DNA of 64,000 nucleotides from Halorussus rarus (GTDB lineage: Archaea; Halobacteriota; Halobacteria; Halobacteriales; Haladaptataceae). The notes below the pieces were generated by a model. It saw nothing but the letters and a program-made list of their open reading frames with translations. It had not been told where the DNA came from and ran no database searches. Positions 1 through 64,000 of the stretch are shown here, piece by piece (the stretch's first letter is position 1; the number at the start of each line of letters is the position of its first letter). The DNA is taken from positions 124,001 to 188,000 of the forward strand of contig NZ_QPMJ01000003.1 of NCBI RefSeq assembly GCF_003369835.1. The letters run 5' to 3'. The translations under genes were made by a program, and so were the position numbers.

Positions 1-672
1 GGCGTCGAGCGCGAGCGCCGCTCCCAGCCCCACGAGGAGCGACCCCGAGACCCACCGGAGACCGTCGGCGAGGCGGGGCCGGGCGCGGAACGCCGACCGG
101 ACCCCGCCCGAGAGCAGGCCGACGGTTCCGAGATAGGCCGCGGTCAGCGCGGCGTAGGTCCCGCCGAGCGCGAGCATCTCGGGGATGGGAGTGGCGCCCG
201 AGGCGGCAGGTCCGCCGCCGGCGCCGACGAACTGCGGGAGGAACGCGAGGAAGAACAGCGCGACCTTCGGGTTGAGGACGTTGACCGTCACGCCCCGGAG
301 GAAGCCGCGACGGAGGTCGGGGGCCGCCTCACCGCCCTCGGGCAGCCCATTTTCGTCGCTCACCAGGTCGAGGTCCTGGCCCCGCCACAGCGTCTTCGCG
401 CCCAGATACACGAGGTAGGCCGCCCCGGCGTACTTGACCGCGGCGTAGGCCAGCGCCGAGGCCCGGAGGAGCGCCGCGAGGCCCAGCGTCGCCGCGGTGG
501 TGTGGACCAGGATGCCCGTGCTGACCCCCAGCGCCGAGGCGAGGCCGCCGCGCTTGCCGGTCGAGACGCCCTGCGTGAGCACGAAGACGGTGTCCGGACC
601 GGGCGTCAGGATGAGGGCCATCGCGGCCGTCACGAACAGGAGGTAGGCCTGGAGGTCGATGCTCGGGAGCAT
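1..672 (-). CDS. LysE/RhtB family amino-acid exporter (3' end outside window)
   Basis: The reading frame starts at an ATG (MLPSIDLQAYLLF) and runs open for 224 codons to the window edge, so the C-terminus is missing. The product is a multi-helix membrane protein with the family signature LTPGPDTVFVLTQG near residue 25, then a small-residue-rich segment and NPKVALFFLAFLPQF around residue 130, both typical of LysE/RhtB/CadD exporters. These proteins export amino acids or related small solutes across the cytoplasmic membrane. Substrate cannot be told from sequence. A short unknown membrane gene starts about 100 bp away on the opposite strand, so the two are divergent. Confidence 0.85.
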   Translation of the reverse strand, partial: MLPSIDLQAYLLFVTAAMALILTPGPDTVFVLTQGVSTGKRGGLASALGVSTGILVHTTAATLGLAALLRASALAYAAVKYAGAAYLVYLGAKTLWRGQDLDLVSDENGLPEGGEAAPDLRRGFLRGVTVNVLNPKVALFFLAFLPQFVGAGGGPAASGATPIPEMLALGGTYAALTAAYLGTVGLLSGGVRSAFRARPRLADGLRWVSGSLLVGLGAALALDA

Positions 673-778
673 TCGCGTGGGTCGGCTATCGGGGATAGCG
701 GAAATAAGCGTGGCGCTCGCTGCGAGCCGCGACGGACCGACCGCACGGTTCTTGGCGCCGGTCGCGCTATCACTTCCC

Positions 779-1021
779 GTGTTCCCCGGACCGGACGACC
801 CCGAGGCCGACCGCGACCTCGAGAGTGGGCTCCGGGGCGTCTCGCCCGCGACGCTCCGGGCGTTCGTCCTCCTCGCGGTGTTGGTGCAGGCCGGACTGTT
901 CGCCCTCGCGCTCGGGGGACTGCTCGTCGCGTTTCGCGGTCAGCGACTGCTCGGCGGCGCGCTGGCGGTCGGGGGAGCGCTCGCGCTCGCGTTCTCGGTG
1001 GTTCTCTACAGGCGACGTTGA
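779..1021 (+). CDS. small two-helix membrane protein
   Basis: An 80-residue frame beginning at GTG (VFPGPDDPEADRD). I chose this start over an in-frame upstream ATG at 659 because the acidic N-terminus looks like other haloarchaeal small membrane proteins, while the upstream part overlaps the start of the divergent LysE gene. Two hydrophobic segments follow, roughly residues 28-50 and 56-75, ending in the positively charged tail LYRRR. Function is unknown. It resembles short haloarchaeal DUF membrane proteins in composition only. Confidence 0.55.
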   Translation: MFPGPDDPEADRDLESGLRGVSPATLRAFVLLAVLVQAGLFALALGGLLVAFRGQRLLGGALAVGGALALAFSVVLYRRR

Positions 1022-1077
1022 GGCGGCCCCGCCCGACGAACAAGACCTAACTTCGCCGGACACGAACCTCTCTCCAC

Positions 1078-1356
1078 ATGGACGACCGCCTCGAAAGCTT
1101 CCTCCGCTCGAAGATCCGGTCGGCGGGGCGACAGTACGCCGACGCCAAGCGGGCCTACGCCAACGCCCGGAAGGCCGCCCTGGCCGACCTCCCGCAGGAC
1201 GCCGAGGGGAAGGCGCGAATCGTCTGCCGCCGGTACGCCGAACGCCGGGCCGTCGAACTCGACGCCAGGGCACGGCCCGCCTGCTTCGACCCCGACCACC
1301 CCGACTGCGAGGGGTGCGTCCGCGACGTGCGCGACGGTCGGGTCGAGACGTGGTGA
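1078..1356 (+). CDS. haloarchaeal small four-cysteine protein
   Basis: This 92-residue soluble protein begins MDDRLESFLRSKIRSA. It has a basic helical N-terminal half and a C-terminal Cys cluster: C50, C69, C77 and C80, the last three in the arrangement ACFDPDHPDCEGCV. The four cysteines could bind zinc, but this is inference. It looks like a conserved haloarchaeal DUF protein. It ends two bases before the ATG of the sugar nucleotidyltransferase, suggesting co-transcription. Function is not recognised. Confidence 0.75.
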   Translation: MDDRLESFLRSKIRSAGRQYADAKRAYANARKAALADLPQDAEGKARIVCRRYAERRAVELDARARPACFDPDHPDCEGCVRDVRDGRVETW

Positions 1357-1358
1357 CG

Positions 1359-2441
1359 ATGCGGAACGCGGAGACGACGACCGTCGCGACCGACGGGGGA
1401 CGCGACGACTCGCTCGACCGACCGGTGGTCGCGCTCGTGATGGCCGGCGGGACCGGCACCCGGCTCTACCCCGCCAGCAGGTCGGACCGCCCCAAGCAGT
1501 TCCTCTCGCTCGGAAACGGGGATGACGGCGCGGGTGCGGCCGATGACTCACTGCTCTCGCAGACGGTCTCTCGGGTCAGTTTCGCCGACGAGGTGTACGT
1601 CTCGACCGCCGAAGCCCACGCCGACCGCGTGCGCGAGGCGGTGCCCGAGGCGGGCGTCCTCGTGGAACCCGCCGCGAAGGACACCGGGCCGGCGCTGGTC
1701 TACGCCGCCCACCGCGTGCGCGAACAGGTCGGCGACTGCGTCCTGCTCTGCGTGCCGAGCGACCACCTGATCGCGGGCGACTTCGCGTCCGCGGTCCGGA
1801 CCGCGGCCCGCGCTGCAGCCGAAACGAGGGGGCTTGTCGCGTTCGGCGTCGAACCGACTCGTCCCGCCACCGGCTACGGTTACATCGAACCCGACGAATC
1901 TGCCGGCGAGTGGGCCGAGATCGAGCAGTTCCGGGAGAAGCCCGACCGGGCGACCGCCGAGCGGTTCGTCGACCGAGGTTTCTACTGGAACGCCGGACTG
2001 TTCGCGTGGACGCCCCGAGCCCTGCTCCGGGCCGCCCGCGACTCGCCGCTCGGACCCCTGGTCGAGGCGCTCGAGGCCGGAGCGGCCGAACGGGGGTTCG
2101 CGGAGGTCGAGTCGGTCAGCGTCGACTACGCGATCATGGAGCGCACCGACGACGCCTACGTCGTGCCCGCCGACTTCGAGTGGGACGACGTGGGGTCGTG
2201 GGACGCGATCGAGCGCGTGGTCGAGACCGACGCGGACGGCAACGCGGTGCTCGGGGACGCGCTCGCCGTCGACGCCGCGGACAACGTCGTCGCGACCGAC
2301 GGGGAGATCCACGTCAGCGTGGTCGGCGTCGACGACCTGGTCGTCGCGGCCTACGGCGACCGGGTGGTGGTCGTGCCGAAGGACGACGCCCAGCGCGTGC
2401 GCGAGGTCGTCGCGGAATTGCGCGAGCAGGGACGGTTCTGA
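1359..2441 (+). CDS. mannose-1-phosphate guanylyltransferase (GDP-mannose pyrophosphorylase)
   Basis: The enzyme makes GDP-mannose from mannose-1-phosphate and GTP in the cytoplasm, supplying sugar donors for protein N-glycosylation and glycolipids. The 360-residue product has the nucleotidyltransferase signature GGTGTRLYPASRSDRPKQF near residues 30-48, PSDH in the middle, then EKP, NAGLF, DYAIME and the WDDVGSWDAI box, an order typical of ManC-type enzymes. The length fits the guanylyltransferase domain without a fused isomerase. An internal ATG at 1440 (MAGG) is too close to the nucleotide loop to be the start. Exact nucleotide or sugar specificity is inferred from the family. Confidence 0.88.
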   Translation: MRNAETTTVATDGGRDDSLDRPVVALVMAGGTGTRLYPASRSDRPKQFLSLGNGDDGAGAADDSLLSQTVSRVSFADEVYVSTAEAHADRVREAVPEAGVLVEPAAKDTGPALVYAAHRVREQVGDCVLLCVPSDHLIAGDFASAVRTAARAAAETRGLVAFGVEPTRPATGYGYIEPDESAGEWAEIEQFREKPDRATAERFVDRGFYWNAGLFAWTPRALLRAARDSPLGPLVEALEAGAAERGFAEVESVSVDYAIMERTDDAYVVPADFEWDDVGSWDAIERVVETDADGNAVLGDALAVDAADNVVATDGEIHVSVVGVDDLVVAAYGDRVVVVPKDDAQRVREVVAELREQGRF

Positions 2442-2483
2442 CGGCCGATTGAACTTTACGCTCGTTCGTCGTAGCGCCGGCGT

Positions 2484-2963
2484 ATGGCCGACGCACCCGG
2501 CGTTCAGACCGTCGAGACCGAGGACGAGTTCATCCACGTCCGGTTCCGCGACCCCGACGACTTCGACACCATCCGGACGCCCGACTGGGCCGCGAAGGCC
2601 GCCCGCGACGTCTCGGAGGGCGCGGAGGTCCGGACCGGCAAGCGGAAGGACGGCGACGACTGGGAGGTCCAGAGCGTCCTCGTCAAGAAGAGCGTGGGCG
2701 AGGACAAGGCCCGCGAGCAGGCCGAGGAGATCGTCGAGAAGATTGAGTCGTGGTCGGCGTGTTGGCGGACCTCGGGGCAGTCCTGGACGGACGGTCGGGG
2801 TGCTCGTCCTGTCTCCGACCCGAAACTAAAAAATATCGCCTCTAATCGACAGAATCTTACTATTGATAGCTTCGTCCGAAATTTTATATATGGTCTTTGG
2901 AAACACCGCGGTGTTGATTTCCAATGGTTAACGAACTGGCGGCACTCGACCCCAAGGAGCTGA
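2484..2963 (+). CDS. small conserved haloarchaeal protein with an aberrant C-terminal extension
   Basis: The first 89 residues (MADAPGVQTVETEDEF to AEEIVEKIES, ending about 2750) look like a complete small acidic haloarchaeal protein of unknown function. The frame then continues for 70 residues of different composition, including Lys/Asn-rich sequence, and overlaps the start of the next gene by 40 bp. The extension also covers that gene's TATA box, so it is unlikely to be ancestral coding sequence. In another frame a TGA overlaps the IES codons. I infer a small frameshift or stop loss at about 2745-2755, in nature or in the assembly. Confidence 0.65.
   Translation: MADAPGVQTVETEDEFIHVRFRDPDDFDTIRTPDWAAKAARDVSEGAEVRTGKRKDGDDWEVQSVLVKKSVGEDKAREQAEEIVEKIESWSACWRTSGQSWTDGRGARPVSDPKLKNIASNRQNLTIDSFVRNFIYGLWKHRGVDFQWLTNWRHSTPRS
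2883..2891 (+). promoter_or_regulatory. TATA box of the chemotaxis gene cluster
   Basis: The A/T-rich run tttatatat stands out in G+C-rich surroundings. It lies about 37 bp upstream of the ATG of the small membrane protein, which would place the transcript start about 10 nt before that ATG. It would drive the membrane protein, the transducer and the CheW remnant. Confidence 0.7.
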
Positions 2964-3226
2964 TTCTCGTGCTCATCGCGCTGATGGGCGCGGTTCCGGT
3001 GGCGATACAGTACAGGGACCAGTCGCGGTGGTTCGCGCTCGGTTACGCGATGCTGGTGATCGGCGCGATAAGCACGAACCTCGAATCGTTCGTCCTCGGC
3101 GAGGTTCTGAACGGCGTCGAGCACGGCGTCGGCCTGATGGGGGCGGCGCTCGCATTCGCCGGAGCCGCGTACCTCCGACGGAAGAACGTCGTCCGCGACG
3201 ACGAGGTGACCCCGACCGATGCCTAG
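2924..3226 (+). CDS. small membrane protein in front of a chemotaxis transducer
   Basis: This 100-residue protein has three hydrophobic segments, about residues 12-31, 37-58 and 66-86, and a charged C-terminus ([11 protein letters not shown]). No domain is recognised. It overlaps the transducer gene by 8 bp and sits directly behind a clear TATA box, so it is almost certainly co-translated with the transducer. I infer that it may partner with the transducer in the membrane as a sensor or stability subunit, since that transducer lacks an extracellular domain. No direct evidence for such a role is visible. Confidence 0.75.
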
Positions 3227-4844
3227 CGTCACGCTGCTGTTCGACCTGATCGCGGTCGCCGGCTTCGGCGTGGCGGTCGGCTACGGGTTCCTGAACTACC
3301 GCGACGCCGACGTCGAGGCGAGCTTCTGGGTGAACTTCACGTTCGGGTCGGCGCTGGGACTGCTCTGGGCGACCGTCATCGCGCTGGAGGGGTTCGGGCT
3401 GAACGCCGCCATCCTCGACACCCTCAGCGTGTCGCTGATGACGGTCACGACCGGCGTGTTCGCCATCGGCTCGACCGGCGGCCTCGCCGTCGTCGAGGAC
3501 ATGAAGGGCGCGTTCGAGGACGCCGAGGCGTCGGCCCGCGAGGCCGAGGCGTCGCGCGAGCAGGCCGAGACCGCCAAGGAGGAGGCCGAGACCGCCAAAG
3601 AGGAGGCCCAACGCGAACGTCGCGAGGCCAAGCAGCTCAATGAGCACCTCGAGGAGAAGGCGGCGTCGATGAGCGCGACCATGGGTCGGGCCGCCGCGGG
3701 CGACCTCTCCCAGCGGATGGATCCCGAGAGCCGGAGCGAGGCGATGGAGCAGATTGCCGAGGAGTTCAACGCCATGATCACCGACCTCGAGCGCACGGTC
3801 GGCCGCATCAAGGAGTTCTCGGTCGAGGTCTCCAACGCCAGCGAGGAGGCCAGCGCGGGCGCCCGGGAGGTCGAGAGCGCGAGCGTGGAGGTCGCCGAGT
3901 CCGTCGAGGACATCTCGGCGGGCGCGACGGAGCAGTCCGAGCACGTCGACGAGGTCACGAGCGAGATGAGCACGCTGTCGGCGACCATCGAGGAGGTCGC
4001 GGCCTCCGCCGACGAGGTCGCGAACCTCTCCGAAGGGGCCGCGGAGAAGGGCGCGACCGGTCGCGAACTCTCCGACGAGGCGATGGACGAGATGGACCGG
4101 ATCGAGGAGACGACGGTCGAGACGGTCGAGACGGTCGAGCAGCTCGACGACGAGATGGCCCAGATCGGCGACATCGTCGACATGATCGACGACATCGCCG
4201 AGCAGACCAACGTGCTCGCCCTGAACGCCTCCATCGAGGCCGCCCGCGCGGGCGAGGCCGGCGAGGGATTCGCGGTGGTCGCCAACGAGGTCAAGGAACT
4301 GGCGGCGGAGACCCGCGACGCCACCCAGGAGATCGACGATCTCATCGAGCGGGTCCAGGATTCGACGTCGGCGACGGTCGAGGACATGCAGGAGATGCGC
4401 GAGCGGGTCGACGTCGGCATGGAGACCATCGACGAGGGGCTGGGAACGCTCGACGAGGTCGTCGAGGACGTCGAGGAGGCCAACACGGGCATCCAGGAGA
4501 TCCACGAGGCCACCGAGGACCAGGCGACCTCGACCGAGGAGGTCGTCTCGATGGCGAGCGAGGTCGCCGACATCAGCGAACGGACCGCCTCCGAGGCCGA
4601 GTCGGTGTCGGCGGCGGCCGAGGAGCAGACCGCGTCACTGAGCCAGGTCACCGGCGAGATCGGGACCCTCTCGCAGAAGTCCGACGAGCTCGACGAACTG
4701 CTCGACCGGTTCGCGATGTCGACCGGCGCGTCCGACGCCTCGTCCGGTCCCGACGACGATCCGGCGCCGACGGCCGACGGGACCGACCGGCCGCTAGCGG
4801 CCGACGGCGGCGACGACTTCGAGTGGGCTGAGGAGGACCGATGA
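3219..4844 (+). CDS. methyl-accepting chemotaxis transducer (Htr type)
   Basis: The 541-residue protein passes taxis signals to the CheA kinase. It has three N-terminal hydrophobic segments within residues 1-90, with almost no loop on either side, followed by an Ala/Glu coiled coil (about 100-145), a HAMP-like segment (about 145-195, GDLSQRM) and a long methyl-accepting coiled coil. The signalling tip is canonical ([20 protein letters not shown]) with the following [12 protein letters not shown]. There is no extracytoplasmic sensor domain, so it probably senses through the membrane, through a partner protein or in the cytoplasm. Its stop overlaps the start of the CheW-like remnant (ATGA). Confidence 0.92.
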
Positions 4845-5038
4845 GCGCCACCGAGTCGGACGGGTCGACCCCGGCCGAGGAATCCCGGAGCTCCGCGGTG
4901 CCCGAGTTCGCGCTCGGCTCCCAGCGGTGCTGCATGCGCATCGAGCGCGTGGTCGAGATCGTCCGGACCGGGTCGGTCACCCCGACGGCGACCACGTCGC
5001 CTGGATCGAGCCCGACGACGAGCTCGCGGCCCGGGTAG
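4841..5038 (+). pseudogene. CheW-like adaptor, truncated
   Basis: The start overlaps the transducer stop (ATGA), the usual arrangement for a coupled adaptor. Residues 20-48 (EFALGSQRCCMRIERVVEI, then VRTGSVTP) match the first two strands of a CheW domain. A CheW protein should be about 140 residues or longer, but this frame ends at residue 65 in low-complexity Ser/Thr/Pro sequence. From about 4982 the +1 frame carries better protein-like sequence (PDGDHVAWIEPDDELAARV), so a frameshift or deletion is likely. It could still give a short peptide. I infer a degraded adaptor gene. Confidence 0.6.
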
Positions 5039-5098
5039 CTGCGAATCCGGGGAGACGACCGGAGGAACACCTGTCTGCGTTGCGGCCGCCGGCGTCGG

Positions 5099-5884
5099 TC
5101 AGCTCCGGAGCCGTCCGCCGTCGACGGGCACCGCCGCGCCGTTGACGAAGCTCGCGCGCTCGCTGCAGAGGAACGCGACCGCGTCGCCGAACTCCTCCGG
5201 TCGGCCCACGCGGTCGAGCGGGATGTCCTCGGCCCACGCCGCCAGCCCCTCGTCGTAGGTGTCGTACTCGCCGCGCTCGACCGCGGCCTCCACGAGGTCC
5301 CGGATGCGGGGCGTCTCGTGGGCGCCGGGCAGCACCGCGTTGACCCGCACGTCCGGGGCGAACTCGCGGGCCTGGGTCTTCATCAGGCCGATGACCCCGC
5401 GCCGGACCGCGTTCGAGAGCACGAGGCCGTCGATGGCCTCCCGGACGCTGGTGGAGGTGACGTTGACCACGCTGCCGGCGTCGCTCTCGACCAGGTGCGG
5501 GTGGGCGACCTTCGTCAGCCGGACCACGCTCATCACCAGCAGGTCGTAGGCCTCGTACCAGTCGCGCTCGGACGTCTCGAGGAAGGGGCCGCTCGGCGGA
5601 CCGCCGGCCGAGGTCACGACGTGGTCGAGCCCGCCGAACTCCTCGACGGTGGCGTCGACCAGCGCCTCGATCTCGTCGGGGTCGGTGATGTCGGTCGGGA
5701 CCGCCACCACCTCGCCGTCGCCCGCGGCGTCGATCTCCTCCTTCGCGTCTTCGAGTTTCTCCTCGCCGCGGGCGCAGACGGCGACGTTCGCGCCCTCGGC
5801 GGCCAGAGCCTTCGCGGAGGCTCTGCCCAGTCCGCTCGAGCTCGCCGTCACGAGTGCCGCGTTACCGTCCAGTCCCAGGTCCAT
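5099..5884 (-). CDS. short-chain dehydrogenase/reductase lacking the YxxxK tyrosine
   Basis: A 261-residue Rossmann-fold oxidoreductase. The nucleotide-binding loop is TASSSGLGRASA (residues 13-24), with the later SAGG motif and the C-terminal GGRLRS ending. The catalytic serine strand VVNVTSTS is present. The place where Tyr-x-x-x-Lys belongs reads LVLSNAVRRGVIGL, with no Tyr. This is typical of a group of 3-oxoacyl-ACP-reductase-like SDRs (BKR_like_SDR_like), so the change is a subfamily trait and not damage. The substrate is unknown and activity may be non-classical. It faces the chemotaxis cluster tail to tail. Confidence 0.85.
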   Translation of the reverse strand: MDLGLDGNAALVTASSSGLGRASAKALAAEGANVAVCARGEEKLEDAKEEIDAAGDGEVVAVPTDITDPDEIEALVDATVEEFGGLDHVVTSAGGPPSGPFLETSERDWYEAYDLLVMSVVRLTKVAHPHLVESDAGSVVNVTSTSVREAIDGLVLSNAVRRGVIGLMKTQAREFAPDVRVNAVLPGAHETPRIRDLVEAAVERGEYDTYDEGLAAWAEDIPLDRVGRPEEFGDAVAFLCSERASFVNGAAVPVDGGRLRS

Positions 5885-5968
5885 GCCCGGTGGTTCGGAG
5901 GCCGCGACAATAGGTCTCGGGGTGGCGGTCAGTCGTTCGGGGGAGCATCGTGGCGGCCGGCCGACGGA

Positions 5969-6451
5969 TTACGCTTGCGGACTGGCCTCGCGGGACTTCC
6001 GGACCGTCACCTCGCCGTCGGTGGTCACGCCGATGAGCAGGTCCTCCTGGACATCCCGGCCCTCGACCGCGTCGCCGGCCTCGTCGCTCACCCGCTTCAT
6101 CAGCTCCGGGGCTGCGTGGTTCACCTTCACCCGGGCCTCGTCGCAGGCGTCGTAGACCCGCGACGGCACGTCGTAGAGGTCGGTGCCGCCCTCGACCACG
6201 ACCCGGACCGGCGCGCGGAGCGCCTCGGCGAACGCGACCGTCTCGCGGGCCTTCGCGACGTTCTCGCGGGCGCTGGCCTCGACGCTCGAGACGTTGGCCC
6301 GGGAGGTGCCGAGCGACTCGGCGATGGCTGCCTGGGCGACTCCGCGCTCGCGGAGCGCCAGCACCTCGGCCTGCCGCCGGGTCAGGACGCTGGCGTCGGC
6401 GTCGAACCCCGCGCGGTCGAGTAGCTCGTCGACGTCGTACTCCTCGCTCAC
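5969..6451 (-). CDS. tfx: Tfx family DNA-binding regulator
   Basis: This 160-residue protein (VSEEYDVDELLDRAGF) has a helix-turn-helix near the N-terminus: LTRRQAEVLALRERGVAQAA then LGTSRANVSSVE, typical of Tfx. Tfx was described in methanogens as an activator of the molybdenum formylmethanofuran dehydrogenase operon. The C-terminal domain (ALRAPVRVVVEGGTDLYDVP and beyond) is the Tfx-specific part. I chose the GTG start because an upstream in-frame ATG at 6493 adds only basic non-conserved residues. A perfect inverted repeat lies five bases upstream of this start. The target in haloarchaea is not known to me. Confidence 0.85.
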   Translation of the reverse strand: MSEEYDVDELLDRAGFDADASVLTRRQAEVLALRERGVAQAAIAESLGTSRANVSSVEASARENVAKARETVAFAEALRAPVRVVVEGGTDLYDVPSRVYDACDEARVKVNHAAPELMKRVSDEAGDAVEGRDVQEDLLIGVTTDGEVTVRKSREASPQA

Positions 6452-6455
6452 GGTC

Positions 6456-6470
6456 GACCACCTCGTGGTC
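6456..6470 (-). promoter_or_regulatory. perfect inverted repeat just upstream of tfx
   Basis: GACCAC-CTC-GTGGTC is a perfect two-fold repeat with 6-bp arms, ending five bases before the GTG start of the Tfx regulator. Its position over the probable start of transcription or translation suits an autoregulatory operator. With only 6-bp arms in G+C-rich DNA, chance is possible. Confidence 0.4.
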
Positions 6471-6638
6471 CGGACCGGCTCCGCGCGTGGCACTCGGTCA
6501 TGGCCCTACGTACGCGCTCGGCAGGAAAAAACCCGCGACGACCGGCGCCGACTCGGCCGGCCGTCGCGTACCGGGTGTCCGTCGCGACGAACGCTGTTGG
6601 GACTGTCCATCCCGCCGCGACTGCTCGGTCGCCCCGAC

Positions 6639-7130
6639 TCAGCTCCCCCAGAAGTTGTCGCGGCTCCCCAGCTGGGGTCGCGACGGGCCGTCGTCTCCGT
6701 CCGCGTCGTCGTCGCCGCCGTCTTCGGCGTCCGAGTCGCCCTCGTCGGTCTCGTCGCCGGCGTCCGAGTCGGCCGCGTCCTCCTCCTCCTCGCCATCCAT
6801 CGGCAGGCGCTCGAGCTCCTCGCCCTGGGCGTGGTTGCCGTAGACGTTCGTAATCTTCACCTTCGCGCGGGCTTCGGGCAGGACGCCGTCGACCATCACG
6901 ATGAACCCGTCGTCGGTCCGGCCGACGCCCGCGCCGCTCTCGTGGATGTCCTCGACGTCCACGACGACCTCCTCGCCCGGCTGGACCGGAGCGGTCTTGA
7001 GGTCCTTGATGGGCTGGCTGTAGTGCTGGCACCACTCGGCCCCGCCGCGGTCGCCGTAGTGCTGGCACCCCATCCCCTCGATGCGTTCCTGAAAACTCGG
7101 GCACTCTTCGGCGAGTGGACAGTCCGGCAT
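6639..7130 (-). CDS. TRAM domain protein with N-terminal cysteine motif and acidic tail
   Basis: The 163-residue product has three parts. Residues 1-35 contain Cys residues (MPDCPLAEECPSFQERI, GCQHYG, WCQHY) that could bind metal. Residues about 50-110 form a TRAM domain, a small beta-barrel RNA-binding fold (VQPGEEVVVDVEDIHESGAG, VMVDGVLPEARAKVKI). The rest is an Asp/Glu-rich low-complexity tail ending RDNFWGS. Haloarchaeal TRAM proteins are thought to bind RNA, some as cold-shock-like chaperones. The downstream region contains a T6 run on this strand about 110 bp past the stop, a possible terminator. Confidence 0.85.
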   Translation of the reverse strand: MPDCPLAEECPSFQERIEGMGCQHYGDRGGAEWCQHYSQPIKDLKTAPVQPGEEVVVDVEDIHESGAGVGRTDDGFIVMVDGVLPEARAKVKITNVYGNHAQGEELERLPMDGEEEEDAADSDAGDETDEGDSDAEDGGDDDADGDDGPSRPQLGSRDNFWGS

Positions 7131-7176
7131 GGCTGTGGGTACTTGCCGGGCTACCTAAACCTTTACGTACCGACCC

Positions 7177-7312
7177 AACGTTTTACCGCGGTCACGCCCC
7201 GAGCGGCGCTCCCTCGTAAAACGTTGATTAAAAGCCGTCGTCACCCCCTCATTCGCGCCTCCGGCGCTCGGTCGAGGGTTCCTCGGCCCGCTCGCTCACC
7301 GCGTTCGCTCGC
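7177..7312 (-). repeat. hairpin-forming intergenic repeat, copy 1
   Basis: On the minus strand this copy begins with the box gcgagcgaacgcggtgagcg, then has a spacer and a perfect 10-bp inverted repeat, aacgttttac/gtaaaacgtt, around a G+C-rich core. It shares its box order with copies at 8399-8538 and 33658-33760. It lies 25 bp downstream of the 59-residue gene, in the same orientation as that gene. It may act as a terminator or RNA-stabilising structure, or be a non-autonomous mobile repeat. Confidence 0.7.
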
Positions 7313-7336
7313 CGTGAAACCGGTTGCAGACCCCCG

Positions 7337-7516
7337 CTACTCGCCGGCGACCAGGTACGTCTTGCCGCCCTTGCGCTCGAGGTAGACGTCGTTCACGTCG
7401 GCGAACCACTCGCCGACGTACTCGGTCACGCGGCCGGTCTCGACGTCGGAGACGTCGAGGATGGTCCGGTCGTCGGCGTCGGCGGTGCGTTCTCCGCGAG
7501 CGAACTCGGCTATCAT
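7337..7516 (-). CDS. 59-residue conserved-looking haloarchaeal protein
   Basis: The frame reads MIAEFARGERTADADD and ends GGKTYLVAGE. It has strong haloarchaeal codon bias and an acidic, beta-rich composition (RTILDVSDVETGRVTEYVG). A TATA-like ttgatataact lies about 25-30 bp upstream of the ATG, so the mRNA is probably leaderless, which supports this start. No function is recognised. A copy of the intergenic hairpin repeat follows its stop codon. Confidence 0.75.
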   Translation of the reverse strand: MIAEFARGERTADADDRTILDVSDVETGRVTEYVGEWFADVNDVYLERKGGKTYLVAGE

Positions 7517-7535
7517 ACTCCGGACTTATCGCGGG

Positions 7536-7547
7536 AGTTATATCAAG
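7536..7547 (-). promoter_or_regulatory. TATA box of the 59-residue gene
   Basis: On the minus strand the sequence ttgatataact sits about 25-30 bp before the ATG at 7516, the spacing expected for a leaderless haloarchaeal transcript. Confidence 0.6.
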
Positions 7548-7665
7548 GTGAGCCACCCGGAGTGAAAGTGAAACTGACCGACTGCTCCGCCGTGCGACCG
7601 GTTCCCGGTGGGTGCCGTGGCCCGCGACCGTCCCCGTCGTCCCGGCGACTCCGGCCGGCCGGCGT

Positions 7666-7878
7666 TCAGATGTACGTGGCGGCGACGTAGGTGAGTATCG
7701 CCAGCAGGACCAGCGGGATGACGTGGAGTCCGAGGACGATCACCGAGATGAACAGCGACGACGACGGCCACGGCGAGGCGAGCAGGAACATGAGAATGAA
7801 GAACGCGAGGATGAACAGCGGGATGATGTTCACCGAGATGTCCAGCAGCGTCTCGCGGTTGAACACGGGATGGGCCAT
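7666..7878 (-). CDS. small two-helix membrane protein (DUF6684-like)
   Basis: The 70-residue product has a short polar N-terminus (MAHPVFNRETLLDISVNIIP) followed by two long hydrophobic segments, about residues 15-35 and 42-68. The pattern RETLLDISVNIIPLFI is characteristic of haloarchaeal DUF6684 membrane proteins, which are often found near terminal oxidase genes. None are seen here. Function is unknown. Confidence 0.7.
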   Translation of the reverse strand: MAHPVFNRETLLDISVNIIPLFILAFFILMFLLASPWPSSSLFISVIVLGLHVIPLVLLAILTYVAATYI

Positions 7879-7932
7879 GCACGGGAGGGACGGTCGCGAG
7901 CGGTTTAACGTCGTTGGCTGGCGGACCGGGGC

Positions 7933-8325
7933 TCACCCGTAGAGGAGCTGCTCGGCCTGCGTCCGGCGCCGGTCGAGGTCGAAGCCCGGTTCGACCTCCG
8001 GCTCCGCGTCGAGGCGGTCGAGCACCAGCAGTGGGTCGGTCCCGCCGCGCTCGACGCGCTCCAGCAGGGCCTCGAGTTCGCTCCGGTAGAGCGCCAGCGA
8101 GTCGAGCAGTCCGACCGCGAGCGCCATCGCCGCGCCGGTCTCCCCGTCCGGGAACGCGTCGCTGATGGCCGCGAAGTCGGATTCGTCGGAGCCATTCTCT
8201 GAGGGTTCGAGCGACAGACACCGGGTGCAGACCGCCGCGAACTCGCTCTCCTCGGGCAGGTGCTCGCGCAGGTCCGCTGGCACTCGGAAGGTCACTTGGT
8301 CGCCGCCGCACTCGGGACAGGACAT
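7933..8325 (-). CDS. zinc-finger-type haloarchaeal protein (DUF6276-like)
   Basis: This 130-residue protein starts MSCPECGGDQVTFRVP and has a second cysteine pair, AVCTRCLSLEP, near residue 33, together forming a likely zinc ribbon. The rest is an acidic helical region (TGAAMALAVGLLDSLALY, RSELEALLERVERGGTDPLL). This fits haloarchaeal DUF6276 proteins. A role in nucleic-acid or protein binding is inferred only from the zinc ribbon. Confidence 0.75.
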   Translation of the reverse strand: MSCPECGGDQVTFRVPADLREHLPEESEFAAVCTRCLSLEPSENGSDESDFAAISDAFPDGETGAAMALAVGLLDSLALYRSELEALLERVERGGTDPLLVLDRLDAEPEVEPGFDLDRRRTQAEQLLYG

Positions 8326-8398
8326 ATCCGGGGTTGGTCGGCGGCGGTGAAAAGCGTAGGTGGACGCGGTGGCGGTGCGGTCTCCGTAGTTCTACTGC

Positions 8399-8538
8399 CA
8401 GCGAACGAACGTGAGCGAGCAGGCCAAGCGACGACCGGAGTGAAACGGAGGGAGGAGCGCAGGCTTTTCATCAACGTTTTGCCAGTGAGGGAGGCCGAGA
8501 GCAACTTGCTCTCGGCCGACCGAGCGCAGCAAAAGGTT
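8399..8538 (+). repeat. hairpin-forming intergenic repeat, copy 2
   Basis: The copy starts with cagcgaacgaacgtgagcga, continues with a spacer and aacgttttgc, then a strong central hairpin (ggccgagagcaa / ttgctctcggcc, one-base loop, 8493-8517), and ends gcaaaaggtt. The outer arms pair nine of ten positions. Compared with the other copies, the TTTTAC/GTAAAA stem is TTTTGC/GCAAAA here, a compensatory change. It abuts the stop codon of atpD in the opposite orientation. Confidence 0.75.
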
Positions 8539-8539
8539 G

Positions 8540-9238
8540 TTAGTCGTCCGCGGCGACGGTCTCGGCTTCCTCGGCGGCCTCGGCCTGGGCGGCCTCGCGC
8601 TCCTCTTTCTCCTCCTCCTCCTTCTTGGCCTTGATCTTCTTGAGGCGGAAGATCTCCTCGCGCTCCTGCTCCTCGAGCTTCTGCTCGATGTACTCCTGGT
8701 TCTCCTTGAGCTCGGGCAGCAGCTTGAACTCCAGCGCGTTCACGCGGCGCTTGGTGGTCTCGATTTCGGTCAGCATCTTCTTCATCGCGGTCTCGACCTC
8801 CGCGGCGAGGATGATGCTCTCGAGCAGTTCCTCGTAGGCCTCGGCGGCCTCGTCGATGCGGGCGCTGGTGCCGAGCACGCCGTACCCGCGCTCGTCGAGG
8901 CCCTTCTTGACCTTGCTGGACTCGATCTGGGGCACGACGACGCCCATGATGTTCTTCGATTCGGTGGTGATCTCGGGGTGCTCCTCGAGGGCGGCCGCCG
9001 CCCCGCGGACCGCCACGTCGCCCTCCATCGCCCGGGCCATGTTTATCTTCTGCTGGGCGACCTCGTAGTTGTCCTCCAGCCCCGCCCGCACGTCCTGGGC
9101 CTGGTCGAGGATGTCCATGAACTCCATGATGAGGCCGTCGCGCTTCTGCTCCAGCGTGTCGTGGCCCCGCTCGGACAGCTCGATGCGGTCCTCGATCTGC
9201 ATCAAGTTCTTCCGGGTGGGCTTGACGTCGTTGGCCAT
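8540..9238 (-). CDS. atpD: A-type ATP synthase subunit D
   Basis: Subunit D is the central rotor stalk that links A3B3 catalysis to the c-ring. The 232-residue protein starts [20 protein letters not shown] and is a long two-stranded coiled coil with the family pattern LKQKRDGL-like ([12 protein letters not shown]) and [16 protein letters not shown]. The C-terminus is a highly charged Lys/Glu tail. It is the last gene of the operon, separated from atpB by 248 bp. On the minus strand a TATA-like gtaaaaggttaacc lies about 35 bp before the ATG, so it may also have its own promoter. Confidence 0.95.
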
Positions 9239-9486
9239 CTTGGCAGATGCTTGTGGCTCGAGCGGGTTAACCTTTTACAGTCTGCGTGTCCCGCGCAGGC
9301 GCCGGATACCCCCGGCCTGGCCGGTAATCCCGGATTTATGCGATCCGGTTGCAGCCCGAACGAATCGACGGCTGGCGCCGCCGCTTGTCGGTCGGAGTCG
9401 TCCGGGAGAAAGGCGATTCTCGCAGTCGTTCGTCGGCGGCGACCGAGACCGCACCTGCGACCGAAAATCGGCGTCCGAGACGGCGG
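9239..9486. other. gap between atpB and atpD
   Basis: No protein-like frame or RNA gene is seen here. On the minus strand it holds a TATA-like sequence near 9265-9280 just before atpD, which suggests a secondary promoter inside the ATP synthase operon. Confidence 0.4.
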
Positions 9487-10914
9487 TCAGTCCGCCGCGA
9501 CTTCCTCGGCCGTCTCTTCCTCGGCGTCTTCGGGGTAGTACTTCTCGATGAGTTCCTCGTCGATGCGGTTGAGCTCCTCCTTGGGGAACATCCCGAGCAG
9601 GTCCCAGCCGATGTCGAGGGTGTCGTCGATGTCGCGGTTGGTGTTGAACCCCTGGTCGACGAACTCCTCCTCGAACCGGTCGGCGAAGTCGAGGTACTGG
9701 TTGTCGCGCTCCGAGAGGGCCTCGCGGCCGACGATGTTCACGAGGTCGCGCAGGTCCTCGCCCTCCGCGTACGCGGCGTACATCTGGTCGGAGACGTCGC
9801 CGTGGTCCTCGCGGGTCAGCCCCTCGCCGATACCGTCGTCCATCAGGCGCGAGAGGCTCGGCAGGACGTTGATCGGCGGGGTGACGCCCTGGGAGTTGAG
9901 GTCGCGGTCGATGTAGATCTGTCCCTCGGTGATGTACCCGGTCAGGTCCGGAATCGGGTGGGTGTCGTCGTCGCCGGGCATCGTGAGGATGGGGATCTGG
10001 GTGACCGACCCCTCGCGGCCCTCGATGCGGCCCGCACGCTCGTAGAGCTGAGCGAGGTCGGTGTACATGTACCCGGGGTACCCCCGGCGGCCCGGCACCT
10101 CTTCACGCGCGGCGCCGATCTCGCGCAGGGCCTCGCAGTAGTTGGTCATGTCCGTAAGGATGACCAGCACGTGGTAGCCCTTGTCGAACGCGAGGTACTC
10201 GGCGGTGGTGAGCGCGAGCCGCGGCGTGACCGTCCGCTCGACCGCGGGGTCGTCCGCGAGGTTCATGAAGACGACCGAGCGCTCGAGCGCGCCCGTCCGC
10301 TCGAAGTCTTCCATGAACTCGTTGGCCTCCTCGGCCGTGATGCCCATCGCGCCGAAGACCACCGCGAACTCCGAGCCCTCGCCGTCCTCGCTCGCTTCCT
10401 CCTCCTCGGGCACGGTCGCCTGTCGCGCGATCTGGAGCGCGAGCTCGCTGTGTGGCAGCCCGGACCCGGAGAAGATGGGGAGCTTCTGCCCCCGGACCAG
10501 CGTGTTCATGCCGTCGATGGCCGAGACGCCGGTCTGGATGAACTCCTCGGGGTACTCGCGGGCGGTCGGGTTGATGGCCGCGCCGACGATGTCGCGTCGG
10601 TCGTCCGGGACGATCTCCGGGCCGCCGTCGATGGGGTTGCCGGAACCGTCGAGGACGCGTCCGAGCAGGTCCTCGGTGACGGGCATCTTCATCGTCTCGC
10701 CCAGGAACCGGACCGAGCTCTTGGTGTCGATACCTTCGGTCCCCTCGAACACCTGAATCGAGACGAGCCCGTCGCTCGACTCGAGGACCTGTCCGCGCTT
10801 GGTGTCGCCGTTCGGCGTCTCGATCTCGACGATCTCGTCGTAGCCGATGGGCTCGTCGACCTCGGCGAACACCAGCGGACCGCTGATCTCCGTGATGGTT
10901 TGGTACTCTTTCAT
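9487..10914 (-). CDS. atpB: A-type ATP synthase subunit B (non-catalytic, regulatory)
   Basis: This 475-residue subunit alternates with subunit A in the A3B3 head and carries a non-catalytic nucleotide site. It begins [20 protein letters not shown]. Recognisable segments include [15 protein letters not shown]-type sequence (here [20 protein letters not shown]), the degenerate P-loop region [20 protein letters not shown], and [23 protein letters not shown]. There is no intein. The stop lies 4 bp after the end of atpA in operon order. Confidence 0.97.
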
Positions 10915-10918
10915 GGTT

Positions 10919-12685
10919 CTAGTAGAGCTCTCGAAGCTGCGATTTCATGTCGTCTTCGAGGTCGGCGACGAACTCGTCGGCCTCGTCGTCGGGCGTCGTC
11001 GCGATGCGGTTCAGGCGCGGCGCGGCGTCGATGGCGGTGATCTCCTCGACCGGGACGCCGGCGTCGAGCGCCTCGAACGCCTCGTCGTTGAACGTCCGGA
11101 TCGCCCCGAGGATGAGGTAGGACTTCTCGGGCGGACAGTTGGTGTCCACGTCGTGGAGCGCGTTCTGCTGGAGGAACGCCTCGCGGATGAAGCGGGCGAC
11201 TTCCAGCGTCAGCTGCTGGTCCTCCGGCAGCGCGTCCTTGCCGACGAGCTGGACGATCTCCTGGAGTTCGTCCTCCTCGTCGAGCACGTCGACCGCCCAC
11301 TGGCGCTGCTCGGGCCAGTCCTCGGCGACGTTCTCCTCGAACCACGGGTCGAGCTGGTCCTTGTACAGCGAGTACGACTCGTTCCAGTTGATGGCCGGGA
11401 AGTGGCGGCGCTCGGCCAGGTCGGCGTCGAGCGCCCAGAACGTCTTGACGATGCGCAGCGTGTTCTGGGTGACCGGCTCCGAGAAGTCGCCGCCGGGCGG
11501 GCTGACCGCGCCGACCACGGTGACCGACCCCTCGGTGTCGTTGATGTTCTCGAAGTAGCCGGCGCGCTCGTAGAACTCCGAGAGGCGCGCGGCCAGGTAC
11601 GCGGGGTAGCCCTCCTCGCCGGGCATCTCCTCGAGCCGCGAGGAGATCTCGCGCATGGCCTCGGCCCACCGCGAGGTGGAGTCGGCCATCAGCGCGACGT
11701 CGTACCCCATGTCGCGGTAGAACTCCGCGATGGTGATACCCGTGTACACGCAGGATTCGCGGGCCGCGACGGGCATGTTCGACGTGTTGGCGATGAGGCA
11801 GGTCCGGGACATCAGCGGCTTCCCGGTGACCGGGTCCTCCAGGTTCGGGAAGTCCTCGATGACCTCGGTCATCTCGTTGCCGCGCTCGCCGCAGCCGATG
11901 TAGACGACGATGTCGGCGTCGGCCCACTTGGCCAGCTGCTGCTGGGTCACGGTCTTGCCCGAGCCGAACGGGCCCGGAATCGCCGCGGTGCCGCCCTTCG
12001 CCAGGGGGAACAGGCCGTCCTGCACGCGCTGGCCGGTCACGAGCGGCGTCCGGGGCGTCTTCTTGTCGGCGGAGGGCCGGGCCTCGCGGACCGGCCACTC
12101 CTGGCGCATCGAGATCTCCTCGCCGTTCGCGAGTTCGACCACGGTGTCCTCGACGGTGTGGTTGCCGCTCTTGACCTCGACGACCTCGCCGCCCTCGGAG
12201 TCGGGCGGGACCATCACCTTGTGGTCGATGCTCTCGGTCTCGGGCACGATGCCGAGGATGTCGCCGGGTTCGACGTCGTCTCCGGGCTCGACCTCGGGGG
12301 TGAACTCCCAGGTCTTCTCGAGGTCGATGCCGGGCGCGTCGACCCCGCGGTCGAGGAACGCGCCCATCTTCTCCTCGAGGACCGTCAGCGGGCGCTGGAC
12401 GCCGTCGTAGATGGAGTCCAGCATGCCCGGGCCCAGGTCCACGGACAGGGGCTCGCCGGTGTTCTCGACCGGTTCGCCCGGCGCGACGTTCGAGGTCTCC
12501 TCGTAGACCTGTATCGTCGTCAGGTTGCCTTCGATCTCGATGACCTCGCCCATCAGCCCTTCCTCGCCGACGTACACCACGTCGTTCATCCGGGCGCCGA
12601 GGTCAGTGGCGGTCACGACCGGTCCACTCACGCTCTCGATGACGCCGTCCTCTCGAACCGCGTCGGAGTCAGTTGCTTGGCTCAT
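10919..12685 (-). CDS. atpA: A-type ATP synthase catalytic subunit A
   Basis: The catalytic subunit of the A1 head, 588 residues long. The N-terminal beta-barrel ([20 protein letters not shown]) is followed by the A-type non-homologous insert, the P-loop GPFGSGKT at residues 238-245, the GCGERGNEM segment, and [30 protein letters not shown] split over the Walker B region. The length is standard and no intein interrupts the P-loop, unlike some archaeal homologues. It overlaps atpF by 4 bp, so translation is coupled. Confidence 0.97.
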
Positions 12686-13023
12686 TCGTTGTCACCTTGT
12701 TCGTCTTCGTCCATAAGGTCGATACCGATCGCACGCTTGATCTTGTCGCGCAGTCCGCCGCTCCCCGCGCCGCCGCCGATGGAGACCATCGTCGGCTCGA
12801 CGCTCGTCTCGACGTCCTGGCGGACCTGCCGGGAGAGGTGGTCGAGGTCCTCGTCGTGCATCACGACGATGCCGACGTCGTCGTCGTCGAGGACGCGGGA
12901 CACCGCGTCGTCGAGCTCCGTCTCCTTCTCGTCGTCCGGGACGTTCTCGAACTTCCGGACGCCGGCGAGCCGGAACCCGGTGGTGAACTCGGGACTGCCG
13001 ACGACTGCGATCTCCTGGCTCAT
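12682..13023 (-). CDS. atpF: A-type ATP synthase subunit F
   Basis: A 113-residue stalk subunit that sits with D in the central rotor. The start [20 protein letters not shown] is the standard Rossmann-like N-terminus, followed by [13 protein letters not shown] and a glycine-rich segment before the C-terminal helix ([14 protein letters not shown]). The ATG at 13023 overlaps the atpC stop by 4 bp and the gene overlaps atpA by 4 bp. Longer in-frame starts upstream lie inside atpC and are not used. Confidence 0.95.
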
Positions 13024-14081
13024 AGCATCACCAGTTCGCTCTCTATCTCGTCCTCGCTCAGGCCGGCCTCGCGGCCGCGAGCGATGGCGCGGATGTTGTC
13101 GACTTCGCGCTCCTTTGCCAGCACGTACGCCAGCACCGGACAGACCGACAGCGGGAAGACGTGCGAGAGGTGGTCGGAGTACTCCAGCAGTGCAGCGTCT
13201 AGTGCGTGCTCGAACCCGATGAGGCTGTCGGCGCGCTCGAGCTCGTCGAGCGCCGCCGACAGGTCGTCGCCGTAGGTGCTCTCGCGGATGAACGCCGTCA
13301 GCTCGTCGACGCTGGTCGACAGCTGGCTCAGCTCCGACGCGCGGAACAGCGTCCCGCCCTCGATGAAGTAGTCGGCGGGGTCGAGGTCCGCGCCCGACCG
13401 CGCGATGCGCAGCGCGTTCCGGGCGTTCCGGAAGTCGATCTCGGCCTGGAGGAACTCGACGTACAGCTGGGTGGCCCGGTCGTCCGTCTCGGTGACGCCG
13501 GACATGAGCCCCTCGTAGTACGTGCGGTCGACCGCGTTCTCCAGCGGGATCAGCACGCCGGTCGCCTCGTAGTCGTCGTAGGCCGCCTCGAGCACCTCGC
13601 CGTACCGGGTGCGGTCGAGCAGTTCGACGGCGTCCTCGATGGTGCCGACCTCGGAGAGCCGGTCGAGGAAGTCGCGGTCGAGCTCGCCGGCGTAGATGAG
13701 GTCCTCCCGGATGTCCTCGGGCGCCGCATCGGAGTAGAGCCCCCGGACGACCGTCTTGACGTTCCACGCGTCGAACTTCCGGAGGTACCGGGCGATGAAC
13801 TCGTACAGCCGGCCGTCGGCCCACCGGAGCAGGTCGTTGAAGTGCTTGGCGAGGTTGCGGTTGAGCGCGTGCTCGATGAGGTCCACGCCGTCGTACCGGG
13901 AGCCGAGCGCGTTGATCTCGGTCTCGTACTCGGTCTCCTCCATGTACCGGGCGATCTCGCCCGGACCCATCCGGACGAGCTTCCGGTAGTCCTCGTCGTC
14001 GAACAGCGCCGCTCGCCGGGCCTGCACCCGGGCGGTGACGTACTCGTAGTTCGAGGCGCCCTCCGTCTCTCGTGCGGTCAT
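13020..14081 (-). CDS. atpC: A-type ATP synthase subunit C
   Basis: Subunit C (V-type subunit d/AC39 family) is the funnel-shaped connector between the central stalk and the c-ring. The 353-residue helical protein contains YEYVTARVQARRAALFDDED at the N-terminus, IARYLRKFDAWNVKTVVRGL in the middle and KEREVDNIRAIARGREAGLS near the end, all family features. It overlaps both neighbours by 4 bp, consistent with coupled translation along E-C-F-A. Confidence 0.96.
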   Translation of the reverse strand: MTARETEGASNYEYVTARVQARRAALFDDEDYRKLVRMGPGEIARYMEETEYETEINALGSRYDGVDLIEHALNRNLAKHFNDLLRWADGRLYEFIARYLRKFDAWNVKTVVRGLYSDAAPEDIREDLIYAGELDRDFLDRLSEVGTIEDAVELLDRTRYGEVLEAAYDDYEATGVLIPLENAVDRTYYEGLMSGVTETDDRATQLYVEFLQAEIDFRNARNALRIARSGADLDPADYFIEGGTLFRASELSQLSTSVDELTAFIRESTYGDDLSAALDELERADSLIGFEHALDAALLEYSDHLSHVFPLSVCPVLAYVLAKEREVDNIRAIARGREAGLSEDEIESELVML

Positions 14082-14659
14082 TGCTCGAAGAGCCGCTTGC
14101 TGATGTCCTGGAGGTTGTCCTCCCAGACCTCCTCCAGCACCGAGTCGAACGTGTTGTTCACGCGGAGCCGCGACTCCCGGCTCTCGACCACGACGCCGCC
14201 GAGGCAGTCGTACTCCCCGGCGTACTCGTAGTTGTCGTAGTCGCCCACGACGTCGGTCAGCAGCTCGTCGTCGTCGTCGCGACCGTAGACGCGCACGGTG
14301 TCGCCGTCGTCGAACTCCTCGCTGGCCGCGTCGAGCAGCGCCCGCGTCAGCTCCTCGCGCCGGTCGCCCTCGAGGCCCGCGATGCGCTCCTCGACGTCCG
14401 CGCGGACGTCCTGCAGCACGTTCCGGCGGGCCTCGAGCCGCTTCTGCTTGGCCTCCAGCTTGGCGCTGGAGAGCTTCTGCTCGCGCTCCTGGGCGATGGC
14501 CTGTTCGGTCTCCCGCTCTTGCTCCGCGAGTATCTCCTCGGCGTCGGCTTCGGCCTCGGAGAGGATCTCCTCCGCGCGCTCGTCGCCCTCGGAACGAATC
14601 TCCTTCGCGCGCTCGCGGGCCTCGTTTCGAATATCCTCAACTACCGTGTCCAGACTCAT
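14078..14659 (-). CDS. atpE: A-type ATP synthase subunit E
   Basis: The 193-residue subunit E pairs with subunit H to form the peripheral stators. Residues 1-105 are a continuous Ala/Glu/Arg coiled coil (IRNEARERAKEIRSEGDERA), followed by a globular C-terminal domain (GDYDNYEYAGEYDCLGGVVV, ESRLRVNNTFDSVLEEV). It overlaps atpC by 4 bp and lies 22 bp after atpK. Confidence 0.95.
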   Translation of the reverse strand: MSLDTVVEDIRNEARERAKEIRSEGDERAEEILSEAEADAEEILAEQERETEQAIAQEREQKLSSAKLEAKQKRLEARRNVLQDVRADVEERIAGLEGDRREELTRALLDAASEEFDDGDTVRVYGRDDDDELLTDVVGDYDNYEYAGEYDCLGGVVVESRESRLRVNNTFDSVLEEVWEDNLQDISKRLFEQ

Positions 14660-14681
14660 TGATGAAGAGGGGAAAGGGGGT

Positions 14682-14957
14682 CTATTGCGGGACCAGGAAC
14701 ACTGCCACCAGCGCCAGGATGACGAGTGTCTCGGGCAGGACCGTCAGGATGAGGCCCGTACCGAAGAGGCTCTCGTCCTCCGCGATGGCACCGACTGCGG
14801 CGCTCCCGATGCCGCGCTCCGCGTAGCCGGCACCGAGGGCCGCGAGACCGACCGCGATGGCGGCGGCGGCCTTGTTCGGGATGGCCGGGGCGGCGGCAGC
14901 GCCTTCCTGTGCGAGCAATGCGGCGTCGGCGAATGCAGGTGCGAGTGCTTCGATCAT
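14682..14957 (-). CDS. atpK: A-type ATP synthase subunit K (proteolipid, c subunit)
   Basis: A 91-residue proteolipid with an unusual hydrophobic N-terminal stretch followed by the two c-ring helices: AAAAIAVGLAALGAGYAERG (about 29-48) and GLILTVLPETLVILALVAVF (about 68-87). E76 in the LPET motif is the expected ion-binding carboxylate. The polar loop lies between the helices. It is separated from atpI by 175 bp, which is the widest gap in the front half of the operon. Confidence 0.95.
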   Translation of the reverse strand: MIEALAPAFADAALLAQEGAAAAPAIPNKAAAAIAVGLAALGAGYAERGIGSAAVGAIAEDESLFGTGLILTVLPETLVILALVAVFLVPQ

Positions 14958-15132
14958 GGTTTTACTGTGGCTCTCGTAACCGGACAGTCGTATTTCCCGC
15001 TACTGTGGTCATAAAGCTTCTCAAAAAAGTTCGGCAGACAGGCGGCACGAGTGCCGTAATCCCGGAATTGTGTCAGCCGGTGACACGGGTAACGAGGCCA
15101 AAAATGCGCTCGAACCGCGCCGAGAGGGCGGG
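14958..15132 (-). promoter_or_regulatory. atpI-atpK gap with hairpin, T-run and TATA-like site
   Basis: Read on the minus strand, this gap holds an inverted repeat (gtgtca/tgacac, 15070-15086), then a T6 run (15023-15028) and, directly after, a TATA-like gctttat (about 15011-15018). The site lies about 57 bp before atpK, giving a leader of roughly 30 nt. The arrangement could end part of the upstream transcripts and restart transcription for K, which is needed in many copies per ring. This is inference from sequence alone. Confidence 0.35.
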
Positions 15133-17337
15133 TCAGTCCCGCGTGGTGAACGTCCGGTCGTAGCCGAACGGCCGGTACTCCTCGCCGCCGCCCTCGTAGA
15201 ACTTCCCGAAGAACTCCACGTACTCGAGACGCACCGCCTGCAGCCCGGCGCTGGTGATACCGAGCGCCAGCACCAGCAGGTGGCCGAGCACGAGCACCAG
15301 GAGGCCGCCGATCAGGCCGCCGATGCCGGAGTGGACCAGCCCGGGGAACATGATGCTCGTGACCTCGTGGCCGTGGTACGAGTCGCCGACGTGGGGCATG
15401 TGGGTGAGCCCGAAGTGCCACGCGGCGTGGGTCCCTTCCCCGGTGACGTACACGCCGAAGAACAGGAGGTTGACCGCGAAGGCCATCCCCGCCTTGGCGA
15501 GCAGCACGGCGGCGATCCGGGTGTACGACAGCGCGTCCGAGAGGACGCTGAGGCTCTCGAGCGCGCCGATGACCACGCCGGGACCGCCGAAGTGCTTGAC
15601 CTCACCGGCCAGGTACAGCAGGAACCCGACGCCGCCGACGGCGAGGCCGATGGTCCCGACCGCGGGCGAGAAGCCCGAGAAGCCGAACGCGAACGGCGCG
15701 CCGTCGAAGACGGTGTACAGGAAGTTCGGCTTCGTCCCGCTGGCCTGGGTGCTGAAGATCCACGTCCAGATGCCGGCGAACAGCAGGACCCACGAGCCGC
15801 TCTCGAGCACGGCGTCGACCGGGTCGTGGCCAACTTCCTCGACGAAGCCGAAGATGTAGCCCACCGTCATGTGGAGCAGCCCGGCGAGCACCGAGACGGT
15901 CATCCACGACAGCGCGAAGTTGGTGTTGACCGGCTGGAGCCCCTTCTTGATGGGCGGTCCGCCGAAGCCGAGCGCACCCTCCCAGAAGTACGACGCGATC
16001 AGGTGCAGGCCGAAGACCTCGCCGTACAGGATGCCGAACAGCGTGGTGAAGCCGCCGGCCCACAGCGCGATGCCGCCGAGGCTCTTGAACGCCTTGCTGT
16101 CGAAGCTGCTGTACAGCCAGTAGCCGATGCCCATGTACAGCAGCCCGTACCCGAGGTCCCCGATCATGAACCCGAAGAACGCCGGGAACGTCAGGAACAG
16201 CACGACCGTCGGGTCGAACTCGAAGTACCTCGGCCGGTTGATGGTCTCGACCAGCAGCTCGAACGGCTTGAACGCGCCGGGGTTGTCCTGGATGACGGGC
16301 GGCTGGTCGTCGTCCATCGTGGTGCCGCCGTCCGCGGCGACCTCGTCGCCCGCGTGCTCGTCCTGGGACGCGGGCTCCTCGTGGCCGTGCGCCGGCCCGG
16401 CGTCGTAGGAGGCCCGCTCGAGCTCGTCGACCTCGACGCGGTCGCCCACGGCGTCGCCGAGCGCGGTCGCCAGCTCGGTGTAGCGGTCGCTCGGGATCCA
16501 GCCCTCCGCCACGAACGCGTTCTCGGTGGTGGCGAAGCTGAGCGGCGCCTCGGCCTTCTGGACGTCGATGCTCAGCTTCTCCTCGGCCGCCAGCAGGAAG
16601 CCGCCGGCGTCGAGCTTGACGTTCTGGAGCTCGTTCTCGACGCTGTCGAGCTTCGACTCGAGCTTCTGGCGCTCGTGGCGGAGCTCGTCGACGTAGTTCT
16701 CGGGGCTCCCCTCGGCGTCGGGGATTTCCAGCGACGCGAAGTCGACGCCGACCAGCACCTCGTCGAGCGCGTCCTCGTCGGCGTCGGCCGCGGGGTAGGC
16801 GAAGACGGCGACCGTACCGTCGGCGGCGAACGTCTCGAACGCCCGGATCTCGCCGGCCGACTCCAGTGCGCCCTCGATCTCCTCGGCGTCGCCCTCGCCG
16901 ACCGCGACCTGCAGGGTCTCGTAGCCCGACAGCAGGTCGAGGTCGATGCCGAGGTCGGCGAACGGTTCTACGGCGTCGAGTCGCTCCTCGACGTCGCGGA
17001 GGTCGTCCTCGAGCTCGCTCTGCCGGTCGTCGAGCTCGTTGACCTCATCGCGGACCGACGCGAGCTCCTCCTCGAGGGCCTCGTCGGTGACGATGCGGCT
17101 GGGGCCGGCGTCCTCCTCGTCGAGGTCGAGGATGCTCTCGAGCGACCGGACGGTGACGAGCTTCTCGGACGCCTCCTCGGCACCCTCGACGGGGTCGCCG
17201 GGCTCGAAGCCCTGCCAGGACCCGTCGTAGTTCGAGAGGTGGACCAGGTTCAGTTCGTGGACTGCCTCGATGACGTCGTCCATGACGGCGCGCGAGCCCG
17301 TCACGGACACCTTGCTCATTCGCTCAGGTCTGAGCAT
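15133..17337 (-). CDS. atpI: A-type ATP synthase subunit I (a subunit)
   Basis: This 734-residue protein is the stator membrane subunit that provides the ion half-channels. The cytoplasmic N-terminal half (MLRPERMSKVSVTGSRAVMD, then coiled coils) is followed by seven or eight hydrophobic segments in the C-terminal half. Conserved membrane motifs include FPAFFGFMIGDLGYGLLYM, LFGILYGEVFGLHL and LSYTRIAAVLLAKAGMAFAV with the essential Arg. The start overlaps the end of the H subunit gene by 14 bp. Confidence 0.95.
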   Translation of the reverse strand: MLRPERMSKVSVTGSRAVMDDVIEAVHELNLVHLSNYDGSWQGFEPGDPVEGAEEASEKLVTVRSLESILDLDEEDAGPSRIVTDEALEEELASVRDEVNELDDRQSELEDDLRDVEERLDAVEPFADLGIDLDLLSGYETLQVAVGEGDAEEIEGALESAGEIRAFETFAADGTVAVFAYPAADADEDALDEVLVGVDFASLEIPDAEGSPENYVDELRHERQKLESKLDSVENELQNVKLDAGGFLLAAEEKLSIDVQKAEAPLSFATTENAFVAEGWIPSDRYTELATALGDAVGDRVEVDELERASYDAGPAHGHEEPASQDEHAGDEVAADGGTTMDDDQPPVIQDNPGAFKPFELLVETINRPRYFEFDPTVVLFLTFPAFFGFMIGDLGYGLLYMGIGYWLYSSFDSKAFKSLGGIALWAGGFTTLFGILYGEVFGLHLIASYFWEGALGFGGPPIKKGLQPVNTNFALSWMTVSVLAGLLHMTVGYIFGFVEEVGHDPVDAVLESGSWVLLFAGIWTWIFSTQASGTKPNFLYTVFDGAPFAFGFSGFSPAVGTIGLAVGGVGFLLYLAGEVKHFGGPGVVIGALESLSVLSDALSYTRIAAVLLAKAGMAFAVNLLFFGVYVTGEGTHAAWHFGLTHMPHVGDSYHGHEVTSIMFPGLVHSGIGGLIGGLLVLVLGHLLVLALGITSAGLQAVRLEYVEFFGKFYEGGGEEYRPFGYDRTFTTRD

Positions 17338-17656
17338 GCACCGCCTCCTCGAACAGGTCCACCACGTAGTCGGTTACTTCCTCCTCGTTTTCGCGCGCCC
17401 GCGACTCGAGCGCCTCGCGCTCGTCCTCGCCCTCGGCGAGTATCTCCTCGCGCTCGGCCTCGATTTCCTCGCGGGCCTCGGCGAGACGCTCCTCGTGGAG
17501 GTCGGACGCCTCCTCCTCGGCGTTCCGGCGGATCTCCTCCGCCTCCTCCCGAGCGTCGGAGATGCGCTGCTCGCGCTCCTCCTCGGCCTCGGCGACGATG
17601 TCGTCGGCCTCTTGCTCGGCCTCCTTGATTCGTTCGAGAACCTCTGGCCTCGGCAT
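17324..17656 (-). CDS. ahaH: A-type ATP synthase subunit H (peripheral stalk)
   Basis: The 110-residue product is one long Glu/Ala/Arg coiled coil, MPRPEVLERIKEAEQEADDI through RAREENEEEVTDY-like sequence to EEAVHAQT. It forms the peripheral stalk with subunit E. The ATG at 17656 is chosen over an upstream in-frame ATG because the TATA box lies about 30 bp before it and would not transcribe a longer frame. It is the first gene of the operon. Confidence 0.92.
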   Translation of the reverse strand: MPRPEVLERIKEAEQEADDIVAEAEEEREQRISDAREEAEEIRRNAEEEASDLHEERLAEAREEIEAEREEILAEGEDEREALESRARENEEEVTDYVVDLFEEAVHAQT

Positions 17657-17684
17657 ACTAATCACGCGAAAGTTGCAGAACCGC

Positions 17685-17693
17685 GTATATACT
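17685..17693 (-). promoter_or_regulatory. promoter of the A-type ATP synthase operon
   Basis: On the minus strand agtatatac is a strong TATA box about 30-33 bp before the ATG of the H subunit gene. Transcription would start a few bases before the ATG, so the mRNA is nearly leaderless. The tightly packed, mostly overlapping genes H to B have no other equally clear promoter. Confidence 0.75.
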
Positions 17694-17836
17694 ACTTGCG
17701 AACTTTCTCGTCTCGGGACTCTATGGCGTGTGTTCACATCTACCACTTACCGTTTCCGCGAACCTCGCCAGTCGCCGGTGGAGGCGCGCGGACGGAACAG
17801 CAGGATTATTTGGTCGGCGGTCCGAACTTTCGGCCG

Positions 17837-18463
17837 ATGGGTATCCTCGAAGACAAGAATCGCGCGCGGCTCTTCTACAAGTACCTCTCGAAGGTGTACG
17901 ACACCGTCAACCCGTTCATCTGGAACGAGCAGATGCGCGACGAGGCGCTGGGGCTGCTCGACATCCGGGAGGGCGACCGCGTGCTCGACGTGGGCTGTGG
18001 CACCGGCTTCGCGACCGAAGGCATCCTCGAGCACACCCGAAACGTCCACGGCCTCGACCAGAGCGTCCACCAGCTCGAGAAGGCGTGGGCCAAACTCGGC
18101 AAGCACGACCCCGTGAGCTTCTACCGGGGCGACGCCGAGCGCCTCCCGTTCGCGGACGACACCTTCGACGTCGTGTGGTCGTCGGGCTCCATCGAGTACT
18201 GGCCGAACCCGGTCGCCACCCTCCGGGACATGCGCCGCGTAGTCGAACCCGGCGGGCGGGTGCTCGTCGTCGGCCCCAACAACCCGAAGTCGTCGGTCAT
18301 GCAGAAGGTCGCCGACGCCATCATGCTGTTCTACGACCGCGAGGAGGCCGACCGGATGTTCCGCGAGGCGGGGTACGTCGACATCGAGCACCACGAGATG
18401 GGGCCCGCGTACGAACCGGACATCGCCATCACGACCGTCGCGCGCGCTCCGGACGAGGAGTAA
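17837..18463 (+). CDS. class I SAM-dependent methyltransferase (quinone-methyltransferase-like)
   Basis: A 208-residue methyltransferase starting MGILEDKNRARLFYKYLSKV. Motif I is VLDVGCGTGFATEG (about residues 49-62), followed by GLDQSVHQLEKA, RGDAERLPFADDTFDVVWSS and the post-II motif LRDMRRVVEPGGRVLVVG. This form resembles MPBQ/MSBQ-type (plant VTE3-like) and UbiE-type enzymes, so a prenylquinone substrate is plausible but not proven. It is divergent from the ATP synthase operon, whose promoter lies about 145 bp away. Confidence 0.82.
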   Translation: MGILEDKNRARLFYKYLSKVYDTVNPFIWNEQMRDEALGLLDIREGDRVLDVGCGTGFATEGILEHTRNVHGLDQSVHQLEKAWAKLGKHDPVSFYRGDAERLPFADDTFDVVWSSGSIEYWPNPVATLRDMRRVVEPGGRVLVVGPNNPKSSVMQKVADAIMLFYDREEADRMFREAGYVDIEHHEMGPAYEPDIAITTVARAPDEE

Positions 18464-18492
18464 CTCGCCGCCACTCGCGCATTTGCCGGCGT

Positions 18493-18954
18493 TCACGCGG
18501 TCTTCTCTACTTCTGCGACGACCATCCCGTCCACCGACAGCGTCACCTTCACGGCCGACCCCGGTTCGATCGTCGGGTCGTTGGTCCCCGCCAGTCGCAG
18601 ACTCGCGGCCTCGCCGGCCTCCCAGCGCCCGTCGGTCGCGCTGTTGAACGGGCCGGTCGGTCCCGGTTCGAATCCGGACGCCGAGAAGAACGGCACCGGC
18701 GGCTGGGCGTCGAGCGGCGTCCCGCCGACGCGGACCCGAATCGTCACGTCCTCCACGTCCAGGGCGTCCCCGCCGCGGTGGACGAACGTCAGGCGGTCGG
18801 CGCCGGCGTCGACCCGGAGGTCGACGGCGGCTCGCGGCGCGGCCGACGGCGTCGTCGTTCCGAGCGCGACGCTCCCGACGACCCCCGCGAGCGCGGCGCT
18901 GACGGCCAGCAGGAGGACGATTCCGACGACGGGAGAGGTGGCGCGGTCCGGCAC
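18493..18954 (-). CDS. archaeal type IV pilin-like protein
   Basis: The 153-residue protein starts MPDRATSPVVGIVLLLAVSA. The short basic leader followed by ATSPVVG and a hydrophobic helix is the archaeal pilin N-terminal domain (DUF1628/Pilin_N), processed by the prepilin peptidase PibD. The rest is a beta-rich extracellular domain. Lone pilin-like genes of this type are common in haloarchaea and may decorate adhesion pili. No assembly ATPase or platform gene is in the window. Confidence 0.8.
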   Translation of the reverse strand: MPDRATSPVVGIVLLLAVSAALAGVVGSVALGTTTPSAAPRAAVDLRVDAGADRLTFVHRGGDALDVEDVTIRVRVGGTPLDAQPPVPFFSASGFEPGPTGPFNSATDGRWEAGEAASLRLAGTNDPTIEPGSAVKVTLSVDGMVVAEVEKTA

Positions 18955-19099
18955 GCTGCGGATTCGACCCGGCTTCGGCCTTCAACCTTCGGCCGTCTCG
19001 CGAGTCGTACCGAGATTCCGAAGAGAACGTCGCGATTAGGACCGAGTTACCGACGGAATACGTCGACTGTCGCCGCCTTTCGCAATCGCGACGAGTGCG

Positions 19100-20332
19100 C
19101 TACGGCGCTTCGACGGGCGCCGCCGTCACGTTGACCGTCGTGAAGTCGTGGGTCGCGCTCACCCGGAACTGCTCGGCGGGGCCGAGCGTCCAGAGGACGC
19201 CGTCGGAACCGGTCCGACCGACCGCGTCGCCGGCCACGGTAATCTCTCCTTGAATCGGCGCCCCGGTGGCGTTCGTGAGCCTCACGCGGAGGGGCCCGCC
19301 GGCGAAGGTCCGGTTGACCGTGAGCGTGACGTTCTCCGAGGTGTTGCTCACCGCGGGCCCGGTCGGGAGCGGCGTCTGGCCGGTCAGCCGCTTGTACTGT
19401 ATCTCTCGGAAGACCGACTCCGTCCCGCCGTCGTAGTACACCACGAGTTCGCCTTGGTCGTGCTGGAACGTTATCTGATAGATGTTCGTCGTCCCGTACC
19501 GGGAGTCGGCGCCCGTGAAACTGCTGTGGTTGTACGTCCACGGGTACTGGGCGATTACGCTCTGCCGCGCGGCCGTCATCGAGGAGTCCTTGGAGGACGC
19601 GGGGTTGCGGCGGTCGGTGCGGACGATTTCGCGGACGTACTCGCCGTTCACGATGGTCGAGAGGACCACGCCGTTCTCCGCGGTCGCCACGTACACTCGC
19701 GCCGGCGATTGCTCGCCGCGCATCGTCGCCGAGATCCGGTCCCGAATCGGCCCCTCGACGGTGACCAGTTTGCCCTTCAACGTGTTCGCCTCGGTCTGCA
19801 TGCCGAACCGCGGGACGGCACTCGCGCGCGCCTGCATCGCGGTGATGAGCCGCTTGACGTCGGTCACCTCCGAGTCGATGGCGCCGAGCGTCCGGAGGTA
19901 CTCGCTCTTCGAGATGGTCCCGTTCGAGAAGGCCTGGGTGGCCTGCTGCTCGGCGGCCTTCAGCGAGATGATCCGGTTCTCGATGCGGTACCGGTATCGG
20001 TTCAGGATCTGCTTCTTCTCCTCGGTCGAGTTGGCCGCCCGGAGCTGGCGGTCCAGCGCCTTCACGCCGAGTTCCGCCCGGAACTCGCCGCGGTCCATCG
20101 CGAGCGAGCTCCCGAGCGCGAGCGACGGCGCGTCGAACGCGGTGCGAGCCGGGGCGGTCCCGAGCGTCATGACGTTGGTCGTGTTCCTGTCGTCGGCCGA
20201 CTGAGCGGCGTCGGCGGTGGGGGCGACGGCGGACGGCTGGGCGGCCGACCCGGTCGGGGCCGACGCCTGCACCGCGACTGCTCCGGGGGAGAGGGCGAGC
20301 AGTAAGGCCAGCATAACGGGGATGAATCGCAT
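19100..20332 (-). CDS. secreted haloarchaeal protein (DUF7096/DUF7094-like)
   Basis: A 410-residue protein with an N-terminal Sec signal peptide (MRFIPVMLALLLALSPGAVA) and no clear transmembrane helix after it. Residues about 60-165 are helical (LNRYRYRIENRIISLKAAEQ), followed by beta-rich domains ending in an Ig-like segment near the C-terminus (TLTVNRTFAGGPLRVRLTNA). Function is unknown. It is divergent from a membrane-bound wHTH gene, and the shared 153-bp gap carries a TATA-like element for each side (ggaatatttta for this gene). The pairing suggests a common process at the cell surface. Confidence 0.75.
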   Translation of the reverse strand: MRFIPVMLALLLALSPGAVAVQASAPTGSAAQPSAVAPTADAAQSADDRNTTNVMTLGTAPARTAFDAPSLALGSSLAMDRGEFRAELGVKALDRQLRAANSTEEKKQILNRYRYRIENRIISLKAAEQQATQAFSNGTISKSEYLRTLGAIDSEVTDVKRLITAMQARASAVPRFGMQTEANTLKGKLVTVEGPIRDRISATMRGEQSPARVYVATAENGVVLSTIVNGEYVREIVRTDRRNPASSKDSSMTAARQSVIAQYPWTYNHSSFTGADSRYGTTNIYQITFQHDQGELVVYYDGGTESVFREIQYKRLTGQTPLPTGPAVSNTSENVTLTVNRTFAGGPLRVRLTNATGAPIQGEITVAGDAVGRTGSDGVLWTLGPAEQFRVSATHDFTTVNVTAAPVEAP

Positions 20333-20485
20333 TACGTCCCCATCTCGGACAGCCACCGTTAAAATATTCCCGGATGGTCGACCCGACGACGAACCGTCGA
20401 GAACGGTCGAGACGTTTTACGGAGCCGTCTGATGTTTTATCTACGGATGGAAAGTATTTTCTTGTCGGCGCATTCACGCGATTGT

Positions 20486-21643
20486 ATGCGGTCACTCGCC
20501 GCCCTCCTCGTCGTCCTCCTCGCCGTCAGCCCCGTCGCCGGCATCGGGGCGGGCCACTCGGTCGACGACAGAGCCGTCCCCGCCCACGCCGTCTCGGCGC
20601 CCGCGCCGGCGTTCGCCGCGGTCGACCAGACCGCGGCGAACGCGACGGTCAGCGACACCACCGAGATGCACCTCTCCCTCCGCGAGAACGGAAACGCCCG
20701 CTGGAACGTCACGCAGCGGTACGTCCTGCGCGGCGACGACGAAGTCGAGGCGTTCCGCCAGCTCGCCGTCACGTACGGGAACGGTAACGCCGACCTCGGC
20801 CTCTCGAAGGCGACGTTCACCCGCGTCGTCGAGCGCGTGAACGCCGACGCCGACCGGCGAATGGAACTCCGGAACGTCGCTCGGTCGACGTCCGTCCGGG
20901 ACAACGGCACCGTCGGCGTCCTCACGCTGTCGTTCACGTGGACGAACTTCTCGCAGGTCCGCGAGAATCAGATCGTGCTCGGCGACGCGTTCTGGACGGC
21001 GTCCGGAACCTGGCTGCCGACGCTCGACGAGGATCAGACCCTCGTGATCGCGGTCCCCGACAACTACTACATCTCCGGGGGACGGCCCTCGGGCGGGACC
21101 ATCCACAACAAGGGGACCGTCCTGCGGTACGAGGGGCCCCAGACGTTCGACCGCGGCGACTTCTCGGTGACCTACGCCCCGAAGAACACGGAGGACCCCG
21201 GAACCTCGAACGGGCTCGTCGACTTCTCGAGCACGTGGGGGCTCGTCTTCGTGGTTCTGCTCTTCAGCGGCGGGTTCGGCGCGTACGCCCTATCGCAGCG
21301 CCGCGACGCCGACCCGGAACCGGTCGCGGAGCCCGACGACGCTCCAGACCCGTCGCCGACCGCCCCGCCCGCGGCTGACGCCGACGACGGCGCAGCCTCG
21401 ACGGCCGACGACGACGCTCCCGACACGGAACTACTCAGCGACGAGGAGCGCGTCCTGCGGCTGCTCCGGGACAACGACGGCCGGATGAAGCAGGGCCAGA
21501 TCGTCAAGGAGACCAACTGGTCGAACGCGAAGGTGTCACAGCTGCTGTCGAAGATGGACGACAACGACGACGTCGACAAGCTCCGCATCGGCCGGGAGAA
21601 CCTCATCACGCTCCCGGACGAGGACGTCGCAGACGTGGAGTGA
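20486..21643 (+). CDS. membrane-anchored winged-helix regulator with extracellular domain (DUF7345/DUF7343-like)
   Basis: The 385-residue protein has a signal peptide (MRSLAALLVVLLAVSPVAG), an extracellular beta-rich domain, one transmembrane helix at about residues 250-270 (WGLVFVVLLFSGGFGAYAL), an Asp/Ala/Pro linker and a C-terminal winged helix (LSDEERVLRLLRDNDGRMKQ, then TNWSNAKVSQLLSKMDD). The layout suggests direct signalling from outside to DNA by one protein. The start at 20486 puts the signal peptide at the N-terminus and follows a TATA-like ttttatcta by about 35 bp. Confidence 0.82.
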   Translation: MRSLAALLVVLLAVSPVAGIGAGHSVDDRAVPAHAVSAPAPAFAAVDQTAANATVSDTTEMHLSLRENGNARWNVTQRYVLRGDDEVEAFRQLAVTYGNGNADLGLSKATFTRVVERVNADADRRMELRNVARSTSVRDNGTVGVLTLSFTWTNFSQVRENQIVLGDAFWTASGTWLPTLDEDQTLVIAVPDNYYISGGRPSGGTIHNKGTVLRYEGPQTFDRGDFSVTYAPKNTEDPGTSNGLVDFSSTWGLVFVVLLFSGGFGAYALSQRRDADPEPVAEPDDAPDPSPTAPPAADADDGAASTADDDAPDTELLSDEERVLRLLRDNDGRMKQGQIVKETNWSNAKVSQLLSKMDDNDDVDKLRIGRENLITLPDEDVADVE

Positions 21644-21716
21644 GCCGGTAACTCCCCGGAACGAGCCGACCGAGCGCGACCGACCGAACAACGCAGGACA
21701 TCGGGTCGCGGGTTTC

Positions 21717-21728
21717 GTAAACGTTTAC
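21717..21728 (+). promoter_or_regulatory. palindromic promoter element of the etfBA operon
   Basis: GTAAACGTTTAC is a perfect 12-bp palindrome centred 30 bp upstream of the etfB ATG, exactly where a TATA box for a leaderless mRNA should be. Outer bases ttcg and cgaa extend the symmetry imperfectly. It could be both the TATA region and a regulator-binding site. Confidence 0.55.
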
Positions 21729-21752
21729 CCCGAAGGCGGCGATTCATCGCGC

Positions 21753-22544
21753 ATGAAGGTCCTGGTGACTGTGAAGGAGGTCGCCGAAGTCGCGGACGAC
21801 TTCGAGATAGCGGGGACCGAGGTAGACGAGCGGTACCTCGAGTACGACCTGAACGAGTGGGACGACTACGCCGTCGAGGAGGCCGTCCAGCTGAAGGAGG
21901 ACGGCCCGGCCGAGGAGGTCGTGACCGTGACCATCGGCCCGGAGCGGTCCGAGGAGACCATCCGGATGGCGCTGGCCAAGGGGGCCGACCGCGCGGTCCG
22001 CGTCTGGGACGACGCCCTCGAGGACGTCGACATGCTCGACGTCGAGACCAAGACCAACCTGCTCGAGGCCGTCGTCGAGGAGGAGGACCCGGACCTCGTG
22101 CTCACCGGCGTCCAGTCGGGCGACGACGCGCTCGGCGCGACCGGCGTCTCGCTGGCCGACGAGCTCGGCTTCCAGTGGGGCGCGGTCGTCAACGCGCTCG
22201 ACTACGACGCCGACGAGAACGTCGCGCACGTCCACCGCGAGCTCGAGGGCGGCGTCGAGGAGCTCACCGACATCGACCTGCCCGCGGTCCTCACCATCCA
22301 GACCGGCATCAACGAGCCCCGGTACGCCAGCCTCCGGGGCATCCGCCAGGCCCAGAGCAAGGAGATCGCGCCCAAGACGCTCGACGACATCGGCCTCGAC
22401 GCCGACGCCGTCGAGAGCGACCTGACGATGACGTCGATGTACGAACCCGAGAGCGAGAGCGACGCCGAGATCTTCGAGGGCGACGCGGGCGAGACCGCCG
22501 GGCGACTCGCTGAAGTCCTCCGCGAGAAGGGGGTGGCAGAATGA
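21753..22544 (+). CDS. etfB: electron transfer flavoprotein subunit beta
   Basis: A 263-residue subunit starting MKVLVTVKEVAEVADDFEIA. It contains the adenosine-nucleotide-binding fold with LTGVQSGDDALGATG (about residues 116-130) and the beta-subunit signature LPAVLTIQTGINEPRYASLR (about 181-200). ETF carries electrons from acyl-CoA and related dehydrogenases to the quinone pool. It overlaps etfA by 4 bp. A palindromic promoter element lies 25 bp upstream. Confidence 0.94.
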   Translation: MKVLVTVKEVAEVADDFEIAGTEVDERYLEYDLNEWDDYAVEEAVQLKEDGPAEEVVTVTIGPERSEETIRMALAKGADRAVRVWDDALEDVDMLDVETKTNLLEAVVEEEDPDLVLTGVQSGDDALGATGVSLADELGFQWGAVVNALDYDADENVAHVHRELEGGVEELTDIDLPAVLTIQTGINEPRYASLRGIRQAQSKEIAPKTLDDIGLDADAVESDLTMTSMYEPESESDAEIFEGDAGETAGRLAEVLREKGVAE

Positions 22545-23491
22545 CGGACGTTCTCGCTGTCACCGAGCACCGCCGCGGCGAGCTCCGCGACGTGAGCTTC
22601 GAGGTCATCACCGCCGGCCGTCAGCTCGCCGACCAGACCGGCGGCGACCTCCACCTCGCGGTCGTCGGCGGCGACACCGAGTCGTTCGCCGACACCCTCA
22701 ACCGCGAGGGCGTCGACGCCATCCACACCGTCTCGGAGGGCGAGGAGTTCAACCACGACGTCTACGCCCAGGCCGTCGAGGCGCTCCACGCCGAGGTCGA
22801 CCCCCAGGTCCTGCTGATGCCCAACAGCGTCAACGGCCTCGACTACGCGCCCGCGGTGGCCAACCGCCTCGACCTCCCGCTGGCGACCGACGCGGTCGAC
22901 TTCGAGTACGACGACGGCCTGAGCGTGACCCGCGAGATGTACGGATCGAAGGTCGAGACCACCGTCGACGTCGGCGGCGACCGGCAGGCGGTCACCATCC
23001 GGGGCGCGGAGTGGCCCGCCGCCGAGGGCGTCGGCGACGCCGAGATCTCCGAGTTCGATGCCGACGTCGACACCGACACCGGGTCGACCGTCACCGGCTT
23101 CGAGGAGGTCGGCGGCGGCGACGTCGACATCAGCGAGGCCGACTTCATCGTCTCCATCGGCCGGGGCATCGAGGAGGAGGACAACCTCCCGCTCATCGAG
23201 GACCTGGTCGAGGCGACCGACGCGACGCTGGCCTCCTCGCGGCCCATCGTCGACAACGGCTGGCTCCCCAAGAACCGGCAGGTCGGCCAGTCGGGCAAGG
23301 TCGTCACGCCGACGGTGTACCTGGCCATCGGCATCTCGGGCGCGGTCCAGCACGTCGCCGGCATGAAGGGCAGCGACACCATCGTCGCGGTCAACACCGA
23401 CCCGAACGCGCCCATCTTCGACATCGCCGACTACGGCATCGTCGGCGACCTGTTCGACGTGGTGCCCGAACTCATCGAGGAGTTCGAGTAA
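22541..23491 (+). CDS. etfA: electron transfer flavoprotein subunit alpha
   Basis: The 316-residue alpha subunit has an N-terminal nucleotide-binding-like domain and the C-terminal FAD domain with SRPIVDNGWLPKNRQVGQSG, then VTPTVYLAIGISGAVQHVAG and VAVNTDPNAPIFDIADYGIV, the standard FAD-binding motif order. It is translationally coupled to etfB. No FixC/FixX-type or ETF-quinone reductase gene is visible nearby, so this is a free-standing etfBA pair. Confidence 0.95.
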   Translation: MTDVLAVTEHRRGELRDVSFEVITAGRQLADQTGGDLHLAVVGGDTESFADTLNREGVDAIHTVSEGEEFNHDVYAQAVEALHAEVDPQVLLMPNSVNGLDYAPAVANRLDLPLATDAVDFEYDDGLSVTREMYGSKVETTVDVGGDRQAVTIRGAEWPAAEGVGDAEISEFDADVDTDTGSTVTGFEEVGGGDVDISEADFIVSIGRGIEEEDNLPLIEDLVEATDATLASSRPIVDNGWLPKNRQVGQSGKVVTPTVYLAIGISGAVQHVAGMKGSDTIVAVNTDPNAPIFDIADYGIVGDLFDVVPELIEEFE

Positions 23492-23643
23492 AAACGCTCT
23501 CGGCGCGGCCATCGGCTGCGCCTCGGTCGCTGTTATTGTTTCCATCAGGGCGAGGACTGTGTCGATAGCTGGAACTCCGCGGGGGTCCGTGTAGCATTCG
23601 CCGACGGCTCCGCTTCCTCATTTTCACTGTGTGCGTCTGCGGG

Positions 23644-24306
23644 TCACGTCCCGTCTCCGACGGCGTCGCGGACCAGCTTCGACTCGGCCTTCCGGAGGTG
23701 TTCGGACGCCGTGCCCGCCGAACAGCCCAGGCGGTCGGCGACCGCGTCGAGTGACCCCTCGCGGGGGACCTCGTAGTAGCCGACGTCGACGGCGGCGGCA
23801 AGTGCATCGCGCTGGCGGCCCGAGAGCAGCGACGTGGCGGCTCCGATGCCGCCGTCGTACTCGCCCGCGCGTTCGAGTTCGACCGTCGTCTCGTCCGGTA
23901 TCGCCTCGACGGTCTCCCGCAACGCCGCAGACTCGCCGACGATCGTGAACCGGACCCGGCCGTCCCGCAGGTAGTCGAGCGGCGAGGCGACCACGACGCC
24001 GTCGCGCGCCAGCGCGTCTGCGACTCCCGTCCCGGCGTCGGTCGACTCGTCGACGACGTGGACGTAGAACGAGGAGTCGTCGACGGGCGTGACCGTGTAC
24101 TCGCCGGCCGACAGCGAGGCGTCGAGCTCCGACTTGTAGGCCGCGCGGTCGCCCTCGACGTAGAACAGCAGCGTCTTGATACCGGCCCCGGTCGCGTTCC
24201 AGTGGAGCAGTCGATAGGTCTCCACCGCGTCGCTCTCGCCCGCGAACCGATGCATCGGATGGACCGTCTCCTCGGGATGAGACAGCGTCAGGCGGAGGTA
24301 CTTCAC
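23644..24306 (-). CDS. bat-type helix-turn-helix regulator (HTH-10)
   Basis: The 220-residue protein has an N-terminal sensory-like domain and a C-terminal bat-type [23 protein letters not shown] then [20 protein letters not shown] and [12 protein letters not shown]. This family includes the bacterioopsin activator Bat and many haloarchaeal regulators. There is no PAS or GAF domain in front. It is divergent from nuoB with about 100 bp between them, so it might influence nuoB. Target genes are unknown. Confidence 0.85.
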
Positions 24307-24408
24307 GACGTCTGCTCGAGTTCGCTCGTGTCGGATGTAAGACTTATGAATGCCCCTAGCTGCTGCGGCAGAAGCGCCTCTGGACGCCGGCGACTACGTC
24401 TAAACGCC

Positions 24409-25107
24409 ATGAGCGACAACCAGTCGCGCTCGCGGGTCCGCGACGCGCAGGTGAAGACCCGCGAGGCCCGTCGCAGCGATCAACTGGACGACCGCTTCAA
24501 CTCGAAGCTACGGGAGGCGTTCGGCACCTCGCCGTTCATCCTCACCAAACTCGACAAGTTCATGAACTGGGTCCGGAGTTCGTCGATGTTCCTGTTGCAG
24601 TTCGGCATCGCGTGCTGCGCGATGGAGATGATGCACACCTTCGGCGTGAAACACGACCTCGACCGCTTCGGGTCGGGCGTCCCCCGGGCGTCGCCGCGGC
24701 AGGCCGACGTGATGATCGTGCCCGGGACCATCGTCTCGAAGTTCGGCCCGCGGCTCAAGCGGGTGTACGACCAGATGCCCGAGCCCAAGTTCGTCGTGAA
24801 CATGGGCTCGTGCTCGATCTCTGGCGGACCCTTCCAGGAGGGGTACAACGTCATCAAGGGCGCCGAACAGATCATCCCGGTCGACATCCACGTTCCGGGC
24901 TGCCCGCCCCGCCCCGAAGCGCTGGTCTACGGTATCGTCAAGCTCCAGGAGCGGGTCGCCAACGGCGAGTCGAGCCCGGTCACGGTCAAGCCCTACGAGC
25001 TCCAGCGGTTCGGCGACCTCGAACAGGACGAACTCGTCGAGAAGCTTGCGGACCGTGTCGACGAGGACACCCTCGTCATGGAGTACGACTGGCGGCAGTC
25101 GCCGTAA
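24409..25107 (+). CDS. nuoB: NADH-quinone oxidoreductase-type subunit B (NuoB), outside a nuo operon
   Basis: NuoB carries the N2 iron-sulfur cluster next to the quinone site of complex I. The 232-residue protein has all four ligands: the CC pair in [23 protein letters not shown], and [15 protein letters not shown]. The N-terminus ([20 protein letters not shown]) is typical of haloarchaeal NuoB. In haloarchaea nuoB normally sits between nuoA and nuoCD, but here the neighbours are a bat-type regulator and a protease-like gene. It may be a second copy or a relocated single copy. Confidence 0.92.
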
Positions 25108-25177
25108 CTCGTCACGTATTTGTCGCGTCGGTCCCGACTCCCGGCCCGATGGAGTCCCCCGAAACCCGGCGCGCGCT
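25104..25177 (+). repeat. imperfect direct repeat, left copy (nuoB stop to protease start)
   Basis: From the nuoB stop codon through the promoter and first ten codons of the subtilisin-like gene, the sequence matches 28357-28432 at about 62 of 76 aligned positions. Shared blocks include gtaact, cgtcacgta, tcccggcc, cccggcg and gcgctgg. The similarity covers non-coding and coding bases alike. Confidence 0.7.
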
Positions 25178-26447
25178 GGCGGTCGTAGTTCTCGGCGTCC
25201 TCCTGCTCGCCGGCAGTCTCGCCCTCCTCGCCGCCTCGCTCTCGACCGACACCGCAGGCCGGTCGGCGAGCGCGAACGCGACAGGCGCCTCCGCCGTCGG
25301 TCCGGAGGTCGCGGCGCTCCACCGTGCGGGCGCGACCGGCGAGAACGTGACCGTCGGCGTCGTCGACGTGACGGGATTCGACACCGGTGCGGCCGCGCTC
25401 GACGGGCGGATCGTCGACGCCCGGGCGTTCGGCCCCGACGAGACGGTCGGCAACGGCGGCCGGAACGCCCACGGGACCGCGGCGGCCGAGACCGTCGCCC
25501 GCGTCGCGCCGGACGCCGACCTCTACCTGGCGACCATCGACTCGCCCGACGGCTTCCGGAAGGCGGTCGAGTGGCTGGTCGCCGAGGACGTCGACGTCGT
25601 GGTCGCGCCGGTGTCGTTCTACGGGATGCCCGGCGACGGCACCTCGCCCGTGGCCGACGTCGCCCGGCGCGCGACCGACGCGGGCGTCGTCTTCGTCTCG
25701 CCGACCGGCAACCTCGCGCGGAGCCACTGGTCCGGCCAGTATCGGGGCGTCGAGAACGGCACCGTCGCGTTCGGCGGGAGCACCCGCAACTACGTCCGTG
25801 GCGACGGCCGGGACGTGACGGTCTGGCTGTCGTGGGACCGCGCCCACCGCGAGCGGGACTACACCGCCGAACTCTACTGGACCGACGGGAGCCGGAGCCG
25901 GCTGGTCGCCCGGTCGTCGCCGTACCCCGGTGACGGAGTACCCAACGAGCGCATCGTCGCCCGGGTCCGGTCGGGAACCTACTACCTCCGGGTCCGCGGT
26001 CCCGCGAACGCGACCGGCGCCCGGCTCGAACTCTCCTCGCCGACCCACGACTTCCAGCACGTCCGGCCCGCGGGGAGCCTCGTCGCGCCCGCGAGCGCTC
26101 CGGCGGCGCTCGCGGTCGGCGCGTACGACGACGGCGCCGACCGGGTCGAACCGTTCAGCTCCCGAGGACCGACGCCGGACGACCGGACCGGGGTGGACCT
26201 CGTCGCGCCGAGCCACCCCGGCGCGGTCGACGCCGAGCGGTTCGTCGGTTCCTCGGCGGCCGCGAGCTACGCCGGCGGCGTCGCCGCGCTCCTCCTCGAC
26301 GAGCGCCCCGGTCTCTCCCCCGAGGACGTAGAGCGCCGGCTGGAGGCGACCGCGGCCGACGTCGGGCGGCCCGGCGTCGACCCGGTCGCGGGCCACGGGC
26401 TGCTCCGCCCCGGTCCGGCGGTCGGCGCGGGCAACGCGACCGGTTAA
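25149..26447 (+). CDS. membrane-anchored subtilisin-like (S8) protein
   Basis: A 432-residue protein with an N-terminal hydrophobic anchor (RALAVVVLGVLLLAGSLALL) and an extracellular subtilase domain. The triad positions are present: Asp in VTVGVVDVTGFD, His in NAHGTAAAE and Ser in FVGSSAAASYAGGVAA. The usual GTSMAxP box is altered to GSSAAAS, and a beta-rich insertion (about 200-300) splits the domain. It may be an active protease or a degenerate binding protein. The promoter and first codons are near-duplicates of those of the polyprenyl synthase gene 3.2 kb away. Confidence 0.8.
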   Translation: MESPETRRALAVVVLGVLLLAGSLALLAASLSTDTAGRSASANATGASAVGPEVAALHRAGATGENVTVGVVDVTGFDTGAAALDGRIVDARAFGPDETVGNGGRNAHGTAAAETVARVAPDADLYLATIDSPDGFRKAVEWLVAEDVDVVVAPVSFYGMPGDGTSPVADVARRATDAGVVFVSPTGNLARSHWSGQYRGVENGTVAFGGSTRNYVRGDGRDVTVWLSWDRAHRERDYTAELYWTDGSRSRLVARSSPYPGDGVPNERIVARVRSGTYYLRVRGPANATGARLELSSPTHDFQHVRPAGSLVAPASAPAALAVGAYDDGADRVEPFSSRGPTPDDRTGVDLVAPSHPGAVDAERFVGSSAAASYAGGVAALLLDERPGLSPEDVERRLEATAADVGRPGVDPVAGHGLLRPGPAVGAGNATG

Positions 26448-26516
26448 ACCCGGATTTAAGCTATGAACAGGATTTAGTGGTCGCTTTTCGGAGAGAGGGA
26501 CAACGCGAACTGCACC

Positions 26517-27131
26517 ATGTCGGGACTCATCGAACGACTCCAGGACCGGACCGCGAGCGGCGACGAGCAGCTGCGAGTCCTCGACGTCGAGGGCGAGGAG
26601 ACCGACGACGTCCTCGACGCGCTCGGTCCCGAGACGCGCCGGGCGGTGTACCGGACTCTGTTCGAGTCGCCGGCCACGCCCTCGGAACTCGCCGAGCGCG
26701 TCGACACCTCGGTCCAGAACCTCCACTACCACCTCTCGACGCTCGAGGAGGCGGGCCTCATCGCGCCGGTCGACACCCGCTACTCCGAGAAGGGCAACGA
26801 GATGACGGTGTACGCGCCCGCCACCGACCCCCTCGTGCTGGTCGGCGACAGCGACGTCCGGCCGCAGGTCCGACACTCGCTGGCGGACGTCGTCGGCGGG
26901 CTCGGCATCCTGGCGGGCGCCAGCCTGCTGGTCCAGTGGGGCGTCGAGCGGCTCGCCAGCCCCGCGGTCGGCCGGGGCACCGTTGTCGGACCGGCGAGTC
27001 CGGCCGCCGACCCGACGACGGCCCGCGAGACCCTCGCGTGGGTCGTCTTCGACCTCGCGGAGCCCGGGGTCGTCTTCTTCTGCGGCTGTCTGGTCGTCGT
27101 CGCGGTCGCGGCGCTCGCGATGAAGCGGTAG
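26517..27131 (+). CDS. ArsR-type winged-helix protein with two C-terminal membrane helices
   Basis: The 204-residue protein has a winged helix at about residues 30-95 (LDALGPETRRAVYRTLFESP, TPSELAERVDTSVQNLHYHL, LEEAGLIAPVDTRYSEKGNE). Two hydrophobic segments follow, about 120-140 and 177-201 (VVFFCGCLVVVAVAALAM). A DNA-binding domain fixed to the inner face of the membrane suggests signalling by membrane proximity or proteolytic release. It follows the subtilisin-like gene by 70 bp and may be its regulator or substrate, which is inference. Confidence 0.82.
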   Translation: MSGLIERLQDRTASGDEQLRVLDVEGEETDDVLDALGPETRRAVYRTLFESPATPSELAERVDTSVQNLHYHLSTLEEAGLIAPVDTRYSEKGNEMTVYAPATDPLVLVGDSDVRPQVRHSLADVVGGLGILAGASLLVQWGVERLASPAVGRGTVVGPASPAADPTTARETLAWVVFDLAEPGVVFFCGCLVVVAVAALAMKR

Positions 27132-27165
27132 CCGGCCGAAAAGAGCGCGGATCGGGCTCGCGAGT

Positions 27166-28179
27166 TCAGTTCCGGAAGAGCCCGAGGACGACGCCGACTC
27201 CCAGCACCGCGAGCACGCCGCCGGCCGCGATCATCCCGACGCCGCTCAGGAACCGGTCGCCGGACTCGCCGGCGCTCGAACCGTTCGCGCCGCCGCCCGA
27301 GACGGTTCCGATCGTCGTCGCGGTGTCGTTCGCCGACGCGCCGCTCTCCTCGGCCGAGTTGGCGGTCTCCTCGAAGACGACGACGCGTCCCTCGGCCGCG
27401 ACCTCGCCGGTCGCGTTCGGGCCGTCGTACAGCCGCACGTCGTACGAACCTGGAGCCAGCGGCGCGTTTAACGACGTCTCGGAGCTGGCCTCGACGACGC
27501 GGGTCTCGTTGTCGTCGACGACCGCCAGCGTGGGCTCGTCGGTCCCCGCCCGGTTCGTGTGGAACAGGACGGTCGCGCGCCCGTCACCGTCCCGGTCGCG
27601 GACGGTTCCGTTGACGACGTAGTTGACCTCGGGGCCGCCGACCGAGACGGTGACGGCATCGGCGCCGCCGAACAGCACCTTTACCGAGGCGGTCCGGTTC
27701 TGCGTCACCTCCGTGATGGCCTGGACGGCGGGGCCGTCCGCGGCGGTCCCGCTCTCCTCGTCGGAGTCCGTTGCCGTCGACTCGCAGTCGGTTTTGCAGA
27801 CGATCCTCCCGTCGGCTTCCGCCAGGACCGTCTCGCTCCGGTACACCCTGACGGCCACGTCCTGTTCGCCGAAGTCGCTCAGGTCCAGCGTGACGTTGAA
27901 CGTTTGCTCGTCGGTGACCGCGGTCGTGTCCGTCAGTAAGAACGTGTCTCCTTCGACGTTGACACTGAGGGTGGTACCGGGCGACAGGTCCGTCTCGCCG
28001 CGGATCGTCTGGTTCGCGCCGGCTTCGAGGACCAGCTCCTCGCCGTCGGTGACGATGGCGGTTCCGTTCCCGTCGGGAGCCGCGGTCGCCGACGCTGCGG
28101 GTGTCGACGCCGCGGTGCCCGACGCGACTGCGAGGAGGGCGACCAGTGCGGCGGCCAACGCACGCCTTCCGGAGGTCAT
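27166..28179 (-). CDS. surface-anchored haloarchaeal protein (DUF7827/BGTF-like)
   Basis: This 337-residue protein has a signal peptide (RRALAAALVALLAVASGTAA), beta-rich Ig-like extracellular domains with several N-x-T/S sites, a Ser/Ala/Gly/Asn-rich linker and a C-terminal membrane helix (GMIAAGGVLAVLGVGVVLGL) ending in FRN. The organisation matches haloarchaeal surface glycoproteins of the DUF7827/BGTF group. It is convergent with the membrane winged-helix gene and shares the repeat-bounded interval with it. Confidence 0.75.
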   Translation of the reverse strand: MTSGRRALAAALVALLAVASGTAASTPAASATAAPDGNGTAIVTDGEELVLEAGANQTIRGETDLSPGTTLSVNVEGDTFLLTDTTAVTDEQTFNVTLDLSDFGEQDVAVRVYRSETVLAEADGRIVCKTDCESTATDSDEESGTAADGPAVQAITEVTQNRTASVKVLFGGADAVTVSVGGPEVNYVVNGTVRDRDGDGRATVLFHTNRAGTDEPTLAVVDDNETRVVEASSETSLNAPLAPGSYDVRLYDGPNATGEVAAEGRVVVFEETANSAEESGASANDTATTIGTVSGGGANGSSAGESGDRFLSGVGMIAAGGVLAVLGVGVVLGLFRN

Positions 28180-28356
28180 CCGCTCACCCCCGTTCGCTCC
28201 GGTCGTCCGGTCTCGGAGGGAGGCAGTACGTCGTTCGTCGGTTTCGTCGGGGACATGCGAGTCGACAGACGCAACCGCCCCAAAAAGCTGTCACGTTAGC
28301 TTAATTTGGGATTTAACCCAGGAGTCCGACGGAGGTCGGCGGGGTCTCTTGACTCG

Positions 28357-28432
28357 GTAACTTCGTCACGTACTTGTCCTACCGGTCCTGATTCCCGGCC
28401 AATGGATTACCCCGAGTCCCGGCGGGCGCTGG
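28357..28432 (+). repeat. imperfect direct repeat, right copy (polyprenyl synthase promoter and start)
   Basis: This copy contains the promoter region and first codons (MDYPESRRAL) of the polyprenyl synthase gene. The left copy gives the equivalent residues MESPETRRAL in the subtilisin-like gene. One base is inserted in the leader relative to the left copy. The two copies bound a three-gene interval. Confidence 0.7.
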
Positions 28433-29244
28433 TCGAGGACCGGCTGGAGGTCGTCCTCGACCGGGTCGAACCGACGGAACTCGCCGAGGAGGTCCGCCAC
28501 GTCGCGCTGTCGGGGGGCAAGCGCGTCCGGCCGACCGTCACCGTGCTCTCCTGCGAAGCGGCCGGGGGCGAGGCCGAGGACGCGGTCGACTTCGCGGTTG
28601 GGATCGAACTGGTCCACGACGCCTCGCTGGTCGTCGACGACGTCATCGACCGGTCGGACACCCGTCGGGGGAACGCGAGCGCGTGGGCCGAGTTCGGCTA
28701 CGCGCCCGCCATCGTCGCCAGCGACGGCCTCATCGGCGAGGCCTTCGAGCTGTTCTCGCCCGACCCCCGGGCGATGGAGGCGGTCGCCGACGCGATGGTC
28801 GAACTCGGCGAGGGCGAGGCGACCGAACTCGTCGCCCGGCCGGCCGGCCGCGAGGAGTACATGGAGCTGGCCCGCCGGAAGACCGGGGCGCTGTTCCGGG
28901 CCGCCGCCGAACTCGGCGCCATCGCGGCCGACGCCGACCCCGCGACCGTCGAGGCGTTCGGCGAGTACGCCGAGAAGGTCGGCGTCGCGTTCCAGATCCG
29001 CGACGACGTGCTCGACGCGACCGCCGACGCCGACGACCTGGGCAAGCCGACCGGCCACGACGCCGAGATGGGCCGGCCCTCCATCGTCCGGGTGACCGAC
29101 CTCGACGCCGACGAGGCGGCCGCCCTCGCCCACCGGCAGTCCGACGAGGCGCTGGCCGCGCTCGACCGGGCGGCCACGCCCGACCTCGCGGCGACCGACT
29201 ACCTCCGGGACCTCGCGGAGTTCGTCGTCACCCGCGAGCACTAG
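28402..29244 (+). CDS. polyprenyl diphosphate synthase family protein
   Basis: The 280-residue enzyme elongates isoprenoid diphosphates, giving chains for archaeal lipids or quinones. It has the GGKRVRP motif, the first Asp-rich motif DDVIDRSDTRRG and the second DDVLDATADADDLGK, all near expected positions. It is shorter than typical GGPP synthases (about 320-350), so the exact chain length is uncertain. The start MDYPESRRALVEDRLE follows a promoter region nearly duplicated upstream of the subtilisin-like gene. Confidence 0.88.
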   Translation: MDYPESRRALVEDRLEVVLDRVEPTELAEEVRHVALSGGKRVRPTVTVLSCEAAGGEAEDAVDFAVGIELVHDASLVVDDVIDRSDTRRGNASAWAEFGYAPAIVASDGLIGEAFELFSPDPRAMEAVADAMVELGEGEATELVARPAGREEYMELARRKTGALFRAAAELGAIAADADPATVEAFGEYAEKVGVAFQIRDDVLDATADADDLGKPTGHDAEMGRPSIVRVTDLDADEAAALAHRQSDEALAALDRAATPDLAATDYLRDLAEFVVTREH

Positions 29245-29366
29245 CAGGCGTTTTCCACCGAGCGGCGGACTACGGTGCGTCACGGGTCGGTGGTGAGACT
29301 GTTCCTTTGCTCCGAGCGCTCCGGAATCGATGGTGAGTACAGAGCGTGTATCTCTCGTAATCGCCT

Positions 29367-29906
29367 TCAGTTCCGTTCTTTCAAACCCTGCACAGTATCC
29401 GTTGTTTCAGGGTTGTTCTCACACTGTCCATCATCGTATATTGAGAGGCGACTTTCGAATTCTACTTCGTTCTTCTCGAGTATCACCACCTCTGGTGAGC
29501 AACCCTGATTAGTTGGAAAATCTTCGTACGTTTGTCTGTAATCAGTCGGCCCAATCTGATGCCACGTTTCTCCGGCATCTATGCTAACATTCACGAGAAA
29601 GTCTGAATGACACGGTGGGACAAACTGCACAACCCACGAATTAGCAATTGTTCCCTCATCAGGAGTCGCCGCTGAAAGTTCGCCTTCCTTCCGATAGGTA
29701 GCTTCCCCGCCATTACCTTGGACGAGTAGGTAGTAATCCAGCGTTTGTCGAGTCCGATTGGTAACCTCGGCCCCGACTAACGGTGGCACACTCGGTTCGG
29801 TTGATTGGGCTTGGTTTCCCCAATCTGAACACCCGGCAAGACTCGTTAGAAGCGTCGCTCCCCCTGCCAGCACTGCACGTCGTCGAATGAGGCCGGAGGA
29901 AGACAT
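29367..29906 (-). CDS. Tat-exported lipoprotein of unknown function
   Basis: A 179-residue protein with a twin-arginine signal and lipobox: IRRRAVLAGGATLLTSLAGC, then the acidic/polar mature part. The mature region holds Cys residues (VPPCHSDF, NQGCSPEV, GQCENNPET) that could form disulfides. No domain is recognised. The codon use is visibly richer in A/T than its neighbours, which hints at recent acquisition. Confidence 0.75.
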   Translation of the reverse strand: MSSSGLIRRRAVLAGGATLLTSLAGCSDWGNQAQSTEPSVPPLVGAEVTNRTRQTLDYYLLVQGNGGEATYRKEGELSAATPDEGTIANSWVVQFVPPCHSDFLVNVSIDAGETWHQIGPTDYRQTYEDFPTNQGCSPEVVILEKNEVEFESRLSIYDDGQCENNPETTDTVQGLKERN

Positions 29907-30054
29907 TCATCTCGGCTACGATATGTCATCGTATGTATCTAATGGTGGTCTATCAGAATAGAGAGACGATAAGTTCGCACCACGCATCGAGCAACTCACG
30001 TTCTGGTCTGCGTCGACGTGTAGGCCGACCACGACTGGCTAGCCCGTCCCATCG

Positions 30055-31161
30055 CTACCCGACCTGCTCGGCCCGCCGGGACCGCCGCGACTCAGCGATG
30101 GCGAACGCGAGCGTACTGGTGAGCCCCAGCAGCGTTCCGATGGTGAGCATGACCGCGAGGTAGGTCAGCCGGGGCAGGTCGAGCGGAACCCGGCTCAGGA
30201 AGTACGCGCTGATTGCGTGGAGCACCAGGGCGATAGAGAGGACGTAGAACGGCGCGTTGAGGTAGCGCCACTGAAAGCGGTCGGCCAGGTACTCGTCGGT
30301 GATCTGACCGAGGCTGGTGGTGATGCCCGCGGCGGTGAACCACGTCACCGCGCCATATACCAGCGCCGCGAGGACGTGGAGCGGCCCCACCGCGCCGCCG
30401 GTCTCGCCCTTGACCGTCTCGAGCATCTCGACGCCGCGGACCCCGCCGATGACCAGCAGCGCCGCGGCGACGACGTAGGTGATGAGCGTGACCCGGCCGG
30501 CGTAGAGGCTGTTGCGGGCCTTCTCGGCCGCCCGGTCGAGCAGGCGCTCGACGCCGAGACCCCGACCGAGGACGTAGAGGCCGAGCAGCCCGGAGGTGAC
30601 GCCGAACACCGCCGCGCCGGGCAACCCGAGCAGGTCCGAGACGATCGAGAGCGGGTAGATGAGCAGCAGGATGCCCAGCGGGACGAGGATGGTCCCGCGT
30701 GTCTCGGGGTCGTCGAGCACCTGCTTGATGGTGTAGTACATCGACTCGAGGTCCTGGGCCTGGCGGACGACCACCCGGCGGACGCCGTCGATGGGGACCC
30801 GCGACCGGATGACCGGGATGACGCTCTCGTCCTGGGCGCCGTCGGTCACGATGACCGCCTGTATCTCCTCGCTGGTCGAGAGGCTGGCCAGCACCTCGTC
30901 GACCTCGTCGCCGACCGCCCGGTTGGCCGCGATGTCGCCGCCCTCGGTGCCGGTCACGACCGCGACCTCGACCGTCTCGTCGTCGATGCGGTCGGCGAGG
31001 TGGACCCCCTCGAACATGACGTTGACGTCGCTGTCCTCGGGGTCGGCCGTGGCTAACGCCACCGCGGCGGCCTCGACGTCGTCGCGACCGATGACCGGCG
31101 TGTCGAAGTCCGTCTTGCGACCGAGGTCGTCGTCGAGGTCCACGCACAGGACCAGCAGCAT
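30055..31161 (-). CDS. DUF373 family membrane protein
   Basis: The 368-residue protein is an archaea-specific DUF373 member. The N-terminal soluble domain starts MLLVLCVDLDDDLGRKTDFD and contains GGDIAANRAVGDEVDEVLAS and VTDGAQDESVIPVIRSRVPI. The C-terminal half has about six hydrophobic helices. The soluble domain has a Rossmann-like pattern. Biochemical function is unknown. The ATG at 31161 is the conserved start. Confidence 0.88.
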   Translation of the reverse strand: MLLVLCVDLDDDLGRKTDFDTPVIGRDDVEAAAVALATADPEDSDVNVMFEGVHLADRIDDETVEVAVVTGTEGGDIAANRAVGDEVDEVLASLSTSEEIQAVIVTDGAQDESVIPVIRSRVPIDGVRRVVVRQAQDLESMYYTIKQVLDDPETRGTILVPLGILLLIYPLSIVSDLLGLPGAAVFGVTSGLLGLYVLGRGLGVERLLDRAAEKARNSLYAGRVTLITYVVAAALLVIGGVRGVEMLETVKGETGGAVGPLHVLAALVYGAVTWFTAAGITTSLGQITDEYLADRFQWRYLNAPFYVLSIALVLHAISAYFLSRVPLDLPRLTYLAVMLTIGTLLGLTSTLAFAIAESRRSRRAEQVG

Positions 31162-31279
31162 TACTCGGGGCTATGCGGCCGGGGTTTAACTTCTTTCGGG
31201 ACGGGTGCCGGAGGTCGGAAACCGATTGCCACTCGGTACCGTTTCGAGCGCCGCATCCGGCGATATGGTAACAGAAAGT

Positions 31280-31287
31280 TAATATAC
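31280..31287 (+). promoter_or_regulatory. TATA box of the glycosyltransferase gene
   Basis: The sequence aatatacc, in ttaatatacc, lies about 40 bp upstream of the ATG at 31323 and would give a leader of roughly 12-15 nt. Confidence 0.55.
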
Positions 31288-31322
31288 CGACAGTTTGGAC
31301 TTCGATTCAACAGGTCCCCTCC

Positions 31323-32597
31323 ATGCCCCCAACAATCGCAGTCGCCCACTATCCGGAAGGTGCTGGCCACGCTACGCGCATGCTAGCCATCGCCAACGCG
31401 CTCCGCGACCGGGGCGCCGAGGTGCTGCTGGCCGGCGGCGGCGCCGGCACCGAGTTCGTCTCGCTCCACGGGTACGACGAGTTCGAGCCGACGACCGTCG
31501 ACTACATCGACACCTACCAGGGCGGGTCGCTCGGGCAGGTCCTCGCCCGGAGCGTCCCCGCCAGCGCCCGCCGGGTCGCCGAGTACGTCGACTGGCTCGG
31601 CGAGACAGACCCCGACGCGCTGGTCACCGACGACATGTTCGCCGCGATGGCCGCCTCCCGGACCGACGTGCCCCTCTACGTCCTGAAACACGACGTCCCC
31701 GGCCTCTACCGCGACCCCGTCGAGCGGAGCGGCGCCCGGTTCCACACGGCGTTCCAGTCGGCGGTCACCCGGGAGTTCTTCTACCCCGCCGTCTGGCCGC
31801 CCGCGGCCATCGACCCCGACTTCGCGACCCGCATTCCGCCGGTCTCGCTGGACGAGCCCGATCGGGAACTGGACGAATGCGACCGGGATGGCGGCGGCGA
31901 GGTGCGCGAGGCCGCCGACGTCGTCCTCGTGCCGAGCCACTACTCGGAGTTCGACCGCCTCGCGGCCCGCCTCGAACGCGAGGGCCACGACGTGCTCCAC
32001 GTCGGCGCCGACGACTGGGAGCCCGTCCCGTCTCTGCTCCCGTACATCAGGGGCGCCGACGCGGTGGTCTGCTCGGGCTACTCGACCGTCATGGACGCCG
32101 CGGTCGCCGGCACGCCCTGCGTCGTCTGGCCCGAGACCGACGAGCAGGAGGCGGTCGCCGAGCAGTTGGCCCGGCCCGACGTCGACGGGTTCGCCGTGGC
32201 CGACGACGCCCTCGACGTGCTCGACGCCGTCGAGTCGCCGCCCTCGGCGACCCCGTCGGACAACGGGGCCGACGTCGTCGCCGAGCGGGTGGTCGAGGAC
32301 CTCGCCGGCATCGCGGAATCGCGGATCGACGGGTCATCGCCGGCCGTCGCATCGTCGCCGGTCCCGGTCCCCGACGGCGGTCGGTCGCCGACGCGCCGGC
32401 GGACGGCCCTGTTCGACGGCGGGAAGGGACTGTCGCTCGCCGTCCGGACGCTGCTCGGCGTCGGTCTGTCGGTGCGGGACGCCCGGACCCGGCTCGTCGG
32501 GCGGGCCGAGCGTGCCGCGGCGTCGACGCTGAGCGGTGTCCTGCTGGCGGTGCTGGTCGTCAAGGGACTGACGGCGCGGGGACGGACGCGGCGATAG
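31323..32597 (+). CDS. MurG/UGT-like glycosyltransferase
   Basis: A 424-residue GT-B type protein. The N-terminus (IAVAHYPEGAGHATRMLAIA, NALRDRGAEVLLAGGG) is the acceptor-side Rossmann domain with the GxGH motif. The C-terminal domain contains ADAVVCSGYSTVMDAAVAGT then PCVVWPETDEQEAVAEQL, the usual nucleotide-sugar-binding segment of MurG/UGT enzymes. The last 80 residues are Arg-rich with a weakly hydrophobic segment (LSGVLLAVLVVKGL). Donor and acceptor are unknown. Confidence 0.8.
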   Translation: MPPTIAVAHYPEGAGHATRMLAIANALRDRGAEVLLAGGGAGTEFVSLHGYDEFEPTTVDYIDTYQGGSLGQVLARSVPASARRVAEYVDWLGETDPDALVTDDMFAAMAASRTDVPLYVLKHDVPGLYRDPVERSGARFHTAFQSAVTREFFYPAVWPPAAIDPDFATRIPPVSLDEPDRELDECDRDGGGEVREAADVVLVPSHYSEFDRLAARLEREGHDVLHVGADDWEPVPSLLPYIRGADAVVCSGYSTVMDAAVAGTPCVVWPETDEQEAVAEQLARPDVDGFAVADDALDVLDAVESPPSATPSDNGADVVAERVVEDLAGIAESRIDGSSPAVASSPVPVPDGGRSPTRRRTALFDGGKGLSLAVRTLLGVGLSVRDARTRLVGRAERAAASTLSGVLLAVLVVKGLTARGRTRR

Positions 32598-32658
32598 CGG
32601 CCGACGTACCTCGTTTCGCACGCTTTTTGAGGCTCGGCGCGCTATCCTGGGCTAACGA

Positions 32659-33651
32659 ATGATCTCGAAGGGCTGCGAACAGTGCGCCAAGGGGGGCAAG
32701 ATGGTGCTCTTCGTCTACGGCTACTGCGACCAGCGGGACTGCTTCTACTGTCCCCTCGGCGAGAACCGCAAGAACGTCACCGACGTCTACGCCAACGAGC
32801 GGAAGGTCGAGTCCGACGAGGACGTCGTCGCCGAGGCCGAGCGCATGGACGCGCTGGGCACCTCCATCACCGGCGGGGAGCCCCAGGAGGCGATGGAAAA
32901 GACCTGTCGGTACCTCTCGCTGCTCAAGGAGGAGTTCGGCGAGGACCACCACACGCACCTCTACACCGGCATCACGGGCGGCCGCGAGAACATGCGCCGG
33001 CTCTCGGAGGCCGGCCTCGACGAGATCCGGTTCCACCCGCCGCTGGACCTCTGGGGCGAGATGCACGGCACCGAGTGGGAGGACATCCTCTACGTCGCCC
33101 GCGAGGAGGGGCTGACCCCCGCGTTCGAGATTCCGGGCATCCGGGCCGAGGAGGAGTTCCTCGAGTTCTTGGACGAGGGCGCCGCGGAGTTCTGCAACGT
33201 CAACGAGTTCGAGATGAGCGACGGCAACTTCCGCCGGATGCAGGAGGAGGGCTACGAGCTCCAGGACGGTCACATGAGCGCGGTCGAGGGGTCGAAGGAG
33301 ATCCTCGACCAGATGGGCGACCACGACCGGGTGTACTTCTGCACCTCCGTGTTCAAGGACGCCGCCCAGCACCGCAACCGGATGAAGCGCATGGCCCGGA
33401 ACATCCGTCGGGAGTTCGACGAGGTGACCGACGACGGGACGCTGGTGTACGGCAAGACGTGGGAGACGAGACAGCGCCTCGAGGAGCTCGGCGTGCCCGA
33501 GGAGTTCTACACCGTCAAGTCCGACCACGTCGAGCTGGCGTGGTGGCTGCTCGAGGAGATGGTCCAGGAGGGCGACGTCGAGAAGGGCGAGATCGTCGAG
33601 CAGTACCCCACCGTCGACGGCCAGGTGGTCGAGCGGACGCCGCTGGCCTGA
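32659..33651 (+). CDS. radical SAM protein with CX4CX2C cluster motif
   Basis: A 330-residue radical SAM protein (MISKGCEQCAKGGKMVLFVY). The cluster motif reads YCDQRDCFYCPLGE, that is C-x4-C-x2-C and not the common C-x3-C-x2-C. An extra pair GCEQC lies at the N-terminus. Other family segments are TSITGGEPQEAMEK and HTHLYTGITGG. Archaeal members are annotated only as radical SAM or PFL-activase-like. Substrate is unknown. A 32-bp copy of its 3' end recurs 115 bp past the stop. Confidence 0.85.
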   Translation: MISKGCEQCAKGGKMVLFVYGYCDQRDCFYCPLGENRKNVTDVYANERKVESDEDVVAEAERMDALGTSITGGEPQEAMEKTCRYLSLLKEEFGEDHHTHLYTGITGGRENMRRLSEAGLDEIRFHPPLDLWGEMHGTEWEDILYVAREEGLTPAFEIPGIRAEEEFLEFLDEGAAEFCNVNEFEMSDGNFRRMQEEGYELQDGHMSAVEGSKEILDQMGDHDRVYFCTSVFKDAAQHRNRMKRMARNIRREFDEVTDDGTLVYGKTWETRQRLEELGVPEEFYTVKSDHVELAWWLLEEMVQEGDVEKGEIVEQYPTVDGQVVERTPLA

Positions 33652-33652
33652 G
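33621..33652 (+). repeat. direct repeat, left copy (3' end of the radical SAM gene)
   Basis: These 32 bp encode the last residues of the radical SAM protein (QVVERTPLA and stop). They match 33768-33799 at 29 of 32 positions. The two copies enclose copy 3 of the intergenic hairpin repeat. Confidence 0.75.
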
Positions 33653-33657
33653 TCGCT

Positions 33658-33760
33658 GCGAGCGAACGCAGTGAGCGAGCAGGATTTTGGTCCAGCTTTT
33701 ACCAGCGAGGGAGCTACGGGCGGCCGAAGGCCGCGCGAGCGACCGAGCGCAGTAAAAGGT
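33658..33760 (+). repeat. hairpin-forming intergenic repeat, copy 3
   Basis: It has the box gcgagcgaacgcagtgagcg, then agcttttac, a small central hairpin (gcggcc-gaa-ggccgc, 33720-33734) and the 3' box gaccgagcgcagtaaaaggt. The outer arms agcttttac/gtaaaaggt pair eight of nine positions. It begins 6 bp after the radical SAM stop codon, in the same orientation. Confidence 0.75.
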
Positions 33761-33767
33761 GGTCGCG

Positions 33768-33799
33768 CCAGGTCGTCGAACGGACGCCGCTGGCGTGAG
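33768..33799 (+). repeat. direct repeat, right copy (duplicated gene tail)
   Basis: This is a non-coding near-copy of the last 32 bp of the radical SAM gene, including the stop. With the left copy it flanks hairpin repeat copy 3, as expected if an insertion duplicated its target or if the gene tail was duplicated. Confidence 0.75.
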
Positions 33800-33827
33800 A
33801 TCCGGTCGCGCCGTCTCCTTCTGCCTC

Positions 33828-34568
33828 TCACTCTGGTGTCGTGGCGGCATCCTCGTCCTCGGATTCCGCGGTCGTCTCGGTGGTCGTTTCAGTTGCGGTC
33901 TCGGTTGTGGTTTCAGTTGTCGTTTCGGTAGTCGTTGCGGTGGTCGTTTCAGTCGTGGTCTCGGTCGTCGTTGCGGTGGTCGTCGTCTCCGCGGTCGTCT
34001 CCGTAGTCGTGGGTGTTCGTTCGGTCGTCGTCTCGGTCTCGGTCGTGGTTCCGGTGGTCCCCGATTCGGTCCCCTTGGTGGTCGTCTCGGTCGTCGTCGG
34101 TCCATCCGGCGCGGTCTCGTCGGTCGACGTCGACTTCCGGGACCCGGTCCCGGCCGTCCCGGAGCCGTCGTCCCCAGCGGGCGTCTCGTCCCCGCACGAG
34201 CCGTCCTCGAACAGCCGGACCTGGAAGTTCCCGCAGAAGCTGCGCTTGCCGGTCGGGCGGAAGCGATAGGCCTCGCCGACGGACGGCGAGGGCGAGTCGG
34301 AGCTCACGAGCAGGTAGAACTTCGTGCCGCTGCACGTCCGGCATCTGAACAGATTGCCGTCGTTGCACAGGCTCGACCCGACGTACTCGAACAGTTTGAC
34401 GGTGCCGTCCTCCTCGGCGATCATCTCCTCGGACCCTCTGGTCACCCAGCCCGTAATTACGGAACGCGAACCGGTGGTCGTCCCCGGTACCAGGTCTGTT
34501 CCCAGAACCCCGGCCAGCAGCGCGCCCCCGGCGCTGAGGAATCCCCGGCGCGATGTCTCGTCCGTCAT
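33828..34568 (-). CDS. Tat-exported protein with cysteine-rich head and Thr/Glu repeat stalk
   Basis: The 246-residue protein starts MTDETSRRGFLSAGGALLAG, a twin-arginine signal. The head (about residues 35-130) holds Cys residues in SSLCNDGNLFRCRTCSGTKF, RSFCGNF and DGSCGDE, a set fitting disulfides or metal binding. The C-terminal third is a low-complexity run of TTTETTTE-type repeats, like a mucin-like glycosylated stalk, ending EDEDAATTPE. No membrane anchor follows, so it may be released. The chosen start is the first ATG giving an N-terminal Tat signal. Confidence 0.75.
   Translation of the reverse strand: MTDETSRRGFLSAGGALLAGVLGTDLVPGTTTGSRSVITGWVTRGSEEMIAEEDGTVKLFEYVGSSLCNDGNLFRCRTCSGTKFYLLVSSDSPSPSVGEAYRFRPTGKRSFCGNFQVRLFEDGSCGDETPAGDDGSGTAGTGSRKSTSTDETAPDGPTTTETTTKGTESGTTGTTTETETTTERTPTTTETTAETTTTATTTETTTETTTATTTETTTETTTETATETTTETTAESEDEDAATTPE
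33850..34035 (-). repeat. low-complexity Thr/Glu codon repeat
   Basis: Degenerate hexamer-to-nonamer units encoding TTE and TTTE are repeated many times within the secreted-protein gene. Such tracts tend to change length by slippage. Confidence 0.7.
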
Positions 34569-34886
34569 TCCCGTTCTCTCTCCCCTAATACGGATGGAAG
34601 GTAATAACGTGCATAGTAACCAATGTGATGGTTTCCTTCGCGGGTATTCCGACGGACCCATGGCCGGCCGACAGCGTCGTGTTCGACGAGCAACGGCATT
34701 CTGCCGGCAATCGCCGAACCCTCAACCGTTCGAACTGCCCTCCCTCGGGACCGAGTGGCTCGGCGTCGGCGCGTTCCTCGCGGTCGCGCGGCGCCGCTAC
34801 CGGCTGTACATCTACACGTCGGGCGGGGCGGCGTAACACGCGGTAGCGGCTGTTTTCGGTGACTTTGGGGGTTCGCTCCCGTACAC
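34569..34886. other. intergenic region with no supported gene
   Basis: No conserved protein, RNA gene or repeat is recognised here. A 58-codon plus-strand frame at 34660-34836 (MAGRQRRVRRATAFCRQ, ending RRRYRLYIYTSGGAA) is basic and unlike haloarchaeal proteins, and I do not support it as a gene. The part next to 34568 would hold the promoter of the Tat-exported protein. Confidence 0.4.
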
Positions 34887-35771
34887 TCACGCCGAGGCGT
34901 TCGCGGCCCGACCGGTCGGCGGGTCCCGCGGATCGACGTCGACCTCCACCGTGCCGGTAACGGTCGTCCAGCCGTCCTGCGGGCCGCGGAGAGCGACCTC
35001 GACGCCGTCGCGGTAGGTGTCGTAGTTCCAGCCGAACATCCACCAGGCGTTCTCGCCCTGGACGCGCTCGACGACGTCCACCCTGACCGTCTCGTCGGCC
35101 TCGTAGGACGCGTACACGGCCGAGTCGTACTCGTAGCACCGGAGCCAGTCGGCGGCCGGGAAGCCGCAGGCGGTCGGTCGGCGGGCCGAGCGTGGACGGA
35201 ACAGGGGCTCGCCGCTCCACGGGTCGGCGGTCTCGACCGCGCCGTCGGCCGGCACCGTCACGGTCAGCAGCGTCCCGGCGTCGGCGTCCCGCGTCATGTT
35301 GGGGTTCGCGGGGTCGTACTCGCCGGCCGGAATCTCGACGCGCTCGCCCCGACCGTCCGCCTCGACGTACTCGTAGTAGCGGGGCGCGACCGCGACCCGG
35401 TCGGCCCGGAGTCGGAGCATCGGCCCGCGCTCGGTCTCGACGACGTCGTAGGTGAAGTTGTCGTCCGCGGCGTTGCCCCGCTCGACCAGCGCCGCGTCGA
35501 GGGACGGGTCGTCGGCCCCGTCGACGCCGAGCGGAACCGGGACGTAGAGCGCGACGTTCTCCAGCGTCTCGTTGGTGTTCACCGCGAGCTCGTAGGTGTA
35601 GCCGCTCTCGTAGCTCGTCCGGTAGAGGTGCTCGGCGTACAGCCAGAGCCCGCCGGCCAGCACGGCGACGACGACCAGGGCGGCGGCCCCGGTCACGAGT
35701 CCGATGCGTCGCCAGTCGCGCCCCGACGGGTCGGACGGCTCCTCGTCGGCCGGCGCCGAGCTGTCGCTCAT
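34887..35771 (-). CDS. single-helix membrane protein with large external domain
   Basis: The 294-residue protein has a short acidic cytoplasmic N-terminus, one membrane helix (about residues 27-46, IGLVTGAAALVVVAVLAGGL) and an external acidic domain with N-x-T/S sites (NTNETLEN, NFTYD, PNMTRD). Two Cys residues (ACGFPAADWLRCYEY) may pair. No known domain is recognised. It lies upstream of the Tat-exported Thr-rich protein gene on the same strand. Confidence 0.7.
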   Translation of the reverse strand: MSDSSAPADEEPSDPSGRDWRRIGLVTGAAALVVVAVLAGGLWLYAEHLYRTSYESGYTYELAVNTNETLENVALYVPVPLGVDGADDPSLDAALVERGNAADDNFTYDVVETERGPMLRLRADRVAVAPRYYEYVEADGRGERVEIPAGEYDPANPNMTRDADAGTLLTVTVPADGAVETADPWSGEPLFRPRSARRPTACGFPAADWLRCYEYDSAVYASYEADETVRVDVVERVQGENAWWMFGWNYDTYRDGVEVALRGPQDGWTTVTGTVEVDVDPRDPPTGRAANASA

Positions 35772-35872
35772 ACGCCGAGTCCACACAGCAGGAGGCGAAA
35801 GAGGTGGCGGTCGGGCACACGTGACGAAGAGATGGCGGTCACGCGCCTGGGCCGCGTCGACCTCGAAGCCGT

Positions 35873-37114
35873 TTACACGCCGGTGGAGTAGCGCAGGATG
35901 CCGGCGACCCCGCCGAACGCCGACTGGAGCTGCTCGCCCTTCTCGAAGTCGGTCGAGATGAACTTGGTCTCCGTGCCGCGCTGCTCGGCGATGGTCATCA
36001 GGTGCTCGATGGCGTCCTCGCGCTCGACGACCTCGGCCTCGCTCCCGTCCTCGCAGGTGTGGTCGGGGGTGTCCTGGCGCTGGTCGACGAACTCGAACTC
36101 CTCCTTCTCGCCGCAGTCGTACACCACGACGTCCTTGCGGAGGTCCTCGGAGAGCAGGAGCCGGTCGACCGACCCCATCACCAGGTTCTTGCGGGTCGGC
36201 TCGAAGCCGTAGGTCGCCTTGTTGCCGTCGTGGAGCTGCTTGAAGAACTCCTCCATCTCCTTCTTGTCCTTCATCACCTCGGCGTCGGCCAGCGCCTCCT
36301 CGGCGCTGTCCACCAGGTCGTACAGCCCCGACTCGTCGGTGTAGGCCACGTCGAACTTGCCCAGCACCTTCTGCTGGATCTCGTGGTGGAGGTAGTCGCC
36401 GTCGAGGAACTCGTCCTTCGTCGGCGAGGGGCCGCCCACGAGCACGCCGTCTAACTCCTCGCGCTCGGGGACGAACAGGTCGTTGGCCATCTCGGCGACC
36501 TCCTGGTAGAAGTTGTCGATGGCCTCGAGCCGGAGCCGGGCGAACCGCTGGGCGGACTGACCGCCTTTGCGCTGCTTGCCCGGCACCAGCGAGGAGGCGG
36601 ACTTGACGGGCTCGACCCGCTTGCCACGGAGCCAGCCGACGTTGGCCTCCCGCCGGTCGAGCACGACGAGGCCGTACAGCCCCTTGTCGGCCAGCATGTG
36701 CTCTAACGGCTCGGTCAGGAACGACGAGTCGCAGTGGTAGCGGAACGACTGGATGGGCTCGGGCGGGTCCTCCAGCACCCTCGTTATCATCTCGGTCTGA
36801 CCGCCGCCGGAGTCGATGGCGCCGCTGAACAGGACGATGCCGTTGTCCGGCGGGTAGACGTCGTAGTAGCGCAGCCGGTCCTTGATGGAGGTGAGCGCGT
36901 CCTGGACGTTCGTGCGGGTCTGCTTCGACTTGATGTTCGACGCCTCGCTGTGCTCCTGGGTGACGTGGGCCACCACGTCGCTGATCTGCTTGTCGGGCGG
37001 AATGTAGATGGTGACGAGCTGAGTCCCGGACCCTTCGTAGTCCCTGAGGTCCTCGATGACCTTCTGGAACTCGTACTTCTTCCTGTCGGACTGCTCGCCG
37101 TCGTCGTCACTCAT
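35873..37114 (-). CDS. prf1: peptide chain release factor aRF1
   Basis: aRF1 recognises all three stop codons and releases the finished peptide in the ribosome. The 413-residue protein carries the stop-decoding NIKS motif (SEASNIKSKQTRTNV, near residue 60), the catalytic GGQ motif (GKQRKGGQSAQRFARL, about 180-195) and a C-terminal domain with CGEKEEFEFVDQ and DHTCEDGSEAEVV. Length and motifs are standard. It is transcribed away from minD across a 293-bp gap. Confidence 0.97.
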   Translation of the reverse strand: MSDDDGEQSDRKKYEFQKVIEDLRDYEGSGTQLVTIYIPPDKQISDVVAHVTQEHSEASNIKSKQTRTNVQDALTSIKDRLRYYDVYPPDNGIVLFSGAIDSGGGQTEMITRVLEDPPEPIQSFRYHCDSSFLTEPLEHMLADKGLYGLVVLDRREANVGWLRGKRVEPVKSASSLVPGKQRKGGQSAQRFARLRLEAIDNFYQEVAEMANDLFVPEREELDGVLVGGPSPTKDEFLDGDYLHHEIQQKVLGKFDVAYTDESGLYDLVDSAEEALADAEVMKDKKEMEEFFKQLHDGNKATYGFEPTRKNLVMGSVDRLLLSEDLRKDVVVYDCGEKEEFEFVDQRQDTPDHTCEDGSEAEVVEREDAIEHLMTIAEQRGTETKFISTDFEKGEQLQSAFGGVAGILRYSTGV

Positions 37115-37278
37115 TACGGGTATCTAGCCGCCCCAGCCGGTAAGTAACCTGCGACCTTCAGTCCGCGAGTGCGCGCGCCGCGGGCGGGTTCGGCGCCGAA
37201 TGGAGCCCGGCGCGGCCGCGTCGATCCGGGTCCGACGCCGACCTGTGCGTCCGGCGAGCGCCCCCGAACGGTACCGTC

Positions 37279-37332
37279 GACCGACGACCACCGACCGCTT
37301 CCTGAGGGACGACCGCCACTCGGTCGTCGGTC
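37279..37332 (+). promoter_or_regulatory. long-arm inverted repeat upstream of the MinD-like gene
   Basis: gaccgacgacc (37279-37289) and ggtcgtcggtc (37322-37332) are perfect 11-bp inverted arms with a 32-base loop. The right arm ends about 35 bp before the TATA box of the MinD-like gene. It could be an operator pair, or a hairpin in a transcript passing through. No gene is supported in the surrounding 293-bp gap. Confidence 0.45.
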
Positions 37333-37367
37333 CCCGCCATCGAACCTGTCGTCCGGGACGGAGTAAC

Positions 37368-37375
37368 TTTATATG
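37368..37375 (+). promoter_or_regulatory. TATA box of the MinD-like gene
   Basis: tttatatg is a strong TATA-like element 33-40 bp upstream of the ATG, in otherwise G+C-rich DNA. The transcript leader would be about 10 nt. Confidence 0.7.
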
Positions 37376-37407
37376 CGTATCATGGTTCGGTTGGGACAAC
37401 GAGTATC

Positions 37408-39174
37408 ATGTCCGACACGGTATACGCGGTAGCGAGCGGCAAGGGAGGTGTCGGGAAGACAACGACGGCCATCAACCTCGGGGCGATGCTGGCCGACCGG
37501 GGCCACGCGGTCGTGGTCGTCGACACCGACCTCGGGATGGCGAACCTCGCGGACTTCCTCGACTTCGAGATCGAGACCCCGACGCTCCACGAGGTGCTGG
37601 CCGGCGAGGCGTCGTTCGCCGACGCCGTCTACGAGGCGCCGGGCGACATCGACGTCCTGCCGAGCGCGACCGACATCGAGGCGTTCGTCAAGTCCGACCC
37701 CGCGAACCTCCAGTCGGTGGTCGACGACCTCCGGGAGGAGTACGACTACGTCCTGCTCGACACGGGCGCGGGCGTCAGCTACGACACCCTGGTGCCGCTG
37801 GCGCTGGCCGACCGGGTGCTGCTGGTCGCGACGCCCGACGTCGCCTCGGTCCGGGACACCGCCAAGACCGGCGAGCTCGCCGAGCGGGTCGAGAGCGAGG
37901 TCAGGGGCGCCGTGCTGACCCAGCGCAGCAGCGACATCCTCAACGCCGACGACGTCGAGGAGACGCTGGGCACGGACGTCCTCGCGGTGGTTCCCCAGGA
38001 CGAGGCGGTCCCGATGGGTATCGACGCCGGCCGGCCGCTTGCTGCGTTCGCCCCCAACGCTCCCGCCGGCCAGGCCTACCGCGACCTCGCCGCGGTGCTG
38101 ACCGGGGACGCCGACCCCGACCCCGAACTCGACTTCGACGGCGCGGCCGACGGCGACGCGGCCGAATCGAGCGACGGCCTCGGCGCGGACGCCCTCAGCG
38201 GCTCCGAGCGGGCCGCGAACCTCCGGGATACCCTCGGCGACAGCGACGGGAGCGAGGGCCTGCTCGGCGGCGAACTCGCGAACGCGGCCGACGAGATCCG
38301 CGCCCAGGCGAAGGCGAACGCGGCCTCGTCGGCCGACCGGACCGACGCCGAAAGCGGGGACGAGAGCGCGGTCGACGCGGGAACCGCAGACCGCGACCCT
38401 CCCGCGACCGACCCTGACGAGGCCGACGGCGCGAAGGGCGACGAGGCGGCGTCGGCTGACGCGAGCGAGGACGAAGGCGAAGTGGCATCGGCTGGCGCGA
38501 CTGAGGACGATGCGGCGTCGACCGGCGCGAGCGGGGCCCGGAGCGTCGACGACCTCCTCGACGAGCACATCAGCGACGAGCGCCTCGGCGGTCCCGCCGC
38601 ATCGGGTGACGGCGACCCGCTCGCCCAGGTCGGCGAGGAGCTCTCCGGCGACGACGCGGCCGCCACCGGCGCGGGGAACGATGCGTCGGGTAGCACCGCC
38701 CCGGCGGACGGCGGGAGCGACGACCCGCTCGCGGCCGAGGACGGCGCCGCGGAGACCGGCGACCCCTTCGCCGAGGCGGAGGACCCGCTCGCCGCGGACG
38801 CGAGCGACGGCCAGTCCTCGTCGCCGGCCGAGACGCCCGGAGACGCGGCGACCAGCGAAACGTCCCGCGAAGCAGCGTCGACTTCCGGCACCGCCGACGA
38901 ACCGGAGTCGGAGCCGGCGGTCGAGCCCGCCGAGGTTCGAACCGAGGCCGCCGAGGAGTCGAGCGAGTCGGCGACCGACCAGGAGGGGGACGACGTCGCG
39001 GGCGCGGTCCCGTTCGAGGAGCGGGACCTCCAGCGCCCCGCCGACGAGTCGGCCGAATCCCCCGACGGCGACGACGAAACCGAGGAAAAGGGTCGGGCCG
39101 ACGAGGGGACGCGCGACGACGAACCCGGCGAGGACGGCGGCGTGCTGGGCCGCCTCGGGTCGATATTCAAGTAG
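37408..39174 (+). CDS. minD4: MinD-family ATPase with long acidic tail (MinD4-like)
   Basis: A 588-residue protein with an N-terminal deviant-Walker ATPase: SGKGGVGKTTTAINLG (residues 10-25), DTDLGMANLADF and the later DTGAGVSYDTLVPLALADRV. The ATPase ends near residue 235. About 350 residues of Asp/Glu/Ala/Ser-rich disordered sequence follow, ending in a short amphipathic-looking segment GGVLGRLGSIFK. This layout matches Haloferax MinD4, reported to control polar placement of archaella and chemosensory arrays. The terminal segment may be a membrane-targeting sequence, as in bacterial MinD. That part is inference. Confidence 0.85.
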   Translation: MSDTVYAVASGKGGVGKTTTAINLGAMLADRGHAVVVVDTDLGMANLADFLDFEIETPTLHEVLAGEASFADAVYEAPGDIDVLPSATDIEAFVKSDPANLQSVVDDLREEYDYVLLDTGAGVSYDTLVPLALADRVLLVATPDVASVRDTAKTGELAERVESEVRGAVLTQRSSDILNADDVEETLGTDVLAVVPQDEAVPMGIDAGRPLAAFAPNAPAGQAYRDLAAVLTGDADPDPELDFDGAADGDAAESSDGLGADALSGSERAANLRDTLGDSDGSEGLLGGELANAADEIRAQAKANAASSADRTDAESGDESAVDAGTADRDPPATDPDEADGAKGDEAASADASEDEGEVASAGATEDDAASTGASGARSVDDLLDEHISDERLGGPAASGDGDPLAQVGEELSGDDAAATGAGNDASGSTAPADGGSDDPLAAEDGAAETGDPFAEAEDPLAADASDGQSSSPAETPGDAATSETSREAASTSGTADEPESEPAVEPAEVRTEAAEESSESATDQEGDDVAGAVPFEERDLQRPADESAESPDGDDETEEKGRADEGTRDDEPGEDGGVLGRLGSIFK

Positions 39175-39216
39175 AACCGACAACCTCTAAGGAGCTTCGC
39201 CGTCGAAGCTATCACC

Positions 39217-39354
39217 ATGGCAGACGATAGTTCGGTTTCGTTCTGGTGGGTACTGCTGTTCGTGTTGCTGACGCTCGCGGTCACCGCCGGCGCGGTCCTC
39301 TTCGTCGGCGGCGACCTCATCGTCCCGCCGTCCGGGTTCGTGCTCCCCGTCTGA
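39217..39354 (+). CDS. 45-residue single-helix membrane protein
   Basis: The frame reads MADDSSVSFWWVLLFVLLTL and ends PPSGFVLPV. After a short polar start there is one hydrophobic segment (about residues 9-30), a Gly/Asp turn and a hydrophobic tail. It lies 42 bp after the MinD-like gene on the same strand and has haloarchaeal codon use. It may be co-transcribed and could help place MinD at the membrane. That role is speculation from position only. Confidence 0.6.
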   Translation: MADDSSVSFWWVLLFVLLTLAVTAGAVLFVGGDLIVPPSGFVLPV

Positions 39355-39394
39355 TTCTGCGGTTGTCCGGTCCAGCGAACGCGTCGCCCGACTC

Positions 39395-41170
39395 CTACAT
39401 CGACCGGGGTGCGGCGACGCCCAGGACCTGGAGGGCGTTGCCGACCGCGTGCTTCGACGCCGCGACCAGCGCCAGCCGCGCGTCCCGGAGGTCGTCGTCG
39501 ACGTCGTCGGAAAGCACCGGGCACTCGCGGTAGAACGCGTTGAACGTCTCGGCGATCTCCCGGGTGTAGGTCGCGACCACGTGGGGTTCGAGGTCGGCGG
39601 CGGCCTCCTCGATGACGGCGGGGAAGCGCGCGACGACCTCCAGCAGTTCGCGCTCGGCCGCGGTGTCGAGCAGGTCGGCGTCGACGTCCCCGGCGAGTTC
39701 CGCCGACCCCGCGGGGTCGATGCCCGCCTCTTCGAGGATGCCGCAGCAGCGCGCGTGGACGTACTGGACGTACGGCGCGCTCTGGGCCTCGAAGTCGAGC
39801 GCCCGGTCCCACTCGAAGGTGATGGCCTTGGTCGGCTGCTTCGAGACGATGTCGTACCGGACCGCGCCGATGCCGACCTGCTCGGCGATGCGCTCGACGT
39901 CCTCGTCGGTCAGGTCGTCGTCGCGGATGCGGTCGTCGAGCCGGGTCTCGACCTCCTCGCGGGCCCGGTCGATGGCCTCGTCGAGCAGGTCGTCGAGGTC
40001 GATGCCGGTTCCCGCGCGCGTCGACATCTTCCCCTCGGGGAGGTTGACGTAGGAGTAGATGACCTGCTCCAGTTGGTCGGTGTCGTTGCCCAGCAGGTCG
40101 AGCGTGGCGGTCATCTGGTCGGCCTGGAGCTTGTGGTCCTCGCCGAGCACGGTGACGGCGCGGTCGTACTCGTCGAACTTCCACTCGTGGTGGGCGAGGT
40201 CGCGGGTCGCGTAGAGTGTGGTGCCGTCCGACCGCAGGAAGACGAAGTTCTTCTCGATGCCGAACGCCGAGAGGTCGAGCTGCCAGGCGTCCTCCTCGTA
40301 GACGGCCTCGTCCAGCTCCTTCAGGCGCTCGACCACGTCGTCGGCCGACCCGTCCCGGAGGAACCGGGTCTCCTTGACGAACTCGTCGAACTCCGCGGGG
40401 AGGCGGTCGAGCGTCTCGCGCATCCCGCCGAGCACGGTGTCGACGACCGCCTGGACGCGCTCGTAGGTCTCCGCGTCGCCCTCCTCCAGTCCCTGCATGA
40501 TGGCCTGTATCTCGGCCTCCGCCGCCTCGACCTCGTCGGGGTCGCCGTTCTCCAGGAAGTCGTTGCCCGTCCGGTAGTAGCGCACCAGGTCGTAGTCGGC
40601 CTTGTCGCGCTCGGGCTCGGAGTCGAGGTCCGACTCGTCGAACGTCTCGTAGGCCCAGGTGAACACCGCCATCTGACGGCCCGCGTCGTTGACGTAGTAG
40701 TGGCGGTCGACGTCGTGGCCCGCGAACGAGAGGACCCGCGCCACCGCGTCGCCGACGATGGGGTTGCGCGCCCGGCCGACGTGGACCGGCCCGGTCGGGT
40801 TCGCGGAGGTGTGCTCGACGACGACCTGTTGGCCGGTGGAATCGAGGTGGCCGAAGTCGGCCGACTGGGCCTGCTCGACCGTGCCGGCGTAGTAGGCGTC
40901 GCTCGGCGCGAAGTTGACGTAGGCTCCCTGCGCCGAGGCGCCCTCGATCAGGTCGTACTCGGCGACGTCGATCTCGTCGGCAATCTGGCCTGCGACTTGG
41001 GGCGGGGGCGCGCCGACCTCGCCGGCCAGGCGGAACGCCGCGCTGGAGGCGAGCACGGCGTCGACGCCCTCCGGCGGGTCCTCGACCCCGAGGTCGTCGG
41101 TCGGCAGGTCGAGCGCGTCGAGCGCGGAGACGAGCGCGGCCTCCACCTCGTCCCGGAACTGGAGATACAT
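39395..41170 (-). CDS. argS: arginyl-tRNA synthetase
   Basis: A 591-residue class I synthetase that charges tRNA-Arg. It has the N-terminal Add-1 domain, [20 protein letters not shown] with the HIGH-type motif written HVGR, and the KMSKS equivalent as [14 protein letters not shown]. The C-terminal anticodon-binding domain ends [11 protein letters not shown]. The start at [17 protein letters not shown] is chosen because the sequence before it is basic and non-conserved. It is convergent with the 45-residue membrane protein gene. Confidence 0.96.
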
Positions 41171-41285
41171 GTTGGTGGTTGGTTTTCGACCGGCGGGTAA
41201 ATGGGTTTCTGAACCGCGGCAGTCGGGGCGGCGCGGACGTAGGCCGAACGGCGACGCACGGACGAGACGTCCACTTCCGTCGGGC

Positions 41286-42467
41286 TCAGACGCGCTCGAC
41301 CAAGGTGGCGATGCCCTGGCCGAAGCCGATACACATCGTGCAGAGGCCGTACCGACCGCCGCAGTCCTCGAGCTGGGCGGCGAGCTTGCCCAGCAGCACC
41401 GCGCCGGTCGCACCCAGCGGGTGGCCGTGGGCGATGGCGCCGCCCCAGACGTTGGTCCGGTCCCAGTCGGCGCCGGTCGCTTCGAGCCACGCCTGTACGA
41501 CCGGGGCGAACGCCTCGTTGACCTCGAACCGGTCGACGTCGGCCACCGTCAGGTCGTTCTGATCGAGAATCTCCTCGGTCGCCGGAATCGGCCCCGTCAG
41601 CATCGTCTTCGGGTCGACGCCGACGACGTGGGTGTCGACGATGCGCACCGACGGCTCCCAGCCGCGGGCCTCGCAGGCCGACTCGGAGGCGACCAGCGTC
41701 GCCGCCGCCCCGTCGACGATGCCCGAGGAGTTGCCGGCGTGGACGACGCCGTCGCCCTCCTCGCGGAACACCAGCGGGAGCTCGTCCAGCGTCTCGCGGT
41801 CGGTCCCGGGTCGCGGGTGCTCGTCGCGCTCGACGGTGACGGCCTCGCCGTCGACCTCGGTCTCCACGGGGACGATCTGGTCGTCGTACTTCCCGGCCTC
41901 GGCCGCCTCGCCCCACCGCCGCTGGGAGTCGACCGCGATGCGGTCGGCCGCCTCGCGTGCGAACCCCCACTCGTCGGCGATGCGCTCGGCGCCCTCGCCC
42001 TGGGAGGTCAGCTCGTCGAAGTGCTCGAAGTACGTCTCGGTGACGTTGGCGGGGTCGGCGTAGCTGCGCTCGTCGGACGCGGCGTCGCTGGCCATCGGGA
42101 CCCGGGTCATGTGCTCGACGCCGCCGGCGACCAGCACGTCGTGCATCCCGCCGCGGACCTGCCCGGCCGCGAAGTTGACGGCCTGCTGGCCCGACCCGCA
42201 CATCCGGTTGAGTTGGACGCCGGGCACGTCCTCGCCCCAGCCGGCGACCATCGGGGCTATCCGGCCGACGTTGAGCCCCTGCTCGCCGACCGGCGTCACG
42301 CAGCCGTAGATGACGTCCTCGACGGCTTCGGCGCCGTCGAACCCGTTTCGCGCCTCCAGCGCCCGCAGGGGTTCGGCCGCGAGGTCCTGCGGATGGGTGT
42401 CGGTGAACGACCCGCCGCGCTTCCCGAGCGGCGTCCGCACCGCGTCGACGATGTACGCGTCTTCCAT
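41286..42467 (-). CDS. acetyl-CoA C-acyltransferase (thiolase)
   Basis: The enzyme cleaves 3-oxoacyl-CoA or condenses two acyl-CoAs. The 393-residue protein has the nucleophilic Cys in [15 protein letters not shown], the NEAFAP motif, the His in [15 protein letters not shown], and the second Cys in [10 protein letters not shown], all in order. It belongs to the degradative thiolase fold. It starts the acyl-CoA gene group that continues to the acyl-CoA synthetase, although strands alternate and it is not one operon. Confidence 0.93.
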
Positions 42468-42589
42468 GGCGGGCGGATTCACGCCGACCGGCCTTTACAC
42501 TTCGGGAACGCTCGGCACGCGAAGCGGCGTTCCGCGGTCGCGTTCCCGCCGGATCGCGCTCGCGCCGGTCGCCCCGACCGACTCCGTCC

Positions 42590-43756
42590 CTACCGGATCG
42601 CGTCCGCCTCGCGGAGCGCGGCGAGGTCCGCGTCGGCGAGGCCGACCTCCCGGAGCACCTCGTCGGTGTGCTGGCCGCGCTCCGGGACGCGCTCGTCGGT
42701 CGCCTCGGGTTCGGCGCTGCTCCGCCCGGGGAAGCCGACCCTCGGCGGAGCGTCGTCGGGGCGTTCCACGACGCCGCGGGCCTCGAACTGCGGGTGCTCG
42801 ACCGCCTCCGCGGGCGTGTTGACCGGCGCCGTCATCGTCTCATCGCCCAGCGTCTCCAGCCAGCGCTCGCGCGACCGGCTCGCGAACAGGGCCGCGAGTT
42901 CGTCCCGCAGCGCCTCGCGGACGGCCGGGTCGTCGGTCCCGTGCTTGCCCGTCAGGTCCTCGCGGCCGACCGCCTCGCAGAACGCCGCCCAGAACGCGGG
43001 CTCCAGCGCCGCGAGCGTGACGTACCGCCCGTCCGCGCACTCGTAGACGTCGTACCACGGGACCCCGCCGGTCAGCTCCGTCTCGCCCGGCCGGGGGTTC
43101 CCGCCGGTCAGGGCCGGATACGCGACCGACTGGGAGAACGAGAGCACGACGTCCGACATCGCGACGTCGACGTACTCGCCGCCGGTGTTGCCGAGTTCGC
43201 GCGAGGCGAGCGCGCCCACGACCGCGAACGCGGCGAACAGCCCGCCGCCGAGGTCGGCGACCTGGTAGCCCGGAATCTGCGGCGGCGCGTCGGCGTCCTC
43301 GCGGGTCATGTCGAGCAGGCCGGCGAGGCCGACGTAGTTGAGGTCGTGGCCGGCCCGGTCGGCGTAGGGGCCGGTCTGCCCGTACCCCGAGAGCGAGCAG
43401 TAGACGAGCTCGCCGTTGTGCTTCCGGAGCGTCTCGTAGTCGACCCCCAGCCGGTCGACGACGCCCGGCCGGAACTGCTCGACCACGGCGTCGGCGGACT
43501 CGACCAGCGCGTAGAACGCCTCCCGGCCCGCCTCCGACTTGAGGTCGACGGCGACGCTGCGCTTGCCCCGGTTGACCGAGTCGAACATCGCGCCCACGTC
43601 GCGGTCGGTGAACGGCCCCATCTCCCTGGCGTAGTCGCCGCGGTCGGGGTCCTCGACCTTCACCACGTCCGCCCCGGCGTCGGCCAGCAGCTGGGTCGCG
43701 TACGGACCGGGCAGGAGCCGCGTCAGGTCGAGCACTCGAACGCCGTCGAGTCGCAT
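42590..43756 (-). CDS. CoA-transferase family III protein, alpha-methylacyl-CoA racemase type
   Basis: A 388-residue CaiB/BaiF-fold protein. The sequence carries the three residues used by alpha-methylacyl-CoA racemase (AMACR): H137 in RAGHDLNYVGLAG, D168 in QVADLGGGLFAAF and E252 in LAALEPAFWAAF. Formyl-CoA-type transferases instead use a nucleophilic Asp elsewhere. I therefore infer 2-methylacyl-CoA epimerisation, a step needed to degrade methyl-branched (isoprenoid) chains. It starts MRLDGVRVLDLTRLLPGPYA, the standard family N-terminus. Confidence 0.85.
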   Translation of the reverse strand: MRLDGVRVLDLTRLLPGPYATQLLADAGADVVKVEDPDRGDYAREMGPFTDRDVGAMFDSVNRGKRSVAVDLKSEAGREAFYALVESADAVVEQFRPGVVDRLGVDYETLRKHNGELVYCSLSGYGQTGPYADRAGHDLNYVGLAGLLDMTREDADAPPQIPGYQVADLGGGLFAAFAVVGALASRELGNTGGEYVDVAMSDVVLSFSQSVAYPALTGGNPRPGETELTGGVPWYDVYECADGRYVTLAALEPAFWAAFCEAVGREDLTGKHGTDDPAVREALRDELAALFASRSRERWLETLGDETMTAPVNTPAEAVEHPQFEARGVVERPDDAPPRVGFPGRSSAEPEATDERVPERGQHTDEVLREVGLADADLAALREADAIR

Positions 43757-43877
43757 AGCGCGACCTCGGCCGAGCGGACCTTAAAAGTCGGGGCGGCCGC
43801 GCACGCGACCCGGACGACCGCCGGCCCATCGCCGAGCTATATGTGGCGCGGCCGCCTCGGCATACGGTGACGAGACC

Positions 43878-44672
43878 ATGTCCGATTCGACCTACGAGAC
43901 CATCCGCGTCGAACGCGACGAGAGCGCGGCCACCGTGACGCTCGCCCGGCCGGACCACCTGAACTCGCTCACGCGGGAGCTGACCGAGGAACTGCGCGAC
44001 GCGGTGACGGAACTGACCGCGGACGACGGTGTCCGGTGCATCGTCCTCGCGGGCGCGGGCGACGCCTTCGGCGCCGGCGCCGACCTCGCCCGACTCGACG
44101 GCGACGCCGGGGACGAACCGGTCATCCGGCAGCTCGCGTCGACGCTCCACGAGACGATTCGCCGGCTCCACCGGGCCGAGAAGCCGGTGGTGGTCGGCGT
44201 CGACGGGGTCGCGGCCGGCGCGGGGTTCAGCCTCGCGCTCTCGGGCGACGTGGTGCTCGCGAGCGACGAGGCGCGGTTCGAGTACGCCTACCCCCGGGTC
44301 GGACTCACCGGCGACGGCGGCTCGACCTTCCTCCTCCCGCGGCTGGTCGGCCTCCGCCGGGCGAAGGAGATCGCGCTGCTCGACGAGCCTATCGACCCCG
44401 AACGGGCGGTCGACCTCGGCATCGCGACCGAGGTCGTCGCCGACGACGAGTTCGACGACCGGCTCGACGAGCTCGCATCGCGGCTCGCAGAGGGGCCGAC
44501 GAAGGCGCTCGGCCGGGTGAAGCGGCTCATGACCGAGGGGTTCGACCGCCGGCTCGAGGACCAGCTCGCCGCCGAGACGAACGCCATCGCCGAGTCGACC
44601 CGGACCGAGGACTACGCCAGGGGCCACGACGCCTTCTACGGCGACGACGACCCGGAGTTCGTCGGGCGGTGA
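43878..44672 (+). CDS. enoyl-CoA hydratase/isomerase family protein, PaaG-like
   Basis: The 264-residue crotonase-fold protein has the oxyanion segments AGAGDAFGAGADLARLDG and GVAAGAGFSLALSGDVVL. The two catalytic Glu positions of enoyl-CoA hydratase are Phe (GAGF) and Arg (YPRVGL) here. The following loop, GLTGDGGSTFLLPRLVG, carries an Asp as in PaaG-type isomerases. I infer double-bond isomerisation or another non-hydratase reaction. It is divergent from the racemase-like gene with 121 bp between them, so shared control is plausible. Confidence 0.88.
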   Translation: MSDSTYETIRVERDESAATVTLARPDHLNSLTRELTEELRDAVTELTADDGVRCIVLAGAGDAFGAGADLARLDGDAGDEPVIRQLASTLHETIRRLHRAEKPVVVGVDGVAAGAGFSLALSGDVVLASDEARFEYAYPRVGLTGDGGSTFLLPRLVGLRRAKEIALLDEPIDPERAVDLGIATEVVADDEFDDRLDELASRLAEGPTKALGRVKRLMTEGFDRRLEDQLAAETNAIAESTRTEDYARGHDAFYGDDDPEFVGR

Positions 44673-44720
44673 CCCACCCGTCCGGTGCCGAGACGAGCGC
44701 GCTCGAAGACCCGCAGTTAG

Positions 44721-46262
44721 CTACGCGTCGTCGTCCCGGAGCTTGAACTTCTGGACCTTCCCGCTGGGGTTCTTCGGCAGCTCCTCGACGAAGTAGTAGT
44801 CCCGGGGGCGCTTGAAGTCGGCCAGCGCGTCGCCCTCGGTGAGGTAGCGGTCGAGCTCGTCCCGGGAGGCGTCGCCCACGACGTAGGCGACCACGCGCTC
44901 GCCCCACTCGTCGTCGGGCTCGCCGACGACCGCGGCCTCGGCCACGTCCGGGTGCGAGAACAGCGCGTCCTCGACCTCGGTCGGGTAGACGTTCTCGCCG
45001 CCCGAGATGATCATGTCGTCTTTCCGGTCGACGACCCACAGGTAGCCGTCCTCGTCGCGGTAGCCCAGGTCGCCGGTGTAGTACCACTCCGCGCCGTCGG
45101 CCTCGCGGAGCGACTCGGCGGTCGCCTCCGGGCGGTTCCAGTACTCCCGCATCGTGCACGGCCCGGCGATGAGGATCTCGCCGACCTCGCCGCGCTCGAC
45201 CGTCTCGGTCGGGTCCGCGTCGGGCTCGACGACCCGGACCGAGTGGTTGAGCGCGGGCAGGCCCGCGCAGCCCTGCTTCGATAGCTGGTCCTCGGGCGGC
45301 TGGAACACCCCGCAGGGGCCGATCTCGGTCATGCCGTACGCCTGGACGTAGTCCTCGCAGAGCTGGTCCATGCAGTCCTCGAGCACCTGCTCGGGCATCG
45401 GCGCGGCGCCGTAGAGCCCGACCCGGAGCGACGAGACGTCCACGTCCGTCTCCTTGGCGCCCTGCGCGAGCGCGTTCCACACCGTCGGCGCGGCGAACAG
45501 CAGGGTGACGCCGTGGTCCTCGATGGCCCGCAGCGCCTCCGCCGCCTCGAACTCGTGGTGGATGACGTTCGTCGCGCCGCGGGCCACGCGGCTGAACAGC
45601 ATCGCGTGGAGCTCGGCGCAGTGGTACATCGGAAGGATGGTGAGCCCGGTGTCGTGGCGCGTGATGTTCAGCTCGCCGATGCACAGCAGGTTGTGCTCGA
45701 CCATGTCGCGGTGCTCGTGGACGACGCCCTTCGGTCGCCCCGTCGTCCCCGAGGTGTAGATGAACGCGTAGACGTCGTCCTCCGCGACGTCCGCCGTCGG
45801 CGCGTCGGAGCTCCCCTCGTCGAGCAGCGCGTAGAAGTCGTCGGCGTAGTCGGGCGTCTCCCCGTCGATGGCCACGTAGTTCTCGACGGTCGCCAGCTCG
45901 GGCTTCGCGCCCTCGACCGCGTCGCGGGTCGCGGACTCGAAGAGGAGGGTGTGGGCCCCGGCGTCGTTCACGATGAACTCGACCTCGTCGGCGGACAGCC
46001 GGTAGTTCAGCGGCGTGAACACGGCGCCGAGCTTCGCGCACGCGTAGACGGTCACCGCCATCTCCGAGCCGTTGTACAGCACCGTCGCGACCCGGTCGCC
46101 CTTCTCGACGCCGAGGTCGGCGAGCGCGTTCGTGAGCCGGTTGACCCGCTCGTCGAACTCGGCGTAGGTCCACCGCTGGTCCCGCCGCGGGTAGACGATG
46201 GCGTCGCGGTCGGGGTGACGTTCGACGGTCTGTTCCAGGGTGTCACCTATCGTCGGATGCAT
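44721..46262 (-). CDS. acyl-CoA synthetase (AMP-forming)
   Basis: A 513-residue ANL-superfamily ligase that activates a carboxylic acid to its CoA thioester with ATP. The P-loop reads IYTSGTTGRPKGVVHEH (about residues 170-186), followed by YGMTEIGP, the hinge YTGDLGYRDEDGYLWVVDRK and the catalytic Lys region PKNPSGKVQKFKLR near the C-terminus. GENVYPTEVEDALFSH is also typical. The chain preference is unknown. It is convergent with the PaaG-like gene. The ATG at 46262 (MHPTIGDTLEQTVERH) is a normal family start. Confidence 0.92.
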   Translation of the reverse strand: MHPTIGDTLEQTVERHPDRDAIVYPRRDQRWTYAEFDERVNRLTNALADLGVEKGDRVATVLYNGSEMAVTVYACAKLGAVFTPLNYRLSADEVEFIVNDAGAHTLLFESATRDAVEGAKPELATVENYVAIDGETPDYADDFYALLDEGSSDAPTADVAEDDVYAFIYTSGTTGRPKGVVHEHRDMVEHNLLCIGELNITRHDTGLTILPMYHCAELHAMLFSRVARGATNVIHHEFEAAEALRAIEDHGVTLLFAAPTVWNALAQGAKETDVDVSSLRVGLYGAAPMPEQVLEDCMDQLCEDYVQAYGMTEIGPCGVFQPPEDQLSKQGCAGLPALNHSVRVVEPDADPTETVERGEVGEILIAGPCTMREYWNRPEATAESLREADGAEWYYTGDLGYRDEDGYLWVVDRKDDMIISGGENVYPTEVEDALFSHPDVAEAAVVGEPDDEWGERVVAYVVGDASRDELDRYLTEGDALADFKRPRDYYFVEELPKNPSGKVQKFKLRDDDA

Positions 46263-46439
46263 GCTATCGGGTTCTCCACATCGTCTACTAACTTTTGTGG
46301 AGATTCACGCCAAACGATAGTGAATGAAATCGGGTCGGTCCGACGGCACCGGCACGACCGGGCGAGAGTAGCGTCGGCTCCGGACCTGTCAGCTGGCTGC
46401 CGGTGTTTCCTTACGGGAAGCCGTTGCAGTAGTCGACGC

Positions 46440-46868
46440 ATGCCCACGAGACAGGCCGAAACCACGTGGCAAGGCGGCAAAGACGGTAGCGGCGACTTCG
46501 AGACCGAGAGCGGCCAGATAGCGGGGACGTTCCGGTTCCCGACCCGCTTCGAGGACGAGCAGGGAACGAACCCCGAGGAGCTCATCGGCGCGGCCCATTC
46601 GGGCTGCTTCTCGATGCAGCTGACGGCGTTCCTCGAAGAGGAGGGCTACGAGGCCGAGCGCATCCACACGGAGGCCGACGTCCACCTCGAGAAGGCCGAC
46701 GGCGGCGGGTTCGAGATCCCGCGCATCGACCTGACGCTGGAGGCGGAGGTACCCGACGTCGACCAGGACACTTTCGACGAACTCGCCCAGAACGCCAAGG
46801 AGAACTGTCCGGTCTCGAAGGCGCTGGCCGGTCCCGAGATCGCGCTCGACGCGACGCTCCAGAGCTGA
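46440..46868 (+). CDS. OsmC/Ohr family peroxidase
   Basis: The 142-residue protein starts MPTRQAETTWQGGKDGSGDF. It has the two conserved catalytic cysteines: IGAAHSGCFSMQLTAFLEEE and AKENCPVSKALAG. These enzymes reduce organic hydroperoxides in the cytoplasm. The length is standard. Upstream in-frame codons are disfavoured because the sequence becomes Arg-rich. It is the first of two stress- or redox-related genes in tandem. Confidence 0.9.
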   Translation: MPTRQAETTWQGGKDGSGDFETESGQIAGTFRFPTRFEDEQGTNPEELIGAAHSGCFSMQLTAFLEEEGYEAERIHTEADVHLEKADGGGFEIPRIDLTLEAEVPDVDQDTFDELAQNAKENCPVSKALAGPEIALDATLQS

Positions 46869-46923
46869 GCGGGCAACCGGCCGGCCGGAGGGTTGCGGTC
46901 AGCTACGCGCGGACGCCACCTTT

Positions 46924-46949
46924 GCTGTCGAGGTACGCTGTCGAGGTAC
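46924..46949 (+). repeat. perfect 13-bp tandem duplication
   Basis: gctgtcgaggtac occurs twice without a gap in the 247-bp region between the OsmC gene and the quinone oxidoreductase gene. No other gene is supported in that region. It may be a slippage product or a duplicated binding site. Confidence 0.6.
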
Positions 46950-47115
46950 GGGCTGGCGGCCGCGGCGGCCCGTTCGCGTACGGACGCGACGAACTCGCGT
47001 CGAGCGCCGGCCGTCCACCGGCACGTTCCGCTCGCCGAAGGAGTCGCAACTTCGTCCGGGGGTGCGAGTCCGATCGGACACAACGTATACTCCGATGCCG
47101 GTCGTAGTCTGTGGC

Positions 47116-48063
47116 ATGGAAGCGATGGTCATCACTGACTTCGGCGGAACGGACGTCTTCGAGCGACGCGAGGTCGAGAAGCCGACTCCCGGGGCGACCG
47201 AGGTTCTCGTCCGCGTTCACGCCTCGTCGGTCAACCCCGTCGACACCAAGATCCGGCAGGCGGGGTCGTGGGCGGGCATCTCGCCGCCGACGGTGATCGG
47301 GTACGACGTCTCGGGCGTCGTCGAAGCCGTCGGCGAGGAGGTGACGGACTTCGCCGAGGGCGACGAGGTGTTCTACACCCCCGAGATATTCGGCGAGCAG
47401 GGGAGCTTCGCCGAGTACCACGTCGCCGACGAGTCGATCGTCGCGCGAAAGCCCGAGAACCTGTCGCACTCGGAGGCCGCGGCGCTCCCGCTCGCGGCCG
47501 CGACAGCCTGGGAGGCGATCGTCACCCGCGGCGACGTCGACGCGGGCGAGACCGTCCTCGTTCACGGTGCCGGCGGCGTCGGCGCGCACGCCGTCCAGAT
47601 CGCGGCCGCGAGCGGCGCGCAGGTCGTCGCGACGGCGAGCCCCGAGACCGTCGAGCAGACCGAGGAGTTCGGCGCGACCCGCGCGATCGACTACGAGTCC
47701 GAGGACTTCGCCGACGTCGTCGAATCGGAGTTCGACGAACCGGTCGACCTCGTCTTCGACACCGTCGGCGGGGGGACGCTGGCCGAGAGCACCGGCGTCG
47801 TGCGGCCTCACGGCCGGCTGATCACCATCCTCGAACCCGAAGGCGAGTGGGGGTCGGCGTACCAGAAGAACCTCGACGTTCGCATGCTGTTCCTCGAGCG
47901 CGACCGCCGACCGCTCGACGCGCTCCGGCGACTCGCCGAGCGCGGTCACCTCGAGCCGGTGATCGACTCGGTGCTCCCGTTGGCGGAGGTCGCGAAGGCC
48001 CACGAGATGGTCGAGGAGGGCGGACTCACCGGAAAGGTGGTGCTGGACGTCGTCGGTGAGTAG
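47116..48063 (+). CDS. NAD(P)-dependent quinone oxidoreductase (MDR family)
   Basis: A 315-residue zinc-free medium-chain reductase (MEAMVITDFGGTDVFERREV). The N-terminal catalytic domain has SSVNPVDTKIR and VIGYDVSGVVEAVGEEV. The Rossmann domain has VLVHGAGGVGAHAVQIAAAS. There are no structural zinc cysteines, as in QOR-type enzymes. It likely protects against reactive quinones or aldehydes. The ATG at 47116 gives the typical family start, and the upstream in-frame ATG at 47062 adds only non-conserved residues. Confidence 0.9.
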   Translation: MEAMVITDFGGTDVFERREVEKPTPGATEVLVRVHASSVNPVDTKIRQAGSWAGISPPTVIGYDVSGVVEAVGEEVTDFAEGDEVFYTPEIFGEQGSFAEYHVADESIVARKPENLSHSEAAALPLAAATAWEAIVTRGDVDAGETVLVHGAGGVGAHAVQIAAASGAQVVATASPETVEQTEEFGATRAIDYESEDFADVVESEFDEPVDLVFDTVGGGTLAESTGVVRPHGRLITILEPEGEWGSAYQKNLDVRMLFLERDRRPLDALRRLAERGHLEPVIDSVLPLAEVAKAHEMVEEGGLTGKVVLDVVGE

Positions 48064-48167
48064 CGGGGATCGGCGGGACCGGCGGGGTCACCTTCGAGTC
48101 CGTACACGCCGTCCGCGACGCGGCGCGAGGAAAGAACGTTTTAGCCTCGGCCGCTATCCGTCCTACA

Positions 48168-49142
48168 ATGAGCGATTCCGGACCGAAGCAGGTGGACTCT
48201 CCCGAGTACCACCACGAGAACCACACCGCCGCCCAGACCTGCGGGTGGACCGCCAACGCCATGCGCGGCGAGGGGAAGTGTTATAAAAATATTTTCTACG
48301 GCATCGAGTCCCACCGCTGCATCCAGATGACGCCCGTGGTCAAGTGCAACGAGCGGTGCGTCTTCTGCTGGCGGGACCACGCCGGCCACGCCTACGAGCT
48401 GGGCGACGTCGAGTGGGACGACCCCGAGGCGGTCGTCGACGCCAGCATCGACCTCCAGCGCAAGCTGCTGTCGGGGTTCGGCGGCAACGACGAGGTGCCC
48501 CGCGAGCGCTTCGAGGAGTCGATGGAGCCCCGCCACGTCGCCATCAGCCTCGACGGCGAGCCCACCCTCTACCCCTACCTGCCGGAACTCATCGAGGCGT
48601 TCCACGACCGCGACATCACCACCTTCCTCGTCTCGAACGGGACCCGGCCGGAGGTCATCCGGGACTGCGACCCGACGCAGCTCTACGTCAGCGTCGACGC
48701 GCCCGAGCGGGCCACCTTCGACGAGGTGGTGAAGGCGATGGAGGACGACGCCTGGGAGAAGCTGGTCGACACGATGGACGTGCTCGCCGAGAAGGACGAG
48801 ACCCGGACGGTGCTCCGCACCACGCTGGTCGGCGGCCAGAACGTCCACTCGCCCGACTGGTACGCCGGGTTCTACCGGCGCGCCGACCCCGACTTCGTGG
48901 AGCTCAAGTCCTACATGCACGTCGGCGAGTCCCGCGACCGCGTCGCCAGGGAGTCGATGCTCGACCACGAGGACGTCGTCGACTTCGCCGAGCGGATCCA
49001 GGCGCACATGCCCGACCACGAGCACCTCAAGGAGGTGCCGGTCTCGCGGGTCGCGCTGCTGTCGAAGACCGACGACACCTGGGTGCCGAAGCTGCGGAAG
49101 GACAGCGAGTTCTGGGCGCGGGACCCGATGACCGGGGACTGA
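48168..49142 (+). CDS. taw1: 4-demethylwyosine synthase TYW1
   Basis: The radical SAM enzyme builds the tricyclic base of wyosine on tRNA-Phe. The 324-residue protein has CX3CX2C in VVKCNERCVFCWRDHAGHAY, an N-terminal Cys pair region (TCGWTANAMRGEGKCYKNIF) that holds the second cluster, SLDGEPTLYPYLPELI and KSYMHVGESRDR, all TYW1 features. Its TGA abuts the end of the convergent winged-helix gene with no spacer. Confidence 0.95.
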   Translation: MSDSGPKQVDSPEYHHENHTAAQTCGWTANAMRGEGKCYKNIFYGIESHRCIQMTPVVKCNERCVFCWRDHAGHAYELGDVEWDDPEAVVDASIDLQRKLLSGFGGNDEVPRERFEESMEPRHVAISLDGEPTLYPYLPELIEAFHDRDITTFLVSNGTRPEVIRDCDPTQLYVSVDAPERATFDEVVKAMEDDAWEKLVDTMDVLAEKDETRTVLRTTLVGGQNVHSPDWYAGFYRRADPDFVELKSYMHVGESRDRVARESMLDHEDVVDFAERIQAHMPDHEHLKEVPVSRVALLSKTDDTWVPKLRKDSEFWARDPMTGD

Positions 49143-50225
49143 TCAGCTTTCAGCAAGTTTGACTGCTTTCTCGGTCAGGCGATATCGGTAAGCCTGTCTC
49201 CTGAAGATGATCTTATCGTATTCTCCCCTCTTGGTTATCGATTCGCTTCGTTCTATTGCTTCGATAGCTGAGTTTAGCTTTTCGAGAGAGTTCCCTCCTC
49301 GAAGATATGATTCAACTTTCTCTGGCATAATGCTGAATTCCTCTGCAAGGATACTGCGGAGCGTTCTTCCTGCACCGTCTGTTACAGCAATCGCTCCTTC
49401 TTCAGAGAACTGTGACTTTCTAGCGAAGTGGGGTTCTTCATCAATGTGAGCGATGAGCCCCTCAAGATTCTGCTCGACTTCCTCCTCAATTCGACCGTTA
49501 ACAATCTCGTCAGTTCGTTCACTAATCACATAGTAGTCGGGACCCGGCGGTGAGACCTTTTGAACAAGGTCGATTTCAGAAAGATGATTTAGTACCGTTC
49601 CGGGAGTAAAATCAAACTCGATATCTAACTGCGATTCCATCTCACTTCTTTTCAGGCCTTCGTGATCCGGTTCGATTTCTGCTTCGAATAGTGCTCTTAC
49701 TAACTTTACCTGATCATCGACGCTGCGCGTCTTCCCTTTTCTATCCCGGATTTCTTCTTCTACCTCTGGTATGTGCTCACTGTCGGTCGAAAACGTTTCT
49801 CTAACAGTTTTCGGAAGTTCAGGCCGGGGTGCATCTTCGTGACGCTCAATTTTCTCCGACTTCCGGGTGTTCTTGTACAACGCTCGTGCCACTGGTACGC
49901 CACGGAGGTAGTTGTACTCGTGGAGAACCTCGACGCCGTGCTCGGTGAAACCGTAGAACTTCGAGGGAAGGTCCCGCTTGTCCTCGCTCGGCTCGTAGCG
50001 ATACAGGTCCAGAATGCCTGCATCAATGAGGTTGTCGAGCTGATCGCTGATTGCCGCCTTGCTCTTGGGAATCATGTAATCTAGCTCGTCGAGCGACGCG
50101 AGGTGCTTCGGATGGCCGAGGACGTATTGGACGATGAGATGGCGCGTCTCCTGCGAGAGGATATCGAAGATGCGGCGCTGCTCCTCGAACGGCCCGCCCT
50201 TACTTGCCGACGAGCTATCGCTCAT
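49143..50225 (-). CDS. two-domain winged-helix protein in an A/T-richer patch
   Basis: A 360-residue cytoplasmic protein. Residues about 10-100 form an ArsR-like winged helix (EEQRRIFDILSQETRHLIVQ, DYMIPKSKAAISDQLDNLID, YGFTEHGVEVLHEY). A second helical, possibly winged-helix, segment lies around 165-220. The last third is helical, ending RRQAYRYRLTEKAVKLAES. Base composition is clearly lower in G+C than both flanks, suggesting transfer. It is divergent from a TIR-like gene across a 115-bp gap and may regulate it. The ATG at 50225 is preferred over 50267. Confidence 0.8.
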   Translation of the reverse strand: MSDSSSASKGGPFEEQRRIFDILSQETRHLIVQYVLGHPKHLASLDELDYMIPKSKAAISDQLDNLIDAGILDLYRYEPSEDKRDLPSKFYGFTEHGVEVLHEYNYLRGVPVARALYKNTRKSEKIERHEDAPRPELPKTVRETFSTDSEHIPEVEEEIRDRKGKTRSVDDQVKLVRALFEAEIEPDHEGLKRSEMESQLDIEFDFTPGTVLNHLSEIDLVQKVSPPGPDYYVISERTDEIVNGRIEEEVEQNLEGLIAHIDEEPHFARKSQFSEEGAIAVTDGAGRTLRSILAEEFSIMPEKVESYLRGGNSLEKLNSAIEAIERSESITKRGEYDKIIFRRQAYRYRLTEKAVKLAES

Positions 50226-50306
50226 ACGATTTGCTTCGGAGGGATGACGAATAACACTTTTGGTCAACCAATCTGGTTTCTCGTAAAATTCCCATACCAG
50301 TTAGAA

Positions 50307-50316
50307 AGATATAAAC
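50307..50316 (+). promoter_or_regulatory. TATA box of the TIR-like gene
   Basis: agatataaac lies 25-34 bp upstream of the ATG at 50341, fitting a leaderless transcript. The gap to the divergent winged-helix gene is 115 bp, so a regulator bound here could affect both. Confidence 0.65.
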
Positions 50317-50340
50317 GGAGTCAGTACGAGCCTTCGACCA

Positions 50341-51126
50341 ATGGCAGACCCGTCGGTTCCTCCGAACGCGGACGAAATCGAGGCTGCCGTGGACGAAGCC
50401 CTTCACGGCCTCGAACTGGAGCCGCACGAGACGGCGAAGATTCTCGGGTTCGCAAACGAAGAACTATCACATCTCCAGACGCCGGAAACGTCCTACTTCG
50501 TCCTCGGGAGTTACCGAGACCCGTACGTCCGTCGACTGAGAACGGTCGAGAACGAACTGAACAAGCGACTCAATTCGTACGCTTTCGTCATGGGCGAACT
50601 CCGGGAGATTGGGCTCGACCGACTTCCGGAGTTCAGGATTCGGTTCCATCTCCTGGCATCGTACGCTGATTACGTCGTCGGAGTGTACGAGCAGGACGCA
50701 GGCGGCGAGGTGACGGAATTAGGGAAAGTGAGCGAAACGCCGTATTTCGAAAAGTCGTACGTACTTCCCAGGGACTACTGCTGGATGACGGGAGAGAACT
50801 TCAACGGCAAGGTAGACGCCGTTGCCGCTGCGATGGCGATTTCGTACAACGACGATCTCACAGAGGACGAGAAGACGAGCGAACTCGAATCACTGGCCGC
50901 AGAAGCACGGGAGAGCGGAATCGACGTTTCTCGAAATGATCTGGCTAACGCTGTAGAAGAACGCGAAGATGAGGATACGGTGTCTTACAGCTGGGTCCAT
51001 CTCAACGAGTTCCGCCTCTTCGAGTTGCACGATCGGTGTCAGCCGTGGGTCGAAGAGTCAGAACTCCGCGATTCGACGGACATCGTGCCGACACCGAGTA
51101 GCCATCCCGATTGGGAAACAGAGTAG
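50341..51126 (+). CDS. unknown protein with a TIR/deoxyribosyltransferase-like fold
   Basis: A 261-residue soluble protein of no named family. After a helical N-terminus (1-48) the pattern is Rossmann-like: strand [10 protein letters not shown] (51-60), helix [14 protein letters not shown], strand [10 protein letters not shown] (78-87), helix [12 protein letters not shown], strand DYVVGVYEQ (110-118), then [10 protein letters not shown] with Glu at 123 and 126. TIR and nucleoside 2-deoxyribosyltransferase folds share this order and a Glu after the third strand. The C-terminus is acidic and helical. NAD or nucleotide hydrolysis is a hypothesis only. Confidence 0.7.
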
Positions 51127-51154
51127 ACGGCTTTCAAAGTCCGATTTTCGTAGA

Positions 51155-51520
51155 TTAGAGCCGCTCGACCTCCTCCTGGGTCGCCTCGCTCTCGACGTTC
51201 CCCGTGTTCGTCGTCTCGGTCGGCTCGAACAGCAGCACCTCGGCCTCGCCCTCGTCGGCGACCGGCCGGTGCTCGACGCCCGCCGGTACCACCAGCAGCT
51301 CTCCCTCGTCCAGCGTCACGTCGTCCCGGTCCTCGAACTCGATGCGGAGCCGGCCGCGCCGGACCAGGAAGAGTTCGTCGGCCTCGTCGTGACGGTGCCA
51401 GACGAACTCGCCCTCCAGTTTGGCGAGCTTGACCGCCTGCCCGTTGAGCTCCGCCGCGAGCCGGGGCGCCCACTGCTCGTCGAACGAGTCGAACCCGTCG
51501 TCGAGGTTCACCTTCTCCAT
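51155..51520 (-). CDS. cupin domain protein
   Basis: This 121-residue protein starts [20 protein letters not shown]. The cupin metal motif 1 is present as [20 protein letters not shown], with HRH and Glu as ligands. Motif 2 is shown by [20 protein letters not shown], with His. This fits a small mononuclear-metal cupin of unknown substrate. It is divergent from the riboflavin kinase gene. The ATG at 51520 is preferred because upstream in-frame residues are non-conserved. Confidence 0.88.
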
Positions 51521-51718
51521 ACCCGTCCGGTCGCCCGCGACCGGGAAAGGGCTGTGGTCGGATCGTATCGGCCTCGGTCGAGGGAAAAGAATAGGTGTCA
51601 CCGTCCCCCAGTTCGACATCCGACCGACTCGCCCTGCCACTCCGTCCCACACCGTTCCAATTCTGGGGACCGTACCGCTTCCGTTATGCTTAAACCGCGA
51701 GCGGCCGGAGTGTCGGGT

Positions 51719-52426
51719 ATGTCAGCGACACGGCCGCGCGCCGTCGGCTACGACGAGCTCGCGGCGCTCAAGCTCCTCGCGCTCGACGGCGGGCTCGACG
51801 GGGAGGTCAAGGTCTCCTGCTCGGGGCTCGCCGACCGGCTCGACGCCTCCAACCAGACCGCCTCGCGGCGGCTCCAGCAGCTCGACGAGGCCGGGCTGGT
51901 CGAGCGCGAGATGGTCAGCGACGGCCAGTGGGTCTCCGTCACCGAGGACGGCGAGTGGTCGCTCAAGCGCGAGTACGAGGACTACCGCCGCATCTTCGAG
52001 ACGCCCGCGGGGATCGACCTGACCGGCGTCGTCACCAGCGGAATGGGCGAGGGCCGCCACTACATCTCGCTGCCGGGCTACATGGAGCAGTTCGAGGACC
52101 GGCTGGGCTACGAGCCGTTCCTCGGCACGCTCAACGTCGAGCTCTCCGACGAGAGCGTCCGGGCCCGGTCGGCGATGGAGGCGCTCGACCCGGTCCACAT
52201 CGACGGCTGGGAGGACGACGACCGGACCTACGGTCCGGCGGTCTGCTACCCCGCGGTGGTCGAGACCCGGGACGGAGAGGTGTTCGAGCGGGCCCACACC
52301 ATCGCGCCCGAGCGCACCCACCACGACGAGGACCAACTGGAGGTCATCGCGCCCGTCAAGCTCCGCGAGGAACTGGGGCTCGAGGACGGCGACCACGTGA
52401 CCGTCCACGTCGAGGAGAAAGCATGA
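51719..52426 (+). CDS. rbkR: CTP-dependent riboflavin kinase with N-terminal HTH (RbkR)
   Basis: The 235-residue protein joins a winged helix (about residues 1-90: [40 protein letters not shown]) to an archaeal CTP-dependent riboflavin kinase domain ([45 protein letters not shown]-like end). RbkR is known in archaea as a bifunctional enzyme and repressor of riboflavin genes. It makes FMN and represses in response to it. It overlaps ribB by 4 bp. A TATA-like tatgcttaaa lies about 25-35 bp upstream. Confidence 0.93.
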
Positions 52427-53079
52427 GCCAGGCCGCTGCGGGCGTCGAGGCCGCGGTCGAGGCGTTCCGCGAGGGGTCGCCCGTGCTGGTCCACGACGCC
52501 GCCGACCGCGAGGGCGAGACCGACCTCATCTACCCGGCGGGCGCGGTCGCCCCCGAGGACGTCTCGCGCATGCGCAACAACGCCGGCGGCCTCGTCTGCG
52601 TCGCGCTCGCAGACGAGGTGGCGGATGCCTTCGGACTTCCCTTCCTGGAGGACGCGCTCGACCACCCCGCGAGCGCGGCCCACGACCTGGGCTACGACGA
52701 GCGCTCGTCGTTCTCGCTCCCGGTCAACCACCGCGACACCTACACCGGCATCACCGACGAGGACCGCGCGACGACAATCGCGGAGTTAGCCGAGGCGGCC
52801 GCGGACCCCGACGCGACCGACTTCGCCGAGGAGTTCCGCGCGCCGGGCCACGTCCACCTGCTGCGGGCCGCCCCGGACCTGCTCGCCGACCGCGAGGGCC
52901 ACACCGAACTCGGCATCGCGCTGGCCGCGGCCGCCGACCGCGAGCCCGCGGTCGTGGTCTGCGAGATGCTCGACGACGAGTCCGGCGAGGCGCTCGCGCC
53001 CGCCGACGCGCGCGCCTACGCCGAGCGCCACGGCTTCCCGTACCTGGAGGGCGCCGACCTCATCGAGCGCCTCGGCTGA
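52423..53079 (+). CDS. ribB: 3,4-dihydroxy-2-butanone 4-phosphate synthase
   Basis: The enzyme turns ribulose 5-phosphate into the four-carbon unit of riboflavin. The 218-residue protein has the acidic active-site motif [16 protein letters not shown] (about residues 24-39), then [32 protein letters not shown] and [10 protein letters not shown], with late HTELG, all expected. The start overlaps the rbkR stop (ATGA), so translation is coupled. The pair is therefore expected to respond to FMN through RbkR. Confidence 0.94.
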
Positions 53080-53169
53080 CGGAATCGAGGCCCCGGCCTC
53101 CTTTCTCCGGGTTCGTTCTCCTCCGGATCCGTCAGCAATCGCACAGCGACGCCGCTCGGGGCCGTTCGC

Positions 53170-54507
53170 CTAGGCCGATAGCCCCGACAGCACCTCGTCG
53201 GCGTCGTCGAGGTACGCGTCGAGGTGGTCGTCGGTGTGGGCCAGCGAGAGGTGGTGACGCTTGTAGGGGTTCGGGGTGAAGAAGTGGCCGCGCTCGCGCA
53301 TCCCGGCCGCGAACTCGCGGAACCGCTCCTCGTCGAGGCCGGCCACGTCCGCGTAGTCGCGGGGCCGGCCGGTGACGCCGAACTGGACGCTGAAGATGCT
53401 CCCGTAGCCGACCACGCGCCCCTCGATGCCGCGGTCGGCGAGCAGATCCCGGAGTCCGGCCCGGTATCGGTCGCCGAGGTCGCCGACCCGCGCCGGGACG
53501 TCCTCGGACTCGACGAGGCCGAGCGTCTCGCGGGCGGCCGCGAGGCCCATCGGGCTCCCCGAGTAGGTGCCGCTGATGACGACGCCCGACTCGTTGTCGC
53601 CGCCGGCCTGCGCCAGCAGGTCCGCCCGGCCGCCGACCGCCGCGACCGGGTAGCCGTTGCCCATCGCCTTCGCGACGCAGGTCAGGTCGGGGTCGACGCC
53701 GAGCTCGGCCTGCATGCCGTTGGCCGAGTGGCGGAATCCGGTGATGACCTCGTCGAAGACGAGCGGGACGTCCCGGGCGTCGGTCTCTGCTTCGAGGGCA
53801 TCGAGGAACGCGTCGGTCGGCCGCAGGCAGCCCACCGAGTGCGGGACGGGTTCGAGGATGACGCCCGCCAGGTCGTCGCCGTGGCGCTCCATCGCCGCGC
53901 GGAACGCCTCGGGGTCGTTGAACGGCACGACCACGGTGCTGTCGACCGCGGCCGAGAGCATCCCGTCGGACTCGGGGTAGGGGTCGAGTTCCGGGCTCGC
54001 GTCGCCACCGGTGTTTCGCCCGGCGACTTCCTCCGCAGGCGGATAGACGCTCACGTCCACGTAGTCGTGCCAGCCGTGGTAGCACCCCTCGAACTTCAGC
54101 AGCTTCTCGTTGCCGGTGTGGGCGCGGGCGAGCCGGATGGCGTGGTAGGTGGCCTCGCTGCCGCTGTTGCAGAAGTTGACCATCTCGACGCTCGGCAGCA
54201 GGTCGACGAGGCGCTCGGCCACCTCGACCTCGAGGTCGGTCGTCGCGGCGCCGTAGAGCACCCCCCGGTCGATGGCTTCCTTGGCTGCGGTATCGACCTC
54301 CTCGCGGCCGTGGCCCAGGAGAATCGGCCCGAACGCCAGGTGGTAGTCGGTGAGGGTCTCGCCGGCGACCGTCGCGAGGGTCGCCCCGTCTGCGGCCTCG
54401 AACGCGACGTCGCCGAGGTCGTAGGCCTGCGCCCGCAGGCCGGTCTGGGCCCCGCCGGGGATGACCGCCCGGGCCCGGGAGACGAGTCTGTCGGTGCGGT
54501 CGTCCAT
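53170..54507 (-). CDS. class III PLP aminotransferase, glutamate-1-semialdehyde mutase-like
   Basis: A 445-residue PLP enzyme of the GSA aminomutase branch (VIPGGAQTGLRAQAYDLGDV, NSGSEATYHAIRLARAHTGN, KFEGCYHGWHDYVDVS, DEVITGFRHSANGMQ). The PLP lysine is in CVAKAMGNGYPVAAVGG. No heme genes are near. It is the last gene of a predicted polyamine-type ABC operon, 22 bp past the permease. It may act on the imported amine instead of being the heme-pathway HemL. Substrate is inferred from context only. Confidence 0.82.
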   Translation of the reverse strand: MDDRTDRLVSRARAVIPGGAQTGLRAQAYDLGDVAFEAADGATLATVAGETLTDYHLAFGPILLGHGREEVDTAAKEAIDRGVLYGAATTDLEVEVAERLVDLLPSVEMVNFCNSGSEATYHAIRLARAHTGNEKLLKFEGCYHGWHDYVDVSVYPPAEEVAGRNTGGDASPELDPYPESDGMLSAAVDSTVVVPFNDPEAFRAAMERHGDDLAGVILEPVPHSVGCLRPTDAFLDALEAETDARDVPLVFDEVITGFRHSANGMQAELGVDPDLTCVAKAMGNGYPVAAVGGRADLLAQAGGDNESGVVISGTYSGSPMGLAAARETLGLVESEDVPARVGDLGDRYRAGLRDLLADRGIEGRVVGYGSIFSVQFGVTGRPRDYADVAGLDEERFREFAAGMRERGHFFTPNPYKRHHLSLAHTDDHLDAYLDDADEVLSGLSA

Positions 54508-54529
54508 GAAGAAGGTGGTCGGTCGCGAG

Positions 54530-55414
54530 CTACGAGTCTTCTTCGGTGCCGGCGACCATGCCGGCGACGTTGCCGACGTTCATCGCGACCGCGAGCACCG
54601 CGGCGATGACGAAGACGATGAACGAGGAGATGGCGTTCATCTTCGGGGCGGTGCCGTACTTGATCATCGAGTACATCGAGGTCGTCAGCACGTCCATCGT
54701 GCCCTTCACGAAGTAGACCCGGATGAAGTCCTCGAACGAGCGGATCCAGGCGAACAGGAAGCCCGCGCCGATGGCGGGCGCCACGATGGGTAGCGTGATG
54801 TCCCGGAACACGGTGAGGGGGTCCGCACCGAGGTCGCGGGCCGCCTCCTCCAGCGACTCGTCGAACGTGTAGAGTCGCGACGTGACCATCAGGAGCACGA
54901 ACGGGAAGCCGTACACGCTGTGGGTCAGCACCACGGTCAGGAACCCGGGAACGATGCCGAGCAGCGTGCGGAAGTAGATGAGCAGCGCGATGCCCAGCAC
55001 CACGCCCGGGATCACCATCGGCAGGATGCCGAACGTCCGGTAGAGCTCCTTGAACGGGAAGTCGTACCGGGCGAGCGCGAAGCTCGCCAGCACCCCCAGC
55101 ACGGTCGCGATGGCCGCCGACAGCGTCGCGATCTGGACGCTGTTCCAGAGCGCGAACATCAGGGTGCCGTCGGCGAACGTCGCAGCGTAGTGGTCGAGCG
55201 TGAACCCCCGGAACGGGAAGATGGTGCTCGCGTTGACAGCGAACGAGAGGAACATCATCACCGCGAGCGGTATCCACAGGAACACCAGCAGCGCGCCCGC
55301 GACCAGCCAGAGGCCGCGGCTCAGCAGCCACTCCTTGCGCTCGTGGTCCAGCAGGCGCGACGGGCTCGCGGTCTCGCGGGCCTCCTCGGTCGTGGAGCCG
55401 GTCTCGGTCGCCAT
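54530..55414 (-). CDS. ABC transporter permease (PotC-like)
   Basis: The 294-residue inner-membrane permease has six predicted helices, starting after a cytoplasmic N-terminus (LLSRGLWLVAGALLVFLWIP). The EAA-type loop is EEAARDLGADPLTVFRDITL, which contacts the ATPase. The family is binding-protein-dependent type I, spermidine/putrescine branch. It lies 1 bp after its partner permease. Confidence 0.9.
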   Translation of the reverse strand: MATETGSTTEEARETASPSRLLDHERKEWLLSRGLWLVAGALLVFLWIPLAVMMFLSFAVNASTIFPFRGFTLDHYAATFADGTLMFALWNSVQIATLSAAIATVLGVLASFALARYDFPFKELYRTFGILPMVIPGVVLGIALLIYFRTLLGIVPGFLTVVLTHSVYGFPFVLLMVTSRLYTFDESLEEAARDLGADPLTVFRDITLPIVAPAIGAGFLFAWIRSFEDFIRVYFVKGTMDVLTTSMYSMIKYGTAPKMNAISSFIVFVIAAVLAVAMNVGNVAGMVAGTEEDS

Positions 55415-55415
55415 C

Positions 55416-56348
55416 TCAGACGCCTCCCAGGTCCTCGATGCTGACGTACCGGAACGCGACCACGAACGCGACGACGATGCTGAGGACGATGAACATCGAC
55501 GCGGCGCTGCCGTAGCCGATGGCGTACAGCGAGTTGATTCGGCTCTCGATGAGCTGGCCGATCATCAGCACCTTCCCCTGACCGAGGAACCGCGGCGTGA
55601 TGAACGCGCCCAGCGCGGGCACGAACACGAACAGGCTCCCGCTGATCATCCCGGGGAGGACCAGCGGGAGGATGACGTCCTTCAGCGCGTCGACCCGGCT
55701 GGCGCCCAGGTCGCGCGCCGCCTCGACCAGCGAGAAGTCCAGTCCCTCGAGGCTGGCGTACAGCGACAGCAGCATGTACGGGAAGTACGCGTGGGTCAGC
55801 CCCACGATGATCGCCGGCACCCCGTAGCTGAGCAGGCCGACGGGTTCGCTCACCAGCCCGAGCCGTAGCAGCGCGCTGTTGATGACGCCGCTCTGGCCGA
55901 ACATGAGGTACCACGAGTAGGCCCGCACCAGGTACATGGTGAAGAACGGCAGCAGCACCAGGAAGATGACCACCTTGAACGTGGTCCCGCCCCGCCGGGC
56001 CAGCAGGTACGCCAGCGGAAACGCCAGCACCAGGCACAGCACCGTCGTCACCGCCGCGATGAAGTACGACAGGAACAGCGACTCGAAGAACGCGCTGTTC
56101 CAGAACGCGCCCTGGTCGGCGCCGAGCCGGGCGTAGTTCTCCAGCGACGGCTGCCAGACGATCTGGTAGGCGTCGTTGACGTTCAGGAAGCTGACCGTCA
56201 CCATGAACGTGAGCGGTGCGAGCAGCAGCAGCGCCAGCCAGACCAGCCCCGGTCCGGCGGTGATCGACAGCCGCGTCCCCCGCGAGGCGAACGCGCCGAC
56301 GAACCGCTGGCGAAGCGTCTCCGACCGACGTGGTGAGTCTACGGACAT
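55416..56348 (-). CDS. ABC transporter permease (PotB-like)
   Basis: The 310-residue first permease has six helices (ITAGPGLVWLALLLLAPLTF near the start) and the coupling loop VEAARDLGASRVDALKDVIL. It pairs with the PotC-like permease to form the channel. It follows the binding-protein gene by 15 bp. The order binding protein, PotB, PotC is normal for this branch. Confidence 0.9.
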   Translation of the reverse strand: MSVDSPRRSETLRQRFVGAFASRGTRLSITAGPGLVWLALLLLAPLTFMVTVSFLNVNDAYQIVWQPSLENYARLGADQGAFWNSAFFESLFLSYFIAAVTTVLCLVLAFPLAYLLARRGGTTFKVVIFLVLLPFFTMYLVRAYSWYLMFGQSGVINSALLRLGLVSEPVGLLSYGVPAIIVGLTHAYFPYMLLSLYASLEGLDFSLVEAARDLGASRVDALKDVILPLVLPGMISGSLFVFVPALGAFITPRFLGQGKVLMIGQLIESRINSLYAIGYGSAASMFIVLSIVVAFVVAFRYVSIEDLGGV

Positions 56349-56363
56349 GAGAGGAAGAACCGA

Positions 56364-57503
56364 TTACGCGGTCTTGATCTCCTCCCACGCCTTGATCCAG
56401 GCATCCTCGTTCTCGACGGCCTTGAACGGGATCATCTGCTCGAGGCGCGAGGGGTCGACCGAGCCGTACATCTCGTTCTCCTCGTCGCTGAGGTGGTCCT
56501 GGGTGCTGGGGTTGGCGCTGGGCGAGTAGCCGACCTTGCCGAGCTTCGCGCCGAGCTTCGGCGCGATGAACTCGTTGACGACCTTCCAGGCCAGCTCCTT
56601 GTTCTCGGACTCCTTCGAGACGACGGCAGACTCGAACCACGCCAGCGACCCCTCCTTCGGGGCGGCCATCTCGGGCCAGTCGGTGCCGTTGGCCCACATC
56701 TCGACGATCTCGTTGCGGCCCGACTGGCCGATGACGAAGTTGCCCTGCTTGAGCGACTTGATGTAGGTCGGGTCGGCGGCGATGTACCCCTGGAGCAGGG
56801 GCTTCTGGTCGATCATCGTCTGCTTGACCTCGGCGATCTGGTCCTCCGAGAGGGTGACCTTCTGGCCCTCGAACGCGTCGCGCATCCCCAGGTAGAGCGC
56901 CGCGGCGCTCATCGCCTTGAAGTGGTTGTCGTACATGATGATGTCGCCCTCGTACTCGTCGGAGAACAGCTTCGCGTAGCTGGCTTCGTGGTCCTCGACC
57001 TCCCGGGAGTCGTAGGAGTAGCCGTACCAGCCGAACCGGATCGGGACGCCGTACATGTTCCCGCCGTCGGTGAACTGGTTGTCGGCGAAGCCCTGGAACA
57101 CGTCGTAGACGTCGCTGTAGTTCGAGACGACGTCCTCGGGCACAGTGTCGACGAGCCCGGCGTCCATCATCTTCGGGACGTAGTTGTTGTTCGGGACCGC
57201 GATGTCGTACTGGGCGTTCTGCCCGGAGTTCCACGACGAGAACATCTTCGAGGAGGAGGTCGACTTCGTGAACTTGACGTTCACGTCGAGCCGGCTCTCG
57301 ATGTCCTCCTTGAGGTCGGCGTACTCCTCCCACGTCAGGATGTTGATGGTCGCGGTGCCGCCGCTCCCGCCGCCGAAGCCGCCGATGCACCCCGCGGTGA
57401 GTCCGAGCGCGCCGGCGGCGCCCGTCGCCTTGAGGAACGTCCGACGGTCGTTACCGCTCGTCGTCGCCGATTCGTCTCCGCTGTCGTCCCAGTTCCTGGG
57501 CAT
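56364..57503 (-). CDS. ABC transporter substrate-binding lipoprotein (PotD-like)
   Basis: A 379-residue extracellular lipoprotein: Tat signal and lipobox NDRRTFLKATGAAGALGLTA then GC. The mature part is a type II periplasmic-binding-like protein (NILTWEEYADLKEDIESRLD) of the spermidine/putrescine branch, with VPEDVVSNYSDVYDVFQG and AVVSKESENKELAWKVVNEF. Conserved polyamine-binding acids cannot be verified by eye, so the substrate is uncertain. It heads the operon divergent from the ATPase gene. The ATG at 57503 gives the correct N-terminal Tat signal. Confidence 0.88.
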   Translation of the reverse strand: MPRNWDDSGDESATTSGNDRRTFLKATGAAGALGLTAGCIGGFGGGSGGTATINILTWEEYADLKEDIESRLDVNVKFTKSTSSSKMFSSWNSGQNAQYDIAVPNNNYVPKMMDAGLVDTVPEDVVSNYSDVYDVFQGFADNQFTDGGNMYGVPIRFGWYGYSYDSREVEDHEASYAKLFSDEYEGDIIMYDNHFKAMSAAALYLGMRDAFEGQKVTLSEDQIAEVKQTMIDQKPLLQGYIAADPTYIKSLKQGNFVIGQSGRNEIVEMWANGTDWPEMAAPKEGSLAWFESAVVSKESENKELAWKVVNEFIAPKLGAKLGKVGYSPSANPSTQDHLSDEENEMYGSVDPSRLEQMIPFKAVENEDAWIKAWEEIKTA

Positions 57504-57577
57504 GTCATGCCACCTCACAGAGACTTACCTTAATTCTTACTCAATCATCCCGTCAGAATTGGTAACACTGTACGGCA

Positions 57578-57606
57578 TTTCGCGACAATATTGGAAAATT
57601 GCGAAA
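57578..57606. promoter_or_regulatory. A/T-rich inverted repeat between the divergent ABC genes
   Basis: TTTCGC and GCGAAA mark the ends of the imperfect repeat tttcgcgacaat...aattgcgaaa in the 178-bp gap shared by the binding-protein operon and the ATPase gene. Its central place suits an operator controlling both transcripts. TATA-like sequences occur toward each gene. Confidence 0.5.
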
Positions 57607-57650
57607 GTTTCACTATCGTAACTAAAATATCTGACGACAGTTCCGAAACA

Positions 57651-57658
57651 GTTTATGC
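57651..57658 (+). promoter_or_regulatory. TATA-like element of the PotA-like gene
   Basis: gtttatgc is centred about 27 bp upstream of the ATG at 57682, fitting a leaderless mRNA. This spacing supports 57682 over in-frame ATG codons at 57655 and 57675 in another frame. Confidence 0.5.
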
Positions 57659-57681
57659 GGAGCAGTGAGCTACGATGGCGT

Positions 57682-58755
57682 ATGCCAACGGGTGTCGATG
57701 GGCTGATACGCCTCGACGGGGTCCGCAAGGAGTTCGGCGACGTGACCGCCGTCGAGAAGGTCGACCTGCAGGTGAACAAGGGCGAGTTCTTCTCGCTGGT
57801 CGGGCCGTCGGGCTGTGGCAAGACCACGACGCTCCGGATGATCAGCGGGTTCGAGACCCCGACACGGGGGTCGGTCCACATCGACGGGCGGGACATGGCG
57901 GGCGTGCCGCCGGACGCCCGGGACACCAACCTGGTGTTCCAGCACCACTCGCTGTTCCCCCACATGACCGTGGGCGAGAACGTCGCCTACGGGCTCGAGA
58001 AGGCCGGCGTCGAGGCGTCCGAGTGCGAGGAGTACGTCACCGAGTACCTCGACCTCGTCGACCTCGACGGGTACGAGGACCGCAGCCCCGACGACCTCTC
58101 GGGCGGCCAGCAGCAGCGGGTCGCACTGGCGCGGGCGCTGGTGAACGAACCCAGCGTCCTGCTGTTCGACGAACCGCTGTCGAGCCTCGACCGGAAGCTG
58201 CGCAAGCAGATGCAGGTCGAACTCCGGAAGATCCACGAGAAGACCCAGGGCGCGTTCTTCTACGTGACCCACGACCAGGAGGTCGCGATGACGCTCTCGG
58301 ACCGCCTCGCGGTCATGAACGAGGGCCGCATCGAGCAGGTCGGTACGCCCGAGGAAATCTACCGGGAGCCCGCCAGCGAGTTCGTGGCGGACTTCATCGG
58401 CGACACCAACCTGCTCGACGGCCGCGCGACCGAGCGGGACGGCCGGACCACCGTCGAGGTCGGGGGCGACGCGGGCTTCTCGTTCGCGCCCGAGGACCGC
58501 GTGAGCCCCGGCGACGTGACCGTCTCGATCCGCCCGGAGGACTTCCGGCTCGCCGAGAACGGCGACGCGACCTTCGAGGGCGAGGTCGTCGAGCGGTACT
58601 TCCAGGGCGACCAGACCAACTACGTCGTCGACGCGGGCGCCGACGGCCTCTCGGAAGTCCAGGTCGTGATGCAGGGCCGCGACAGCCCGGCTTCGCCGGG
58701 CGAGCGCGCCGGGTTCGCCGTCGAACCGGACGCGCCGGTCGTCTTCGAGAAGTAG
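57682..58755 (+). CDS. ABC transporter ATP-binding protein (PotA-like)
   Basis: The 357-residue ATPase energises the importer. It has Walker A GPSGCGKTT, the signature LSGGQQQRVALARAL, Walker B VLLFDEPLSSLDRKLR and the switch His in VTHDQEVAMTLSDRLAVM. The C-terminal TOBE domain (SIRPEDFRLAENGDATFEGE) regulates transport. It is transcribed away from the other four genes across the shared control region. Confidence 0.93.
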   Translation: MPTGVDGLIRLDGVRKEFGDVTAVEKVDLQVNKGEFFSLVGPSGCGKTTTLRMISGFETPTRGSVHIDGRDMAGVPPDARDTNLVFQHHSLFPHMTVGENVAYGLEKAGVEASECEEYVTEYLDLVDLDGYEDRSPDDLSGGQQQRVALARALVNEPSVLLFDEPLSSLDRKLRKQMQVELRKIHEKTQGAFFYVTHDQEVAMTLSDRLAVMNEGRIEQVGTPEEIYREPASEFVADFIGDTNLLDGRATERDGRTTVEVGGDAGFSFAPEDRVSPGDVTVSIRPEDFRLAENGDATFEGEVVERYFQGDQTNYVVDAGADGLSEVQVVMQGRDSPASPGERAGFAVEPDAPVVFEK

Positions 58756-58913
58756 CCGGCGCCGGCGGGGACGCGGCTTCCCGTCGGGCGTCAGGTGCGC
58801 CGTCGAAGCCGACCGCCTCGTCGGACGTCGGGCGCTCGCCCGGCCGCCGGTACTGCGAACCGGTGTGCCGAACCGTGAAGACTCTTAAAGGAGGCCTCCG
58901 TTCGTGCACACGT

Positions 58914-59849
58914 ATGAGCTTCGACGAGATGGACGTGGACACGATCTGGATGGACGGCGAGTTCGTCGACTGGGACGACGCCCAGGTCCACGTCCTCACC
59001 CACGGCCTGCACTACGGGAGCGGCGTGTTCGAGGGCGTTCGGTGCTACGACACCGAGAACGGCCCGGCCATCTTCCGGTGGGACGAGCACCTCGAGCGGC
59101 TGTACAACTCGGCTAAACCCTACGACCTCGACATCGACCACGAGCCCGCGGAGCTGACCGAGGCGACCGAGGAACTCATCCGCCGCCAGGACCTGGCGTC
59201 GTGCTACGTCCGGCCGGTCGTCTTCTACGGCTACAACAGCCTGGGCGTCAGCCCCGGCGACTGCCCGACCCGGACCGCCATCGCGGCGTGGCCGTGGGGC
59301 GCCTACCTCGGCGACGAGGCGCTGGAGAACGGGGTCGAGGTGATGGTGTCGTCGTGGCGCAAGCACGCCTCCAGCCAGATCCCGACCAACGCCAAGACCA
59401 CCGGGCTGTACGTCAACAGCATGCTCGCGGGCGAGGAGGCCCGCCGGAACGGCTTCGCCGAGGCCATCGTGCTCAACAAGGAGGGCAACGTCGCCGAGGG
59501 GCCGGGCGAGAACCTCTTCCTCGTCCGCGACGGCGAGATCTACACGCCCGGGCTCTCCGAGAGCATCCTCGACGGCATCACCCGCGACTCGGTCATCACG
59601 CTGGCCGAGGAGCTGGGCTACGAGGTCCACGACGACGCGAGCATCTCGCGGGGCGAACTCAACACCGCCGACGAACTGTTCTTCACCGGGTCGGCCGCGG
59701 AGGTCACGCCCATCCGGAAGGTCGACAACGTCGTCATCGGGGACGGCGGCCGCGGCCCCGTCACCGAGGAGCTCCAGTCGCGGTTCTTCGACGTCGTGAA
59801 CCGCCGTACCGACGACTACGAGGAGTGGTTCGAGTACGTCGAGGCGTAA
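58914..59849 (+). CDS. ilvE: branched-chain amino acid aminotransferase
   Basis: A 311-residue fold-type IV PLP enzyme for the last step of Leu, Ile and Val synthesis. It begins MSFDEMDVDTIWMDGEFVDW. The family segments are HGLHYGSGVFEGVRCY, the PLP lysine in IPTNAKTTGLYVNSMLA, NVAEGPGENLFLVRDG and SESILDGITRDSVITLAEEL. A TATA-like cttaaa lies about 27 bp upstream, fitting a leaderless transcript. Confidence 0.95.
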   Translation: MSFDEMDVDTIWMDGEFVDWDDAQVHVLTHGLHYGSGVFEGVRCYDTENGPAIFRWDEHLERLYNSAKPYDLDIDHEPAELTEATEELIRRQDLASCYVRPVVFYGYNSLGVSPGDCPTRTAIAAWPWGAYLGDEALENGVEVMVSSWRKHASSQIPTNAKTTGLYVNSMLAGEEARRNGFAEAIVLNKEGNVAEGPGENLFLVRDGEIYTPGLSESILDGITRDSVITLAEELGYEVHDDASISRGELNTADELFFTGSAAEVTPIRKVDNVVIGDGGRGPVTEELQSRFFDVVNRRTDDYEEWFEYVEA

Positions 59850-60030
59850 GAGCTGCCGGGAGCACGGTCTCTGTATCCGGGGTCGGAACCGAAAACGCGC
59901 CGTGTCCTCGAATCGATGTGATGACCGACGCGCGGCGGGGCGTATTCGACGCACCTTCTTTTGCTTCAATCACGATTCAACCGAAAGACCGGCCGTATCT
60001 TTATTACCGAGTTGATTGGACAGGCGGGGT

Positions 60031-60813
60031 ATGGAGGGTGGGATAGAGGACATCGAGTTCTTAGCGAGGTCGGCGACGCGAGTCCAACTGATGGACGCCT
60101 TACGCCGAGAAGGAGAACTGAGTAAACGCGAATTGCGAGAACGAATGGACGCGTCCCGGACGACCGTCCAGCGAAATCTGGAGGCGCTCGAAGACCGGGG
60201 ATGGGTCCGGAACAGCAATCGAGCGTACTCACTGGCAACGTGTGGGGAGTTGATCGCTCGCGAATTCACCGGTCTCCGTGACACCGTTTCCGCTACCGAA
60301 CGCCTCCAACCGGTTCTGAAGTGGCTCGACCGGTCGGAGCTGGACCTGGATCTTCGATTACTGTCCGAGGCAGATATCGTCACGGCTTCGGAGGGTGACC
60401 CGTGGGCGATGGTAAATCGGCACGTCAAACGGCTTCGGGAGGCCGAGAGCGTCCGGGCGATTCTACCGCTTACCGGACTTCACGCCATGGAAGTCACTCG
60501 TGATAGAGTTCTAGACGACGGTGCTCGTGTCGAATTCATCGGGACGTCGAACGTCGTCGACACCCTCCAGGCCAGTTCCGACTACAGGAAAATATACGAC
60601 GACTTGATGAAATCCGAACGATTTGACCTGTATTCTACTGACGAAGAGACGCTTTACTATTTAGGGATTCTCGACGAGATCGTGCAGATTGGTGTCGATG
60701 AAGATGGCGAGCCGCGTGCACTTCTAGAGACCACGGACAGTGACGTGCACGGCTGGGCTCGCGATTCCTACGAGGCGCATCTGACTCGAGCGCAACCAGT
60801 GGTCGTGGACTGA
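60031..60813 (+). CDS. winged-helix regulator with DUF1724 domain (FilR1-like)
   Basis: A 260-residue protein with an N-terminal winged helix (LARSATRVQLMDALRREGEL, DASRTTVQRNLEALEDRGWV) and a C-terminal ligand-binding-like domain of the DUF1724/FilR1 type (EADIVTASEGDPWAMVNRHV, VEFIGTSNVVDTLQASSDYR, LYYLGILDEIVQIGVDEDG). Such proteins regulate genes in methanogens and are numerous in haloarchaea. It is slightly richer in A/T than its neighbours. The nearest targets are unknown. Confidence 0.85.
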   Translation: MEGGIEDIEFLARSATRVQLMDALRREGELSKRELRERMDASRTTVQRNLEALEDRGWVRNSNRAYSLATCGELIAREFTGLRDTVSATERLQPVLKWLDRSELDLDLRLLSEADIVTASEGDPWAMVNRHVKRLREAESVRAILPLTGLHAMEVTRDRVLDDGARVEFIGTSNVVDTLQASSDYRKIYDDLMKSERFDLYSTDEETLYYLGILDEIVQIGVDEDGEPRALLETTDSDVHGWARDSYEAHLTRAQPVVVD

Positions 60814-61030
60814 TAACCTCAACAGGCGGTGGTTCGGCCGACGGTTTCGCGCCGAGTGGTCGAGTGTGCAGGGGGCAACCGCTGTGCGCGGGGTACACTG
60901 ACATTGGTTCTCGCGAGTCTTCTACGAGTACGCGGAACGTATGTCGGGGTGGACCGGGGAACTCCAGAACCGCCGTGAACACGCACACCTCCGGACACAC
61001 TTCCGCTCGTCCGCGACAGGGTGACCTGTT

Positions 61031-61267
61031 ATGGAGGCTATCACCGCTCACGAGACCGAAGAATCGAGTTCCGGGCGATATCACCTGTTGAACGAGGCCG
61101 AGACGGCGAGTTTGTGCGGGTCGATAAACGCCGAGAGTCAGTTTGCGGCCGACATCCGTCAACGGCTGTCACCGGAGACGGCCGAGCGGCGCGGACTGAC
61201 CCTCTGTGGACGCTGTTCGTACATCGCCACTCAGCGAACTGTGGCGAAGCCGGAGGTAAGCGAGTGA
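61031..61267 (+). CDS. small haloarchaeal protein with cysteine residues
   Basis: A 78-residue protein (MEAITAHETEESSSGRYHLL) containing ASLCGSINAES and LTLCGRCSYIA. The pattern RYHLLN...CG...LTLCGRC is reminiscent of short haloarchaeal proteins that use three cysteines, perhaps for metal. No function is known. It lies in the 590-bp region between the FilR1-like gene and the DUF502 gene, where no other gene is supported. Confidence 0.55.
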   Translation: MEAITAHETEESSSGRYHLLNEAETASLCGSINAESQFAADIRQRLSPETAERRGLTLCGRCSYIATQRTVAKPEVSE

Positions 61268-61400
61268 CGCGCCATTCAGATACGCGATGAGCACTACGGA
61301 GTAGCGGCTCCATCGAACCCGTTCCGGACCGGAGACTGGAGGAGGGAGTCGTCCCGTAGCTGCTCGCGGTGAACCGTCCGAACTGCGCTCCCGGACAGTG

Positions 61401-62009
61401 CTACTGGGGCGGCGGCGACTGGGTCTCCTTCTCGTCCTCGACGTCGATGGGGATGCCCGACTCGCTGGTCTCGCCGAACCCGGCGCTCAGCACGCGGGTC
61501 AGCGCGTCCTCGACGCTCTCGTCGGTCTCCTCGAACTCGTCGGGCTCGGCCTCGATGACGAACCCGGTCGTGATGTTCGGCGCGGTCGGCATGAAGAGGA
61601 GTTCGCGGCCGTCGTCGGTCTTCTTGCCCGTCTTGAACGCGGTCATCCGCATGCCCCCGAAGACGTACACCTTGACGGGGGCCTGGAGGTCGGTCGAGTC
61701 CGAGAGCGCGGTCTCGGCCGCCATCTTCGAGGCGTTGTAGACGACCCGGAGGCCGGGGAGCCGGTTCATCACGCCGTCGATGGCCCCCTCGACCAGCGAC
61801 CCGACCGCGGTCCGCATCATGTAGCCGACGCTCAGGACGAGCATCGAGAAGACGACCAGGACCGTCGCGACCCGGATGGGCGGCGTGACGTCCTGGAGGA
61901 AGGGCAGGCCCGCTATCGCCAGGTAGAGCCACGCGATGATGTAGGCCGTGACGAGGATGGGCAAGATGACGACGAGTCCGCTCGCGATGTCGCGCTTCCA
62001 CGAGGACAT
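61401..62009 (-). CDS. DUF502 family membrane protein
   Basis: The 202-residue protein has two N-terminal hydrophobic helices (about residues 10-32 and 47-66), then a soluble domain. DUF502 marks include SGLVVILPILVTAYIIAWLY, RLPGLRVVYNASKMAAETAL and FMPTAPNITTGFVIEAEPDE. The tail is acidic and Pro-rich (PIDVEDEKETQSPPPQ). Homologues occur in bacteria, archaea and plant (COV) proteins. Function is unknown. Confidence 0.88.
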   Translation of the reverse strand: MSSWKRDIASGLVVILPILVTAYIIAWLYLAIAGLPFLQDVTPPIRVATVLVVFSMLVLSVGYMMRTAVGSLVEGAIDGVMNRLPGLRVVYNASKMAAETALSDSTDLQAPVKVYVFGGMRMTAFKTGKKTDDGRELLFMPTAPNITTGFVIEAEPDEFEETDESVEDALTRVLSAGFGETSESGIPIDVEDEKETQSPPPQ

Positions 62010-62102
62010 TTATCGGGTGTATCCGAGCGCAGGTTCATAAACTAGATGTTCTCTGGCGGGCTCCGCCGCCCGCCGAGTCTCAAACGATCCCCGTCCGAGC
62101 GC

Positions 62103-62939
62103 TCACCGACCCAGGACCGCCCGGAGCGCGAACAGCAGGTTCTCCTTGCGCTCGGCCGCGCGCCGGTAGAAGTACGACAGCCACTTGTCGCCGTAGGGGA
62201 CGTACTGCCAGACCTCGTACTCCGACGCGAGTTCGTACTGGGCGTCCTCGCGCACGCCCATCAGCATCTGGACCTCGAAGTCGGTGCCGTACTCCTCGTG
62301 GAGCGCCTTCGCGCGGTCGATCATCTCCGGGTCGTGACTCCCGACCGCGATGCCGCCGTCGAAGTGCTCGAACATGTACTCCAGTTGCTCCCGGTAGGCG
62401 GCGTCGACCGCGGACTTCTCCTTGCGGGCGACGTCGGCCGGCGGGTCGTAGGCGCCCTTCACGAGCCGGACCTTCCCCGGGACGTCCGCGAGGCGCTCGA
62501 GGTCGTCGTCGGTGCGCCGGAGGTTCGCCTGGACGCAGACGCCGACGCCGCCCCCGTGTCGCCGGGCGAGCTTCTCGTAGGCGTCGAGGGTCGCGTCGGT
62601 CGTGGTGTGGTCCTCCATGTCGACCCAGACGAACACGCCGCGGTCGGCGGCGTAGTCGGCGATGCGCTCGACGTTCTCGCGGAACACCTCGGTCCCGGCG
62701 TCGAGGCCGATCTGGGAGGGCTTGACCGAGACGCAGGCGTCGACCGCGGTGTCCTCGATGTCGTCGACGAGCCGGAGGTACGCCTCGGCGTCCTCGTCGG
62801 CCGGGCCGCGGTCGTCGTAGTGCTCGCCCAGCAGGTTCAGGATGGCCCTGACGTTCCGGTCGTTCAGCTCCCGGGCGTGGTCGAGCGCCGTGGCCGGCGT
62901 CTCGCCGGCGACGAACCGACTGGCGACGGGGGGAATCAT
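62103..62939 (-). CDS. proline dehydrogenase
   Basis: A 278-residue single-domain FAD enzyme that oxidises proline to pyrroline-5-carboxylate. It has the expected barrel motifs VRLVKGAYDPPADVA, GGIAVGSHDPEMIDRA, FEVQMLMGVREDAQYEL and the C-terminal signature YVPYGDKWLSYFYRRAAERK. The pyrroline-5-carboxylate dehydrogenase partner is not visible in the window. The start is MIPPVASRFVAGETPATALD. Confidence 0.92.
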   Translation of the reverse strand: MIPPVASRFVAGETPATALDHARELNDRNVRAILNLLGEHYDDRGPADEDAEAYLRLVDDIEDTAVDACVSVKPSQIGLDAGTEVFRENVERIADYAADRGVFVWVDMEDHTTTDATLDAYEKLARRHGGGVGVCVQANLRRTDDDLERLADVPGKVRLVKGAYDPPADVARKEKSAVDAAYREQLEYMFEHFDGGIAVGSHDPEMIDRAKALHEEYGTDFEVQMLMGVREDAQYELASEYEVWQYVPYGDKWLSYFYRRAAERKENLLFALRAVLGR

Positions 62940-63043
62940 GGTCGGCTCTTGGAACCCCTCGTCTTATAACGTTGCCATCTGAGACACCGTCGCGAAAAAT
63001 AGCCGCTCCGGTCGTCAGCGTCGCCCGCGGCGAGTCAGTTCGC

Positions 63044-63673
63044 TCAGGCCGTCTCGTTGCCGTCGGTCTCGTTACCGTCGGTCTGGTTGCCGTCACCGCC
63101 GCCGCCGGGCGAGAACTGGACGGTGACCATGCCGAGTTCGTTGTAGCCCTGGTTGCCGTAGTCGTTCTCGTCCGGGCCGTAGAACCCGTCGTAGTCGCCG
63201 GAGTCGATGCCGAACTGCTGGAAGTCGTCGGGGCCGAACGGCCCGAACGCGGGGCTCAGCGTGTACGTCTGTCCCTGCTGGACGTTCGCGCTCTCTTGGA
63301 CGAACAGCAGCGCCCACGACTGGCGACCGACCTGGTAGTTGACCACCCGGGTGTTGAAGTTCGCGAACACCGCGGCGTCGTCGAACAGCAGCTCGTCGTT
63401 CGCATCGGTCAGGAAGTCGTTCTCCTCGTTCTCGAGCGGCGCCCAGTCTATCGACTCGGAGACGATTTCGAACTGCGCGCGGGGATGGAACTGAGTGCTG
63501 AACATCACTCCGCGCATCACGTTGCCGTCCTGGTTGCCGCCGTCCTGTGCCGCGACCGTGCCCGCCCCGGACAGCCCCGTGGCGAGGCCGCCCGACGCGA
63601 TGGCGCTCTTCTTCATGAACGACCGGCGCGATTCGTCCGCGAGTCCGCCGAGGATACTGTCGTTGTCCGTCAT
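63044..63673 (-). CDS. Tat-exported protein of unknown function, paralogue 1
   Basis: The 209-residue protein has a twin-arginine signal (ESRRSFMKKSAIASGGLATG) ending near AQDGGNQDG. The mature part is acidic and beta-rich (NFNTRVVNYQVGRQSWALLF), ending in GDGNQTDGNETDGNETA, a short N-glycosylation-rich tail. It resembles the next gene upstream, so the two are tandem paralogues. No known domain is recognised. Confidence 0.8.
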   Translation of the reverse strand: MTDNDSILGGLADESRRSFMKKSAIASGGLATGLSGAGTVAAQDGGNQDGNVMRGVMFSTQFHPRAQFEIVSESIDWAPLENEENDFLTDANDELLFDDAAVFANFNTRVVNYQVGRQSWALLFVQESANVQQGQTYTLSPAFGPFGPDDFQQFGIDSGDYDGFYGPDENDYGNQGYNELGMVTVQFSPGGGGDGNQTDGNETDGNETA

Positions 63674-63715
63674 CCTTGTGTGGTATAAGCTGAATCGGTT
63701 AGCGAACTATTCGGT

Positions 63716-64000
63716 TCAGATTCCGTCACGGTCGAACCATTCGTCGTCATCGTCGACGTTACCGACCGGCGAGAACGTCACGTTGATAAGGTTCGACGAT
63801 GGCGTGTCGCCGCCGCCGTCGTTGGCGCCGTCGTCGTCGATGTCCGCCCAGTCCCCGCCGAGGCGGTAGAGGACGCCCTGCTGGATCTCGGCGTCCTCGT
63901 ACGGGAAGAAGAACGCGAACATGTTCCGCGCGCCCGTGTACTGGATGAGCCGGTTGTCGAAACTGGACAGGAACTGCCCCTCGCCCGCTCCGGCGGGGGT
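63716..64000 (-). CDS. secreted-type paralogue 2 (5' end outside window)
   Basis: The frame is open from the right edge to the stop, 94 codons. The segment LIQYTGARNMFAFFFPYEDA, then EIQQGVLYRLGGDW, aligns with NYQVGRQSWALLFVQESANV, then QQGQTYTLSP, of the adjacent gene. The N-terminus, presumably with a Tat signal, is beyond the window. It lies 42 bp upstream of paralogue 1 on the same strand. Confidence 0.75.
   Translation of the reverse strand, partial: TPAGAGEGQFLSSFDNRLIQYTGARNMFAFFFPYEDAEIQQGVLYRLGGDWADIDDDGANDGGGDTPSSNLINVTFSPVGNVDDDDEWFDRDGI

Follow-up and report, generated by a model that had tools for sequence, protein, structure and literature searches.

Three copies of a hairpin repeat in Halorussus rarus

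A 64,000-nucleotide stretch of the Halorussus rarus genome (the window) contains three copies of an intergenic repeat, each with a 5' box and a hairpin whose 3' foot we call the R end (Table 1). They lie where a sequence-only reading of the window had placed them, with offsets of only 1–3 bases. The R end of copy 2 abuts a minus-strand gene that we take to be archaeal ATPase subunit D-like, and copy 3 is located between the 3' end of a radical-SAM-like gene and a remnant copy of that same 3' end; the names of genes neighboring the repeats, such as radical-SAM-like and citrate synthase, are our putative assignments from sequence. In copy 1, the box is ~24 nt past a stop codon and the R end lies ~45 nt upstream of the ATG of the following minus-strand gene and points toward that gene's promoter. 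Thus, the earlier claim that all three copies lie next to a gene's 3' end holds as close contact for copies 2 and 3, but not for the promoter-facing copy 1. Just downstream of copy 3 (33840–34100), 12-bp low-complexity direct repeats (GTCGTTTCGGTG-like) were seen within a predicted minus-strand gene.

Table 1. Features of the hairpin repeat and abutting genes in the window
Feature	Position	Strand	Remarks
Copy 1, 5' box (GGCGAGCGAACGCGGTGAGCGAGC)	7290..7313	-	from sequence and pattern search
Copy 1, R-end hairpin	7176..7226	-	arms (minus strand) CAACGTTTTAC at 7216-7226 / GTAAAACGTTG at 7176-7186
Copy 2, 5' box (CTGCCAGCGAACGAACGTGAGCGAGCAG)	8396..8422	+	from sequence
Copy 2, unpaired T-run ahead of hairpin	8465..8468	+	
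Copy 2, R-end hairpin	8472..8539	+	arms CAACGTTTTGC at 8472-8482 / GCAAAAGGTTG at 8529-8539
Presumed ATPase subunit D-like gene	8540..9238	-	stop codon TAA directly abutted by copy 2 R end
Copy 3, 5' box (CTGCGAGCGAACGCAGTGAGCGAGCAG)	33656..33682	+	4 nt past stop codon
Copy 3, unpaired T-run ahead of hairpin	33685..33688	+	
Copy 3, R-end hairpin	33692..33762	+	arms CCAGCTTTTAC at 33692-33702 / GTAAAAGGTGG at 33752-33762
Radical-SAM-like gene 3' end, original of duplicated stretch	33620..33651	+	
Remnant copy of radical-SAM-like gene 3' end, past copy 3 R end	33767..33798	+	

Architecture and folding

On the plus strand of the element, the order is 5' box (consensus CYGCGAGCGAACGnAGTGAGCGAGCRG), a variable spacer with small hairpins of its own, a run of 4–5 unpaired T, the hairpin, and the R end. 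The lower stem reads NNASTTTTnC/GnAAAAGGTNN, the upper stem is GC-rich and highly variable, and the R end (AAAAGGTnG) is located immediately past the stem. Against dinucleotide shuffles, the hairpins of copies 1, 2, and 3 folded with z values of about −2.0, −6.1, and −5.4, respectively. The double change from A-U to G-C in the copy 2 stem, from which a compensatory change had been proposed, is real; the outer stem bases (NN) also covary (C-G, G-C, A-U, and more), and so does nearly every stem pair. Among 112 matches to a covariance model, two-sided changes occurred in 303 cells versus 104.5 in shuffles and 20–68 with the partner slid, and in a second set of 76, most of which came from different genera or families, in 263 versus 83 shuffled; alignments fitted to a covariance model lean toward structure, and the shuffles, the slid controls, and the other-genera set agree. 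The covariance-model check suggested for a wider set of copies returned many copies with strong covariation, which supports conserved folding.

Two types of non-canonical pairs recur in the stem. One is a G-G opposition at one of two adjacent positions. The other, found in ~45 of 106 and 48 of 76 sequences, is a tandem G-A/A-G whose place is otherwise taken by two Watson–Crick pairs. These regular mismatches oppose purines on the plus strand; read on the minus strand, they would oppose pyrimidines. Because of them, and because G-U is commoner than A-C (45 versus 17 cells, p = 5e-4, the cells not being independent), the folding strand is probably the plus strand. The covariation, the tandem G-A pairs, and the excess of G-U would all suit selection for folding of a structured RNA that is read from the plus strand, either autonomous or in a 3' UTR. 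However, G-U makes up just 28 of 1823 and 17 of 1224 standard-pair cells in the two sets, which is very low for an RNA family, the plus strand is antisense to the gene that the hairpin abuts at its stop codon, and copies 1 and 2 had no Rfam match in scans at E up to 1; we consider such an RNA decidedly improbable. An RNA hairpin read from the mRNA of the abutting gene was rejected, as neither the mismatches nor the G-U bias fit that strand. Similarly, the mRNA 3' stabilizer suggested earlier is a poor fit, since the fold is kept on the antisense strand of the touched gene.

Distribution of the family

A BLAST search with copy 2 and a pattern search with the box revealed many further copies in this genome. 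Ten copies served to build a covariance model (R1) of the hairpin half, and copies were picked by their score against it; copy counts vary with the E-value chosen, and the H. rarus genome (G000; 4.37 Mb, seven contigs) gave 39 matches at E ≤ 10 and 28 at E ≤ 0.01. Matches were found in 43 of the 59 Halobacteriales genomes searched, with carriers comprising all 18 genomes of the genus (G000 included), all 10 others of the family, and members of several other families, which bears out the earlier suggestion of a multi-copy, MITE-like family. Mean hairpin identity was 0.71 within a genome and 0.68 between genomes. A 40-nt exact pattern run over a collection of genome contigs matched solely loci of Halobellus and Halostagnicola, and a plasmid search gave one weak match, in Natronorubrum. 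A phage origin was rejected, as there was no phage match. The sequence-only reading knew of no named family. Besides the Rfam result, we found no named family or description matching the repeat in the open-access papers searched.

GCGAGCG and GAGCGAAGCGAG motifs are common in haloarchaeal genomes, so the family could be suspected of being a chance similarity of GC-rich intergenic sequence. We give this practically no credence, since covariance-model E-values reach 1e-17 per genome, the box pattern had 32 matches versus 9 for a reversed control, and the covariation far exceeds the shuffled and slid controls. The reversed control and both covariation sets likewise refute low complexity.

Position relative to genes

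Genes were called with a purpose-written codon-usage caller around 99 copies, mostly of the genus, and 75 copies from other genera. In the genus-dominated set, the R end was at a stop codon in 55 of 71 cases (stop −2 to +4 nt from the stem end), and in the other-genera set it was within −2 to +5 nt of one in 46 of 57. Where the stem ends in GAACC, the stop codon (TAG or TGA) overlaps the stem; where it ends in CRACC, the stop is usually 0–4 nt away and often TAA, a codon that is enriched at R-end stops (23/55 versus 161/790, p = 6e-4). Five tRNA genes have their 3' end 0–4 nt from an R end. Of 27 R ends whose right-hand neighbor is oriented away from them, 12 lie 34–42 nt before the start codon, which we infer to be where the promoter BRE/TATA would begin. 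The left end is scattered, with only 2 of 36 within 10 nt of a stop, and compaction or deletion acting equally on both ends was rejected on this ground. For ~40 of the 99 copies, neither neighboring gene has the folded strand as its sense strand.

Inverted pairs 300–500 nt apart, with R ends outward and boxes face-to-face, were observed at eight loci (L121, L122, L134, L142, L156, L157, L175, and L179), and one inverted pair occupies the same locus in several species. At another locus (L053, ~1501–1519), just after a tRNA-like sequence on the opposite strand comes a box-like GCGAACGAAGTGAGCGAAG, past which are repeats of a tRNA-end-like sequence (CACCACGGGAC).

Orthologous sites and gene-tail duplications

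At the loci compared, orthologous sites are mostly empty. The element next to the ATPase D-like gene is present in only two of 30 genomes (G000 and G009), the remaining 28 having unrelated sequence after the stop; this stop is TAA in both carriers and mostly TGA in the rest of the genus. Element positions are sometimes common to species (58 orthologous pairs), so many copies were inherited or exchanged rather than freshly inserted.

The 3' end of the adjacent gene is repeated past the R end in ~10 copies, the duplicated stretch being 25–78 bp. Copy 3 is among them, and its remnant differs from the gene end at three positions, all third-position and synonymous. At this radical-SAM-like gene, the box lies 4–8 nt past the stop in several genomes of different genera, and a second, partial gene 3' end follows the R end in G000, G002, G011, G023, and G033. 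Duplicated tails were also found at citrate synthase (G000, G008, and G014), at uridine phosphorylase (G000, G005, and G015), and at other genes (G002, G009, G010, G014, G016, G020, and G033). Between gene ends and their copies, 28 of 44 differences were third-position (p = 4e-5, only a guide because the loci are related). For citrate synthase, the junction is identical in three species, yet the copy tracks each host's own gene (G008 and G014 compared), suggesting that exchange or gene conversion keeps the gene end and its copy alike. The citrate synthase locus of G008 (L249, ~2630–2960) has gene tail and element in a partial tandem repeat, whose second element is decayed and lacks the R end. 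A simple direct target duplication in stop-facing copies was rejected, with one weak tRNA case among the stop- and tRNA-facing copies.

Comparison with haloarchaeal terminators

The principal termination motif of Haloferax volcanii consists of a T-stretch and a following C; T5C gave 95% termination and one hairpin 59% (PMC7237163). The hairpin repeat resembles these terminators in having T5/T4 runs at gene ends, a T-run at a gene end being a feature of intrinsic terminators, but theirs are simple T-runs without this conserved hairpin family. The element might be a functional terminator or insulator kept at gene 3' ends and spreading by recombination between gene ends; its T5 and T4 runs would stop transcription from the box side, and CCTTTTGC that from the gene side. 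A T-run of 4–5 is present in nearly all 99 copies (T5 in 56), and most copies are at gene 3' ends, with some at tRNA 3' ends; the plus-strand T-runs and this location make the terminator reading plausible. However, the T-run lies ahead of the hairpin and not behind it, exact contact with a stop codon is not needed for that role, most orthologous genes do without the element, and many copies have a folded strand that is sense to neither neighbor. The terminator reading also leaves the strand-specific mismatches, the promoter-abutting copies, and the gene-end duplications unexplained, and as a full account of the element we regard it as possible but rather unlikely. A recombining element and a terminator may both hold.

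Comparison with known mobile repeats

Like the REP/BIME elements associated with RAYT in bacteria (PMC2817692), the repeat is a short intergenic palindrome in dozens of copies, often in inverted pairs, with a hairpin in one strand and compensatory stem changes. The strand-specific hairpin with its conserved mismatches, the precise end at the hairpin foot, the intergenic dispersal, and the frequent inverted pairs would match a REP/BIME- or PATE-like element if an IS200/IS605-type Y1 (HUH) transposase recognized the single-stranded hairpin and moved it; PATEs are also known from haloarchaea (PMC3119063). However, no Y1_Tnp (PF01797) match was obtained in seven genomes with 13–51 copies each (G000, G001, G002, G003, G009, G010, and G011), while positive controls matched; the domain was present in 9 of 19 genomes searched, and the richest carrier of the repeat, G009, has no Y1 transposase. 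Unlike bacterial REPs, the repeat has a T-run ahead of the hairpin and no GTAG/GTGG head, fixes one end to stop codons or tRNA ends, and shows gene-tail duplications, whereas IS605-type elements make no target duplication. We thus view the Y1-mobilized element as improbable, and a Y1 transposase as the driver was rejected because it is absent from G000.

A report on Haloquadratum walsbyi describes PATEs, MITEs, SMRs, and puzzling deletion-coupled insertions, the PATEs having near-terminal palindromes and the SMRs a mode of mobilization given as unknown (PMC3119063). PATEs and SMRs are, like our repeat, haloarchaeal, non-coding, and without a transposase gene, but their descriptions there set the hairpin repeat apart: SMRs are >95% identical with terminal inverted repeats, while copies of the hairpin repeat are ~70% alike, and PATEs are IS605-derived and make no duplication, while a minority of our copies have the 25–78 bp gene-tail duplications. 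The deletion-coupled insertions are similar in that unrelated sequence replaces an ancestral intergenic stretch at exact positions, as also occurs at the ATPase D-like locus; no repeat or hairpin is named as their cause in the part of the report that describes them (PMC3119063). A MITE would be expected to have a target duplication of fixed length, whereas here it is 25–78 bp and absent from most copies, and to share terminal inverted repeats with an autonomous transposon, and no such partner or autonomous relative was found among the Y1 transposases searched. The hairpin repeat shares features with REPs, PATEs, SMRs, and MITEs but departs from each in one or more defining traits.

A proposed mechanism

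The dispersed copies, the plus-strand covariation with purine–purine mismatches, the empty sites, the precise R end, and the gene-tail junctions lead us to favor, with not quite even confidence, an order-wide haloarchaeal REP/MITE-like non-coding repeat that recombines or moves and has one precise active end, the R end. The plus strand would fold as single-stranded DNA (or RNA), and the hairpin foot would be a recurrent break or template-switch point, at which the DNA is broken or copied and then rejoined. Rejoining downstream would remove spacer DNA, with a stop codon, a tRNA end, or a promoter setting the limit; rejoining upstream would duplicate the gene tail. Only joins that leave the adjacent gene undamaged would persist, so that the R end would come to rest against functional boundaries or a copied gene tail. 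Between strains, copies may spread via ordinary homologous recombination in flanking genes. The T-run and hairpin would stop transcription arriving from the box side, and the element thus probably acts as an incidental terminator. Against the mobile reading, element positions are sometimes common to species, stop-facing copies showed no target duplication, the gene-tail duplications could be ordinary tandem duplications, and the fixed position of the R end could reflect selection for function and not a joining reaction. With considerable doubt, we suggest that the repeat may represent a new prokaryotic class that recombines via one hairpin foot without Y1, either targets gene 3' boundaries (stop codons and tRNA ends) or is driven onto them, and copies the gene tail so that the gene survives.

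If the mobile reading is true, a widespread repeat, attached with base precision to stop codons and tRNA ends, shapes gene ends in haloarchaea, and this would explain part of the sharp intergenic replacements between strains known as deletion-coupled insertions. The repeat would also give access to the recombination or transposition activity that acts on it and be a source of candidate native terminators. Being simple, the R-end rule can readily be checked against the genome of any haloarchaeon or against 3'-end RNA data.

A second interspersed family

A second interspersed family was noted at the centers of six loci (L044, L047, L048, L049, L051, and L054), which have a GCGAACGnAGTGAGCGAG box in common. 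After the box, the sequence continues GCGCAGGAGGCTGGGGAGGCGTGAGG..., beside a different GC-rich palindrome (GGCGCGCGCTGGCGCGGCC).
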